Positions 1 through 52,628 of a stretch of 52,628 bases of DNA are shown here, piece by piece; position 1 is the stretch's first letter, and each line of letters starts with the position of its first letter. Source of the stretch: Candidatus Omnitrophota bacterium (GTDB lineage: Bacteria > Omnitrophota > Gorgyraeia > Gygaellales > Profunditerraquicolaceae); NCBI GenBank assembly GCA_026387335.1, contig JAPLLX010000007.1:64243-116870 (forward strand), read 5' to 3'. The translations under genes and the position numbers were made by a program. Below the pieces are notes generated by a model, which saw nothing but the letters and a program-made list of their open reading frames with translations, was not told the origin of the DNA and did no database searches.

Positions 1-1
1 T

Positions 2-304
2 GATTCGCTGGATGCTTTTGGCGTGCATTGCGTAGGCGGGATCTGGGGCGCTTTAGCCACCGGATTATTTGCCTCTAAGTTAGTTAACCCTGCCGGAGCG
101 GATGGATTATTTTTCGGTAATCCCAAGCAGTTGATTATCCAGGCAGCCGCTGTTTTAGTCACTATAGGCTATACTTTTATAGTCACCTTAGTGATCTACA
201 AATTGGTCGATTTATTGATCGGCGTACGGGTAAAAAAAGAAGAGGAGCTTATCGGACTGGATCTTACCCAACATCACGAGAGGGCGTATACAGTATTGGA
301 ATAA
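2..304 (+). CDS. amtB: Ammonium transporter AmtB, C-terminal part (5' end outside window)
   Basis: The reading frame is open from base 2 and gives the C-terminal ~100 residues of an Amt/MEP/Rh ammonium channel of the inner membrane. The stretch [19 protein letters not shown] is the conserved late helix of the family and holds a pore histidine (FGVH). One more hydrophobic helix (about residues 40-67 of the fragment) and a charged cytosolic tail follow, ending in AYTVLE; this tail is where PII docks in known AmtB-GlnK pairs. An internal ATG at 23 is not the start, because the conserved sequence begins before it. The PII gene follows 22 bases later, the usual amtB-glnK order. It heads the nitrogen operon as far as visible; its promoter lies outside the window. 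Confidence 0.93.
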
Positions 305-326
305 CACCGTGGGCAAGGAGGTTTTT

Positions 327-668
327 ATGAAATTAATCATCGCGATAATTCAACCTTCGAAATTAGAAGAAGTAAAAGAAGAGCTTTATAGGCAAGAGGT
401 TAATCTTATCACTGTAAGCGAAGTGATGGGGCATGGCCGCCAAAAAGGGATTACGGAAATTTACCGTGGCGCGAAAGAGACCGGGAATCTTTTAAGAAAG
501 ATACGTCTGGAGATTGCCGTAAATGAAGATTTCCTTGAACCGACAATTAAAGCGATTGTCAAAGGCGCCAAGACCGGTGAAACCGGCGATGGCAAAATCT
601 TTGTTTTGGATCTAAAAGAGTGCATTCGTATCCGCACAGAGGAGCGCGGCGGAGTTGCTATCGGATAA
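327..668 (+). CDS. glnK: Nitrogen regulatory protein PII, without the uridylylated tyrosine
   Basis: This 113-residue protein is a full-length PII signal protein, a trimer that senses 2-oxoglutarate and ATP/ADP and gates AmtB and other partners. The T-loop [17 protein letters not shown] keeps Gln39 and Lys58 (E. coli numbering), which contact 2-oxoglutarate, and [11 protein letters not shown] is the conserved B-loop/nucleotide region. Tyr46 is present, but the position of the uridylylated Tyr51 is Glu (AKET instead of AEYM). Control by GlnD uridylylation is therefore unlikely; regulation by ligands alone is the inference. The start is the ATG at 327 with AAGGAGG about 6 bases upstream; a GTG at 309 would swallow that ribosome site. 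It lies between amtB and glnN. Confidence 0.96.
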
Positions 669-698
669 ATTTGGATCATTCATCTAGAGGAGGGAAAT

Positions 699-2894
699 AT
701 GAGTATCAGGCAGAAAGTTTTATCTAAAATTAAAAGCGTAGCGTTAGACAAGATTGATTCCCCTAAGAAAGTTTCCGATTATTTCGGCGAAAATACCTTT
801 AACCTCGAGACAATGCGTAAGCATATTTCCAAAACTACTTTCGCGGCGTTTAAAGCTTGGATGTCAGAAGGAAAAACCATAAGCTTGAGCCAGGCAAATG
901 AGATAGCTGACGCGATGAAGGAATGGGCGATCTCAAAAGGCGCGACTTATTATACCCATTGGTTTCAGCCGATGACCGGGCTAACCGCGGAGAAGCATGA
1001 TAGTTTTATTTCCTTCGTGGAACCCGGTAAAGTGATTGAAAAGTTTTCCGGAAATAAATTAATTCAGGGTGAACCGGATGCCTCCAGTTTTCCCTCAGGC
1101 GGGATCCGGGCTACCTTTGAAGCCCGGGGTTATACTGCCTGGGATCCCTCTAGTCCGGCATTTATTATTGAAAGCTTGCTGGGTAAAACTCTTTGTATTC
1201 CGACCATATTTATTTCTTATCACGGCGAAGCCTTGGATAAAAAACTTCCGCTTTTACGTTCAGATGAAGCCTTAAATAAAGCAGCGTTGGGCCTGTTAAA
1301 ACTTTTTGGCCATCAAAATGTAAAAAAAGTATTTTCTACCTGTGGAGCCGAGCAAGAGTATTTTTTGATCGACAAAAATTATTACAATTTGCGTCAGGAT
1401 TTAGTGATGACCGGGCGTACTTTGATTGGCGCTTCCTCTCCCAAAGGTCAGCAGTTAGAGGACCAGTATTTTGGCACAATTAAGGAGCGGGTCATTAATT
1501 TTATGTTTGAAGTCGCTCAAGAAGCGTATAAGCTGGGAATCCCGGTGATGACCCGGCACAATGAGGTTGCTCCGCACCAGTATGAGTTTGCTCCTATTTT
1601 TGAGGAATCCAATATCGCCTGTGATCATAATCAACTGTTGATGGAGTTGATGAAAAAAGTAGCTCTTCGGCATAACCTGGTTTGTCTTTTACATGAAAAG
1701 CCATTTAACGGGATTAATGGAAGCGGTAAGCACCTGAATTGGTCGCTTTCAGATGACCAGGGAAATAATCTTTTAAATCCGGGAGAGACTCCGGAAGAAA
1801 ATCTGCAGTTTTTGGCAATCTTGGTAGCGGTATTGCGCGCAGTCTATCTGCATGCTGATCTTTTGCGCGCATCAGTTGCTATGGCGGGGAATGAACACCG
1901 CTTAGGCGCCAATGAAGCCCCTCCGGCGATTATCAGCGTATTTTTAGGTGAACAGCTGACGCAAATCCTGAATATGTTTGAAAATGGCGTTAAATCCAAG
2001 GTCGCCAAGCAGGACATTATTGATTTAGGGATCGGCCGGCTGCCAAGATTTAATAAGGATATGACTGATAGAAACCGTACTTCGCCTTTTGCTTTTACCG
2101 GTTCTAAGTTTGAATTCCGCGCAGTCGGTTCATCGCAGAATATATCCACGTCTATTACTATAATTAACACGATAATCGCGGAAAATCTGGAGTATGTAAC
2201 TAATCAGATCAAAACAGTTAAAGGCACAGGCAAGGATTTTAATTCTGAAGTCTTAAAGGTAATTAGTAATATCGTTAAGGAAACCAAGGATATTCGTTTC
2301 GAAGGTAATAACTATGCCGAGGAATGGATCAAAGAGGCAAAGATAAGGAACTTGCCTAATGTCGCGGCGACCTATGAGGCATTGGAGGCCTTTACTGTAG
2401 GAAAGAATATCGCTCTTTTTGAGAAATATAAAGTTTTTTCTAAGGAGGAATTGATTGCCCGCTATCATATTTGGATTCACATGTACAATTTGACTTTGGA
2501 AATCGAAGCCAACACTCTAAAGGAAATGGTGAATGCCTCGGTAGTTCCCGCAGGTTATAAATACGAAAAACTTCTCGCGGGTAACCTACGTGAGCTGGTA
2601 GAGTTAGAAAAAGGCGCTGAGCTTGAAGTAGATCCAGCGGCGCTAGAAGATAAGAAGGCGCATCTAAGTGATGTAGTCGCTAAGATCTATTACGTCAGGC
2701 GCAATACCAATGAAATGGATAAGTTACTTGAAAAGGCCAAAGAACGCAGCAATGAGCAGCGCGCAGAGCTATATTTTAAAGAACTCAAGCCATTGATGGA
2801 GCATATCCGTAAGCACGTGGATGCGCTGGAATGCGTGGTCTCTGATGATACTTGGGATCTTCCCAAATACCGCGAGATGTTATTTATTAAATAA
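699..2894 (+). CDS. glnN: Glutamine synthetase type III (GlnN)
   Basis: At 731 residues this has the size and sequence of type III glutamine synthetase (GlnN), not the ~470-residue GlnA. It makes glutamine from glutamate, ammonia and ATP in the cytosol. Diagnostic stretches are the N-terminal FGENTFNLETMRKH, THWFQPMTG with FPSGGIRATFEARGY (GSIII N-domain), the metal/substrate site NEVAPHQYEFAPIFEE, the ATP region NGINGSGKHLNWSLS, and a late RNRTSPFAFTG motif. The start has a strong GAGGAGGG site at 687-694. With gltBD downstream it completes the GS-GOGAT cycle, and PII lies directly upstream. No truncation or missing catalytic block was noticed. Confidence 0.97.
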   Translation: MSIRQKVLSKIKSVALDKIDSPKKVSDYFGENTFNLETMRKHISKTTFAAFKAWMSEGKTISLSQANEIADAMKEWAISKGATYYTHWFQPMTGLTAEKHDSFISFVEPGKVIEKFSGNKLIQGEPDASSFPSGGIRATFEARGYTAWDPSSPAFIIESLLGKTLCIPTIFISYHGEALDKKLPLLRSDEALNKAALGLLKLFGHQNVKKVFSTCGAEQEYFLIDKNYYNLRQDLVMTGRTLIGASSPKGQQLEDQYFGTIKERVINFMFEVAQEAYKLGIPVMTRHNEVAPHQYEFAPIFEESNIACDHNQLLMELMKKVALRHNLVCLLHEKPFNGINGSGKHLNWSLSDDQGNNLLNPGETPEENLQFLAILVAVLRAVYLHADLLRASVAMAGNEHRLGANEAPPAIISVFLGEQLTQILNMFENGVKSKVAKQDIIDLGIGRLPRFNKDMTDRNRTSPFAFTGSKFEFRAVGSSQNISTSITIINTIIAENLEYVTNQIKTVKGTGKDFNSEVLKVISNIVKETKDIRFEGNNYAEEWIKEAKIRNLPNVAATYEALEAFTVGKNIALFEKYKVFSKEELIARYHIWIHMYNLTLEIEANTLKEMVNASVVPAGYKYEKLLAGNLRELVELEKGAELEVDPAALEDKKAHLSDVVAKIYYVRRNTNEMDKLLEKAKERSNEQRAELYFKELKPLMEHIRKHVDALECVVSDDTWDLPKYREMLFIK

Positions 2895-2957
2895 AAGCAA
2901 GTCATCGAAAGATCAGGGAAGTCAGGGTATTATTTTAGAAAGAACTGATTAACTATT

Positions 2958-3347
2958 ATGCAGAATATGGTTACTATTGTGATATCCGGGGCAGATGAAA
3001 GTAAGGTTAAAGAACTCCTGAATAAAATACTCAGTGAGGAAGGATATAATTTGTCTGAGAGCCTGGATCATGGGAATGTGATTCGTTTAGCCCAAAAAGA
3101 CAATATCCGGGATTTAGCTTTTATCAAGGATAAAGTAATTAAATTAGGAGATTTTTGGTATAACGAAAAAAAGGGATTGTTATATAAATCAGTCTTATCT
3201 GAAATCGAGAAGCCTTTGATTGAATATGTCCTGGAACGCACCGAAGGTAATCAACTAAAGGCTGCTAAAATATTAGGGATTAACCGTAATACCATGCGAG
3301 CGAAGATTAAAAAATTAGGAATAGACCCTAATAAATGGAAGATATAA
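2958..3347 (+). CDS. Small Fis/NtrC-type DNA-binding protein
   Basis: A 129-residue protein. The C-terminal ~48 residues are a Fis/NtrC-type helix-turn-helix (HTH_8): PLIEYVLERTEGNQLKAAKI followed by LGINRNTMRAKIKKLGI, closely like the DNA-binding end of NtrC. The N-terminal ~80 residues (VTIVISGADESKVKELL...) are neither a receiver nor an AAA+ domain and I do not recognise them. The gene lies between glnN and gltB, so an operon-specific regulator or nucleoid-type DNA bender for nitrogen genes is plausible but inferred. ATG at 2958 and ATG at 2967 are both possible starts; neither has a good ribosome site. It ends just before the preferred gltB start. Confidence 0.82.
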   Translation: MQNMVTIVISGADESKVKELLNKILSEEGYNLSESLDHGNVIRLAQKDNIRDLAFIKDKVIKLGDFWYNEKKGLLYKSVLSEIEKPLIEYVLERTEGNQLKAAKILGINRNTMRAKIKKLGIDPNKWKI

Positions 3348-3349
3348 AT

Positions 3350-6300
3350 ATGAGCTGCAATAAGTTGCCTGAAAAACAAGGACTTTATGACCCGCAGTTT
3401 GAACATGATGCCTGCGGAGTAGGGTTTGTCTGTAATATCAAAGGCGAGAAGTCCAATGCTATTATTAGGCAGGGGATTGAGGTTTTGCATCGTCTGTCGC
3501 ATCGCGGAGCAGTAGGCGCGGATCCCAAGACCGGAGACGGAGCGGGAATTTTGATTCAGATCCCGCATGAATTTTTTAAGCGGGTTTTTTCTGGGTTACC
3601 TGCATCAGGTGAATACGGTACAGGATTAATCTTCTTGCCCCAGGATATTAAAGAGCGCGAATTCGCTAAAGAAATATTTGAGAGAGTAATTAAAGAAGAA
3701 GGCCAGATACTTTTAGGTTGGAGGACTGTTCCGGTTGATAATTCGGGTATTGGCAAAGGCGCTCAGGCTACTCAACCGGTCTTTGAGCAGATTTTTATCG
3801 GAAGAGATAAAAATCTCAGCGCCGATTTAGCTTTTGAAAGAAAACTTTATATTATCAGAAAGCAGGTTGAAAATACTATCCGCGCCTCTAGCTTAGAGCA
3901 GAAGAAATCTTTTTATATTACTAATCTTTCCTGCCGTACCCTTGCTTATAAAGGATTACTTATGCCTAATCAACTGGAGAATTTCTTCCTTGACCTTAAG
4001 GATGACAGTATAAAGAGCGCTTTATGCTTGGTGCATTCGCGCTATAGCACTAATACTTTTCCTACCTGGGATTTAGCGCAACCTTTTAGATTTCTAGCTC
4101 ATAACGGAGAAATCAATACTTTACGCGGCAACATTAATGGGGTAAGCGCGAGGGAACGCTTATTGGCCAGCGAATTATTCGGCACCGACATAGAAAAACT
4201 TAAGCCGGTAATTGTTGAGGGCGGGAGTGACTCAGCGGCAATTGATAATTTTTTTGAGCTTTTAGTTTTATCCGGCAGGTCGCTGGAACATGCGATGATG
4301 ATGCTTATTCCCGCAGCCTGGGAGCACGATAATCTAATGAGCGAAGAACTTAGAGATTTTTATAAATACCATGCCTGTTTTATGGAACCCTGGGATGGCC
4401 CGGCAGCTATAGCTTTTACCGACGGCAGAAATATCGGGGCAGTGCTGGATAGAAATGGGCTGCGGCCGGCGCGTTACATTATCACTAAAAACGGCTTTGT
4501 GGTTATGGCGTCTGAAGTGGGTGTATTAGATATTGATCCTGCCGAGATTAAGGTTTCCGGAAGGCTGGAACCGGGGAAAATATTTTTTATTGATACTCAG
4601 TCAGGCTGTATCGTGGAAGACGCGCAGATCAAAGAGCGGGTAGCCAGCCGCGCTCCATATGGAGAGTGGAATAGCCAGAGCATGGTTGATTTTGATAAAC
4701 TCAGCCTTAGTAACGTTGATTATAAGAAACCCGAAGATATTATTCCACAGCTAAAGGCCTTTGGTTATTCGCGTGAAGATTTAAAGATGATCATTAAGCC
4801 CATGGCGCAGGAAGCTAAAGAGCCGGTGGGCTCTATGGGTAGCGATATTCCGCACGCTTTTTTATCCCAGAAACCGCAGATGCTTTACAGTTATTTTAAA
4901 CAACTTTTTGCCCAGGTAACCAATCCAGCGATTGATTCTATCAGGGAAAAGCTGGTGATGAGTTTAGAGAGTTTTATTGGTCCGGAAAAGAATATCCTGG
5001 AAGAAACCCCGCAGCATAGCCATAAACTCAGGATAAGAAATCCCATTTTAACCGATGCGGAGTTAGCAAAAATCCGCGATATCAGTATCAATGGTTTTCG
5101 GGCTAAGACAATCTATACTTTTTTTGCCGCCAATAGCGGTAAAGAAGGATTCTTACGCACGCTTGAGAGGATTTGTTTTGAAGCCGAGTACGCTATTGAT
5201 AAGGGCTATTCTTTTATTATCTTAAGCGATAGGGGCGCGGATAAAGACAATATTGCGATACCCGCGCTTTTAGCTACCAGCGCTATCCATCAGTATCTGG
5301 TGAAGAAGACTATTCGTTCTCAAGTGGCGTTAGTGGTAGAGAGCGCAGAGCCCAGAGAGGTGCATCACTTTGCTTTACTTTTTGGTTATGGCGCTGATTG
5401 TATTAATCCCTATCTTAGTTACCAGGCAATAGAATATTTGATTACCGAGAATGAGCTCGGCTTAGGCTTTAAAACCGCGCAGAAAAATTATATTAAGGCC
5501 TTAACCGATGGGATATTGAAAATATTATCTAAGATGGGTATTTCTACTTTGAGAAGTTATCGCGGCGCGCAGATATTTGAGGCGCTGGGGTTAGCTAATG
5601 ATTTTATCGCTCAATATTTTACCGGGACTACCGCGCGTATAGGCGGGGCTAGCCTTGAGGGGATAATTGACGAGACTATCGAAAGGCATCAGGATGCTTA
5701 TCCTGAGAGAGGAGCCTCCGGCGCGTACTTAAATAGCGGTGGTGTTTATCAATGGAAAAAAGACGGAGAGTTTCATCTCTGGAATCCGGAGAGTATTGCC
5801 GCTTTACAGGATGCTACGCGCGAAAATGATCAGGAGCAATATAGAAAATTCACTCAGTTGATTAATGATCAGTCGGCGAACCCCACTACTTTAAGGAGCC
5901 TGCTTAAGTTTAAAAAAACAGAGGCTATTTCTCTTAATGAGGTTGAGCCGGTTGAAGATATCCTGAAGCGTTTTGTTACCGGAGCAATGAGTTTTGGTTC
6001 GATCAGCGCATCTACGCATGAGACCATTGCTATCGCCATGAATCGTATTGGCGGAAAGTCTAATACCGGCGAAGGCGGCGAGGATCCCAATAGATTTATT
6101 ACTCTGCCTAACGGAGATTCCCGCAGAAGCGCGATTAAACAAGTTGCCTCAGGAAGATTCGGGGTGACCATAAATTATCTGGTGAATGCCGATGAGATCC
6201 AGATCAAAATCGCCCAAGGGGCCAAGCCTGGCGAGGGCGGACAATTACCGGGGCATAAGGTGAGTGAAGCGATTGCCCGGACCAGATATACTACCGTCGG

Positions 6301-7870
6301 AGTAACTCTGATCTCGCCTCCGCCACACCATGATATTTATTCAATTGAAGATCTGGCGCAATTGATATTTGATCTGAAGAACGCTAATCCAAAGGCGCGC
6401 ATCAGCGTCAAGCTGGTTTCGGAAGTCGGGGTGGGAACAGTTGCCGCCGGAGTGGCCAAGGGACATGCGGATATGATCCTTATTTCCGGAGGAGACGGCG
6501 GGACCGGAGCTTCCCCGCGGAGTTCCATCAGATATGCCGGGCTTCCCTGGGAATTAGGGCTTGCTGAAACACATCAAACGTTGATGTTGAATAATTTACG
6601 CTCCCGGGTGCGAATACAAACTGATGGCCAGATGCGTACTGGACGCGATGTGGCGATCGCCGCTTTATTAGGGGCTGAAGAATACGGCTTTTGTTCCGCT
6701 GTGCTGGTTGTCATCGGCTGTGTCATGTTAAGGCACTGCCATCTGAATAATTGTTCGGTTGGCGTGGCCACTCAGGATAGTATTCTAGAAAAGCGGTTCA
6801 GGGGTAGGCCGGAATTTATCGTGAATTATTTTCGTTTTGTCGCCCAGGAGCTACGTGAGATAATGGCCAGCCTGGGTTTAAGGACTATAAATGATATGAT
6901 CGGCAGGACAGACCTGTTGGAACTGAATAAAGAGATTGTTCCTTTAAAAGCTCAAGGGATTGATTATTCCCGGATCCTTTATAAACCTGATCTTCCCGAT
7001 GAGGTCGGGCGTTTTTGTCATTCTAAGCAATTTAACTGGTTGGACGCGGTATTGGATAAAAAATTGATCAAACTCTGCGCGGAAGGACTAGAGAAGAATA
7101 TGCCGGTGAAAATTTCAATGGAGATCAATAATACCAATAGGGCTGTAGGCGCGATGTTAAGCGGTGAAGTCTGCCGCCAATGCGGGGATGGGGTGCTTTT
7201 GGAAGATACGCTTACCTGTAAATTTAAAGGGATTGCCGGCCAGAGTTTCGGCGCTTTTTTAGCCAAAGGGGTTACCTTTGAATTAGAAGGGATGGGTAAT
7301 GATTATGTAGGTAAGGGTATCTCCGGAGGCAAAATTATTATCTATCCTGATCAAAGAGCGGGGTATCCGGCTGATGAAAATATCATTATCGGTAATACTA
7401 CTTTTTACGGAGCGATATCCGGAGAGGCCTACATCAATGGCGTTAGCGGAGAAAGATTCTGTATTAGAAATTCAGGCTTATACGCGGTAGTCGAGGGCGT
7501 AGGAGATCATGGTTGTGAGTATATGACCGGCGGAAGGGTAATTGTTTTGGGAAAGACCGGAAGAAATTTTGCGGCGGGTATGTCCGGCGGGATAGCTTAT
7601 GTCTATGATGAGGATAAAAAGTTTAGAGAAAAATGCAATCTCGATATGGTGGAATTAGGGATAATTGAAGAGGAAGATAAGGATACGATCTACCATTTAT
7701 TACATAATCACTATAAATATACAAAGAGTAAAAAAGCCAAAAGGGTCATTGATAATTTGCATGAAGAATTGAAGAGATTCGTGAGAGTGATGCCGATAGA
7801 ATATAAAAATATTTTAGAGGGAGCGAAGATAGAGGAAAAGTTGGATATCGCGGAGGCATTAGATGGGTGA
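3350..7870 (+). CDS. gltB: Glutamate synthase large subunit (GltB)
   Basis: About 1506 residues, full length for the glutamate synthase alpha subunit, which converts glutamine plus 2-oxoglutarate to two glutamates. The class II amidotransferase begins at FEHDACGVGF; the cysteine (residue 22 from the ATG at 3350) is expected to become the catalytic N-terminus after propeptide removal. A central domain, the FMN-binding domain (SGGDGGTGASP) and the [3Fe-4S] ligands C-x5-C-x4-C (near residues 1124, 1130, 1135, CVMLRHCHLNNC) follow, then the C-terminal beta-helix of repeated glycine motifs. I prefer ATG 3350 because GGAAG lies 8 bases upstream; an in-frame ATG at 3335 would overlap the preceding gene. 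It overlaps gltD by 8 bases. Confidence 0.97.
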   Translation: MSCNKLPEKQGLYDPQFEHDACGVGFVCNIKGEKSNAIIRQGIEVLHRLSHRGAVGADPKTGDGAGILIQIPHEFFKRVFSGLPASGEYGTGLIFLPQDIKEREFAKEIFERVIKEEGQILLGWRTVPVDNSGIGKGAQATQPVFEQIFIGRDKNLSADLAFERKLYIIRKQVENTIRASSLEQKKSFYITNLSCRTLAYKGLLMPNQLENFFLDLKDDSIKSALCLVHSRYSTNTFPTWDLAQPFRFLAHNGEINTLRGNINGVSARERLLASELFGTDIEKLKPVIVEGGSDSAAIDNFFELLVLSGRSLEHAMMMLIPAAWEHDNLMSEELRDFYKYHACFMEPWDGPAAIAFTDGRNIGAVLDRNGLRPARYIITKNGFVVMASEVGVLDIDPAEIKVSGRLEPGKIFFIDTQSGCIVEDAQIKERVASRAPYGEWNSQSMVDFDKLSLSNVDYKKPEDIIPQLKAFGYSREDLKMIIKPMAQEAKEPVGSMGSDIPHAFLSQKPQMLYSYFKQLFAQVTNPAIDSIREKLVMSLESFIGPEKNILEETPQHSHKLRIRNPILTDAELAKIRDISINGFRAKTIYTFFAANSGKEGFLRTLERICFEAEYAIDKGYSFIILSDRGADKDNIAIPALLATSAIHQYLVKKTIRSQVALVVESAEPREVHHFALLFGYGADCINPYLSYQAIEYLITENELGLGFKTAQKNYIKALTDGILKILSKMGISTLRSYRGAQIFEALGLANDFIAQYFTGTTARIGGASLEGIIDETIERHQDAYPERGASGAYLNSGGVYQWKKDGEFHLWNPESIAALQDATRENDQEQYRKFTQLINDQSANPTTLRSLLKFKKTEAISLNEVEPVEDILKRFVTGAMSFGSISASTHETIAIAMNRIGGKSNTGEGGEDPNRFITLPNGDSRRSAIKQVASGRFGVTINYLVNADEIQIKIAQGAKPGEGGQLPGHKVSEAIARTRYTTVGVTLISPPPHHDIYSIEDLAQLIFDLKNANPKARISVKLVSEVGVGTVAAGVAKGHADMILISGGDGGTGASPRSSIRYAGLPWELGLAETHQTLMLNNLRSRVRIQTDGQMRTGRDVAIAALLGAEEYGFCSAVLVVIGCVMLRHCHLNNCSVGVATQDSILEKRFRGRPEFIVNYFRFVAQELREIMASLGLRTINDMIGRTDLLELNKEIVPLKAQGIDYSRILYKPDLPDEVGRFCHSKQFNWLDAVLDKKLIKLCAEGLEKNMPVKISMEINNTNRAVGAMLSGEVCRQCGDGVLLEDTLTCKFKGIAGQSFGAFLAKGVTFELEGMGNDYVGKGISGGKIIIYPDQRAGYPADENIIIGNTTFYGAISGEAYINGVSGERFCIRNSGLYAVVEGVGDHGCEYMTGGRVIVLGKTGRNFAAGMSGGIAYVYDEDKKFREKCNLDMVELGIIEEEDKDTIYHLLHNHYKYTKSKKAKRVIDNLHEELKRFVRVMPIEYKNILEGAKIEEKLDIAEALDG

Positions 7871-9245
7871 GCTAAGGGGATTTTTAAAATTAGCCAGGCA
7901 GGGTAGCGCTTACCGGCAAGTCTGCGAACGGGTTAAAGATTTTAAAGAGGTTATTCAGCCCCCTGGCCAGAGGCAATCCCAGGAGCAGGCTAGCCGCTGC
8001 ATGGATTGCGGAACGCCATTCTGCCATTGGGGTTGTCCAGTAGGTAATTATATTCCTGAATGGAATGATTATGTCTTCCGTGGAAATTGGAAAGAGGCCC
8101 TGGTCTTACTGGATGCTACTAATAATCTCCCTGAGATCACCGGCAGGGTATGCCCGGCATTATGCGAGTATTCCTGTGTTTTGGGTTTGAACGATGATGC
8201 CGTGACTATTCGTGAGAATGAATTGGCAGTGATCGAGTTTGGTTTTAAGAACGGTTGGATCAAGCCAAAACCGGTTAGCCGGCGCACAGGAAAAAAAATA
8301 GCGATTATCGGTTCAGGCCCGGCAGGTTTATCCTGCGCCGCGGAATTAAATCAAGCGGGCCATCAGGTAACTATTTTTGAACGGGACAATTTAATCGGCG
8401 GAATATTGCGTTACGGCATCCCGGATTTTAAATTAGAGAAATATCTTTTGGAGAGGCGGATTGACATCTGGAAAGAAGAAGGGATTATTTTTAAGGCCGG
8501 GGTAAATGTGGGCCAAGATTATCCGGCGGATAAAATTTTGGTGGAGTTTGACGCGCTCTGTCTGGCTGGCGGCTCCCGGGTCCCTCGAGATATAAATATC
8601 GAAGGAAGGAATTTAAAAGGCATATATTTTGCCATGGATTATTTGGTCCAATCAAACAAACGGGTTACTGGTGAGAAAATCCCTCCGGCGGCATTGATCG
8701 ACGCCCGGGACAGAAATGTGGTTGTCCTCGGAGGAGGAGATACCGGCTCTGATTGTGTAGGAACAGCGCTTCGCCAAGGAGCTCGTTGTGTGACGCAAGT
8801 TGAAATTTTACCTCAGCCGGCCCAATATCGCACACGGGAATACCCTTGGCCTAAATACCCGGTGATCTTAAAGACTTCCTCAAGCCATGAAGAGGGAGGG
8901 ACGCGTTATTGGTCGGTTTCGGCTAAGAAGTTTATCGGCGAAAGAGGAAGGGTTAAAAAAATATTGTGCGAAAATGCTGAAGGAGAAATATTTGAAATTG
9001 ACGCGGATCTAATAGTTATTGCCGCAGGATTCTTACACCCTGAACATTCCGGGTTACTTAGTGAGCTTAAAGTCGCTTTTGATCAGCGCGGCAATGTCAA
9101 AACAGGAGAAAATTATCTGACTTCGGTTGAGAAAGTATTTTGCGCGGGAGACATGCGCCGCGGACAATCACTGGTAGTTTGGGCTATTTCTGAGGGCCGG
9201 CGCGCGGCTTATTTCATTGATAAATATTTGATGGGTGAGATATAA
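7863..9245 (+). CDS. gltD: Glutamate synthase small subunit (GltD)
   Basis: This 460-residue protein is the beta subunit of bacterial glutamate synthase, which passes electrons from NAD(P)H through FAD and [4Fe-4S] clusters to GltB. The N-terminal cysteine clusters are CMDCGTPFCHWGCPVGN (around residue 41) and CPALCEYSC. Two dinucleotide-binding folds follow: IIGSGPAGLSCAAEL for FAD and VVLGGGDTGSDCVGTAL for NAD(P)H, with the FAD motif VFCAGDMRRG near the end. The ATG overlaps the gltB stop region by 8 bases, indicating translational coupling. The nfnB product at 21655 is a paralogue with a different partner. Confidence 0.97.
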   Translation: MGELRGFLKLARQGSAYRQVCERVKDFKEVIQPPGQRQSQEQASRCMDCGTPFCHWGCPVGNYIPEWNDYVFRGNWKEALVLLDATNNLPEITGRVCPALCEYSCVLGLNDDAVTIRENELAVIEFGFKNGWIKPKPVSRRTGKKIAIIGSGPAGLSCAAELNQAGHQVTIFERDNLIGGILRYGIPDFKLEKYLLERRIDIWKEEGIIFKAGVNVGQDYPADKILVEFDALCLAGGSRVPRDINIEGRNLKGIYFAMDYLVQSNKRVTGEKIPPAALIDARDRNVVVLGGGDTGSDCVGTALRQGARCVTQVEILPQPAQYRTREYPWPKYPVILKTSSSHEEGGTRYWSVSAKKFIGERGRVKKILCENAEGEIFEIDADLIVIAAGFLHPEHSGLLSELKVAFDQRGNVKTGENYLTSVEKVFCAGDMRRGQSLVVWAISEGRRAAYFIDKYLMGEI

Positions 9246-9284
9246 GATAGGTTGGTGTTTGCCTACTGCAAAAGGAGCATTAAG

Positions 9285-13474
<4,190 letters not shown>

Positions 13475-13478
13475 TTAT

Positions 13479-14570
13479 ATGAAAGCAATACTGGCGTTAG
13501 AAGACGGAAGGATTTTTCAGGGAAGCTCATTCGGCGCAAACGGCGAAAGAAGCGGCGAGGTGGTTTTTAATACCAGTATGACCGGTTATCAGGAGATCCT
13601 CACCGATCCTTCTTATAAAGGCCAAATTGTAGCTATGACTTATCCGCTTATCGGTAATTATGGCGTGAACGGAGAAGATATGGAGTCGCGTAAGCCATTC
13701 TTAGAAGGGTTCGTAGTCAAGGAGTGCAGCAAAATCGCCAGCAATTGGCGGAGTAAACAATCTCTAGACGATTATCTTAAAGAAAATAAAATTTTAGGGT
13801 TAGAAGGTATAGATACGCGCGCGCTTACCCTGCATATCAGGAAAGCAGGGGCAATGAAGGCTGTGCTCTCAACTATAGATTTAGATGAGAAGAGTTTAGT
13901 TAAAAAAGCCAAGAATTCTCCGGGATTAGTAGGTATCGATTTAGTGAAGAAGGTAAGCGTAGATAAAAAATATCTTTGGCCGGGCATTAGGCAGGGGGCA
14001 TATAAGGTGGTAGTGCTTGATTGCGGGTTAAAATATAACATCCTGCGGGAATTAGCTAAATATAAATGTCAGGTCATTGTTTTACCCGCGCAAGCTTCTG
14101 CCGAAGAGATTTTAAGCTTCAAGCCCGGTGGGCTGCTCTTACCGAATGGCCCGGGGGACCCGGCAGCAGTTAAATATGTTATTCAAACCACGCGTAAACT
14201 AATCGGAAAATTACCGATCTTCGGGATTTGTTTAGGGCACCAAATGCTCGGGCTGGCTTTAGGCGGTAAGACCTATAAACTGAAATTCGGCCATCACGGC
14301 GCGAATCATCCGGTAAAAGACTTAAAGAGCGGGAAGGTTGCCATCACGGCGCAGAATCACGGATTTTGCGTAGATATAGATTCGCTGAATCAAAAAGAAA
14401 TAGAGATTACCCATATAAATCTTAATGACCAGACCCTGGAAGGGATGCGGCATAAAAAATTACCGCTATTTTCTGTGCAGTTCCATCCTGAGGCTTCTGC
14501 CGGTCCGCATGACGCGGAATATTTGTTCGGGAATTTTATCGCTTTAATGAAGAAATATGCCAAAACGTAA
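13479..14570 (+). CDS. carA: Carbamoyl-phosphate synthase small subunit (CarA)
   Basis: A 363-residue glutaminase subunit that supplies ammonia to CarB for carbamoyl phosphate, the precursor of pyrimidines and arginine. The N-terminal small-subunit domain has [20 protein letters not shown]; the class I amidotransferase has [20 protein letters not shown] with the catalytic Cys, and [17 protein letters not shown] with His and Glu. The start follows the pyrG stop by 4 bases and lacks a clear Shine-Dalgarno, so coupling to pyrG is likely. It overlaps carB by 14 bases. Confidence 0.97.
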
Positions 14571-17500
14571 AGACATCAAAAAAATACTTATCATTGGTTC
14601 CGGCCCGATCGTCATAGGCCAGGCCTGCGAATTTGATTATTCCGGAACCCAAGCCTGCAAGGTTTTAAGGCAGGAGGGGTATAAGGTGGTTTTAGTGAAT
14701 TCCAATCCCGCCACCATTATGACCGATCCTGAGATTGCCGATAAGACCTATATAGAGCCTTTAACTACCGAGGTGGTAGAGAAAATCATCGCTAAAGAAA
14801 GGCCCGATGCCCTGCTTCCTACATTAGGAGGACAAACCGCTTTAAATCTCACTGTAGACCTGGCAAAAAAAGGGATATTAAAAAAATATAAAGTCGAGAC
14901 TATCGGCGCAAATATTAAGGCGATTAAAAAAGGCGAAGATAGATCATTATTTAAAGAAGCAATGCAGAGGATCGGCCTGGATTTACCTAAAAGCGACAAG
15001 GCCTATAATTTAAAAGAGGCGGATAAGGTCGCTAAAAAAATAGGATTTCCTCTGATTATCCGGCCGAGTTTTAATTTAGGCGGAACAGGTGCCAGCACAG
15101 CTTATAGTATAAAGGAATTTAAAGAATTAGCCCGCCGCGGCCTTGAGTCAAGTATGATCAGCGAGATCTTAATCGAGGAGTCGGTAACCGGCTGGAAAGA
15201 GTTTGAATTAGAGGTAATGCGCGATTTAAAAGATAATGTAGTGATCATCTGTTCTATTGAAAATTTTGACCCGATGGGAATTCACACCGGGGATAGCATT
15301 ACCGTTGCGCCCATCCAAACTTTAACTGATAAAGAATACCAGAAGATGCGCGATGCGGCAATTGCCTGTATCAGGGAAATCGGTGTAGAGACCGGCGGTT
15401 CAAATATTCAATTTGCCGTTCATCCTAAGACCGGAAGGATGGTAGTAATCGAAATGAACCCCAGGGTCTCCCGGAGTTCGGCCTTAGCCTCTAAGGCGAC
15501 AGGCTTTCCAATCGCAAAAATTGCCGCTAAGCTGGCTGTGGGTTATACCTTGGATGAAATACCTAATGATATTACTCAAAAGACACCCGCTTGTTTTGAG
15601 CCGGCAATTGATTACTGCGTAGTAAAGATCCCCAGATTCACCTTTGAGAAATTCCCGGAAGCAAAAGATATCCTGGGCGTATCAATGAAATCAGTCGGTG
15701 AAACTATGGCCATCGGCCGCACCTTTAAAGAGGCCCTCCAAAAGGGTTTAAGAGGATTAGAGATTAGCCATTATGGGCTAGACAGCAAGCTAAAATACAA
15801 TGAGATTTCGGATAAAAAAATCAGGCAGAGATTAAAAGAACCTAATGCCTCACGGATCTTTTATATTAAATACGCTTTACAAAAAGGTTATAGCGCTAAA
15901 GAAATAATTTCCCTTACTAAAATCGACCCTTGGTTTATCGAAAATATCCGGGAAATAATCAATTTAGAGAATGATTTAAAAAGAGAATTTAATAGAAATA
16001 AAAAATTAAGCTTGGAATCGCTGCGTAAAGCCAAAGAATCCGGTTTTAGCGACCGGCAAATTGCCGAGATCACCCATAGTGATGAAATTTACATAAGGAA
16101 TTTGCGCAAAAAAAATAATATTACCGTTACTTTTAAATTAGTAGATACCTGTGCCGCGGAGTTTATTGCCTATACGCCGTATTATTATTCTACCTATGAG
16201 GAAGAAGATGAGGTAGAGGTTACTAAGAAGAAAAAAATTATGATTTTAGGCGGTGGCCCCAATAGAATCGGCCAAGGCATTGAATTTGATTATTGTTGTT
16301 GTCATGCCTCTTTTGCCCTGAAAGAGTTAGGCTATGAGACAATTATGGTGAATTCCAACCCGGAGACTGTTTCCACGGATTATGATACTTCAGACAGGCT
16401 TTATTTTGAGCCGCTCACCTTTGAAGATGTGATGAATATCATTGATAAAGAAAAACCGGATGGGGTGATCGTGCAATTGGGCGGGCAAACTCCCTTGAAT
16501 TTAGCCAGACAGTTAGAAAAAGCAGGCGCGCGCATTATCGGCACCAGCGTTAATTCCATTGACCGGGCAGAAGATAGGGATAGGTTTGCCAAGGTGTTGA
16601 AGAAATTAGGGATCAACCAGCCGGAAAATGGCTCAGCTATTTCAAAACAAGAAATAATAGAGGTTGCCAAACAAATCGGCTTTCCGGTATTAGTCAGGCC
16701 TTCTTATGTTTTAGGCGGCCGGGCAATGAAGATAGTCTATGATGAGGAAACTCTCGCCGGATTTATTCAAGAAGCCCAGGAGGCCTCGGCAGGTCATCCG
16801 GTATTAATAGATAAATTTTTAGAGGATGCGGTAGAGGTGGATGTAGATGCGATTTCTGATGGTAAGATTACCGTAATCGGCGGAATTATGGAGCATATTG
16901 AAGAGGCGGGGGTGCATTCAGGCGATTCAGCCTGCGTGATTCCCGCGCATACCTTAGGAGATGATATTATTGAGCTGATCAGAAAAGATACTTATGCCTT
17001 AGCCAGAGAATTGCGGGTCAAAGGTTTAATTAACATCCAATTTGCCATCAAAGGAGAGCAGGTGTATGTATTGGAGGTGAACCCCCGGGCTTCCAGGACT
17101 ATTCCTTTTGTCAGTAAAGCTATCGGTGTGCCTTTAGCTAAGTTAGCGGCCAAGGTAATGGCAGGTAAGACCCTTAAGGAATTGGGTTTTACCGCGGAGA
17201 AAAAAGTAAAACATACCTCAGTTAAGGAATCAGTTTTGCCGTTTTCCCGTTTCTCCGGGGTGGATATATTATTAGGGCCGGAGATGAAGTCAACCGGAGA
17301 AGTGATGGGAATAGATTCTTCTTTCGGAAGGGCTTTTTATAAATCTCAGCTTGCCGCAAACCAGGGGCTACCTTTAAAGGGAAAAATTTTCATCAGTGTT
17401 AAGAATAGCGATAAAAGAGATATCGTCTTTATCGCCAAGAAACTTGCGGATATGAATTTTAAGCTGATTGCTACCAAAGGCACATATAAAGCGCTAACCT

Positions 17501-17781
17501 CCAATAATATCAGAGTGCAACTTGTCGGTAAAATTAATGAAGGAGATACCCGCGTATTGGGGCTGATTAAAAAAAGGGAATTGAAATTAATCATTAATAC
17601 TCCTTCGGGCCCGCGCGGCCAATCCGATATGAAACCGATCAGGAGTTTAGCGGTTACCTATGGTGTACCTTGCATTACCACGATTCAAGGGGCGCAGGCA
17701 GCAGTAAATGGGATCGAGTCTATCGCCAAAGGCAACTTAAAAGTAAAGTCTATTCAAGAGTATCACCCAAAGAAAAGTTGA
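14557..17781 (+). CDS. carB: Carbamoyl-phosphate synthase large subunit (CarB)
   Basis: At 1074 residues this is a full-length CarB. It holds two homologous ATP-grasp halves: the N-half opens with [19 protein letters not shown] and the C-half with [20 protein letters not shown] at about residue 565. [14 protein letters not shown] and [14 protein letters not shown] are the nucleotide-binding loops of the two halves. A middle oligomerisation region and a C-terminal MGS-like allosteric domain ([12 protein letters not shown] onward) complete it. It overlaps carA by 14 bases. It is the last gene of the nitrogen/pyrimidine operon; the next gene is convergent, with only 3 bases between the stop codons and no clear terminator. 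Confidence 0.98.
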
Positions 17782-17784
17782 GGA

Positions 17785-19227
17785 TTAGGCGTTTTTAATA
17801 AAGGTGCGTTTCAGGGAATCTCCGAGGCGGCCGCGGCGTAATTCTCTGGCAATCACGCTTAAGAAAAGGCGGGGCGCTACGCATAAGAAGAAGAGTATTT
17901 CTTTAAAGGTAAAAAACTTGACTATAAAAACATTCTTCCAGAGTATTTTTACGTATCTGGAGGGGGTGTAGAAAGTAAATTTAATTCGCCGGCCGATTTT
18001 CTTTAAACTAGCATGGCTGTAGGTGTCGGAATAAAGTTCTCCTCTTTCGGTGACATGGTACCCGGGAGTTTTCTCGGCGAGTTCTCTTAGGGGAGAGAAC
18101 TTTTCAATCCTTAGCTTGTTGCAGGCGATGGAATCAACCCCGATCTCCTTGGCGAATTGCCCGATATAAAGCATTTCTTTTTCCGTCTCGCCGATATTTC
18201 CGTAGATAAAGTAACCGTTATAAAAAATAGGGTATTTTACCAGGACTTTAAAATATTTTCGTATGGCCTCCTGATTAAAACCTTTGTTCAGCTGTTTTAA
18301 TATCCAGTCATGAGGGGATTCAATCCCGATCAAGAGCGCCTTAAATCCGGCTTTAACCATTTTCTCGAGCAGTCTAGGGTATTTGGCGATATCCAGGCGC
18401 GCCTGAGCCATAAAACGTTTTTTGATCTTCCTTTCAATAATTAAATCACAAATTTTCTCCGCCCTCTCCGGGTCAGCAAAAAAATCATCATCACTAAGGA
18501 TTATCACTCCCGCTTTTAAACCCTGTATTTCATCGACTACGGAATTTACGCTGCGGACAGCATAATTCCTTTTTTGCCCGAGAGGATTTAAGCTGAAGGT
18601 GCAGAATTTACAGTTAAAAGGGCAGCCCCGCGCGCTTAACACAGAATCAAAACTTATATCTGCTATTTCTATGCCGTTTAAGGCAAAGGAATATTCGTTA
18701 CGCCGCAGGGAGCGGTCAGGCGCGCCTAAGGTATCGACATCGGGGAGGGGACGGTTAGGGTTATGCGCTATCTTGCCATTTTCACGGTAGGAAATGCCTA
18801 AAATATCTTTAAGCGGTTTGTCTTTTAATATCTCTTTAATTGTCTCTTCGCCCTCGCCTCTGACAATGATATCAATTGTGGGGCAGGTTTTAAAAAGTTC
18901 CTCTACCTTTTCGGTAGCCTTATATCCGCCTACGACTAGCGGTATGTTATCCGGCACGCGGTTAAGCATTTGGCAGATTTCGTCAAACTTGCTGTCCCAA
19001 CCGATACTGACGCAGAGAATGTCGATCTGGCCGGATATAAAGGCAATGAGTTTTTCCGTGTCAGATAAGTCTTGTTCATGCCTTAAATCCATAAGGGTGA
19101 TTTTGTTGACCAGCCCCTTGGCGCTCGTAGCCACATATTCAAGCCCCGTAGGAGGGAAGAGCATCATCGTGCTGTTGGCGTTACTTTCAATATAGGGATT
19201 CAGGAATAAGGCGTGCTTGTATTTAAT
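17785..19227 (-). CDS. B12-binding radical SAM protein, probable ATT start
   Basis: A radical SAM enzyme of about 480 residues with an N-terminal cobalamin-binding-like region and the cluster motif C-x3-C-x2-C (CPFNCKFC, residues 202-209 from the proposed start). The substrate is not evident; relatives act on lipids, hopanoids or cell-envelope compounds. The first ATG (19167) would remove a conserved stretch: the frame upstream encodes KHALFLNPYIE, the usual first strand of this family, and stays open to a stop about 36 bases before the proposed start. No ATG, GTG or TTG occurs there. An ATT at 19227 has AAGGA 7 bases upstream and gives MKYKHALFLNPY. An in-frame CTG further in is a weaker alternative. 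The gene is convergent with carB. Confidence 0.85.
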   Translation of the reverse strand: MKYKHALFLNPYIESNANSTMMLFPPTGLEYVATSAKGLVNKITLMDLRHEQDLSDTEKLIAFISGQIDILCVSIGWDSKFDEICQMLNRVPDNIPLVVGGYKATEKVEELFKTCPTIDIIVRGEGEETIKEILKDKPLKDILGISYRENGKIAHNPNRPLPDVDTLGAPDRSLRRNEYSFALNGIEIADISFDSVLSARGCPFNCKFCTFSLNPLGQKRNYAVRSVNSVVDEIQGLKAGVIILSDDDFFADPERAEKICDLIIERKIKKRFMAQARLDIAKYPRLLEKMVKAGFKALLIGIESPHDWILKQLNKGFNQEAIRKYFKVLVKYPIFYNGYFIYGNIGETEKEMLYIGQFAKEIGVDSIACNKLRIEKFSPLRELAEKTPGYHVTERGELYSDTYSHASLKKIGRRIKFTFYTPSRYVKILWKNVFIVKFFTFKEILFFLCVAPRLFLSVIARELRRGRLGDSLKRTFIKNA

Positions 19228-19330
19228 ATCAATTTCCTTTTTAATTGTTAAATTTAATTATATTACTTTAGCATTAAATAATAGTTTAGGCAATAGATTA
19301 GAAGAATAGAGTATTAAATCTAAAATGTCC

Positions 19331-19359
19331 TTGATATCTTAAGGTATCCAGCCTATAAT
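19331..19359 (+). promoter_or_regulatory. Sigma70-type promoter for the VC0807-like gene and rubrerythrin
   Basis: TTGATA (19331-19336), a 17-base spacer and TATAAT (19354-19359) lie 29 bases before the ATG at 19389. AAGGAGG follows at 19375-19381, so this transcript has a short ordinary leader. The same TTGATA-N17-TATAAT pattern recurs at 26622 and 31842. Confidence 0.8.
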
Positions 19360-19388
19360 TAATTTGTGCAAATCAAGGAGGTTTCTCT

Positions 19389-20027
19389 ATGACGGATAAA
19401 AAATCCCGATCCACCTGGAAGAGTTTGAAAGAAAATTTTCCCTGGAAAGATATGTTTTTAGGTTTTTTAATCCCGAAGGTATTTTTTCTTTATGGCGCGC
19501 ATCACGGTATGGCTTTTCTCTGGGGAGCTATAGCCGTAGCCTGGTGCGTCGGGGTATTTTATCTGCATCAGGTAAAAACGCACAAGGTGAATTTCTTCGC
19601 CGTCTTTGCCGTAATCATGATCATGGCCCGTATAATCGTGGTGGTCGCCGAAAAAAATCCCCGGATGTATTTATACGTGTTGGCGCTGGATAATTTTATT
19701 GTGGGAACTATTTTTATGGCCTCGCTTTTATTTAAGCGTTCACTGATGCAGTTGTTCGCTGAATCTGTCAGCGCGCAAATTCCGCAGGAGATCTTAGCTT
19801 CAGTATATTACGCAAAAGCCTGGAGGATAGTTACTTTCGTATGGGCGATAGTCTTTATACTCTTTGCGCTGGTTTTGGTGTTATTAAAAGCCTGTAATCT
19901 AAGAATTGTCGGCCTGATCGATATGTTCGCCAGTTGGCCGCTTATGATTATTCTATTTCTTTTTACCCTGAAATTCCCCGCTTGGTACTGGAAAAATAAT
20001 TACGCCAGGATAAAGGCAGGAGAATAA
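19389..20027 (+). CDS. VC0807-like polytopic membrane protein
   Basis: A 212-residue inner-membrane protein of unknown function with about six hydrophobic segments. The start of the hydrophobic part, LGFLIPKVFFLYGA, and the spacing of helices with a middle charged loop (HQVKTHKVN) recall the VC0807/DUF3159 family of predicted membrane proteins; that assignment is by pattern only. The N-terminus is basic and probably cytosolic. It has a good promoter and ribosome site and lies 16 bases before the rubrerythrin gene, so the two are probably co-transcribed. Confidence 0.7.
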   Translation: MTDKKSRSTWKSLKENFPWKDMFLGFLIPKVFFLYGAHHGMAFLWGAIAVAWCVGVFYLHQVKTHKVNFFAVFAVIMIMARIIVVVAEKNPRMYLYVLALDNFIVGTIFMASLLFKRSLMQLFAESVSAQIPQEILASVYYAKAWRIVTFVWAIVFILFALVLVLLKACNLRIVGLIDMFASWPLMIILFLFTLKFPAWYWKNNYARIKAGE

Positions 20028-20043
20028 AAGTTGGGAGGTAACA

Positions 20044-20622
20044 ATGGGTAAGTCCATCAAAGGTTCCCGGACCGAAAAAAATCTATTAGTATCTTTTGCC
20101 GGCGAATCTCAGGCCAGGAACAGGTATACCTATTTTGCCAGCGCGGCCAGAAAAGAGGGTTTCGAGCAGATAGCGAATATCTTTACCGAGACTGCGGAAA
20201 ACGAAAAAGAGCATGCCAAAGTTTTCTTTAAATACCTTGAGGGTTCAGATGTGGAAATCACCGCTACTTATCCTGCCGGAGCAATCCGGGATACCAAAAC
20301 TAATCTGGAGGCAGCGGCAGCGGGTGAGAATATGGAATGGACAACTCTTTATTCAGATTTTGCCAAAGTTGCCAAAGACGAGGGTTTCCTAGAGATAGCG
20401 GGCTCTTTTGAACAGATCTCCAAGGTGGAGAGGTTTCATGAGTCCAGATACAGGAAGCTGATTAATAATATCACCCATAGCGAAGTGTTTAAGAAGAAGA
20501 CAACGGTAAAATGGCACTGTATCAACTGCGGTTATGTTGTTGAGGGAGCCGAGGCGCCGACAGAATGCCCGGCGTGCAAACACCCGCGGGCATTTTATGA
20601 ACTTTTAGCCGAAAATTATTAG
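20044..20622 (+). CDS. rbr: Rubrerythrin
   Basis: A 192-residue rubrerythrin, a cytosolic peroxidase that protects anaerobes from hydrogen peroxide. The ferritin-like diiron domain has the helix motifs SFAGESQARNRYTYFA and ETAENEKEHAKVF, then DEGFLEIAGSFEQISKVERFHE. The C-terminal rubredoxin-like domain has the C-x2-C pairs CINCG and CPACKHPRAF. All ligand groups look intact. A GGGAGG site precedes the ATG. Its presence suggests anaerobic or microaerophilic life. The nfnAB-gdhA block downstream has its own promoter. Confidence 0.97.
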   Translation: MGKSIKGSRTEKNLLVSFAGESQARNRYTYFASAARKEGFEQIANIFTETAENEKEHAKVFFKYLEGSDVEITATYPAGAIRDTKTNLEAAAAGENMEWTTLYSDFAKVAKDEGFLEIAGSFEQISKVERFHESRYRKLINNITHSEVFKKKTTVKWHCINCGYVVEGAEAPTECPACKHPRAFYELLAENY

Positions 20623-20643
20623 AAATAGAAAATAAGGAACACC

Positions 20644-20685
20644 CAGGTAAAATAATTATTGACAGGCAGGTAAAATAGATATAAA
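20644..20685 (+). promoter_or_regulatory. nfn promoter with 11-bp direct repeats around the -35 box
   Basis: CAGGTAAAATA occurs at 20644-20654 and again at 20667-20677, a 23-base register close to two helical turns. The -35 box TTGACA (20659-20664) lies between the copies. The -10 is TATAAA (20680-20685, 15-base spacer) or a slightly shifted match. The repeats look like a regulator-binding site. Confidence 0.55.
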
Positions 20686-20733
20686 TTAAATCATTCAATT
20701 TTACAATGTAACAGGATTGGAGAGGTATGCGAC

Positions 20734-20770
20734 AAAGACGTCCATATAATATTTAGGGATGTCTTTTTTT
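20734..20770 (+). terminator. Terminator-like hairpin in the nfnA leader
   Basis: A 10-bp stem with one G-U pair (20734-20743 with 20757-20766) and a 13-base loop runs into a T-tract to 20770. It lies after the promoter at 20659 and about 45 bases before the nfnA start, so it can act as an attenuator. A second hairpin follows (20777-20784 with 20792-20799). What would relieve the terminator is not apparent. Confidence 0.6.
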
Positions 20771-20815
20771 GTTTTTGGGTGCCTAAAAAACAGGCACTCC
20801 GGGAGAAATGATTGC

Positions 20816-21654
20816 ATGAAGATATTAAATAAGGAAATCCTGGCCGATAGCCAGGGGGTGCGGATTGTAAAGCTTACCATCCATTTGCCGGATATCGCCG
20901 CGAAAGCCAAGGCAGGACAGTTTGTGGTCCTGATGGTAAAAGAAGAAGGAGAGAGGATCCCTTTGACTATCGTGAAGGCTGATGCGGGCCAAGGTTCTAT
21001 AGAAATCATTGCGCAAGAAGCCGGGCTTACCACAAAATTATTGGCTGAGCTTAAAGCAGGTGATTTTCTCTATTCCATTGTAGGCCCGTTGGGGCACCCT
21101 ACCGAGATTAAGAAATACGGAAAAGTCATTCTCGTTGGCGGAGGTGTGGGTATAGCTGAGATTTTGCCTGTAGCTAAAGCCTTGAAAGATGCCGGCAATC
21201 AGGTGACAGCCATTATCGGCTCGCGCAATAAAGAGCTTTTAATCCTTGAGCGCGATTTAAAAGAAGCTTCAGATGAATGCGTGGTTATGACTGACGATGG
21301 TTCCTATGGCCGCAAAGGATTTGTGACCGAAGCGCTTAAAGAACTTCTGGAAAAATCAAAATATGATTTGGTTTATGCCGTAGGCCCTATACCAATGATG
21401 AGAGCGGTTTGCGGGGTGACAAAACCTTTAGGAGTGCTTACCCTTGTTTCACTTAACGCTATCATGGTTGATGGTACGGGGATGTGCGGCTGCTGCAGGG
21501 TCAGGGTTGGCGGAAAAGTAAGATTTAGCTGTGTTGACGGCCCGGAGTTTGACGCAGCTCAAGTCGATTGGGATGAACTTTCCAAACGCAACAGTATTTA
21601 TGGTGAAAAAGAAAAACATATTTGCCGTCTGCATAATGAGCAAGTGAATAAATA

Positions 21655-21655
<1 letters not shown>
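20816..21655 (+). CDS. nfnA: NADH-dependent ferredoxin:NADP+ oxidoreductase, small subunit (NfnA)
   Basis: A 279-residue protein of the ferredoxin-NADP reductase fold with a C-terminal [2Fe-2S] cysteine cluster, GTGMCGCCRVRVGG then FSCVDGPEFD, diagnostic of NfnA/SudB. The FAD part (AGQFVVLMVKEEGERIPLTI) and the NAD part (KVILVGGGVGIAEILPVAKA) are in order. With NfnB it forms a cytosolic electron-bifurcating or transhydrogenase complex linking NADH, ferredoxin and NADPH. ATG 20816 with GGAG 10 bases upstream gives MKILNKEIL, the normal N-terminus; an in-frame TTG further upstream would start inside the leader hairpin. The stop overlaps the nfnB ATG by one base. Confidence 0.9.
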
Positions 21656-24434
<2,779 letters not shown>

Positions 24435-24442
24435 TTATGTCC

Positions 24443-26164
24443 CTATTTTACAAATTGGCTAAGTAGCTGCTTTGCTTCAGTATTATTGGGCTCTATCTCT
24501 AATACTTTCTGCCACTCAGAGATGGCTTTAGCTGTATCGCCCTTATCTATATAAAGGATCCCAAGGTTGATATGGCATTTGAGAAACTCCGGCCAGATAT
24601 TCAAGGCGGCTAAATAATATTTTTCAGCTTCTGCAAGATTACCCTGCCGATGTTCTATTATACCCAGTATCTCTAAGGCGTTAGGGAAATTAGGTTTTAG
24701 CGATAATGTTTTCTCAAGATATTTTTTTGCTTCAACGTAATTATCCTCACCTAAATAGGCCTGCGCAAGATCAAAATATGCTTCCGGGAAATCCGGCTTT
24801 AGCTCGATCGCCTTCCTGTATTCCGCGATAGATTCTTCTTTTCTTCCAAGATTAGCGTAGGTGTTGCCGAAATTTAAATGCAAGCGCGCGTTATCCGGAG
24901 TATACTTAAGGGTATTCTTAAAAAAAGTCACACTATCTTTCCAATCTTTATTCCTCTGAAATGTCAGGACGCTCAAAGACGCCAGTAGCGCTATTAAAAC
25001 AAAGATTACTATAGTTTTAACGAGTCCGGATACGGGTTTGGCAAAATTCCCGTAAAAGATACCCGCAATAGCCGTTCCCGCGATCATATATATGCCTATG
25101 GAAGGTAAATACATCCAGTGTTCGGCGATAAAGCTATTGATGGGGATAAGGTTAGAGACCGGGAAAAATCCGATAAAGAACCAGATGCTGGCAAAAAAAA
25201 GTTTGCGGGAATGTTTATAAAAGAGCCAGGCCGCTATCGCCATAAGCATAATAACGAATATGGCTCTCAGTGTCTCGGGCTGGGTCAGGGAACGGGCGAT
25301 TAATATGGTGCGTTCCATATGCAGGTCAAAAGGCGCAATGAATAAATGTAAATAAACGCAGATGGCCTTAAGCGCCGTCAGGAACCTGTTATAAAGTCCG
25401 ATATCGGCTGTTGCAAAAGGAGAAACAAGATGCGTAAAATTAAGGATTGTCTTTCTGGCTAGCGCATACACCAGAAAAATTACGCCGAAGGGTAGAGAGA
25501 GCGCGTATAGCCTGTATTTAATCGCGGAGTTTGCGTAAAAAGAAAATATATATAAAAGTAATAATAGCGGCAGGATCAACCCTATTTCTTTAGAGAGCAT
25601 AGACAGAATATAGAAAAATAGCGAAAATATATAAAATCCGGCGGGTAATCTATTTTGCGCTTTTATGATTTCAATTGATTTTATAAACAGGATAAAGGAG
25701 GTTAAAAGAAAGAGCAGGTAAAGGGAGTCTGCCCTGCCGGCCACATAAGTGACTGCCTCCGTATTTATCGGGTGCACGCCAAAGAGCGCAGCCGTAATAA
25801 AAGCAGCCAGGCTATTCTTTAAGATCATCGAAGCGAGGAGGTATACCGCTATAGCGCAGAGTCCATGCAGGATAAGATTAGTCAGATGAAAACCGAAGGG
25901 CTTATATCCCCACAAAGAATGATCTATCGTGTAAGAGAGTTCCTGCAGGGGCCGGTAAAAAGTATTAACGGTTCCGCTGGACGCGGCTAAATAGGATTTA
26001 AAGATATCCGGTATATGGGTAAAGCTCTTTATATAGTTATTGTCTCGGACCAGGAACTCGTCATCCCAGATAAAATCATTATGCAGGCTGTTAAAATAAG
26101 CCGCAAAGACAAGCATAAAGATAAGGATAATAAAACAGGCATTGACTGGTTTCATCGCGCGCAA
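24443..26164 (-). CDS. TMTC-like membrane protein with C-terminal TPRs
   Basis: A 573-residue integral membrane protein. About ten hydrophobic segments fill residues 1-400, with an early acidic pair in DFIWDDEFLV as in GT-C glycosyltransferases and TMTC-type O-mannosyltransferases. Four tetratricopeptide repeats follow, each ending in a motif like KAIELKP, LSLKP, LNIWP, LEIEP. Glycosyl transfer from a lipid-linked sugar to exported protein is plausible from the architecture but not proved. It overlaps the upstream small membrane gene by 13 bases. A second gene of the same architecture lies at 44408. It is convergent with gdhA. Confidence 0.8.
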   Translation of the reverse strand: MRAMKPVNACFIILIFMLVFAAYFNSLHNDFIWDDEFLVRDNNYIKSFTHIPDIFKSYLAASSGTVNTFYRPLQELSYTIDHSLWGYKPFGFHLTNLILHGLCAIAVYLLASMILKNSLAAFITAALFGVHPINTEAVTYVAGRADSLYLLFLLTSFILFIKSIEIIKAQNRLPAGFYIFSLFFYILSMLSKEIGLILPLLLLLYIFSFYANSAIKYRLYALSLPFGVIFLVYALARKTILNFTHLVSPFATADIGLYNRFLTALKAICVYLHLFIAPFDLHMERTILIARSLTQPETLRAIFVIMLMAIAAWLFYKHSRKLFFASIWFFIGFFPVSNLIPINSFIAEHWMYLPSIGIYMIAGTAIAGIFYGNFAKPVSGLVKTIVIFVLIALLASLSVLTFQRNKDWKDSVTFFKNTLKYTPDNARLHLNFGNTYANLGRKEESIAEYRKAIELKPDFPEAYFDLAQAYLGEDNYVEAKKYLEKTLSLKPNFPNALEILGIIEHRQGNLAEAEKYYLAALNIWPEFLKCHINLGILYIDKGDTAKAISEWQKVLEIEPNNTEAKQLLSQFVK

Positions 26165-26541
26165 AAGCGTTCTTTAACCGGCCGCAGATTGAAGAATAGG
26201 AAGACGAAACTGTGGTAAAGTATAGAGATTAAGTCTTTTAGGCCCTCAGGGATAAATGTGATCAATTCGCCGTTCAATTTAATCAGCCCTGAGAAAAGCA
26301 AAAGTTTGGTAATTATAATGTAGCCGGAGAAAAATAAAATAAGTATCCTCGCCCAATAGCGGTAATTCCAGAGCCCTGATCCTATTAATAGGGAGATTAA
26401 ACTTGAGATAAACACAAAAGTAAAAACTGCCGGGGATTTACTGGATAGGTGGAGTAACCCGGATAACGTAAGGCCCGCTATGGTAATTGAGCCGATGGAC
26501 AACTCCATAAAAGCAATTAGTCTAGTTATTTTAGCGGTCAT
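26152..26541 (-). CDS. Small four-helix membrane protein, unknown
   Basis: A 129-residue protein with about four hydrophobic segments (residues 8-30, 36-57, 63-87 and 103-120) and a basic tail. I do not recognise a named family. It overlaps the following TMTC-like gene by 13 bases, so a shared function at the membrane is likely. Its start lies 14 bases after a TATAAT box on the minus strand with no Shine-Dalgarno, so the mRNA leader would be only a few bases long. Confidence 0.7.
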   Translation of the reverse strand: MTAKITRLIAFMELSIGSITIAGLTLSGLLHLSSKSPAVFTFVFISSLISLLIGSGLWNYRYWARILILFFSGYIIITKLLLFSGLIKLNGELITFIPEGLKDLISILYHSFVFLFFNLRPVKERFCAR

Positions 26542-26555
26542 CTTGGATAAAAAAT

Positions 26556-26584
26556 ATTATATAGCCATTAAGCGCAGGCAGCAA
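26556..26584 (-). promoter_or_regulatory. Promoter for the minus-strand membrane-protein pair
   Basis: On the minus strand TTGCTG (26584-26579), a 17-base spacer and TATAAT (26561-26556) lead to ATG at 26541, 14 bases after the -10. It is divergent from the porin promoter at 26622; the two -35 boxes are 37 bases apart. Confidence 0.65.
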
Positions 26585-26621
26585 GCTTTTTTATAGCGGA
26601 AATTTCGTGGATAAAAAATCC

Positions 26622-26650
26622 TTGATAAATAAGGTTAGTTTCTATATAAT
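26622..26650 (+). promoter_or_regulatory. Promoter for the porin/sugar transporter operon
   Basis: TTGATA (26622-26627), 17 bases, TATAAT (26645-26650). The porin ATG lies only 11 bases after the -10, so the predicted leader is about 4-5 bases and there is no room for a ribosome site. Confidence 0.78.
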
Positions 26651-26661
26651 ACAACCTTAAT

Positions 26662-27960
26662 ATGAAGAAAATCGCCGCAATAGCGATTGCAATTTTATTC
26701 TTCCAAACTTGCGCGTCCGCGCAGGAGAAAACAATCTTTCAATCCTGGTGGCAGGGTGATAATTTTACCGGCAGCTGGAACGGCTTGAGACAAGAGCTTA
26801 GCGAGCGTGGGGTAGATATCAGCGGTTCTTACGTCATTGACCTCCTGACAAATGTCACCGGCGGGATAAGAGAACACCGTTTCCGTTATGATTCTTCCAT
26901 GGGGTTGGATATCAATGTCAACCTGGAGAAGACTTACGGTTTAAAAGGATTACAGTTCCATGTTTCCGGCGTTTACCGTCAGGGAAAGAATCTGGCTGAT
27001 GATATCGGCAATAGGTTCCCGCCTTCCAGCATCTACGGTTCAGAAGAAGCCCGGCTTTATAACCTTTATCTTGAGCAGGCGATGTTTAGTGATAAGGTAA
27101 GCCTGAAAGTCGGCAGGCTGGGGACCGGAGATGATTTCGCGCAATCCCCGCTTTATTGGACCTTTCTTACTAATTCCATTGACGGTTGTCCCATTACTTT
27201 ACCTATAAATTTCTTTTTCTCGGTTTATCCTACCGCTACCTGGGGCGCGCGCCTGAAAGTAAGTCCGGTAAGCGCGTTTACCTGGAAAGGCGGGATTTAC
27301 CATCAGGATTCCAAAGTAGGCCGCAATGAAGCGCACGGAGCGGACTTTACCTGGCGCAGCAATAAAGGGCTTCTTTTTATACAAGAGTTTAGTTTTCTGC
27401 CTAATCAATATAAAGAAGCTAAGGGCCTGCCGGGAAATTATAAGCTGGGGTTTTTTTATTCTACCGGTCGCTTTAACGATCTATACCGGGATGAAAATTC
27501 AAATTCCTACGCGCTTACTGGCCTGGCCCAGAAGAGGCGCTACGGAAATTACGGCCTTTATTTTCACGCTGACCAGATGCTTTACCGCGAACCGAATTCT
27601 CCGGACCAGGGTTTCACCCCGTTTTTTGTCCTGGTGCTTCAACCGTCAGATGTAAACGAAATCCCGTTTTTTATTGATTCCGGACTCACCTATAAAGGTT
27701 TGATCCCCGGCCGCGACCAGGATGTCTCAGGGATCGGGTTTGCCTACGGAAAATGGAGTAGAGATCTGAATAAACACCAGAATGATTCAGGGGATGCCCC
27801 GCAGAAATACGAAATGGTTATAGAGACCACCTATAAGATAGCTCTCAATCAATGGCTGTATCTCCAGCCGGATATCCAGTATATAATTAATCCTAAAGGC
27901 GGGAACCAGGATACTAACGATGCCCTGGTCATGGGCGCCAGAGTCGGCATTACATTCTAA
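26662..27960 (+). CDS. Carbohydrate-selective porin, OprB family
   Basis: A 432-residue outer-membrane protein. The signal peptide is MKKIAAIAIAILFFQTCASA with cleavage expected before QEK. The mature part is rich in aromatic-ended beta strands and has the family look GSWNGLRQELSERGVDISG near its start, ending in a terminal aromatic residue (VGITF), as expected for a Bam-inserted barrel. OprB porins pass glucose and other sugars. The MFS sugar transporter follows 17 bases downstream, giving an outer/inner membrane uptake pair. Almost no 5' leader is predicted. Confidence 0.87.
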   Translation: MKKIAAIAIAILFFQTCASAQEKTIFQSWWQGDNFTGSWNGLRQELSERGVDISGSYVIDLLTNVTGGIREHRFRYDSSMGLDINVNLEKTYGLKGLQFHVSGVYRQGKNLADDIGNRFPPSSIYGSEEARLYNLYLEQAMFSDKVSLKVGRLGTGDDFAQSPLYWTFLTNSIDGCPITLPINFFFSVYPTATWGARLKVSPVSAFTWKGGIYHQDSKVGRNEAHGADFTWRSNKGLLFIQEFSFLPNQYKEAKGLPGNYKLGFFYSTGRFNDLYRDENSNSYALTGLAQKRRYGNYGLYFHADQMLYREPNSPDQGFTPFFVLVLQPSDVNEIPFFIDSGLTYKGLIPGRDQDVSGIGFAYGKWSRDLNKHQNDSGDAPQKYEMVIETTYKIALNQWLYLQPDIQYIINPKGGNQDTNDALVMGARVGITF

Positions 27961-27977
27961 ATTAAGAAGGAGGAGTG

Positions 27978-29336
27978 ATGCTTATAATTTATGTTATTGC
28001 TTTTGTCGCGGCTTTAGCCGGGCTGCTTTTTGGTTATGACACAGGCGTAATATCCGGAGCCATACTTTTTATCAAAGACCAGTTTAACCTTACTTCGGCC
28101 GTTGTTGAAAGGGTAGTCAGCGCCGTATTGCTGGGAGCGGTAATAGGCGCGGCTTTTAGCGGAGCGATGGCGGATAAACTGGGTAGAAGGCGCAGCATTG
28201 TGCTCACCGCGATTCTTTTTGCATCAGGCGCTATTGGCAGCGCTTTTTCCCCGAATGTCCCCACTATAATCGCTTGCAGATTCTTAATCGGCTTGGCCAT
28301 AGGCGTAGCTTCTTATGTCGCCCCGCTTTATATCTCTGAGATTTCTCCTCCTGATGTAAGAGGGGCTCTGGTTTCCTTAAATCAGCTGATGATTACTTTC
28401 GGGATAGTTGTTTCTTACCTGGTTGATTATATGCTTACCATGGGCGGCGAACAGGAATGGCGTTGGATGTTTGGGCTGGGGGTAATACCGGCGATAATAT
28501 TGTTAATCGGTATGATATTTTTGCCGGAGTCTCCGCGCTGGTTAGTCTCGCGGGGGTTTATTGACCGGGCCCGCGAGGTCCTTAAGCGCACCAACAAGGG
28601 CAAGGACGCGGATAAGGAGATAGAAAATATTTCCAAGACCGTGACTGAGAAAGGATGTTGCTGGAAAGAAGTATTTCAGCCCTGGGTAAGGCCGGCGCTT
28701 TTAGTAGGCATTGCCCTGGCTTTTTTTCAGCAGGCAACCGGTATTAACACGATAATTTATTACGCCCCGACAATATTTGAGTTCGCGGGTTTTGGCTCGC
28801 ATAAGGTGGCGATATTGGCTACCGTCGGAGTAGGAGTAGTCAATGTTTTAATGACAATAGTAGCGATATGGCTCCTGGATAAAGTAGGCCGTAAACCCTT
28901 ATTATATATAGGTATGGCCGGGATGGCCTTAAGCTTGGTAGTGCTGGGGGTAGCGTTTTATCTACCCAGCCTGTCAAATTTACTAAAATGGATTGCCGTA
29001 GGCAGCGTATTATTTTATATTGCTTCATTTGCTATTAGCCTGGGGCCTATTTTCTGGTTGATTATAGCGGAAATTTATCCGTTAAAAATCCGGGGAAGGG
29101 CAATGAGCCTGGCTACTGTGGCCAACTGGGGTTTTAATATGTTGGTCGCGGCTACTTTCCTTACTCTTACCGAAAAACTTGGGCGGCCGGGGACGTTCTG
29201 GCTGTTTGCTCTGATCTCTGTTATCGGGATAATCTACTGTTATTTTTGCGTCCCAGAGACCAAAGGCCATACTTTGGAACAGATAGAGGAGCATTTGTAT
29301 AGCGGCAAGGGTTTAAGGAAATTAGGCTCAAGCTAA
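27978..29336 (+). CDS. MFS sugar:proton symporter (sugar porter family)
   Basis: A 452-residue, 12-helix major facilitator of the sugar porter family (XylE/GalP/AraE type). Signatures: LFGYDTGVISGA in helix 1, ADKLGRRRSI in the loop 2-3, PLYISEISPPDVRGALVS, the PESPRWLVSRG motif after helix 6, FFQQATGINTIIYYAPTIF in helix 7, LDKVGRKPLL, and PETKGHTLEQIEE at the C-terminus. The substrate is probably a hexose or pentose; it cannot be fixed from sequence alone. ATG 27978 is preferred over GTG 27975; AGGAGG lies 4 bases before it. It is coupled to the OprB porin. Confidence 0.92.
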   Translation: MLIIYVIAFVAALAGLLFGYDTGVISGAILFIKDQFNLTSAVVERVVSAVLLGAVIGAAFSGAMADKLGRRRSIVLTAILFASGAIGSAFSPNVPTIIACRFLIGLAIGVASYVAPLYISEISPPDVRGALVSLNQLMITFGIVVSYLVDYMLTMGGEQEWRWMFGLGVIPAIILLIGMIFLPESPRWLVSRGFIDRAREVLKRTNKGKDADKEIENISKTVTEKGCCWKEVFQPWVRPALLVGIALAFFQQATGINTIIYYAPTIFEFAGFGSHKVAILATVGVGVVNVLMTIVAIWLLDKVGRKPLLYIGMAGMALSLVVLGVAFYLPSLSNLLKWIAVGSVLFYIASFAISLGPIFWLIIAEIYPLKIRGRAMSLATVANWGFNMLVAATFLTLTEKLGRPGTFWLFALISVIGIIYCYFCVPETKGHTLEQIEEHLYSGKGLRKLGSS

Positions 29337-29391
29337 ATAAGCCTAAGCCAATCTATCTTAAAATCCAACCAAAATATAGGGAGGAATAAAG

Positions 29392-30042
29392 ATGCGGCGA
29401 TTTTTAGGGGTTTTCCTATTCGCTTTATTGTTTCTGACGGTATTAAGCAATTTTCTTGTTTATGAACACCGTCTGCGGAATAACTTTAGCGAGACAAGAG
29501 AACGGTTAATGCTCATTGCTTCCAATGCCGCGCTTTCTATAGATGCCGAAGATATTTTTAATATTCCTTTGGAGCAGAGATCTGAAGGGACTCCGGGATA
29601 TATGGTTATTTATCATAAATTAGTAGAGATTAAAAAAGCTAATCCTTCCATAAAATATGTTTATATCATGACTACTACGGGCCAGCCGGGAATCCTGCAA
29701 TATGTGGTTGATGCTGACCCGGTCCCTCAGATAATAACCGCGCACTGCCCTACTTCATTACCCGGAGATAAGTATGATGCCAGAATGTTTCCTGAAATGA
29801 TGGCTGCTTATAATGGACCTTCTGCTGATAAAAAGATCACTACTGATGTATGGGGGATATTTATTTCCGGTTATGCCCCTATCCGGGATTCAGAAGGAAG
29901 GTCGGTGGCAATCTTAGGCGTAGATAGCGATGCTTCTTCTATGCGGGATATGCAAAAAGGCGCTAAGGTCCGTGGAAAAATCGCGTTATTCGCCGGGATC
30001 TTGTTCCTTGTTTCATTTATAACTTTAATTAAAAGAGGGTAG
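29392..30042 (+). CDS. Membrane-anchored Cache-type sensor domain without output domain
   Basis: A 216-residue protein with an N-terminal membrane helix (about residues 4-22), a periplasmic domain and a second helix near residues 196-213, ending four residues later. The periplasmic part resembles Cache/PDC sensor domains: IKYVYIMTTTG, YVVDADP, then DVWGIFISGYAPI and VAILGVDSDASS. Such domains usually feed histidine kinases, chemoreceptors or cyclases, but here the protein stops after the second helix and no output domain follows. It is either a stand-alone sensor with a partner elsewhere or a shortened receptor. GGGAGG precedes the start. It follows the sugar transport genes. Confidence 0.72.
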   Translation: MRRFLGVFLFALLFLTVLSNFLVYEHRLRNNFSETRERLMLIASNAALSIDAEDIFNIPLEQRSEGTPGYMVIYHKLVEIKKANPSIKYVYIMTTTGQPGILQYVVDADPVPQIITAHCPTSLPGDKYDARMFPEMMAAYNGPSADKKITTDVWGIFISGYAPIRDSEGRSVAILGVDSDASSMRDMQKGAKVRGKIALFAGILFLVSFITLIKRG

Positions 30043-30046
30043 AGCG

Positions 30047-30721
30047 ATTAAAGCAATTATTTTATCAGCGGTCTTATTGTTTGGCGTTTTCTCTGTCAAT
30101 CTTTGCTCTGCGCAAGAGCCTATTGAAATAATTTCTTATGATATCAAACCTATAGGGGTTTGCGAGTACCAGGATTTTGGTCCGATAGAATACAGCGGCA
30201 GTAAAGTAAATTTGTGTGTTTTTAAAACAAAAGTAACGGGATTTGAGGATAAGGAAGTGATCTTTAGTGACCTCCAGACCCGCCTGCCTGTTTTAGTTAA
30301 ACGCGATATTTCAATCTGGATCCATAAAGAGAACATTACCGAAGAATATTTCCCTAAGAGTAATAGCTTAAAGCTGACCAAGTTTGAAGGTGGCAAGAAA
30401 ACGGAAGAATATTTTATCAAAGGGAGCGCTCCTATACAAAGCGCTATTCTGGTTCCTTTTTCTCTGCGCAATGTCCCGGAGTTAAAAATAGGCTCTACCT
30501 TTGATATAGTCTTGCCTCAAGAATTCAGGGTAAAATTATCTTCAATAGAAGAAGTGACTGTCGCCGCCGGTACATTTAAAGCGTATCATTTTACCAGCAC
30601 TCCCCCGAAATTTGAAATATGGATCAGCGCCGATGAGCTTAGGCTGCCGGTTAAGATCAAGGGCCTGGGCGCGTTCTCTTATACTTTAGAGATGAAAAAG
30701 CGCGTGGCTAATAAAAGGTAA
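30047..30721 (+). CDS. Secreted DUF3108-like protein, probable ATT start
   Basis: A periplasmic protein of about 224 residues. From an ATT at 30047 the frame reads MKAIILSAVLLFGVFSV, then NLCSAQEP, a complete signal peptide. AGAGGG ends 7 bases upstream. The first standard start codon (TTG 30077) would cut the signal peptide in half. The mature part is beta-rich with paired motifs (ITEEYFPKSNSLKL, AGTFKAYHFTSTPPKFEIWI, DELRLPVKIKG) like DUF3108 proteins, whose role in envelope biogenesis is unclear. It starts 4 bases after the Cache-protein stop and is followed by a DUF2062 gene 3 bases later. Confidence 0.75.
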   Translation: MKAIILSAVLLFGVFSVNLCSAQEPIEIISYDIKPIGVCEYQDFGPIEYSGSKVNLCVFKTKVTGFEDKEVIFSDLQTRLPVLVKRDISIWIHKENITEEYFPKSNSLKLTKFEGGKKTEEYFIKGSAPIQSAILVPFSLRNVPELKIGSTFDIVLPQEFRVKLSSIEEVTVAAGTFKAYHFTSTPPKFEIWISADELRLPVKIKGLGAFSYTLEMKKRVANKR

Positions 30722-30724
30722 CTT

Positions 30725-31183
30725 TTGAGCTTAAAATCGAAATTCAAAATAATCCTAGCTAAGCTTGTCCTGCAAAACTCTACGCCCAACGGAATAGCCT
30801 TGGGTATTGCCATCGGAGTTTTTATCGGGATCCTTCCGATTTACGGCCTGCATACAATCCTTGTGGTTATTGCCGCCATAATCGTGCGGCCGGCGAACAA
30901 AGTCGCCATTTTTTTAGGGACGAATATTTCTCTTCCGCCCACAGTCCCATTTATAACCTGGGCCGGCTATGAGGTCGGTAGGTTTATGTTTAAAGGCAGG
31001 TTCGACCCTCTTAGCTGGTCGGATTTTCAAAATATAACCTTCCAGAAGATCGCTATGCGTTATCAACCTTTATTTTTCGGGAGTGTAGTCCTAGGGTTTA
31101 TTTGCGCGGCAGTGGCTTACCTTTTAACCTTCTTCATAGTCAGGAATATAATCAACAGAAGGAAGCATGTCTCAGGAATTTAA
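30725..31183 (+). CDS. DUF2062 membrane protein
   Basis: A 152-residue membrane protein of the DUF2062 family, function unknown. Characteristic features are STPNGIALGIAIGVFIGILP after an amphipathic start, then a hydrophobic hairpin, NKVAIFLGTNISLPPTVPF, and a last pair of helices. TTG at 30725 is the likely start with AAGG 6 bases upstream. DUF2062 members often sit near envelope or glycosylation genes. It overlaps the following acetyltransferase by 17 bases. Confidence 0.78.
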   Translation: MSLKSKFKIILAKLVLQNSTPNGIALGIAIGVFIGILPIYGLHTILVVIAAIIVRPANKVAIFLGTNISLPPTVPFITWAGYEVGRFMFKGRFDPLSWSDFQNITFQKIAMRYQPLFFGSVVLGFICAAVAYLLTFFIVRNIINRRKHVSGI

Positions 31184-31826
31184 AGCCAATATAAGAAAGT
31201 TTGAGTCCAGGGATAAGGATGCAGTTAGGCAGATTGCTTATGCTACTGCTTTCATGGGAGAGCCGGCTGCGGTATTCTTTGACGGAGCGGATATTGTCAG
31301 CGCTGCCCTGACCGCCTATTTTACAGATTACGAGCCGCAGTCATGTTTTGTGGCTGAAGTTGACGCGCAAGTGGTCGGTTTTCTTAGCGGGGCCAGGAAT
31401 AAGGTTGAGCTGGAAAGGGTATCCAATAATAAAATATTCCTAGATTTATTTTGGAGGGCTTTAAAAAGCGGTATTCTCTTAAGAAGCAAGAATATAAATT
31501 TTATCTGGCGTTGTTTATGGGATATGCTTAAGGGCAGGCTGGTAGCCCCGGATTTTAGCCAAGAGTACCCGGCTATTCTCCATATTAATATCAGGAAAGA
31601 ATTCCGCGGCTCGAATATCGGCTCGGGGTTAATCAGTAGCTATTTAAGCTACCTTAAGGATGAGGGGGTTAAAGGAGTGCATTTAGCTACAATGTCTGAT
31701 AAAGCTGCTAATTTCTTCTCAAGGCAGGGATTCAAATTATTATATACAAGTAGAAGATCGTATTTCAGGCATATATTACACAGGGATGTCCCGCTTTATA
31801 TCTATGGGATGAAGTTAGCAGGTTAA
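31167..31826 (+). CDS. GNAT-family N-acetyltransferase
   Basis: A 219-residue GNAT acetyltransferase, acetyl-CoA dependent. The cofactor loop is near residues 140-152, RKEFRGSNIGSGLISSYL (the R-x-x-x-x-G/A pattern), and the C-terminal part has GVHLATMSDKAANFFSRQGF, typical of the family. The substrate is unknown. There is an insertion of basic and aromatic residues (LRSKNINFIWRCLWDML) between the two halves. The start lies inside the DUF2062 gene, so coupled translation is probable. Confidence 0.8.
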   Translation: MSQEFKANIRKFESRDKDAVRQIAYATAFMGEPAAVFFDGADIVSAALTAYFTDYEPQSCFVAEVDAQVVGFLSGARNKVELERVSNNKIFLDLFWRALKSGILLRSKNINFIWRCLWDMLKGRLVAPDFSQEYPAILHINIRKEFRGSNIGSGLISSYLSYLKDEGVKGVHLATMSDKAANFFSRQGFKLLYTSRRSYFRHILHRDVPLYIYGMKLAG

Positions 31827-31841
31827 TTTTGGAGAATATTC

Positions 31842-31870
31842 TTGATATGGCAGGTTATTGCGTATATAAT
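31842..31870 (+). promoter_or_regulatory. Promoter for the EF-hand-like protein gene
   Basis: TTGATA (31842-31847), 17-base spacer, TATAAT (31865-31870), followed by a normal leader and AAAAGGAG before ATG 31922. Confidence 0.8.
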
Positions 31871-31921
31871 TACTTTAAAGAATAAGGCGCAATACTATTT
31901 TGGTAGAAAAAAGGAGAAAGT

Positions 31922-32314
31922 ATGAAAAAGATTGCCGTAATTATTATTTTCTTATTTGTTTTATTTTTTGCAGGTATTTATTTGGGGTATGCTCAAGTAG
32001 CCCCGGCAGCTAACCCGGCGTTAACCAGGACAGTGGACGTGAATAAGGACGGGAAAGCGGACATAACTTATTATAATGACGGAAAGAACGTAGCAAAAAT
32101 TGAAGCCGATACCAACTATGACGGTAAACCCGATACTACAGTCCATTTAAAAGACGGGAAATTTGAGTCCGCGGAAGTGGATACAAATAATGACGGCAAG
32201 ATTGAGAAGAGATATTATGACGCCCCGTCATTTAGCGAATGGTTAAATAAAAACCATTCTGAATTCCACGATGATATGTATTTCTCTAACGGAATATTTA
32301 CCGCAAGATATTAA
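31922..32314 (+). CDS. Secreted protein with EF-hand-like calcium repeats
   Basis: A 130-residue exported protein. The signal peptide or anchor covers residues 1-24 (MKKIAVIIIFLFVLFFAG start). Three repeats carry calcium-loop patterns: DVNKDGKADI, DTNYDGKPDT and DTNNDGKIEK, each followed by a short beta strand. The loops match D-x-[ND]-x-D-G and suggest calcium binding in the periplasm or at the cell surface. The last ~35 residues (YDAPSFSEWLNKNHSEF onward) are unlike the repeats and not recognised. It has its own consensus promoter. Confidence 0.75.
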   Translation: MKKIAVIIIFLFVLFFAGIYLGYAQVAPAANPALTRTVDVNKDGKADITYYNDGKNVAKIEADTNYDGKPDTTVHLKDGKFESAEVDTNNDGKIEKRYYDAPSFSEWLNKNHSEFHDDMYFSNGIFTARY

Positions 32315-32349
32315 TAAATATAAATCCAATCCTTAAACCCAATCTAAGA

Positions 32350-33009
32350 TTGAAGAATAATATTTTTCTAATAATGTGGTTATTCGTATTATTGACTGTA
32401 AGGGCTTATGCCTACGATAACCACGATTTTCAGATATGGAATACCGATGTTGAGGAATTTAAAGTAAATAAAACTTCTAAAATAACTTTTGAGCAGGAAT
32501 TCCGCTGGGGAGACAATGCCAGCGAATTCTATTACCAGCATTATGACGTAGGCTACGCCTATCTTCTGAATAAGTATTTTAACTTCGGGGGAGGCTTCCG
32601 TTATATCGAACAAAAGACCAGCGGTAAATTTAAGGAAGAAGATGAGCCGTATTTAGTGGCTTTTATGTTTTGGAATCCGGGAGGTTTTAACCTTTCTGAC
32701 CGATTCCGCGCTGAATACCGGCATTTTGATTATCAGACGGATTCCTGGAGATTACGTAACAAACTGGATATTAAGCTGCCCTGGAAATTCACCAGATTTG
32801 AATTTCAGCCGATGGTTGCCGATGAGGTTTTCTTTAAGGTTAACGGAGGCGATTTGAACGAGAACAGGTTATTTGCCGGTTTTGCTTTTAACCTGCTTAA
32901 GAATTTAAAGGGAGAAATTTGTTATATGCTTAGAAGCACCAAGAACAGCGGAATTTGCACCTGGAGCGATACAAATGTCCTGAACACGAAGTTAAAGTTA
33001 AGTTTTTAG
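32350..33009 (+). CDS. DUF2490 outer-membrane beta-barrel protein
   Basis: A 219-residue exported protein with a signal peptide (MKNNIFLIMWLFVLLTVRAYA) and alternating strands with aromatic edges; FGGGFRYIEQ, FRAEYRHFDYQ and the final LKLSF fit the DUF2490 family of small outer-membrane barrels, function unknown. The start is taken as TTG 32350 because it gives a full signal peptide; no Shine-Dalgarno is visible before it. It lies 35 bases after the calcium-repeat gene and is probably on the same transcript. Confidence 0.75.
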   Translation: MKNNIFLIMWLFVLLTVRAYAYDNHDFQIWNTDVEEFKVNKTSKITFEQEFRWGDNASEFYYQHYDVGYAYLLNKYFNFGGGFRYIEQKTSGKFKEEDEPYLVAFMFWNPGGFNLSDRFRAEYRHFDYQTDSWRLRNKLDIKLPWKFTRFEFQPMVADEVFFKVNGGDLNENRLFAGFAFNLLKNLKGEICYMLRSTKNSGICTWSDTNVLNTKLKLSF

Positions 33010-33021
33010 CATTAGAAACGC

Positions 33022-33049
33022 TTGACAAAAGTTTGTTTTGTGTTTTAAT
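33022..33049 (+). promoter_or_regulatory. Promoter of the TPP riboswitch-thi4 transcript
   Basis: TTGACA (33022-33027), 16 bases, TTTAAT (33044-33049), a few bases before the riboswitch. Confidence 0.72.
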
Positions 33050-33062
33050 GAATATGTAATCG

Positions 33063-33160
33063 CATTACGGGGAGGTCGTGATAGCGGCCTGAGAGTCTTC
33101 GTTAAGACGGAGTTACCCGAGAAACCTGATCTGGATAATGCCAGCGGAGGGAAGGATTAG
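33063..33160 (+). promoter_or_regulatory. TPP riboswitch (THI element)
   Basis: The conserved thi-box parts are present in order: GGGGAG, CTGAGAG, a variable P3 arm, ACCCGAGAAACCTGATCTGG and ATAATGCCAGCG followed by AGGGAAGG. Thiamine pyrophosphate binding is expected to switch the downstream hairpin at 33168. The target is thi4, consistent with feedback control of thiamine synthesis. Confidence 0.95.
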
Positions 33161-33167
33161 AATATCA

Positions 33168-33196
33168 GCCCTTATGCACCTGGCCTAAGGGCTTTT
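33168..33196 (+). terminator. Riboswitch-controlled terminator
   Basis: GCCCTTA (33168-33174) pairs with TAAGGGC (33186-33192) and is followed by TTTT. It lies between the riboswitch and the thi4 ribosome site, so premature termination is the likely output. Confidence 0.82.
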
Positions 33197-33216
33197 CTAT
33201 TTAAAAAGGAGGAGGC

Positions 33217-33990
33217 ATGAAACTGGATGAGATCAAGATATCGCGGGCAATAATTGAATCCTATGAGCAGAAATTACTTAACGCTTTAGAAGCGGATGTG
33301 GCAATTGTTGGAGCTGGCCCCGCAGGCATGGTCTGTGGGTATTATCTGGCCAAGGCCGGCAAGAAAGTCGTTTTATTTGAAAGAAAGCTTTCTGTCGGAG
33401 GAGGGATGTGGGGCGGCGGTATTATGTTTAATGAAATAGTGATTCAGGAAGAGGCCAGAAAGATCCTGGATGAGCTTGGGGTCAGGACAAGAATTTATGA
33501 AAAAGGTTACTATTTAGCTGATTCAATTGACGCTGTTTCAACAATATGCTCTAAAGCTGTGCACGCGGGTTTAAAGGTTTTTAACCTGATTAGCGCTGAA
33601 GATGTTATGGTCAGAAGCAAACGGGTCTGCGGTTTAGTCTTAAACTGGACTGCTGTAGAAATGGCTAATTTACATGTTGACCCCATCACGATGCGGGCCA
33701 AATTTGTGGTTGACGCAACCGGGCATCCGGCCGAGGTCGCGCGTATAGTCGAGCGCAAATCCGGCATTAAGCTGAATACCAAGACAGGCAAGCTGGCAGG
33801 GGAGCAGTCCATGTGCGCCCAGGTTGGAGAAGAAACGATTGTAAAGAATTCCAAAGAAATATGCCCCGGGCTTTACGCCTGCGGAATGTGCGCCAACGCG
33901 GTATTCGGCGGGCCGCGCATGGGCCCGATTTTTGGCGGTATGCTGCTAGCCGGAAGAAAAGTCGCCCAAGACCTGCTTAAGAGATTATAA
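33217..33990 (+). CDS. thi4: Thiazole synthase Thi4, histidine (sulfide-using) type
   Basis: A 257-residue Thi4-family enzyme that builds the thiazole moiety of thiamine from NAD and glycine. The FAD/NAD-fold motif is [19 protein letters not shown], followed by [33 protein letters not shown] closes the protein. Where the yeast suicide enzyme has its sulfur-donating cysteine, this protein has His153 ([13 protein letters not shown]), as in methanogen Thi4, which uses free sulfide and turns over. GGAGGAGG precedes the start. No other thiamine gene is in the window. A strong terminator follows. Confidence 0.94.
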
Positions 33991-34006
33991 AGCCGTTAGT
34001 TAAGCT

Positions 34007-34043
34007 AAAGGCCCTGAGATGATCAAGAAATCAGGGCCTTTTT
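34007..34043 (+). terminator. Rho-independent terminator after thi4
   Basis: AAAGGCCCTGA (34007-34017) pairs with TCAGGGCCTTT (34031-34041) with continuing T residues. The 11-bp stem separates thi4 from the tetR operon. Confidence 0.9.
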
Positions 34044-34070
34044 GTTTTGTCTAAATCCTAAAAAATATAC

Positions 34071-34099
34071 TTGACAAATGCCAAAAATGAATATAAAAT
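34071..34099 (+). promoter_or_regulatory. Promoter of the tetR-efflux operon
   Basis: TTGACA (34071-34076), 17 bases, TAAAAT (34094-34099). The ATG at 34107 begins 8 bases after the end of the -10, the expected transcription start, so the mRNA would be leaderless. Confidence 0.75.
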
Positions 34100-34106
34100 C
34101 TACAAT

Positions 34107-34122
34107 ATGAATGTTGATTCAT
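34107..34122 (+). promoter_or_regulatory. Candidate TetR operator
   Basis: ATGAATgttgATTCAT is a perfect inverted repeat with 6-bp arms covering the predicted +1 and the first codons of tetR. A third copy of ATGAAT lies at 34087-34092. The position fits autorepression. Confidence 0.5.
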
Positions 34123-34772
34123 TAATTGAAGAAACTCTCTTAAGCGGCAGGTCCGGGTCACCTATGAACAGGAAAGAGCGGGACAGGCAATTGCGTAAGA
34201 GCGATATTCTGCAGGCGGCGGAGCGCGTTTTCGCTTTAAAAGGCTATCATAACGCGGCAATGCAGGATATTGCCCGGGAGGCCCAGTATGCCACCGGCAC
34301 GGTCTATTTGTATTTTAAAGACAAGGAGATGCTTTATTTTTCTCTGCTGGAAGAGAAAATTAGGAATTTAACCGCTACATTGAAGGAGAATACAGCTCAG
34401 GTTGCGGATGCCGAAGAAAAACTGCGGATTTTTGTGCAAGAGAGCTTGAATTCCTTTGAAAAAAATCAGGATTTCTTCAGGATATTCTTTTCCGAAAGGA
34501 CCAAAGGCCAGATATTAAAAGAAGGCAAGATTTCCAAATCTTCTGTAATGCTGCAGCATAAAGAGTTTGTCGAAGAGCTTATCAATATTGGACAAAAGCA
34601 AAAGGTGATCAGGAATGATTTCAGCGCAAAACAAATAGCGGATATCTTCGGTTCGATTTTTATGACTGTTATTTTTGATTGGTTGAAAGAGGGGCCAAAA
34701 AACAGGAAATTAAATGCTATGGCTGATTTTATTCTGGATATATTCTTGAGCGGAGCAGGCAAGAAAAGATGA
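34107..34772 (+). CDS. TetR/AcrR-family repressor of the efflux operon
   Basis: About 221 residues. The N-terminal helix-turn-helix is ILQAAERVFALKGYHNAAMQ, then DIAREAQYATGTVYLYFKDK, a classic TetR DNA-binding domain; the C-terminal helical part is divergent and binds an unknown ligand. ATG 34107 is placed at the expected transcription start; ATG 34164 (MNRKERDRQLRKSD) is a possible internal start, and a TTG at 34071 is excluded because it is the -35 box. The stop overlaps the ATG of the next gene (ATGA), so it is the first gene of a seven-gene operon and probably its repressor. Confidence 0.9.
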   Translation: MNVDSLIEETLLSGRSGSPMNRKERDRQLRKSDILQAAERVFALKGYHNAAMQDIAREAQYATGTVYLYFKDKEMLYFSLLEEKIRNLTATLKENTAQVADAEEKLRIFVQESLNSFEKNQDFFRIFFSERTKGQILKEGKISKSSVMLQHKEFVEELINIGQKQKVIRNDFSAKQIADIFGSIFMTVIFDWLKEGPKNRKLNAMADFILDIFLSGAGKKR

Positions 34773-36133
34773 AGTTGAAGATGTTTCTAATTATTTCAGG
34801 ATTTTTTATATTTTTCTCCTTTCTTAATAGTTACGCAGATATACTGCCGGCTAAAACAGAAGATAAGGTAAAATTAATTACTATCTGCCAGGGTATTGAG
34901 ATGACCTTAAAGAATAACCATTTGATAAAGATAGCGCTTCCGGCTAATGAGATGGCCTATCAAGATTCGCTAATCGCCCGTTCTGCGCTCTTACCCAATC
35001 TAAATTTAACTGCTTCCAAGGAATATTTTAGGTACAAGCCGGCGTCCAAGATTGACGGCTCAACTGTCCCTACTGCCGAAAAAGACCCCTATTCTTTCGG
35101 GGTAGATGTCTATCAGACCTTATTTGATTTTGGCAAAAGCCTTTCCAACTTCCGCGCCTCCAAAGACCTGCATAAGGCAACCAAAGCCCATACTGAAACC
35201 GTTAAGAGAATAGCTACCCTGGAATTCATCACCGCCTATTTTAACCTTCTGGAAACCGAGAAAATGATCGCGGTTTTTGAAAAAGAGGTAGAGAGCCTTT
35301 CTTCATACCTTGATGATATACAACACCTTTATGAGCAGGGAGTGGTAGTTAAGAATGACCTTCTTCCGGCTAAGGTAAAGTTAGCTGACGCCAAACAAAA
35401 ACTCATCACCGCCCAAAACGAAAAAGAAATATCCCAAGCGCGGTTGAATAATATCCTCGCCCTCCCGTTAAGAGAGAATACTCAACCGCAGGACATACAG
35501 ATGCAGACGCCCAAGCTCCCGGATATGGAAATTGCCTGGACAACTGCTCAAAACCAGAGGCCGGAAGTCACCTTTTACGCTGACCAGATCAGCGCGTCTA
35601 AGTCAACCGAGAGGGCAAAGGCAGTAGAAAACTTCCCGGTTGTCTTTTTGGATGGCGGATATTCCTATACTGAGAACAGATACCAGTCGCATGAGGGTAA
35701 TTCTTCAGTGGAGTTAGGCGCAAAGATGAATTTCTATGACGGCGGAGCGGCCCGGGCAGAGTTATTCAAAGAGCGCTCGCGGCAGAAGCAACTTAATGAG
35801 CAGAAGAATAAGATTATTGATGACATTCAATTTGAGGTTGAGGACAGCTACTATGGTTTAAAGAACGCCTGCGAAAAGGTATTTGTGGCTAAAGACGCGC
35901 TGGAACAGGCGGATGAAAACGTGCGCGCCTACCGCGTAAAATATACTGCCGGAAGCGCCACCTCCACCGATGTCCTTGAGGCAATAACTCTTCAGACCAG
36001 GGCAGAAGTAAATTATTACAGCGCTGATTATGAACTAAAGCGTAATTACGCGAAGCTTGAGTATTCTATCGGTATGGATCTTAGATTGATTTATGAAAAA
36101 ATGGAGAGTGAGAAAAATGAGTCAAAACAATAA
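34769..36133 (+). CDS. TolC-family outer-membrane efflux protein (first copy)
   Basis: A 454-residue TolC-like channel with a signal peptide (MKLKMFLIISGFFIFFSFLN). The two-fold outer-membrane-efflux repeat is visible, with long coiled-coil helices and strand segments such as DPYSFGVDVYQTLFDFGKS and VELGAKMNFYDGGAARAEL. It overlaps tetR by 4 bases and extends 17 bases past the start of the EmrA-like gene. It probably serves the EmrAB-type pump encoded next. Confidence 0.88.
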   Translation: MKLKMFLIISGFFIFFSFLNSYADILPAKTEDKVKLITICQGIEMTLKNNHLIKIALPANEMAYQDSLIARSALLPNLNLTASKEYFRYKPASKIDGSTVPTAEKDPYSFGVDVYQTLFDFGKSLSNFRASKDLHKATKAHTETVKRIATLEFITAYFNLLETEKMIAVFEKEVESLSSYLDDIQHLYEQGVVVKNDLLPAKVKLADAKQKLITAQNEKEISQARLNNILALPLRENTQPQDIQMQTPKLPDMEIAWTTAQNQRPEVTFYADQISASKSTERAKAVENFPVVFLDGGYSYTENRYQSHEGNSSVELGAKMNFYDGGAARAELFKERSRQKQLNEQKNKIIDDIQFEVEDSYYGLKNACEKVFVAKDALEQADENVRAYRVKYTAGSATSTDVLEAITLQTRAEVNYYSADYELKRNYAKLEYSIGMDLRLIYEKMESEKNESKQ

Positions 36134-36989
36134 CAAGAAAAAGAAATTGATTATTTTACTTAGTATTGTGGCGTTAGGCATAGGTACATTGACGGCTGTG
36201 CACATTATTAATGGTTTTACCCACATTACTACCGATGATGCCTACATTGAAGGCAGGATCCATAATATCGCGCCTAAGGTATCCGGGACAGTCAAGTCGG
36301 TGAATGTGGAAGATAATCAAGGCGTTAAGAAAGGCGATATCCTGGTTGAAATTGACCCGGTGGATTATGAATTAAAGGTAAATGAAGCGCAAGCGAATTT
36401 GGATATTCGCAAGGCCTCGTTTACACAAGCCTCACGCGATAAAGATCGCGCAGAAGCTCTCTATAAGGAAGAAGTGTTTTCCAAGGAGAAACATGAAAAC
36501 GTCCTCACTGCATATAATCTGGCGAAAGCTCAAACAGAAGCAGCCGAGGCGCAGCTTAAAATCGCTCAGCAGAATCTCGAATACACTAAAATATACGCTC
36601 CTTCAGACGGTTATGTAACCAGTAAATCAGTGGAAGCCGGTAATCAGTTGCAAGCAGGTCAGCCCCTTATGGCAGTTATAGCCCTTGATGACATATGGGT
36701 GGTTGCTAATTATAAAGAGACCCAGCTTAAGAATGTTAAGTCCGGCCAGCGCGCGCAAGTACGGGTGGATACTTACCCCGGTAAAGTGTTTAACGCTAAG
36801 GTAGATAGTATTATGGCCGGGACGGGTGCCGCATTTTCGCTTTTTCCGCCTGAAAACGCGCTGGGTAACTATGTAAAGGTGGTCCAGAGGGTACCGGTAA
36901 AGATTGTATTTGATAAGAGCGCTGATGAGGGTCATGTATTGCGTATAGGTATGTCTTGTATACCGACGATAGTTACTAAGAATGAATAA
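36117..36989 (+). CDS. emrA: EmrA-type membrane fusion protein (HlyD family)
   Basis: A 290-residue adaptor with a basic N-terminus and a single membrane helix (about residues 11-29). It then has TDDAYIEGRIHNIAPKVSG (the signature of EmrA/VceA adaptors), VEDNQGVKKGDILVEIDPVD for the lipoyl-like half, an alpha-helical hairpin (residues 85-155), and the second lipoyl half at YAPSDGYVTSKSVEAGNQLQ. ATG 36117 with GGAGAG upstream gives the normal N-terminus; an in-frame ATG at 36093 lies deeper in the preceding gene. It bridges the MFS pump to TolC. Confidence 0.88.
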   Translation: MSQNNNKKKKLIILLSIVALGIGTLTAVHIINGFTHITTDDAYIEGRIHNIAPKVSGTVKSVNVEDNQGVKKGDILVEIDPVDYELKVNEAQANLDIRKASFTQASRDKDRAEALYKEEVFSKEKHENVLTAYNLAKAQTEAAEAQLKIAQQNLEYTKIYAPSDGYVTSKSVEAGNQLQAGQPLMAVIALDDIWVVANYKETQLKNVKSGQRAQVRVDTYPGKVFNAKVDSIMAGTGAAFSLFPPENALGNYVKVVQRVPVKIVFDKSADEGHVLRIGMSCIPTIVTKNE

Positions 36990-38517
36990 AGTCAATAAAT
37001 GGATTATCGCTTTGGCAGTTATAATGCCGACGCTTCTGGAAGTTATTGATACTTCGGTTGTAAATGTTTCGCTTGACCATATCCGCGGCAGCCTTTCAGC
37101 CGGGATAGATGAGGCGACTTGGACAATCACCGCGTATTTAGTATCCAACGCCATAATCATTCCTTTGACCGGATGGTTAAGCCGGTTTTTCGGCAGGAAG
37201 AGGTATCTTTTATTTTCCGTTATGCTTTTTACTTTGAGTTCTTTTATGTGCGGGAGCGCCAGGACTTTATCGGCTTTGGTTTTTTTCAGGATTGTGCAAG
37301 GTATCGGAGGAGGAGCGCTCCAGCCGCTTTCGCAGGCGATACTATTTGAGGCCTTTCCTCCCGCTGAGTATGGTATGGCCATGGCCATATTTGGTATAGG
37401 CGTTATGGTCGGGCCTATTGTCGGCCCGGTACTAGGAGGATGGATTACGGATAACTGGTCGTGGAATTGGATATTCTATATCAATATACCCATTGGCATT
37501 ATCTCTGTAATAATGATCATGCTATTTATCCAGGATCCGCCTTACTTAAAGAAGATAAAAGAACGTATTGATTATTGGGGTTTAGCTCTGATTGTTGTGG
37601 GGATTGGCTGCCTGCAGGTTGTCCTAGATAAAGGCCAGCGCGAAGATTGGTTCTCATCTGCTTTTATTCTAAGGCTAGCTGTAATATCCATTATCTGCCT
37701 GACCACGTTTATTTTTGTTGAACTTAAGAGCCGCGAGCCGATATTAAACTTGAGGGAATTTAAAGACGTGTCCTTCTCTAGCGCCAATGTTATTCAATGT
37801 GTAACTTTCTTTGTGCTCTTTGGTTGTATTCTACTGCTGCCGCTTTTTGTCCAGCAGCTTATGGGGTATAATGCTTTTCTATCCGGCTTGGCCTTAGCGC
37901 CCGGAGGCATAGCTACGCTGTTTATTATGCCCATTGCCGGAAAGTTAATTCAAAAATTTAACCCCAAAGGCGTACTTGCTATTGGACTTATCATAACGGC
38001 TTATTCTGTTTTTATTATGACGCGTTTTAATCTTTATATTGATTTTCAGACCGTGGCCTTATCCAGAATCATTATGGGTGTAGGCATGGGGTTGGTTTTT
38101 GTTCCATTAGCTACAATGGCCTTCAGCACTATTAAAAAAGAAGAAATGGGGAATGCCACCAGTATTTTCAGTCTTTTAAGAAATATCGCCGGAAGTTTTG
38201 GCGTGGCGATTATGACTACACTGCTAGCCAGGCGCGCGCAATTCCATCAGTTCCGTTTTAGCGAAGGCCTCAACCCGTTTGATTACAATTACCAGATGGG
38301 GATGCACAAAGCCGCAGAAGTCCTGTTTGCCAAAACCGGCCAGGCTACAAACGCATCCGTTAACGGAGTTATTTACCAGGAGTTGCTAAAGCAATCCAAC
38401 TTGTTTGCATTTACCGATGCTTTTTATTTTTCTACTGTCATGTTGGTATGCATTATTCCGGTAGTTTTGTTACTTAAGCGGCCTAAGCATGGAGATGCGG
38501 CGGTGATGGCTCATTAA
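36982..38517 (+). CDS. emrB: EmrB/QacA-type MFS drug exporter (DHA2, 14 helices)
   Basis: A 511-residue proton-driven exporter. Features are IIALAVIMPTLLEVIDTSVV in helix 1, the motif A loop GWLSRFFGRKRYLL, the motif C glycines in MVGPIVGPVLGGWITDNWSW (helix 5), and a length fitting 14 helices. It overlaps the adaptor by 8 bases. Substrates of relatives are hydrophobic drugs, uncouplers and fatty acids; here the substrate is unknown. Confidence 0.9.
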   Translation: MNKVNKWIIALAVIMPTLLEVIDTSVVNVSLDHIRGSLSAGIDEATWTITAYLVSNAIIIPLTGWLSRFFGRKRYLLFSVMLFTLSSFMCGSARTLSALVFFRIVQGIGGGALQPLSQAILFEAFPPAEYGMAMAIFGIGVMVGPIVGPVLGGWITDNWSWNWIFYINIPIGIISVIMIMLFIQDPPYLKKIKERIDYWGLALIVVGIGCLQVVLDKGQREDWFSSAFILRLAVISIICLTTFIFVELKSREPILNLREFKDVSFSSANVIQCVTFFVLFGCILLLPLFVQQLMGYNAFLSGLALAPGGIATLFIMPIAGKLIQKFNPKGVLAIGLIITAYSVFIMTRFNLYIDFQTVALSRIIMGVGMGLVFVPLATMAFSTIKKEEMGNATSIFSLLRNIAGSFGVAIMTTLLARRAQFHQFRFSEGLNPFDYNYQMGMHKAAEVLFAKTGQATNASVNGVIYQELLKQSNLFAFTDAFYFSTVMLVCIIPVVLLLKRPKHGDAAVMAH

Positions 38518-38521
38518 TATT

Positions 38522-39805
38522 ATGTTTAAATACCTGAAGAATTATTTAGTATTGATTTTATTTTTATTGATTTGTTCCGCCAGGGCGTCTGCCGAAGAAA
38601 TCCTTTCCTGGCAGGATTGTATAAAAGAAGCGGCGAAGAACCACCCGGATTTAATTGCCGCGGTAGAAGAGATAAAACAATCCGAAGCCGCCAAAAAAAT
38701 AACTGCCAGCGCGCTTTTCCCCCAGATTGACGCTAATCTTAACGCTTCAACCGCCAGGACCGCCTCTGACAATCAACCCGGGACTACTGCCGACAGTTAT
38801 ACTTATGGAGTTACCGGGACTCAGCTGATTTTTGACGGGACTAAAACCATTCAAGATGTAAAAGCTGCTTCAGAAACAATAAAAGCCTCGCAGCAGAATT
38901 TCAGGTTTACCTCTACTCAGGTCAGGTTGAGTTTACGCACCGCGTTTATTAATTTATTAAAAGCTCAGGAGTTAATCCGGGTTACCGAGGAAATAGTAAA
39001 AATAAGAAAAGAGAATTACGAACTTATAACCTTGCGTTATGAATCCGGTTTGGAGCATAGGGGAGCGTTATTGACCGCGGAAGCAAATTTAGCGGAGGCT
39101 TTTTTTGAACTAGCCCAGGCAAAAAGAGATATAGGGTTAGCCCAAAGGCAAATGACTAAAGAAATGGGCAGGAAAGAATTTATTCCCATGAGCGTAAAGG
39201 TTGATTTTAAGGTAGTTGATTCTGCGGATGAGAAGCCGGATTTAGAATCTCTGGTTAAAAATCATCCTTCATTGCAGCAGCTTATCGCCCAGAAAAATTC
39301 CGCGGAGTTCAGCCTAAAGTCCGCTTATGCCAATTTTTCTCCCACGCTTTCCGGAACAGCCGGAGCCAATAAAGGAGGAACCCACTGGACGCCCCGGGGC
39401 GATAATTGGAACCTAGGTTTGGCTTTATCTATGCCCATATTTGAAGGAGGCTTAAGGCTGGCGCAGGTATCTCAGGCCCAAGGCCTACTTAATCAATTAA
39501 AAGAAAACGAAAGAAGCACAAAAGACGGTTTGGTTGTTGCCTTGGAACAGGCCTGGGTATCTTTGCGGGATGCCGTGGAAACAGTGAATGTCCAATACAA
39601 AAACCTTATTGCTACTGAGGAGCGTTCTAAAATAGCCGAAGCGGAATACGCGACAGGTTTTATTACTTATGATAACTGGACGATTATTGAAGATAACCTT
39701 GTAAAGGCCAAGATCAGTTATTTAAATGCCCGGGCTAACGCGTTACAGACCGAGGCGAATTGGATCAAAGCGAAAGGAGAGACGTTAGAATATGTTAAAA
39801 CTTAA
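38522..39805 (+). CDS. TolC-family outer-membrane efflux protein (second copy)
   Basis: A 427-residue TolC-like protein with a signal peptide (MFKYLKNYLVLILFLLICSA) and cleavage near ARASA. It opens with LSWQDCIKEAAKNHPDLIAA and has the second repeat beginning near HPSLQQLIAQKNSAEFSLKS. It differs clearly from the first TolC copy and starts 4 bases after emrB. It overlaps the MacA-like gene by 14 bases, so it probably serves the MacAB-type pump. Confidence 0.88.
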   Translation: MFKYLKNYLVLILFLLICSARASAEEILSWQDCIKEAAKNHPDLIAAVEEIKQSEAAKKITASALFPQIDANLNASTARTASDNQPGTTADSYTYGVTGTQLIFDGTKTIQDVKAASETIKASQQNFRFTSTQVRLSLRTAFINLLKAQELIRVTEEIVKIRKENYELITLRYESGLEHRGALLTAEANLAEAFFELAQAKRDIGLAQRQMTKEMGRKEFIPMSVKVDFKVVDSADEKPDLESLVKNHPSLQQLIAQKNSAEFSLKSAYANFSPTLSGTAGANKGGTHWTPRGDNWNLGLALSMPIFEGGLRLAQVSQAQGLLNQLKENERSTKDGLVVALEQAWVSLRDAVETVNVQYKNLIATEERSKIAEAEYATGFITYDNWTIIEDNLVKAKISYLNARANALQTEANWIKAKGETLEYVKT

Positions 39806-40760
39806 ATCCAAAATTACTTTTGTAATCTTAGTCCTGTTGATCATCTCTGTATTTGTGGTGATGAAACTCAAGAGTAAAAATTTGAGCTCCGAGATAATCA
39901 AAGAGATCAATCCCGCAATAGGCACAATCCAGACTTTTATTTCTACCACCGGAACGGTCCTGCCTAAGAACCGCCTGGAGATCAAGCCTCCGGTCAACGG
40001 CCGCATTGAAAGTATTTTAGTTCAGGAGGGAGAAAAGGTTAAAGAAGGCCAGGCCTTAGCTCGCATGAGTTCTACTGAGCGGGCTGCTCTTCTGGATGCT
40101 GCCCAAGGCCAGGGAGAAGAAGTATTAAAATACTGGAAAGAAGTATATAAGGCCATACCCCTACTTTCGCCTATAGACGGAGAAGTCATAGTCGCGACCA
40201 CCCAGCCGGGCCAAACTGTCACAACCAGCGATGCCGTAGTTGTTTTATCGGATCACTTAATAGTCCGGGCGCAGGTTGATGAGACCGATATAGGAAAGAT
40301 TAAGCTGGCTCAAGGCGCGCTTATAACTCTGGATGCGTATTTGAATACCAAAATAAACGCGGCTGTCGAACATATATATTATGAATCCGAGACTGTGAAT
40401 AATGTCACTATCTATAAAGTCGATCTTCTTCCGGAAAAAGCCCCGGAATTTTTCCGCTCAGGAATGAACGCGACGGTAGATTTTAAGGCCGAAGGCAAAG
40501 TTAACGCCCTGCTTTTACCGGTTGACGCAGTGCGTAAGGAAAAGGACGAGAGTTATGTTTTGTTAAAAGAGGCTGGGAGTAAGAATCCGGTCAAACGCGT
40601 TGTTAAAACAGGGATTACCGATGATAAAAATTACGAAATAATTTCCGGCGTAACTGCCGCGGATACGGTGCTGGTTATGTCCAAGAAATATGTCTTGCCT
40701 AACGGCGATATGGGGAGCAATCCGTTTATGCCTTTCGGACAGAAAAAGAAAGCAAAATAA
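39792..40760 (+). CDS. macA: MacA-type periplasmic adaptor
   Basis: A 322-residue adaptor with an N-terminal membrane helix (about residues 7-24), a lipoyl-like half at PPVNGRIESILVQEGEKVKE, a short helical hairpin, the second half at LLSPIDGEVIVATTQPGQTV, a beta-barrel domain and a membrane-proximal domain. The hairpin is shorter than in E. coli MacA (371 residues). It overlaps the TolC gene by 14 bases and macB by one base (TAATG), so a MacAB complex is well supported. Confidence 0.88.
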   Translation: MLKLKSKITFVILVLLIISVFVVMKLKSKNLSSEIIKEINPAIGTIQTFISTTGTVLPKNRLEIKPPVNGRIESILVQEGEKVKEGQALARMSSTERAALLDAAQGQGEEVLKYWKEVYKAIPLLSPIDGEVIVATTQPGQTVTTSDAVVVLSDHLIVRAQVDETDIGKIKLAQGALITLDAYLNTKINAAVEHIYYESETVNNVTIYKVDLLPEKAPEFFRSGMNATVDFKAEGKVNALLLPVDAVRKEKDESYVLLKEAGSKNPVKRVVKTGITDDKNYEIISGVTAADTVLVMSKKYVLPNGDMGSNPFMPFGQKKKAK

Positions 40761-42733
40761 TGATCGAAGTAAAGAATCTATATAAAACCTACCAGATGGG
40801 CCAAGTCAAGGTAGAGGCTTTACGCGACGTATCTCTAAAGATAGCTTCAGGAGAATTTGTCGCTATCATGGGAGCTTCCGGCTCGGGAAAGTCCACGCTT
40901 ATGCACGTATTGGGCCTGTTAGACAGGCCGGATTCAGGCCAGTATTATCTGGGAGGAGAAGAAGTAACCCGGCTTTCCGATAAAGAATTAGCCCTAGTCA
41001 GGAACCAATTGGTCGGTTTTGTCTTTCAACAGTTTCATTTATTGCCCAGAATGACAGCTTTAGAGAATGCCGAGCTTCCTTTGATTTATGCCGGTAAAAG
41101 GCACTTAAAAGAAAGGGCGGCCAAGGAAATCGAAGGCGTTGGTTTAAAAGACAGGATGTTTCATCGGCCCAATGAACTGTCCGGAGGCCAGCAGCAGAGG
41201 GTGGCTATCGCCAGGTCCTTGGTCAATGACCCGCCGATAATCTTCGCGGATGAACCTACGGGGAACCTGGATTCCAAAAGCAAAGATGAGATAGTCGCGA
41301 TATTAAAAGGACTGAATGCTAAAGGTAAAACTGTTATAATCGTTACCCACGAAAGTGAAATAGCGGTTTGCGCTAAGCGCATTATCCAAATGCGCGATGG
41401 CCTAATCATTTCGGATAAAAGCAATTCCACAGAAACAAAAACTGCCGCAGTTAAGATACCTGAGAATTTGATCAAGGATATTTTGTCAGATTCAAGGAAG
41501 ACGATCAAGGGCGGTATTGAATTCCTGGATTACCTGCGCCAGGCGATTTTCGCGATGTTAGCGCATAAAATGCGGGCGTTCTTATCTATCCTGGGCATAC
41601 TTATCGGTGTAGCCGCGGTCATTGCCATGATTGCTTTAGGCCAGGGAGCCCAGGAATCAATTGAAAAACAGTTGTCTTCATTAGGCTCGAATCTTTTATT
41701 GATCCGGCCGGGTTCTCCTAAATTGCATGGCGTGGCTATGCAGAGCGGTTCATACACCAGGTTTGTCTTCCAGGATATAGCGGCAATCGCTAAACTCACG
41801 GATTTAATAAAATATGTCAGCCCTTCGGTAAGCGGTAGGGCGCAGCTTGTCTATGGCAATAAGAATTGGAATACTCAGGCTGAAGGCGTGGGGGTAGATT
41901 ACGCGCCGTTACGTTCCGCGGTTCCGGAATTCGGGAGGTTTTTTGCCGAAGACGAGGTAAAGATGAGAAATAAAGTAGCCTTGCTCGGTACTACCGTGGT
42001 CAAGGAGCTTTTTGGAGACGCTGATCCTATCGGCGAGACTATAAAGATAAATTTAATTAATTTTAAAATAATCGGAATATTGCCCCAGAAAGGCGCCGGA
42101 GGTTTTCACGACCAGGATGATACGGTGATCATCCCGATAACCACCGCGATGTACAGGCTCTTAGGGAAACAATATATTGACCAGATTTACGCTGAAGCAG
42201 TTTCGCCTGAGGTAATAGATGAAGCGCAGGAAGCAGTAACGCAAGTTATTATAAAACAGCATCACTTAAGCGCCAAAGACGCTGAAGACGCCTTTCAGGT
42301 GCGCAATATGGCCGATATTAAGAAGGCGTTGGAGTCCAGCACTAAGACCATGAGTCTATTATTAGGCGCAATCGCGGCGATTTCCCTTTTAGTCGGAGGT
42401 ATAGGGATTATGAATATTATGCTTGTTTCGGTAACTGAACGTACGCGGGAAATCGGCCTAAGAAAGGCAATCGGAGCAAGCAACAAAGACATTATGGTGC
42501 AATTTCTTATTGAAGCAGGGTTAATGTCGCTTATCGGAGGCCTTTTAGGTATCATTTTAGGTACGGGCATTTCTATCCTCATTACTTTATTTACCGGCTG
42601 GACAGTAAAAATCGCTCTCTTCCCAATAATCCTCTCTACGACATTCTCTTTAATTGTAGGAATAGTCTTTGGTCTCTGGCCCGCCCAAAAAGCCTCTAAA
42701 CTCGATCCCATCGAAGCCCTGCGCTACGAATAA
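40760..42733 (+). CDS. macB: MacB-type ABC exporter, ATPase-permease fusion
   Basis: A 657-residue MacB. The ATPase (residues 1-230) has Walker A GASGSGKST at 38-46, the signature LSGGQQQRVAIARS, and Walker B IIFADEPTGNLDS. The permease has helix 1 near 275-295, a large periplasmic domain, and three C-terminal helices with LLVGGIGIMNIMLVSVTERT and REIGLRKAIGAS. It works as a mechanotransmitter that drives periplasmic substrates (macrolides, peptides, siderophores in relatives) through TolC. It ends the operon; the gene-free repeat region follows. Confidence 0.93.
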   Translation: MIEVKNLYKTYQMGQVKVEALRDVSLKIASGEFVAIMGASGSGKSTLMHVLGLLDRPDSGQYYLGGEEVTRLSDKELALVRNQLVGFVFQQFHLLPRMTALENAELPLIYAGKRHLKERAAKEIEGVGLKDRMFHRPNELSGGQQQRVAIARSLVNDPPIIFADEPTGNLDSKSKDEIVAILKGLNAKGKTVIIVTHESEIAVCAKRIIQMRDGLIISDKSNSTETKTAAVKIPENLIKDILSDSRKTIKGGIEFLDYLRQAIFAMLAHKMRAFLSILGILIGVAAVIAMIALGQGAQESIEKQLSSLGSNLLLIRPGSPKLHGVAMQSGSYTRFVFQDIAAIAKLTDLIKYVSPSVSGRAQLVYGNKNWNTQAEGVGVDYAPLRSAVPEFGRFFAEDEVKMRNKVALLGTTVVKELFGDADPIGETIKINLINFKIIGILPQKGAGGFHDQDDTVIIPITTAMYRLLGKQYIDQIYAEAVSPEVIDEAQEAVTQVIIKQHHLSAKDAEDAFQVRNMADIKKALESSTKTMSLLLGAIAAISLLVGGIGIMNIMLVSVTERTREIGLRKAIGASNKDIMVQFLIEAGLMSLIGGLLGIILGTGISILITLFTGWTVKIALFPIILSTTFSLIVGIVFGLWPAQKASKLDPIEALRYE

Positions 42734-42759
42734 TCCAATAATCTTAGCGTCTGCCTTGT

Positions 42760-42894
42760 CTTGTTCCTCGCAGGAACGCGTGATTTTCCCCAGCGTGGAA
42801 AATCCCGCTCGGCTACTCGGCTGCGCTCTGCCGGGACTTATATTGTAGGCAACCCTGCCCGCTTCGCCTGCGTTACGTCCTGCTCCGGAACAAG
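42760..42894. repeat. Structured inverted-repeat element I (GC-rich)
   Basis: This element fills the first part of a 521-base gene-free gap (42734-43254). Outer arms CTTGTTCC (42760-42767) and GGAACAAG (42887-42894) enclose GCAGGA (42770-42775) with TCCTGC (42878-42883). Inside are the hairpins GATTTTCC/GGAAAATC (42782-42789 with 42797-42804) and TCCCG/CGGGA (42803-42807 with 42832-42836). It looks more GC-rich than its surroundings. An open frame on the minus strand here is not gene-like. It may be a REP-like genomic repeat or a structured RNA. Confidence 0.6.
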
Positions 42895-42915
42895 CCAATC
42901 CATCCGCTAATGTAT

Positions 42916-43108
42916 TCTATAGATATTTTGCCGAAGGGTATTGTTCGCGGGCAATTAGAAATTTTTCGGCATTTCTATCTATAGATGAGCAGTGTGCAAG
43001 GCTTTACGGCGAGTGCAGGCAATACCTAACCGCATACGGAACCTGCGCTGCCGGAAGGAGCCGTAAACCGTAGCACACGGCGGAAAATTTCGCACGCGGA
43101 CAATACCC
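42916..43108. repeat. Structured inverted-repeat element II (nested palindromes)
   Basis: Three nested or alternative pairings are visible. GGGTATTGTTCGCG (42936-42949) pairs with CGCGGACAATACCC (43095-43108), 14 positions with one G-U. TCTATAGATA (42916-42925) pairs with TATCTATAGA (42976-42985), reinforced by TGCCGA/TCGGCA (42929-42934 with 42966-42971). GTGTGC (42992-42997) pairs with GCACAC (43073-43078), continued by TTTACGGC/GCCGTAAA (43003-43010 with 43060-43067) and GCAGG/CCTGC (43015-43019 with 43042-43046). The local and long-range pairings compete. No coding potential is seen. Confidence 0.7.
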
Positions 43109-43156
43109 TGAGAGCGAAATAGCTATATTGTTTAGATAGGTGTTAGGAAATAATGA

Positions 43157-43184
43157 TTGAATTATTGAAGATTGCGGCTATAAT
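43157..43184 (+). promoter_or_regulatory. Promoter of pabB
   Basis: TTGAAT (43157-43162), 16 bases, TATAAT (43179-43184). Transcription would start near 43191, just before the structured leader. Confidence 0.6.
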
Positions 43185-43194
43185 TCAAATAAGT

Positions 43195-43257
43195 GGTCAT
43201 GACCTTTTAGCCCGAGATTATCCTTGCGGGCACCCAGACCCCCTATAAAAGGCCATG
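43195..43257 (+). promoter_or_regulatory. pabB leader that can sequester its ribosome site and start codon
   Basis: CATG-a-CCTTTTA (43198-43209) can pair with TAAAAGG-c-CATG (43246-43257), which contains the AAAGG ribosome site and the ATG at 43255. Inside is the hairpin GCCCG/CGGGC (43210-43214 with 43227-43231). The leader begins with the palindrome GGTCATGACC. It resembles a translational switch; no known riboswitch consensus is recognised. Confidence 0.55.
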
Positions 43258-44364
43258 AAGATATTAATCCAGTTTGAGAAAAAACCTCTCCTATTTCAGA
43301 AACCAAAATCAATAATATCCTGTTATCATCCCGCGAAATTTTACGCTTGTTTTAAAGAGTTGGAAAAGGCGCTAAAGCAAGGCTATTACCTAGCCGGTTT
43401 TTTCTCGTATGAAGCAGGGTATTGTTTTGAAGAAAAGCTGTTAGAGGCTAAACATTATGCTTTCCCGCTTATTTATATGGGTGTATATGATGAGCCTTTG
43501 CGCCAGAGCATAAAATCCAGCGCTTCCTTAGTCCAGCCTAACTTAGAGAACCTGCGCATAAATATTTCCCAAGCCGAATATTTTGATAGCATAGCCGCGA
43601 TCCGCGGATATATAGAAAAGGGCGATGTCTATCAGATTACTTACTGTATAAAATTATTGTTTCAATTTAAAGGCGCGCCTTTTGCGTTGTATAATACTCT
43701 TTTAAGAGAGCAACCAGTGCCGTATCCGGCCTATATTGAGACGGATGATTTTAAAATTCTTTCCTTGTCCCCGGAAATGTTCGTCAAGAAACTTTCTACT
43801 CATCTAGCTACTAAGCCCATGAAAGGGACCTGGCCGCGCGGGAGTAATTCTTTTCTGGACCTGATATCTCGTTTTCAGTTTCAGTATGACCAGAAGAACA
43901 GGGCGGAGAATGTGATGATCGCCGATCTCCTTAGAAATGACTTAGGACGGCTGGGATTAAATATCCGGGCTCCCAAACTTTTTGAAGTAGCCAGATATAA
44001 GAAACTTTTTCAGATGACTTCCACTGTGACCGGAAAAGTGGATAAAGATATAGCGTTGTATGATCTTTTTACTTCGCTTTTTCCATCAGGTTCGGTAACC
44101 GGCGCTCCGAAGATACGCGCGATGGGTGTAATCAGAGGGTTAGAAAAAGAAGAACGCAAGATTTATACCGGCGCTATCGGCTACATTGCTCCTAATAAAG
44201 ATTTGTTCTTTAATATTCCCATCCGCACGCTACTCTTAGAAAATTCCGGCGGAGAAATGGGGATAGGCGGTGGTATTGTCTGGGATTCTACGCCGCTTGG
44301 AGAATGGCAGGAAGGTTTACTCAAAGCGAAATTTCTTACCGATATCTCGCGAACAGCTCTCTGA
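43255..44364 (+). CDS. pabB: Aminodeoxychorismate synthase component I (PabB-like)
   Basis: A 369-residue chorismate-using enzyme. The catalytic domain has TKPMKGTWPRG with the conserved lysine of the PIKGT-type motif, AENVMIADLLRNDLGRLG, FPSGSVTGAPKIRAM, YTGAIGYI and GIGGGIVWDSTPLGEW. The pattern and short length fit PabB (folate, p-aminobenzoate) better than TrpE or MenF. The N-terminal domain is shorter than that of E. coli PabB (453 residues). No glutaminase (PabA) or lyase (PabC) gene lies nearby; ammonia-dependent use or a distant partner is inferred. Confidence 0.85.
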   Translation: MKILIQFEKKPLLFQKPKSIISCYHPAKFYACFKELEKALKQGYYLAGFFSYEAGYCFEEKLLEAKHYAFPLIYMGVYDEPLRQSIKSSASLVQPNLENLRINISQAEYFDSIAAIRGYIEKGDVYQITYCIKLLFQFKGAPFALYNTLLREQPVPYPAYIETDDFKILSLSPEMFVKKLSTHLATKPMKGTWPRGSNSFLDLISRFQFQYDQKNRAENVMIADLLRNDLGRLGLNIRAPKLFEVARYKKLFQMTSTVTGKVDKDIALYDLFTSLFPSGSVTGAPKIRAMGVIRGLEKEERKIYTGAIGYIAPNKDLFFNIPIRTLLLENSGGEMGIGGGIVWDSTPLGEWQEGLLKAKFLTDISRTAL

Positions 44365-44372
44365 ATAAGCTC

Positions 44373-44400
44373 TTGATATAATAGAATACCGAGATATAAT
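44373..44400 (+). promoter_or_regulatory. Leaderless-type promoter before the second TMTC-like gene
   Basis: TTGATA (44373-44378), 16 bases, TATAAT (44395-44400), then exactly 7 bases to ATG 44408. No ribosome site is present. Confidence 0.78.
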
Positions 44401-44407
44401 TGTTTTA

Positions 44408-46213
44408 ATGCAAAAAAAGACTGCCTTCGGAATAATAGCGTTGTTATTTTTAGGCACCCTAATCTATTCCAATACCTTTTTTAGCGCTTTTCACCTTGAC
44501 GATTTTCAATCCATTGTCTCTAATCCCGCCATAAGGAATCTCTGGAATTTAGGAAATATCTGGAACTATTGGCCGATGCGTTTCGTCACGTATCTGTCGC
44601 TGGCTATCAACTATCAGGTTAACCAGCTGGATGTCTTGGGTTACCATATTTTTAATCTCATTGTGCATCTAGGTTCGGCTCTTTCTGTCTGGTGGCTGGT
44701 ATATTTGACCGTCAGTATCCTGCCTGAAAATGAAAAGAAGATAAGAGAGAACGCTAACTTGATCGGTTTTTTTGCCGGGCTTATTTTTGTAGCGCATCCC
44801 ATTCAGACTCAGGGCGTAACTTATATTGTCCAAAGAGCGGTTTCTTTAGCCGCTCTTTTTTATCTTTTATCTTTGGGTTGTTATATTAAATCCAGGGTTT
44901 TGCCGGAATCCCGTCTGGCCAAAGTTTATTATTGGTTATCTATAGTAGCGGCGATTATGGCCATGTTTTCAAAAGAGATGGCGATCACTCTACCCTTTAT
45001 GGTCCTGTTCTATGAAATATTCTTTTTGCAAGAAAAAAAGAGTTTTTCCTGGAGGAAATTCCTGCCGTTTTTTTCTACGCTTTTAATAATTCCCCTGGTC
45101 ATGTGGCTGACCCATTCAGTAGATTTCCTGAAGATGCAGCGGGTCAAAGAAACAGTGACCAATATATCATCTTTACAGTATTTACTCAGCGAACCCCGGG
45201 TTTTAATCACTTATATCCGGCTTCTTTTTATTCCCTTTAATCAGAATTTTGATTATGATTATCCAGTCGCCCAACATTTAATGCAAGGTTCTGTTTTAGT
45301 AAGCCTGTTTATTTTAATTTTGATATTAGTCGCGGCTCTGCGCCTGCGTTTTCGCTATCGTTTGCTCTCATTCGGCATATTCTGGTTTTTTATTACACTT
45401 TTGCCCGAATCAAGTTTTGTTCCGATTAAAGACGTGATTTTTGAACACCGGCTTTATTTACCGCTGGCTGGCTACAGTTTATTTATCGCCGGAGGAATAT
45501 TTTATTTATGGCAAAATAAAAATATCCGCTTGATTGTTTTAGTCCTTTCTATATTAGTAGCGCTTTACGCGCTTAAGGCTTACTTTAGAAACAATGTCTG
45601 GAAGGATGAGCTCTCGTTATGGACCGATGTGGTGCTTAAGTCTCCTCAAAAAGACAGGGGATATAATTATCGCGGGTTTGCCTATCAGGCAAACGGGGAT
45701 ATAGAGCAGGCCTTGGCTGATTTTAACCAAGCCCTTAAATTTAATCCTAAAAGCCCGGAGGCCTATAATAACCGGGGAAATGTTTATCATGCCCAGAAAC
45801 AGCCAGCCCAGGCTCTCGCCGACTACAGTCAGGCAATTGCCATTGACCCTGATGACGGCGATTATTATTATAACCGGGGCAATGCCTATCAGGCCAAAGG
45901 AGACTTGGATAGGGCCATCGCCGATTTTAGCAAAGCCATAGAGAAGAAGGTTAAATATGATATGGTCTATTTTAACCGCGGGACTGCCTGGAAAGATAAA
46001 GGTGATTATAACCGGGCTATTGATGATTATAGTAAAGCCATAGAGATCAACCCGCGTAATTTTGGCGCCTATAACAATCGCGCCGTAGCCTATTTTTTTA
46101 CGCAGCAATATGCCAAGAGCTGGGAAGATGTGGATAAGCTAAGAGGATGGGGAACAGATGTGCATCCTGATTTTATTAAGATGCTGAAAGAAGCCACCGG
46201 TAGGCAAAGTTAG
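44408..46213 (+). CDS. TMTC-like membrane protein with C-terminal TPRs (second copy)
   Basis: A 601-residue protein: about ten hydrophobic segments in residues 1-400, with an acidic pair early (FHLDDFQSIVSN), then about five tetratricopeptide repeats (AYNNRGNVYHAQKQ, YYNRGNAYQAKGD, VYFNRGTAWKDKGD and similar). The layout matches the minus-strand gene at 24443 and TMTC/GT-C-type glycosyltransferases, so sugar transfer on the outer face of the inner membrane is the best guess. The start is predicted to be leaderless. Confidence 0.8.
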   Translation: MQKKTAFGIIALLFLGTLIYSNTFFSAFHLDDFQSIVSNPAIRNLWNLGNIWNYWPMRFVTYLSLAINYQVNQLDVLGYHIFNLIVHLGSALSVWWLVYLTVSILPENEKKIRENANLIGFFAGLIFVAHPIQTQGVTYIVQRAVSLAALFYLLSLGCYIKSRVLPESRLAKVYYWLSIVAAIMAMFSKEMAITLPFMVLFYEIFFLQEKKSFSWRKFLPFFSTLLIIPLVMWLTHSVDFLKMQRVKETVTNISSLQYLLSEPRVLITYIRLLFIPFNQNFDYDYPVAQHLMQGSVLVSLFILILILVAALRLRFRYRLLSFGIFWFFITLLPESSFVPIKDVIFEHRLYLPLAGYSLFIAGGIFYLWQNKNIRLIVLVLSILVALYALKAYFRNNVWKDELSLWTDVVLKSPQKDRGYNYRGFAYQANGDIEQALADFNQALKFNPKSPEAYNNRGNVYHAQKQPAQALADYSQAIAIDPDDGDYYYNRGNAYQAKGDLDRAIADFSKAIEKKVKYDMVYFNRGTAWKDKGDYNRAIDDYSKAIEINPRNFGAYNNRAVAYFFTQQYAKSWEDVDKLRGWGTDVHPDFIKMLKEATGRQS

Positions 46214-46238
46214 TTAAAGAGGGCATTGTATTTGCCTG

Positions 46239-46266
46239 TTGACAAAGACGTAAGAGGTGGTATAAT
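46239..46266 (+). promoter_or_regulatory. Promoter of the zinc-finger ORF/DEAD-box helicase operon
   Basis: TTGACA (46239-46244), 16 bases, TATAAT (46261-46266), a near-consensus sigma70 promoter. The leader with two hairpins begins right after it. Confidence 0.82.
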
Positions 46267-46279
46267 AAAATTGTTCCAA

Positions 46280-46336
46280 AAGATTAGAAAATCTTAAGCC
46301 GTAGAGGGAAGACTACTAACCTTTACGGTTTTTTTG
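46280..46336 (+). terminator. Leader hairpin and attenuator-like terminator
   Basis: A small hairpin AAGATT/AATCTT (46280-46285 with 46290-46295) is followed by CCGTAGAGG (46299-46307) pairing with CCTTTACGG (46320-46328; one G-U pair) and eight T residues. It stands only about 30 bases after the predicted transcription start, upstream of the helicase genes, so it can act as an attenuator. Confidence 0.68.
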
Positions 46337-46355
46337 TTAAAAAAAAGGGGGGGCT

Positions 46356-46502
46356 ATCAAGAAGATAAAGAGTTCATTAAAAGGTAGGAAATGTAAATAT
46401 CCCCATTGCGGGCATATCTTAAGCATCTATAACCACGAAGATTACTGCCATGTCCATCTTGCCCAGTTCCCCTTGGATTATAAGCCCAAGGTCCACAAAT
46501 AA
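46356..46502 (+). CDS. 48-residue zinc-finger protein, probable ATC start
   Basis: A small open frame coded from ATC 46356: MKKIKSSLKGRKCKYPHCG opens it, then HILSIYNHEDYCHVHL. The ligand set C13-x4-C18-x12-C31-x2-H34 is a zinc-finger pattern. No ATG, GTG or TTG occurs in frame after the stop at 46338. A purine-rich run of six A and seven G residues (46341-46353) lies just upstream and could act as a Shine-Dalgarno. The stop is 2 bases before the helicase ATG, so the pair is likely coupled. Possible roles are RNA binding or helping the helicase; these are inferred. Confidence 0.65.
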   Translation: MKKIKSSLKGRKCKYPHCGHILSIYNHEDYCHVHLAQFPLDYKPKVHK

Positions 46503-46504
46503 AA

Positions 46505-47770
46505 ATGCCGCATAGGTCAGATACCGCAAATACTTTTCCCCAGGAAGATAAGAAAACAGCTCAAGATTTCTACGGCCTAAGCATAGCGCCGAAGATCCTG
46601 GATATTCTTGAACGCATAAAATTTAAAGTTCCTACACCCATTCAGCTTAAAGCTATTCCCTTGGCAATCCAGGGTAAAGATATTATTGGTATTGCCCAGA
46701 CCGGGACCGGCAAGACGCATGCGTTCGCTATCCCTATGGTCCAGCAACTCGCGCAAAAAAAAGGTACGGGCCTGATTTTAGCGCCGACCCGGGAGCTGGC
46801 CATTCAGATCGACGAAGCCTTTCAGGACTTGACCCGCGCTTTCGGGATGAAGACAGCCTGCCTTATCGGAGGCGCTTCCATGAATGACCAGGTGCAGGCG
46901 TTGCGCAAGTCCCCCCGGGTAATCATCGCTACTCCGGGCAGGCTTATTGACCATATGGGCAAGTGGAATGTCATACCGGATGAGGTAGTAATGCTTGTTT
47001 TGGATGAAGCTGACCGTATGCTGGATATGGGTTTTGCTCCGCAGATTGATAAGATCTTGCGCTTTCTGCCTAAGGATAGGCAAACTATGCTTTTTTCAGC
47101 TACTATTCCCAAAGAGATCATGGATATAGTTTCTAAATATATGAAGTTGCCTTTGAGCGTTGAGATTGCTCCTTCCGGGACCACCGCTGAACGCGTTACT
47201 CAGGAGATGTATATTGTCAAAAAAGAATCTAAGCCCCAATTGCTGAATAAAGTTCTTTCGCAATATCACGGGACTATTTTGTTATTTTCCCGGACCAAGC
47301 ATAACGCGCGTAAAATCACCCGCTCAATAAGGGATGCCGGATACAGCTGCGCTGAAATCCATTCCAACCGTTCTTTAGCTCAGCGCCGCGAAGCGCTTGA
47401 CGGTTTTAAGTCAGGCAGATATAGGGTGCTTGTCGCTACCGACATTGCTGCTAGGGGCATCGATGTAACCGGAATTGAGTTGGTAATTAATTATGATTTA
47501 CCGGAAGACGCGCAAAATTATGTCCACCGAATCGGGCGCACAGCCAGGGCAGGGCATAAGGGCCATGCGATTTCTTTTGCCACGCCGGATCAGGCGCGGG
47601 ATGTGCGCGATATTGAAAAGCTTATCCGTATCACCTTACCTATATCTAAGCATCCGGGAATATCCCTGGAGCAATTCCTCCACACTTCCAGCTCTCCCTC
47701 AGAGAGTAGGCACAAACCCAATCGTTATCAAAATCAAAAGCCAAGACATAACAAATACCGTAGGTTTTAA
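46505..47770 (+). CDS. DEAD-box ATP-dependent RNA helicase
   Basis: A 421-residue helicase core of the RhlE/CsdA type. Motifs in order: Q motif FKVPTPIQ, motif I AQTGTGKT, Ia APTRELA, II VLDEADRMLD, III SAT, IV-like ILLFSRTKHN, V ATDIAARGID and VI HRIGRTARAG. The tail after residue 385 is basic and polar (KPNRYQNQKPRHNKYRRF), suited to RNA contact. It probably unwinds structured mRNA or rRNA, often a cold-response task. It has no own ribosome site and starts 2 bases after the small zinc-finger ORF, behind an attenuator-like leader. Confidence 0.94.
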   Translation: MPHRSDTANTFPQEDKKTAQDFYGLSIAPKILDILERIKFKVPTPIQLKAIPLAIQGKDIIGIAQTGTGKTHAFAIPMVQQLAQKKGTGLILAPTRELAIQIDEAFQDLTRAFGMKTACLIGGASMNDQVQALRKSPRVIIATPGRLIDHMGKWNVIPDEVVMLVLDEADRMLDMGFAPQIDKILRFLPKDRQTMLFSATIPKEIMDIVSKYMKLPLSVEIAPSGTTAERVTQEMYIVKKESKPQLLNKVLSQYHGTILLFSRTKHNARKITRSIRDAGYSCAEIHSNRSLAQRREALDGFKSGRYRVLVATDIAARGIDVTGIELVINYDLPEDAQNYVHRIGRTARAGHKGHAISFATPDQARDVRDIEKLIRITLPISKHPGISLEQFLHTSSSPSESRHKPNRYQNQKPRHNKYRRF

Positions 47771-47783
47771 TTCCAAAATATCC

Positions 47784-47812
47784 TTGCTATAATTTATTAT
47801 AGCGGATATAAT
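47784..47812 (+). promoter_or_regulatory. P-type ATPase promoter with an 18-bp palindrome in its spacer
   Basis: TTGCTA (47784-47789), 17 bases, TATAAT (47807-47812), then 7 bases to ATG 47820. The perfect inverted repeat GCTATAATTTATTATAGC (47786-47803) overlaps the -35 and fills the spacer, an operator-like position. It has no T-tract, so it is not a terminator of the helicase gene. Confidence 0.65.
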
Positions 47813-47819
47813 TGCCGTT

Positions 47820-50387
47820 ATGGACAAAAATACGGATACCGGGTTTGACCTAAAGAATATCGGTGGCTTATCGGATAGCAGCGCCCTTTTAAGAATTAAA
47901 AAAGAAGGGTATAACGAGCTTCCCTCCCAAAAGAATAAAAATATCTTCCTTATATTTTTTGAAGTTGTGCGCGAACCGATGCTCCTTCTTTTAATCGGAA
48001 GCGGGCTGGTTTACCTGTTTTTAGGCGAGCCAAGAGACGCGCTTATGCTCCTTACTTTTGTTTTAGTGGTGGTAGGGATTACTTTTTATCAGGAGCGCAA
48101 GACCGAGCGCGCGCTTGAGGCCTTGCGCAATCTTTCCAGCCCCCGGGCCCTGGTTATCCGCGATGGTCAGCAGAAGAGGGTTGCCGGCCGCGAGGTTGTC
48201 CGGGAAGATATAATTATTTTAAGAGAGGGAGACCGTGTCCCGGCGGATGCGGTAGTCTTGTCCTGCTCAAATTTATCCGTGGATGAATCTCTTCTTACGG
48301 GTGAAAGTATGTCGGTACGTAAGGCTGAGTGGGACGAAAAAGAAACAACTAAACGCCCCGGAGGAGATGACCTGCCTTTTGTTTATTCCGGAACAATGGT
48401 GGTAGCCGGCCGAGGTGTTGCGAAGGTGACCGCGATAGGTATCAATACTGAAATTGGTAAAATCGGCAAGTCCCTTCAGGGGATCCGGGAAGAAGATACC
48501 CTGCTCCAAAAAGAAACCGCTAAGATTGTCCGGGATTTTTCCATCACCGGTATAATCCTTTGTTCTCTAGTTGTTTTGATTTACGGTTTTACCCGCAACA
48601 ACTGGCCGCACGGAGTCCTTTACGGATTGACTTTGGGTATGGCAATACTGCCGGAAGAATTTCCGGTAGTTTTGATTATTTTTCTTACCTTAGGCGCCTG
48701 GCGCATCTCCAGAAAACAGGTCCTTACTCGCCGGGCGCATGCCATAGAAACTCTGGGCGCTTCAACTGTCTTGTGCACGGATAAGACCGGCACGCTTACC
48801 TTAAATAAGATGAAACTTGCCCTGCTTTGCGTAAAAGGCGATTATTTTGAGGTGGATACGCATAGCTTGAAAACTTTACCGGAAACAGTCCACGATCTGA
48901 TTGAGTATGGGATTTTAGCCAGCCAGAAGGACCCGTTTGATCCGATTGAAAGAGAAGTAAAGGAAGTAGGAGAATTTTATTTATTGAATTCCGAGCATAT
49001 CCATAAAAATTGGAAATTAATCCGTGAGTATACTCTCTCCAAAAAATTGCTCGCTCTATCCCATGTCTGGGAGTCGCCGGATAAACAGAATTATATTATA
49101 GCTGCCAAGGGTTCTCCTGAAGCCATTGCCGATCTTTGCCATCTTAGTTTCGAAAAACATAAGGAACTGATGCTTTGTATCGAAGAAATGGCAAGTAGGG
49201 GTTTACGTGTTTTGGGAGTGGCGAAAGCTTCTTTTAAAAAACGGGAATTACCGGATGTCCAGCATGATTTCGCTTTTGAGTTCATAGGGCTACTCGGTTT
49301 TATCGATCCTGTGCGTGCAACTGTTCCCGAAGCGATTAAAGAGGCGCATGGGGCAGGTATTAAAGTAATTATGATTACCGGAGATTATCCGGGGACAGCC
49401 GTTCATATTGCCAAGCAAATCGGATTAAAAAATCCTGATCAGTACATAACCGGTTTGGAATTAGAGAAGATGGACCATTTGCAGTTGAGAGAGAAGATAA
49501 AAGAGATAAATATTTTTGCCAGAGTGGTTCCCGAGCAGAAACTGGCGATTGTAAATGCCTTGAAAGCAAATGGCGGAGTGGTGGCCATGACCGGTGACGG
49601 AGTAAATGACGCCGCGGCCCTAAAATCGGCGAATATCGGCATTGCTATGGGCGAGCGCGGAACAGATGTAGCCCGCGAGGCTTCGGATCTGGTTTTACTC
49701 AATGACGATTTTTCATCGATAGTAGCTGCGGTGCGCATGGGTAGAAGAATATTCGATAATTTAAAGAAGGCAGTCGCTTATATTTTCGCCGTGCATGTGC
49801 CTATCGCCGGGATGTCTTTATTACCTATATTATTCCAGTTGCCCATCGTATTGTTGCCGGCGCATATAGCTTTTCTGGAGTTAATCATTGATCCGGCTTG
49901 TTCCACTGTTTTTGAGTCTTGCCCGGAAGAAAAAGGTATAATGAAAAAACCTCCCCGTAGTTTAGGCACAGCATTATTTAACAGGAGGGCTTTTATTTTT
50001 AGCCTTTTACAGGGTTTAAGTATTTTGGCGGTTGTTTTTACGGTTTATGTTTTTGCGTTATACCTGCATAAAGGAGAGCTGGAAGCGCGCACCTTGGCGT
50101 TTGCCACTTTAGTTTTCGCGAATATCATTCTTATTATAACCAACCTCTCCTGGTCTCAAGGGTTCATCAAAATAATCCGCTCAGGTAACCGGGCTCTTTG
50201 GTGGGTGGTAGGCGCGGCATTAATAGCGCTTGCCGGAGTGCTTTATATACCATTTTTACGTAACCTTTTCCATTTTGCTTATTTAACTACCAATGATTTG
50301 GCGATTACTTTTTTTAGCGGAGTTATCAGTATAGTCTGGTTTGAGGTCTTGAAGGTGTTCAGTAAGAAACCGGAAAGAGAAATTTAG
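47820..50387 (+). CDS. Cation-transporting P-type ATPase (P2-like)
   Basis: An 855-residue P-type ATPase. TGES (actuator domain) is in LLTGESMSVRK; phosphorylation Asp321 is in LCTDKTGTLT; the hinge is MTGDGVNDAAALKSANIGIA. In the M4 helix the ion-site motif is LPEEFPVVL rather than PEGLP of calcium pumps, and M6 has ELIIDPACSTVFE. The overall order and the ten-helix layout fit P2-type (calcium-like) pumps, but the ion is not certain. The start is predicted leaderless. No accessory subunit gene is adjacent. Confidence 0.92.
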   Translation: MDKNTDTGFDLKNIGGLSDSSALLRIKKEGYNELPSQKNKNIFLIFFEVVREPMLLLLIGSGLVYLFLGEPRDALMLLTFVLVVVGITFYQERKTERALEALRNLSSPRALVIRDGQQKRVAGREVVREDIIILREGDRVPADAVVLSCSNLSVDESLLTGESMSVRKAEWDEKETTKRPGGDDLPFVYSGTMVVAGRGVAKVTAIGINTEIGKIGKSLQGIREEDTLLQKETAKIVRDFSITGIILCSLVVLIYGFTRNNWPHGVLYGLTLGMAILPEEFPVVLIIFLTLGAWRISRKQVLTRRAHAIETLGASTVLCTDKTGTLTLNKMKLALLCVKGDYFEVDTHSLKTLPETVHDLIEYGILASQKDPFDPIEREVKEVGEFYLLNSEHIHKNWKLIREYTLSKKLLALSHVWESPDKQNYIIAAKGSPEAIADLCHLSFEKHKELMLCIEEMASRGLRVLGVAKASFKKRELPDVQHDFAFEFIGLLGFIDPVRATVPEAIKEAHGAGIKVIMITGDYPGTAVHIAKQIGLKNPDQYITGLELEKMDHLQLREKIKEINIFARVVPEQKLAIVNALKANGGVVAMTGDGVNDAAALKSANIGIAMGERGTDVAREASDLVLLNDDFSSIVAAVRMGRRIFDNLKKAVAYIFAVHVPIAGMSLLPILFQLPIVLLPAHIAFLELIIDPACSTVFESCPEEKGIMKKPPRSLGTALFNRRAFIFSLLQGLSILAVVFTVYVFALYLHKGELEARTLAFATLVFANIILIITNLSWSQGFIKIIRSGNRALWWVVGAALIALAGVLYIPFLRNLFHFAYLTTNDLAITFFSGVISIVWFEVLKVFSKKPEREI

Positions 50388-50428
50388 ATTTTTTATAGAT
50401 CTTAAATAAAACTTTAAAATTATAAAAA

Positions 50429-50440
50429 TATTGGTATAAT
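50429..50440 (+). promoter_or_regulatory. Extended -10 promoter of the phosphate transport pair
   Basis: TGG-TATAAT (TATAAT at 50435-50440) has an extended -10 form; the -35 region is poor. AAGGAG follows before ATG 50491, so this gene has an ordinary leader. Confidence 0.5.
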
Positions 50441-50490
50441 ATACCCATTCACGCCAATTAATAAATCAACTGGAAATAAAGGAGATAGCT

Positions 50491-51117
50491 ATGTTTTTTA
50501 ATCTTATACCTAAAGAGTTTGACTTTTTTGATTTGTTTGAAAAGCAGGTTGATTACGCGGTCAAGGCGGCAGTTTATTTCAAAGAGTTGACGCTAAAGGG
50601 CAGCGTAGACGAAGAGGCAATCGCCAAAATTGGGGACATCGAACACCAGGGCGATGAAGCTACTCATGATATAATTAACCAGTTAAATAAGACCTTTATT
50701 ACCCCTTTTGACCGCGAGGATATCCACGCTTTGGCTAAAGAGCTGGATGATATTATTGATATGATTAATACAATCGTCAGCCGGTTAAGGGTTTATAAGA
50801 TAACACGCATTGATAAAAACCTTATTGAATTCGCCTCGGTAATTGAAGAGTCGGTCAGGGCTGTGGCTTGCACGGTAAAATGGATGCATAATATGAAAAA
50901 TTCCAAGTCTATCTCGGAGTCCTGCGTGGAGATTAACCGCCTGGAAAATGTCGGCGACTCGATGAGGGATAAAATGCTCGCCGAACTTTTTGAAAATGAA
51001 AAAGACCCGATTGCGATAATTAAGTGGAAAGAAATATACCAGGATGCTGAAACGGTCCTTGATATTTGTGAAGACGTTGCTCATGTGGTAAGTTCTATAA
51101 TGGTGAAGCAGGCTTAA
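50491..51117 (+). CDS. DUF47 (PhoU-like) Pit accessory protein
   Basis: A 208-residue all-helical cytosolic protein of the DUF47 family, related to PhoU. The recognisable stretches are IGDIEHQGDEATHDIINQLN and PFDREDIHALAKELDDIIDM. Members bind metal and usually sit directly before a Pit phosphate transporter, as here (5 bases upstream of it). It probably controls the transporter. Ribosome site and start are clear. Confidence 0.93.
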   Translation: MFFNLIPKEFDFFDLFEKQVDYAVKAAVYFKELTLKGSVDEEAIAKIGDIEHQGDEATHDIINQLNKTFITPFDREDIHALAKELDDIIDMINTIVSRLRVYKITRIDKNLIEFASVIEESVRAVACTVKWMHNMKNSKSISESCVEINRLENVGDSMRDKMLAELFENEKDPIAIIKWKEIYQDAETVLDICEDVAHVVSSIMVKQA

Positions 51118-51122
51118 AATAT

Positions 51123-52109
51123 ATGACCTTAGGAATAGTCCTTTTAATTCTACTCGCCTTAACCTTTGATTTCCTGAATGGTTTTCATGATTCGGCTAAT
51201 TCCATCGCGACGGTAGTATCTACGCGGGTGCTTTCGCCGCGGCTGGCAGTCATCTGGGCGGCGTTTTTTAATTTTATCGCCTTTCTTTTTTTTGGGCTAC
51301 ACGTAGCCAATACTATCGGTAAGGGCATTATTGATATCGCAATTATAGATAATGGAGTTATTTTTGGCACGCTTATAGGCGCCTGTGGCTGGAATATTAT
51401 AACCTGGTTATTAGGCCTTCCCACAAGTTCATCGCACGCTTTAATCGGAGGAATGATCGGCTCTGCTTTGGTTAAGGCGGGTTCAGGTTCTCTAGTCTGG
51501 AAAGGTATAATCAGGACGGTTTCCTTTATATTTATTTCTCCGGTAGCCGGGCTTATTTTGGGGCTGGCGCTTGGTATCATAGTCTATTGGTCCTTTCGCA
51601 AGAGTGTGCCGGTAAAAGTCGACCATATTTTCAGGAAGGGCCAGCTATTGTCAGCCGCGCTTTATAGCTTGGGGCATGGCGGGAATGACGCGCAGAAGAC
51701 TATGGGTATTATCGCAAGCCTTCTTTTTAGCGCCGGACTCCTGGGCCAAAAGTTTTACATCCCTTTCTGGATAGTTCTTAGTTGCCATGCCGCGATTGCT
51801 TTGGGTACAATGTTCGGCGGATGGCGCATTGTCAAGACTATGGGCCAAAAAGTAGCTAAACTAAAGCCTATTGATGGCTTTTGCGCGGAGTCGGGTGCCG
51901 CAATTATGTTATTTATTTCTTCCGCATTGGGCGTACCGGTTAGCACCACGCATACGATTACCGGTTCAATTATGGGAGTTGGTTCGCTTAAGCGTTTAAG
52001 CGCGGTTAAATGGGGAGTTGCCGGCAGGATTGTTTGGGCCTGGATTTTGACTATTCCCTGTTCAGCGGCAATATCCGCCTTAGCCTATATTGCTATAAGG
52101 AAATTTTAA
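51123..52109 (+). CDS. pit: Low-affinity inorganic phosphate transporter (Pit family)
   Basis: A 328-residue inner-membrane permease of the PiT family, which carries metal-phosphate or sodium-phosphate. The two inverted family signatures are seen: FLNGFHDSANSIATVVSTRVLSP near the N-terminus and GHGGNDAQKTMGIIA in the second half, with LPTSSSHALIGGMIG and VPVSTTHTITGSIMG. It lies 5 bases after the DUF47 gene and its stop overlaps the ATG of the thioesterase gene by one base. Confidence 0.94.
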   Translation: MTLGIVLLILLALTFDFLNGFHDSANSIATVVSTRVLSPRLAVIWAAFFNFIAFLFFGLHVANTIGKGIIDIAIIDNGVIFGTLIGACGWNIITWLLGLPTSSSHALIGGMIGSALVKAGSGSLVWKGIIRTVSFIFISPVAGLILGLALGIIVYWSFRKSVPVKVDHIFRKGQLLSAALYSLGHGGNDAQKTMGIIASLLFSAGLLGQKFYIPFWIVLSCHAAIALGTMFGGWRIVKTMGQKVAKLKPIDGFCAESGAAIMLFISSALGVPVSTTHTITGSIMGVGSLKRLSAVKWGVAGRIVWAWILTIPCSAAISALAYIAIRKF

Positions 52110-52489
52110 TGATCAAGAAAAAAATATATTACCATCATACGGATTGCGGCGGCGTGGTCTATTACGCTAATTACCTGAATTTTTTAGAGGAAGCGCGCAC
52201 CGAGTTTTTCGCTGAAAAAGGGTTTTCCATAAAAGAGTTGAGCGAGAACGGCACGTTATTTGTGGTTGCCCGCCAGGAGGTTGACTATAAATCTCCGGCT
52301 GTTTATGGCGATATCCTGGAAATCAAGACAAAGGTCGCTGAGATGTCGGCGGTAAAGATAATTTTTGAAAATGAGATTTATAATCAGAATAGCCAGTTGC
52401 TTACGAAAGCTAAGACAATTCTCGTCTGCGTGGATAAGAACTTAAAGCCGCAAGCTATCCCTTCGGATATCCGCAGCAAATTTTTATAA
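52109..52489 (+). CDS. YbgC-type acyl-CoA thioesterase (4HBT hot-dog fold)
   Basis: A 126-residue hot-dog thioesterase. The N-terminus YYHHTDCGGVVYYANYLNFL is the YbgC/4HBT signature with the catalytic Asp (here THTD-like HHTDCGG), followed by the helix EEARTEFFAEKGF. It hydrolyses an acyl-CoA, identity unknown. ATG 52109 overlaps the pit stop by one base; a start at 52010 would run far into pit. The stop overlaps the next gene in the same TAATG form. Confidence 0.9.
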   Translation: MIKKKIYYHHTDCGGVVYYANYLNFLEEARTEFFAEKGFSIKELSENGTLFVVARQEVDYKSPAVYGDILEIKTKVAEMSAVKIIFENEIYNQNSQLLTKAKTILVCVDKNLKPQAIPSDIRSKFL

Positions 52490-52628
52490 TGAACGCCATA
52501 GATATTCTCAAATCCAGAAGAAGTATCCGGGTTTTTCAAAATAAGGATATACCCAGGAAAACCCTGGAAGAGATGGTGGATGTGGCCAGGTTTTCTCCTA
52601 CGGCCAGAAATGTCCAACCCTGGGAGTT
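52489..52628 (+). CDS. Nitroreductase-family protein, N-terminal part (3' end outside window)
   Basis: The first 46 codons of a nitroreductase-like flavoprotein run to the window edge. ILKSRRSIRVFQNKDIP is the FMN phosphate-binding start, and ARFSPTARNVQPWEF is the next conserved helix. The start overlaps the thioesterase stop by one base. Substrate and total length are not visible. Confidence 0.85.
   Translation, partial: MNAIDILKSRRSIRVFQNKDIPRKTLEEMVDVARFSPTARNVQPWE

Follow-up and report, generated by a model that had tools for sequence, protein, structure and literature searches.

A gene for a B12-binding radical SAM protein in a Candidatus Omnitrophota genome raises the question of where its translation begins, as its reading frame appears to continue upstream of the first standard start codon. 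The gene lies in a window of 52,628 nucleotides, the whole stretch of DNA that was analysed, and the initial annotation had proposed that it starts at an ATT. We addressed this by comparison with orthologues from related genomes and from a public species collection, the close ones in the collection being Candidatus Omnitrophota. The features concerned are the following:

17785 to 19227, minus strand: coding sequence of the B12-binding radical SAM protein, 480 codons counted from the ATT, with matches to PF04055 and PF02310
19225 to 19227, minus strand: ATT start codon, in the same alignment column as the Met of the orthologues
19165 to 19167, minus strand: ATG, codon 21, the first standard in-frame start, rejected as the start
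19258 to 19260, minus strand: stop codon TAA, in frame with the ATT and ahead of it, from translation and alignment
19235 to 19239, minus strand: AAGGA Shine-Dalgarno (SD), 7-nt spacer, predicted duplex of -6.2 kcal/mol with an assumed 16S tail

In a profile search the product matches PF04055 with 62.6 bits and PF02310 with 37.7 bits, both above the cut-off, and the translation contains the cluster motif CPFNCKFC (CxxxCxxC). By the same kind of comparison it resembles HpnJ and BchE, with scores far under the curated equivalog cut-offs (122.8 against 577.6 and 110.7 against 481.35 bits, respectively). The gene at 14557-17781 is convergent with it and the gene at 19389 is divergent from it.

Start site of the radical SAM gene

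Between the stop at 19260-19258 and ATG 19167 the minus-strand frame holds no ATG, GTG or TTG, as had been claimed, and the AAGGA described 7 bases ahead of the ATT is present (19239-19235). The aligned orthologues have ATG, ATC, ATA or GTG exactly at the ATT column, and the family N-terminus coincides with it, matching the Met of the orthologues. The suggestion of family-like sequence ahead of ATG 19167 also holds, with the residues HALFLNPY kept and codons 2-20 of coding type. Among the 16 taxa with ATT, ATC or ATA at the column (ATH, or AUH in the message), differences in codons 2-20 are distributed 232/315/1049 over codon positions 1/2/3, a coding pattern, compared to 527/583/601 for the eight codons that precede the ATH, a non-coding one, and the start column itself varies at the third base only. 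The match of the column, together with a coding pattern running from the start codon, argues that translation begins at this column in the AUH species too. The proposal of ATT as the true start is thus strongly supported, and we regard it as nearly certain.

It is very improbable that the gene starts at ATG 19167, with the upstream sequence untranslated. Though this is the first standard start, and orthologues starting at codon 1 conserve its Met too, those orthologues start 20 codons further upstream, codons 2-20 evolve like coding sequence with HALFLNPY retained, and position 3 of the BchE profile aligns with residue 7 of the ATT-started protein. More improbable again is that the sequence was misread or misassembled, or that an indel conceals an upstream ATG: the window does come from a metagenome-type assembly of 7 contigs, but ATT, ATC or ATA stands at the column in 16 distinct orthologous sequences from largely separate assemblies, infC of this genome behaves as expected, and no result of the analysis indicates an error. 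With the rare ATT start, standard gene finders would trim about 20 amino acids off the protein.

Among 18 sequences from related genomes with a readable start, that of the window included, eight have ATG at the start column, ATT and ATC each occur there in four, and the other two use an ATG or TTG a few codons upstream. Considering all 48 distinct orthologues, 16 have ATT, ATC or ATA at the column, and in the remaining 32 a standard start codon (ATG, GTG or TTG) stands either at the column or no more than 10 codons upstream. On a maximum-likelihood tree, many inner branches of which are weakly supported, the AUH starts are confined to one group of 25 members, and AUH and standard starts must have replaced each other at least 5 times, compared to a mean of 13.7 after shuffling. 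Within the group, 16 of the 25 members have AUH, with several switches to or from ATG. The third start base is T in 11, C in four, A in one and G in eight; in the 25th member (L150) the start is an ATG located two codons upstream. Four-fold sites are about 27% G in these genomes, and set against that figure the counts do not support avoidance of G in this gene: the third base looks roughly free rather than kept away from G. No usable upstream in-frame AUG, GUG or UUG is found in the window or in 13 of the other 15 AUH sequences; in L007 an ATG stands in frame six codons ahead of the AUH, and L020 has a distant GTG at -20.

Promoter, leader and Shine-Dalgarno sequence

Upstream of the ATT lies a putative promoter:

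19288 to 19293, minus strand: -35 box TTGCCT, the promoter being conserved among relatives by sequence comparison
19265 to 19270, minus strand: -10 box TAAAGT, 17-nt spacer, giving a predicted leader of about 30 nt

The pattern TTGC(C/T)T-N17-TARAGT, or a one-base variant of it, is found 34-40 nt ahead of the ATH in the window and in seven other AUH taxa. A matching promoter lies 12, 9 and 5 nt before the ATG in L148, L012 and L150, respectively, where the SD-bearing stretch is absent; L012, with stop codons inside its frame, is weaker evidence. A single conserved promoter serves the SD-led ATT of the window and, in relatives, an ATG behind a short leader. In distant orthologues a TATAAT six nt ahead of the ATG or GTG is frequent (L018, L159, L160, L163, L164 and L165). 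More generally, within the stretches from four genomes (G000, G001, G003 and G004), a TATAAT-like box occurs 4-9 nt upstream of 23 of 198 ATG starts with a weak SD, compared to 3 of 231 with a strong one, an excess suggesting that leaderless messages are likely a normal mode in this lineage.

We computed SD energies with a 16S tail that is assumed, being present in a genome of the same order (G041) and not found in this assembly. The median predicted energy is -7.35 kcal/mol for AUH orthologues and -2.7 kcal/mol for the others (Mann-Whitney p 3.5e-5), and the difference holds inside the 25-member group (p 0.003). An SD of -5 kcal/mol or lower is predicted for 14 of the 16 AUH orthologues, including that of the window, whose own SD is moderate. 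The taxa are not independent, and the independent contrasts, with three well-supported pairs for the radical SAM gene and two for the peptide gene described below, are too few for significance; phylogenetically independent support for a rule linking SD and start codon is thin. There are also exceptions, as L151, L152 and L143 have an ATG with at least some SD, that of L151 being good. Another exception is L145, where the radical SAM start at 2501 is an ATT with neither SD nor leader and a -10 box almost on the start; a leaderless AUU there would be odd.

In these alignments AUH starts accompany an SD, and AUG starts mostly have a weak SD or none and are often apparently leaderless. A single site at which SD-led AUH and no-SD AUG both occur offers a natural experiment on the trade-off between SD and start codon, and the alternation supplies a sequence signature for finding further such genes.

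AUH starts elsewhere in the window and genome

Two further genes in the window had been said to behave in the same way. Both do have AUH starts, which supports the grouping, though the second starts with ATC and not ATT:

30047 to 30721, plus strand: second ATT-start gene, encoding a secreted-type protein with the signal-peptide-like N-terminus IKAIILSAVLLFGVFS
46356 to 46502, plus strand: ATC-start gene for a 48-residue Cys/His-rich peptide, with the G-rich SD AAAAGGGGGGG upstream
46505 to 47770, plus strand: CshA-like DEAD-box RNA helicase, immediately following the peptide gene

The first opens with ATT AAA GCA ATT ATT and has GAGGG at 30035-30039. In the close orthologues L219-L223 an ATG in frame lies 6 nt past a TATAAT-like box, and these ATG forms are probably leaderless. 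Counting this genome, 31 of 59 genomes have the peptide, and in the 30 loci read its start is ATC or ATT in 14 and ATG or GTG in 16. All 14 AUH loci have an SD, compared to 8 of the 16 others (p 0.003), and the helicase gene follows directly in 25 of the 30. Positions 46356-47770 form a conserved two-gene unit, an AUH-start Cys/His-rich peptide and then a CshA-like helicase. The window thus holds three ATH-start genes within 52 kb, with comparative support, including one for a conserved micro-protein, easily missed, that is encoded ahead of the RNA helicase.

Just upstream of the peptide gene, at 46299-46337, is a terminator-like hairpin (CCGTAGAGG...CCTTTACGG) with a T-run. The sequence GACTACTAACCTTTACGG there is conserved in several relatives; the hairpin has no Rfam match and is a possible attenuator. 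The sole Rfam match in the window at the gathering threshold is a TPP riboswitch (RF00059) at 33058-33170 on the plus strand.

Outside the window, infC of this genome starts with ATA (G000 contig 4, L078-L079), and in the relatives read its start is ATA, ATT or ATC in 30 of 30, never ATG. A GTG within the infC SD could mislead gene callers. We also surveyed starts fixed by orthology, 556 in four genomes, of which 125 in this one, using stretches that together span about a third of the genome; only a handful of genes came out without a standard start. The 125 consist of 108 ATG, 9 GTG and 8 TTG, and we rejected the idea that start-codon rules have changed across the whole lineage; once the four AUH genes are added, AUH starts make up about 4 of 129 genes checked, or about 3%. 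The survey would miss cases like infC, with its GTG inside the SD. Loss of IF3 is likewise rejected, infC being present with a full match to its C-terminal domain.

The first pairwise scans were swamped by opposite-strand shadow frames, conserved upstream SDs and overlapping genes, and limiting them to real coding frames improved the survey. A start finder based on codon usage and free of start codons had too little power, at about 0.07 nats per codon, and gave noisy results. On contig 4 we discarded giant open frames of 24,000-30,000 codons; the frame of 24,260 codons scored as bases left unread, in line with a count of 72,000 masked N for the stretches examined.

Mechanism and comparison with known systems

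The best explanation of the locus is SD-dependent, weak AUU initiation from a leader of about 30 nt, to which as a whole we give a probability of about 0.88. Comparison shows where the gene starts, that many species have AUH there, that codons 2-20 are coding, that the promoter is conserved and that AUH goes together with an SD across taxa. The initiator Met would be placed at AUU 19227 by the SD AAGGA, on a leader transcribed from the conserved sigma-70-type promoter. AUU would pair imperfectly with the initiator anticodon at its third base, and we propose that this makes initiation weak and reliant on the SD. If a weak start is tolerated or wanted in this gene, the third base could then vary under the SD leader. 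Relatives with no leader or SD would retain ATG or GTG, many apparently with short-leader or leaderless messages. Low expression, SD dependence and the leaderless AUG forms are what we infer here, and the ATA, ATT and ATC starts of infC in the same lineage count as support for the explanation. More tentatively, and rather doubtfully, a small set of genes in Omnitrophota may switch between two equivalent arrangements for a weak start, leaderless or short-leader AUG and SD-led AUU or AUC, under one conserved promoter, since selection would keep initiation low or IF3-sensitive rather than keep the start codon itself.

The initial annotation had gone further and suggested that this group of genes might be coupled to translation state, AUU initiation being known for infC and disfavoured by IF3. 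On such a reading the AUH genes would form an IF3-sensitive group, rising together with infC when free IF3 is low. The infC starts, ATA here and ATA, ATT or ATC in all relatives read, are consistent with this. Leaderless messages are reportedly disfavoured by IF3, and if the AUG forms are so disfavoured they would be an equivalent route to the same control. A precedent exists in Streptomyces sigR, the GTC start of which is repressed by IF3 (PMC5472188). However, third-base use in the AUH group is compatible with free drift, many relatives use a plain ATG in both the radical SAM and peptide genes, relatives with both an SD and ATG exist (L151, and several for the peptide gene), and no shared function is evident among the AUH genes. 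Control of the radical SAM gene by IF3 or translation state is plausible on this analysis, and on balance we think it unlikely.

Weak AUU initiation guided by an SD has known parallels, among them infC. Bacterial infC starts with AUU, AUA or AUC, and IF3 regulates its own synthesis through it. The radical SAM gene is similar in having an AUH start, an SD and no usable standard start in frame; it differs in having ATG in many relatives, a codon at which infC, ATA in this genome, never starts in the 30 that were read, and in having no known link to IF3. In Staphylococcus aureus, cvfC1 (AUU) and ccpN (AUA) have conserved starts with strong or extended SDs and in most tests give about 10% of the output of AUG; cvfC1 encodes a small putative zinc-finger protein and is first in its operon (PMC13009471). 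These share a non-canonical start with an SD, and cvfC1 resembles the peptide at 46356, but they are other genes in another phylum, their SDs are strong rather than moderate, and the start in our case alternates with AUG. The AUU start of E. coli pcnB limits expression (Binns and Masters 2002, as described in PMC13009471); that gene is unrelated and shares the AUU start, the limit on expression having been measured in E. coli and being proposed for ours. As for sigR, it resembles the radical SAM gene in starting at a codon other than AUG while encoding no initiation factor, though the codon is GTC rather than ATH, and repression by IF3 is shown for sigR only.

Belinky et al. 2017 found that a stronger SD accompanies weak start codons, a relationship shared here, though that study concerns GUG and UUG; it counted 1 AUG-to-AUU change among 61,358 AUG starts, and leaderless messages appear to need AUG (PMC5622118). 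A brief literature search found no paper on start codons in Omnitrophota. Very few genes other than infC are known to have ATH starts, and a gene caller restricted to ATG, GTG and TTG truncates or overlooks them. The radical SAM gene is a further AUH-start gene, unusual in that SD-led AUH alternates with no-SD AUG, and on the best reading it belongs with infC, pcnB, cvfC1 and ccpN in the class of AUH starts.
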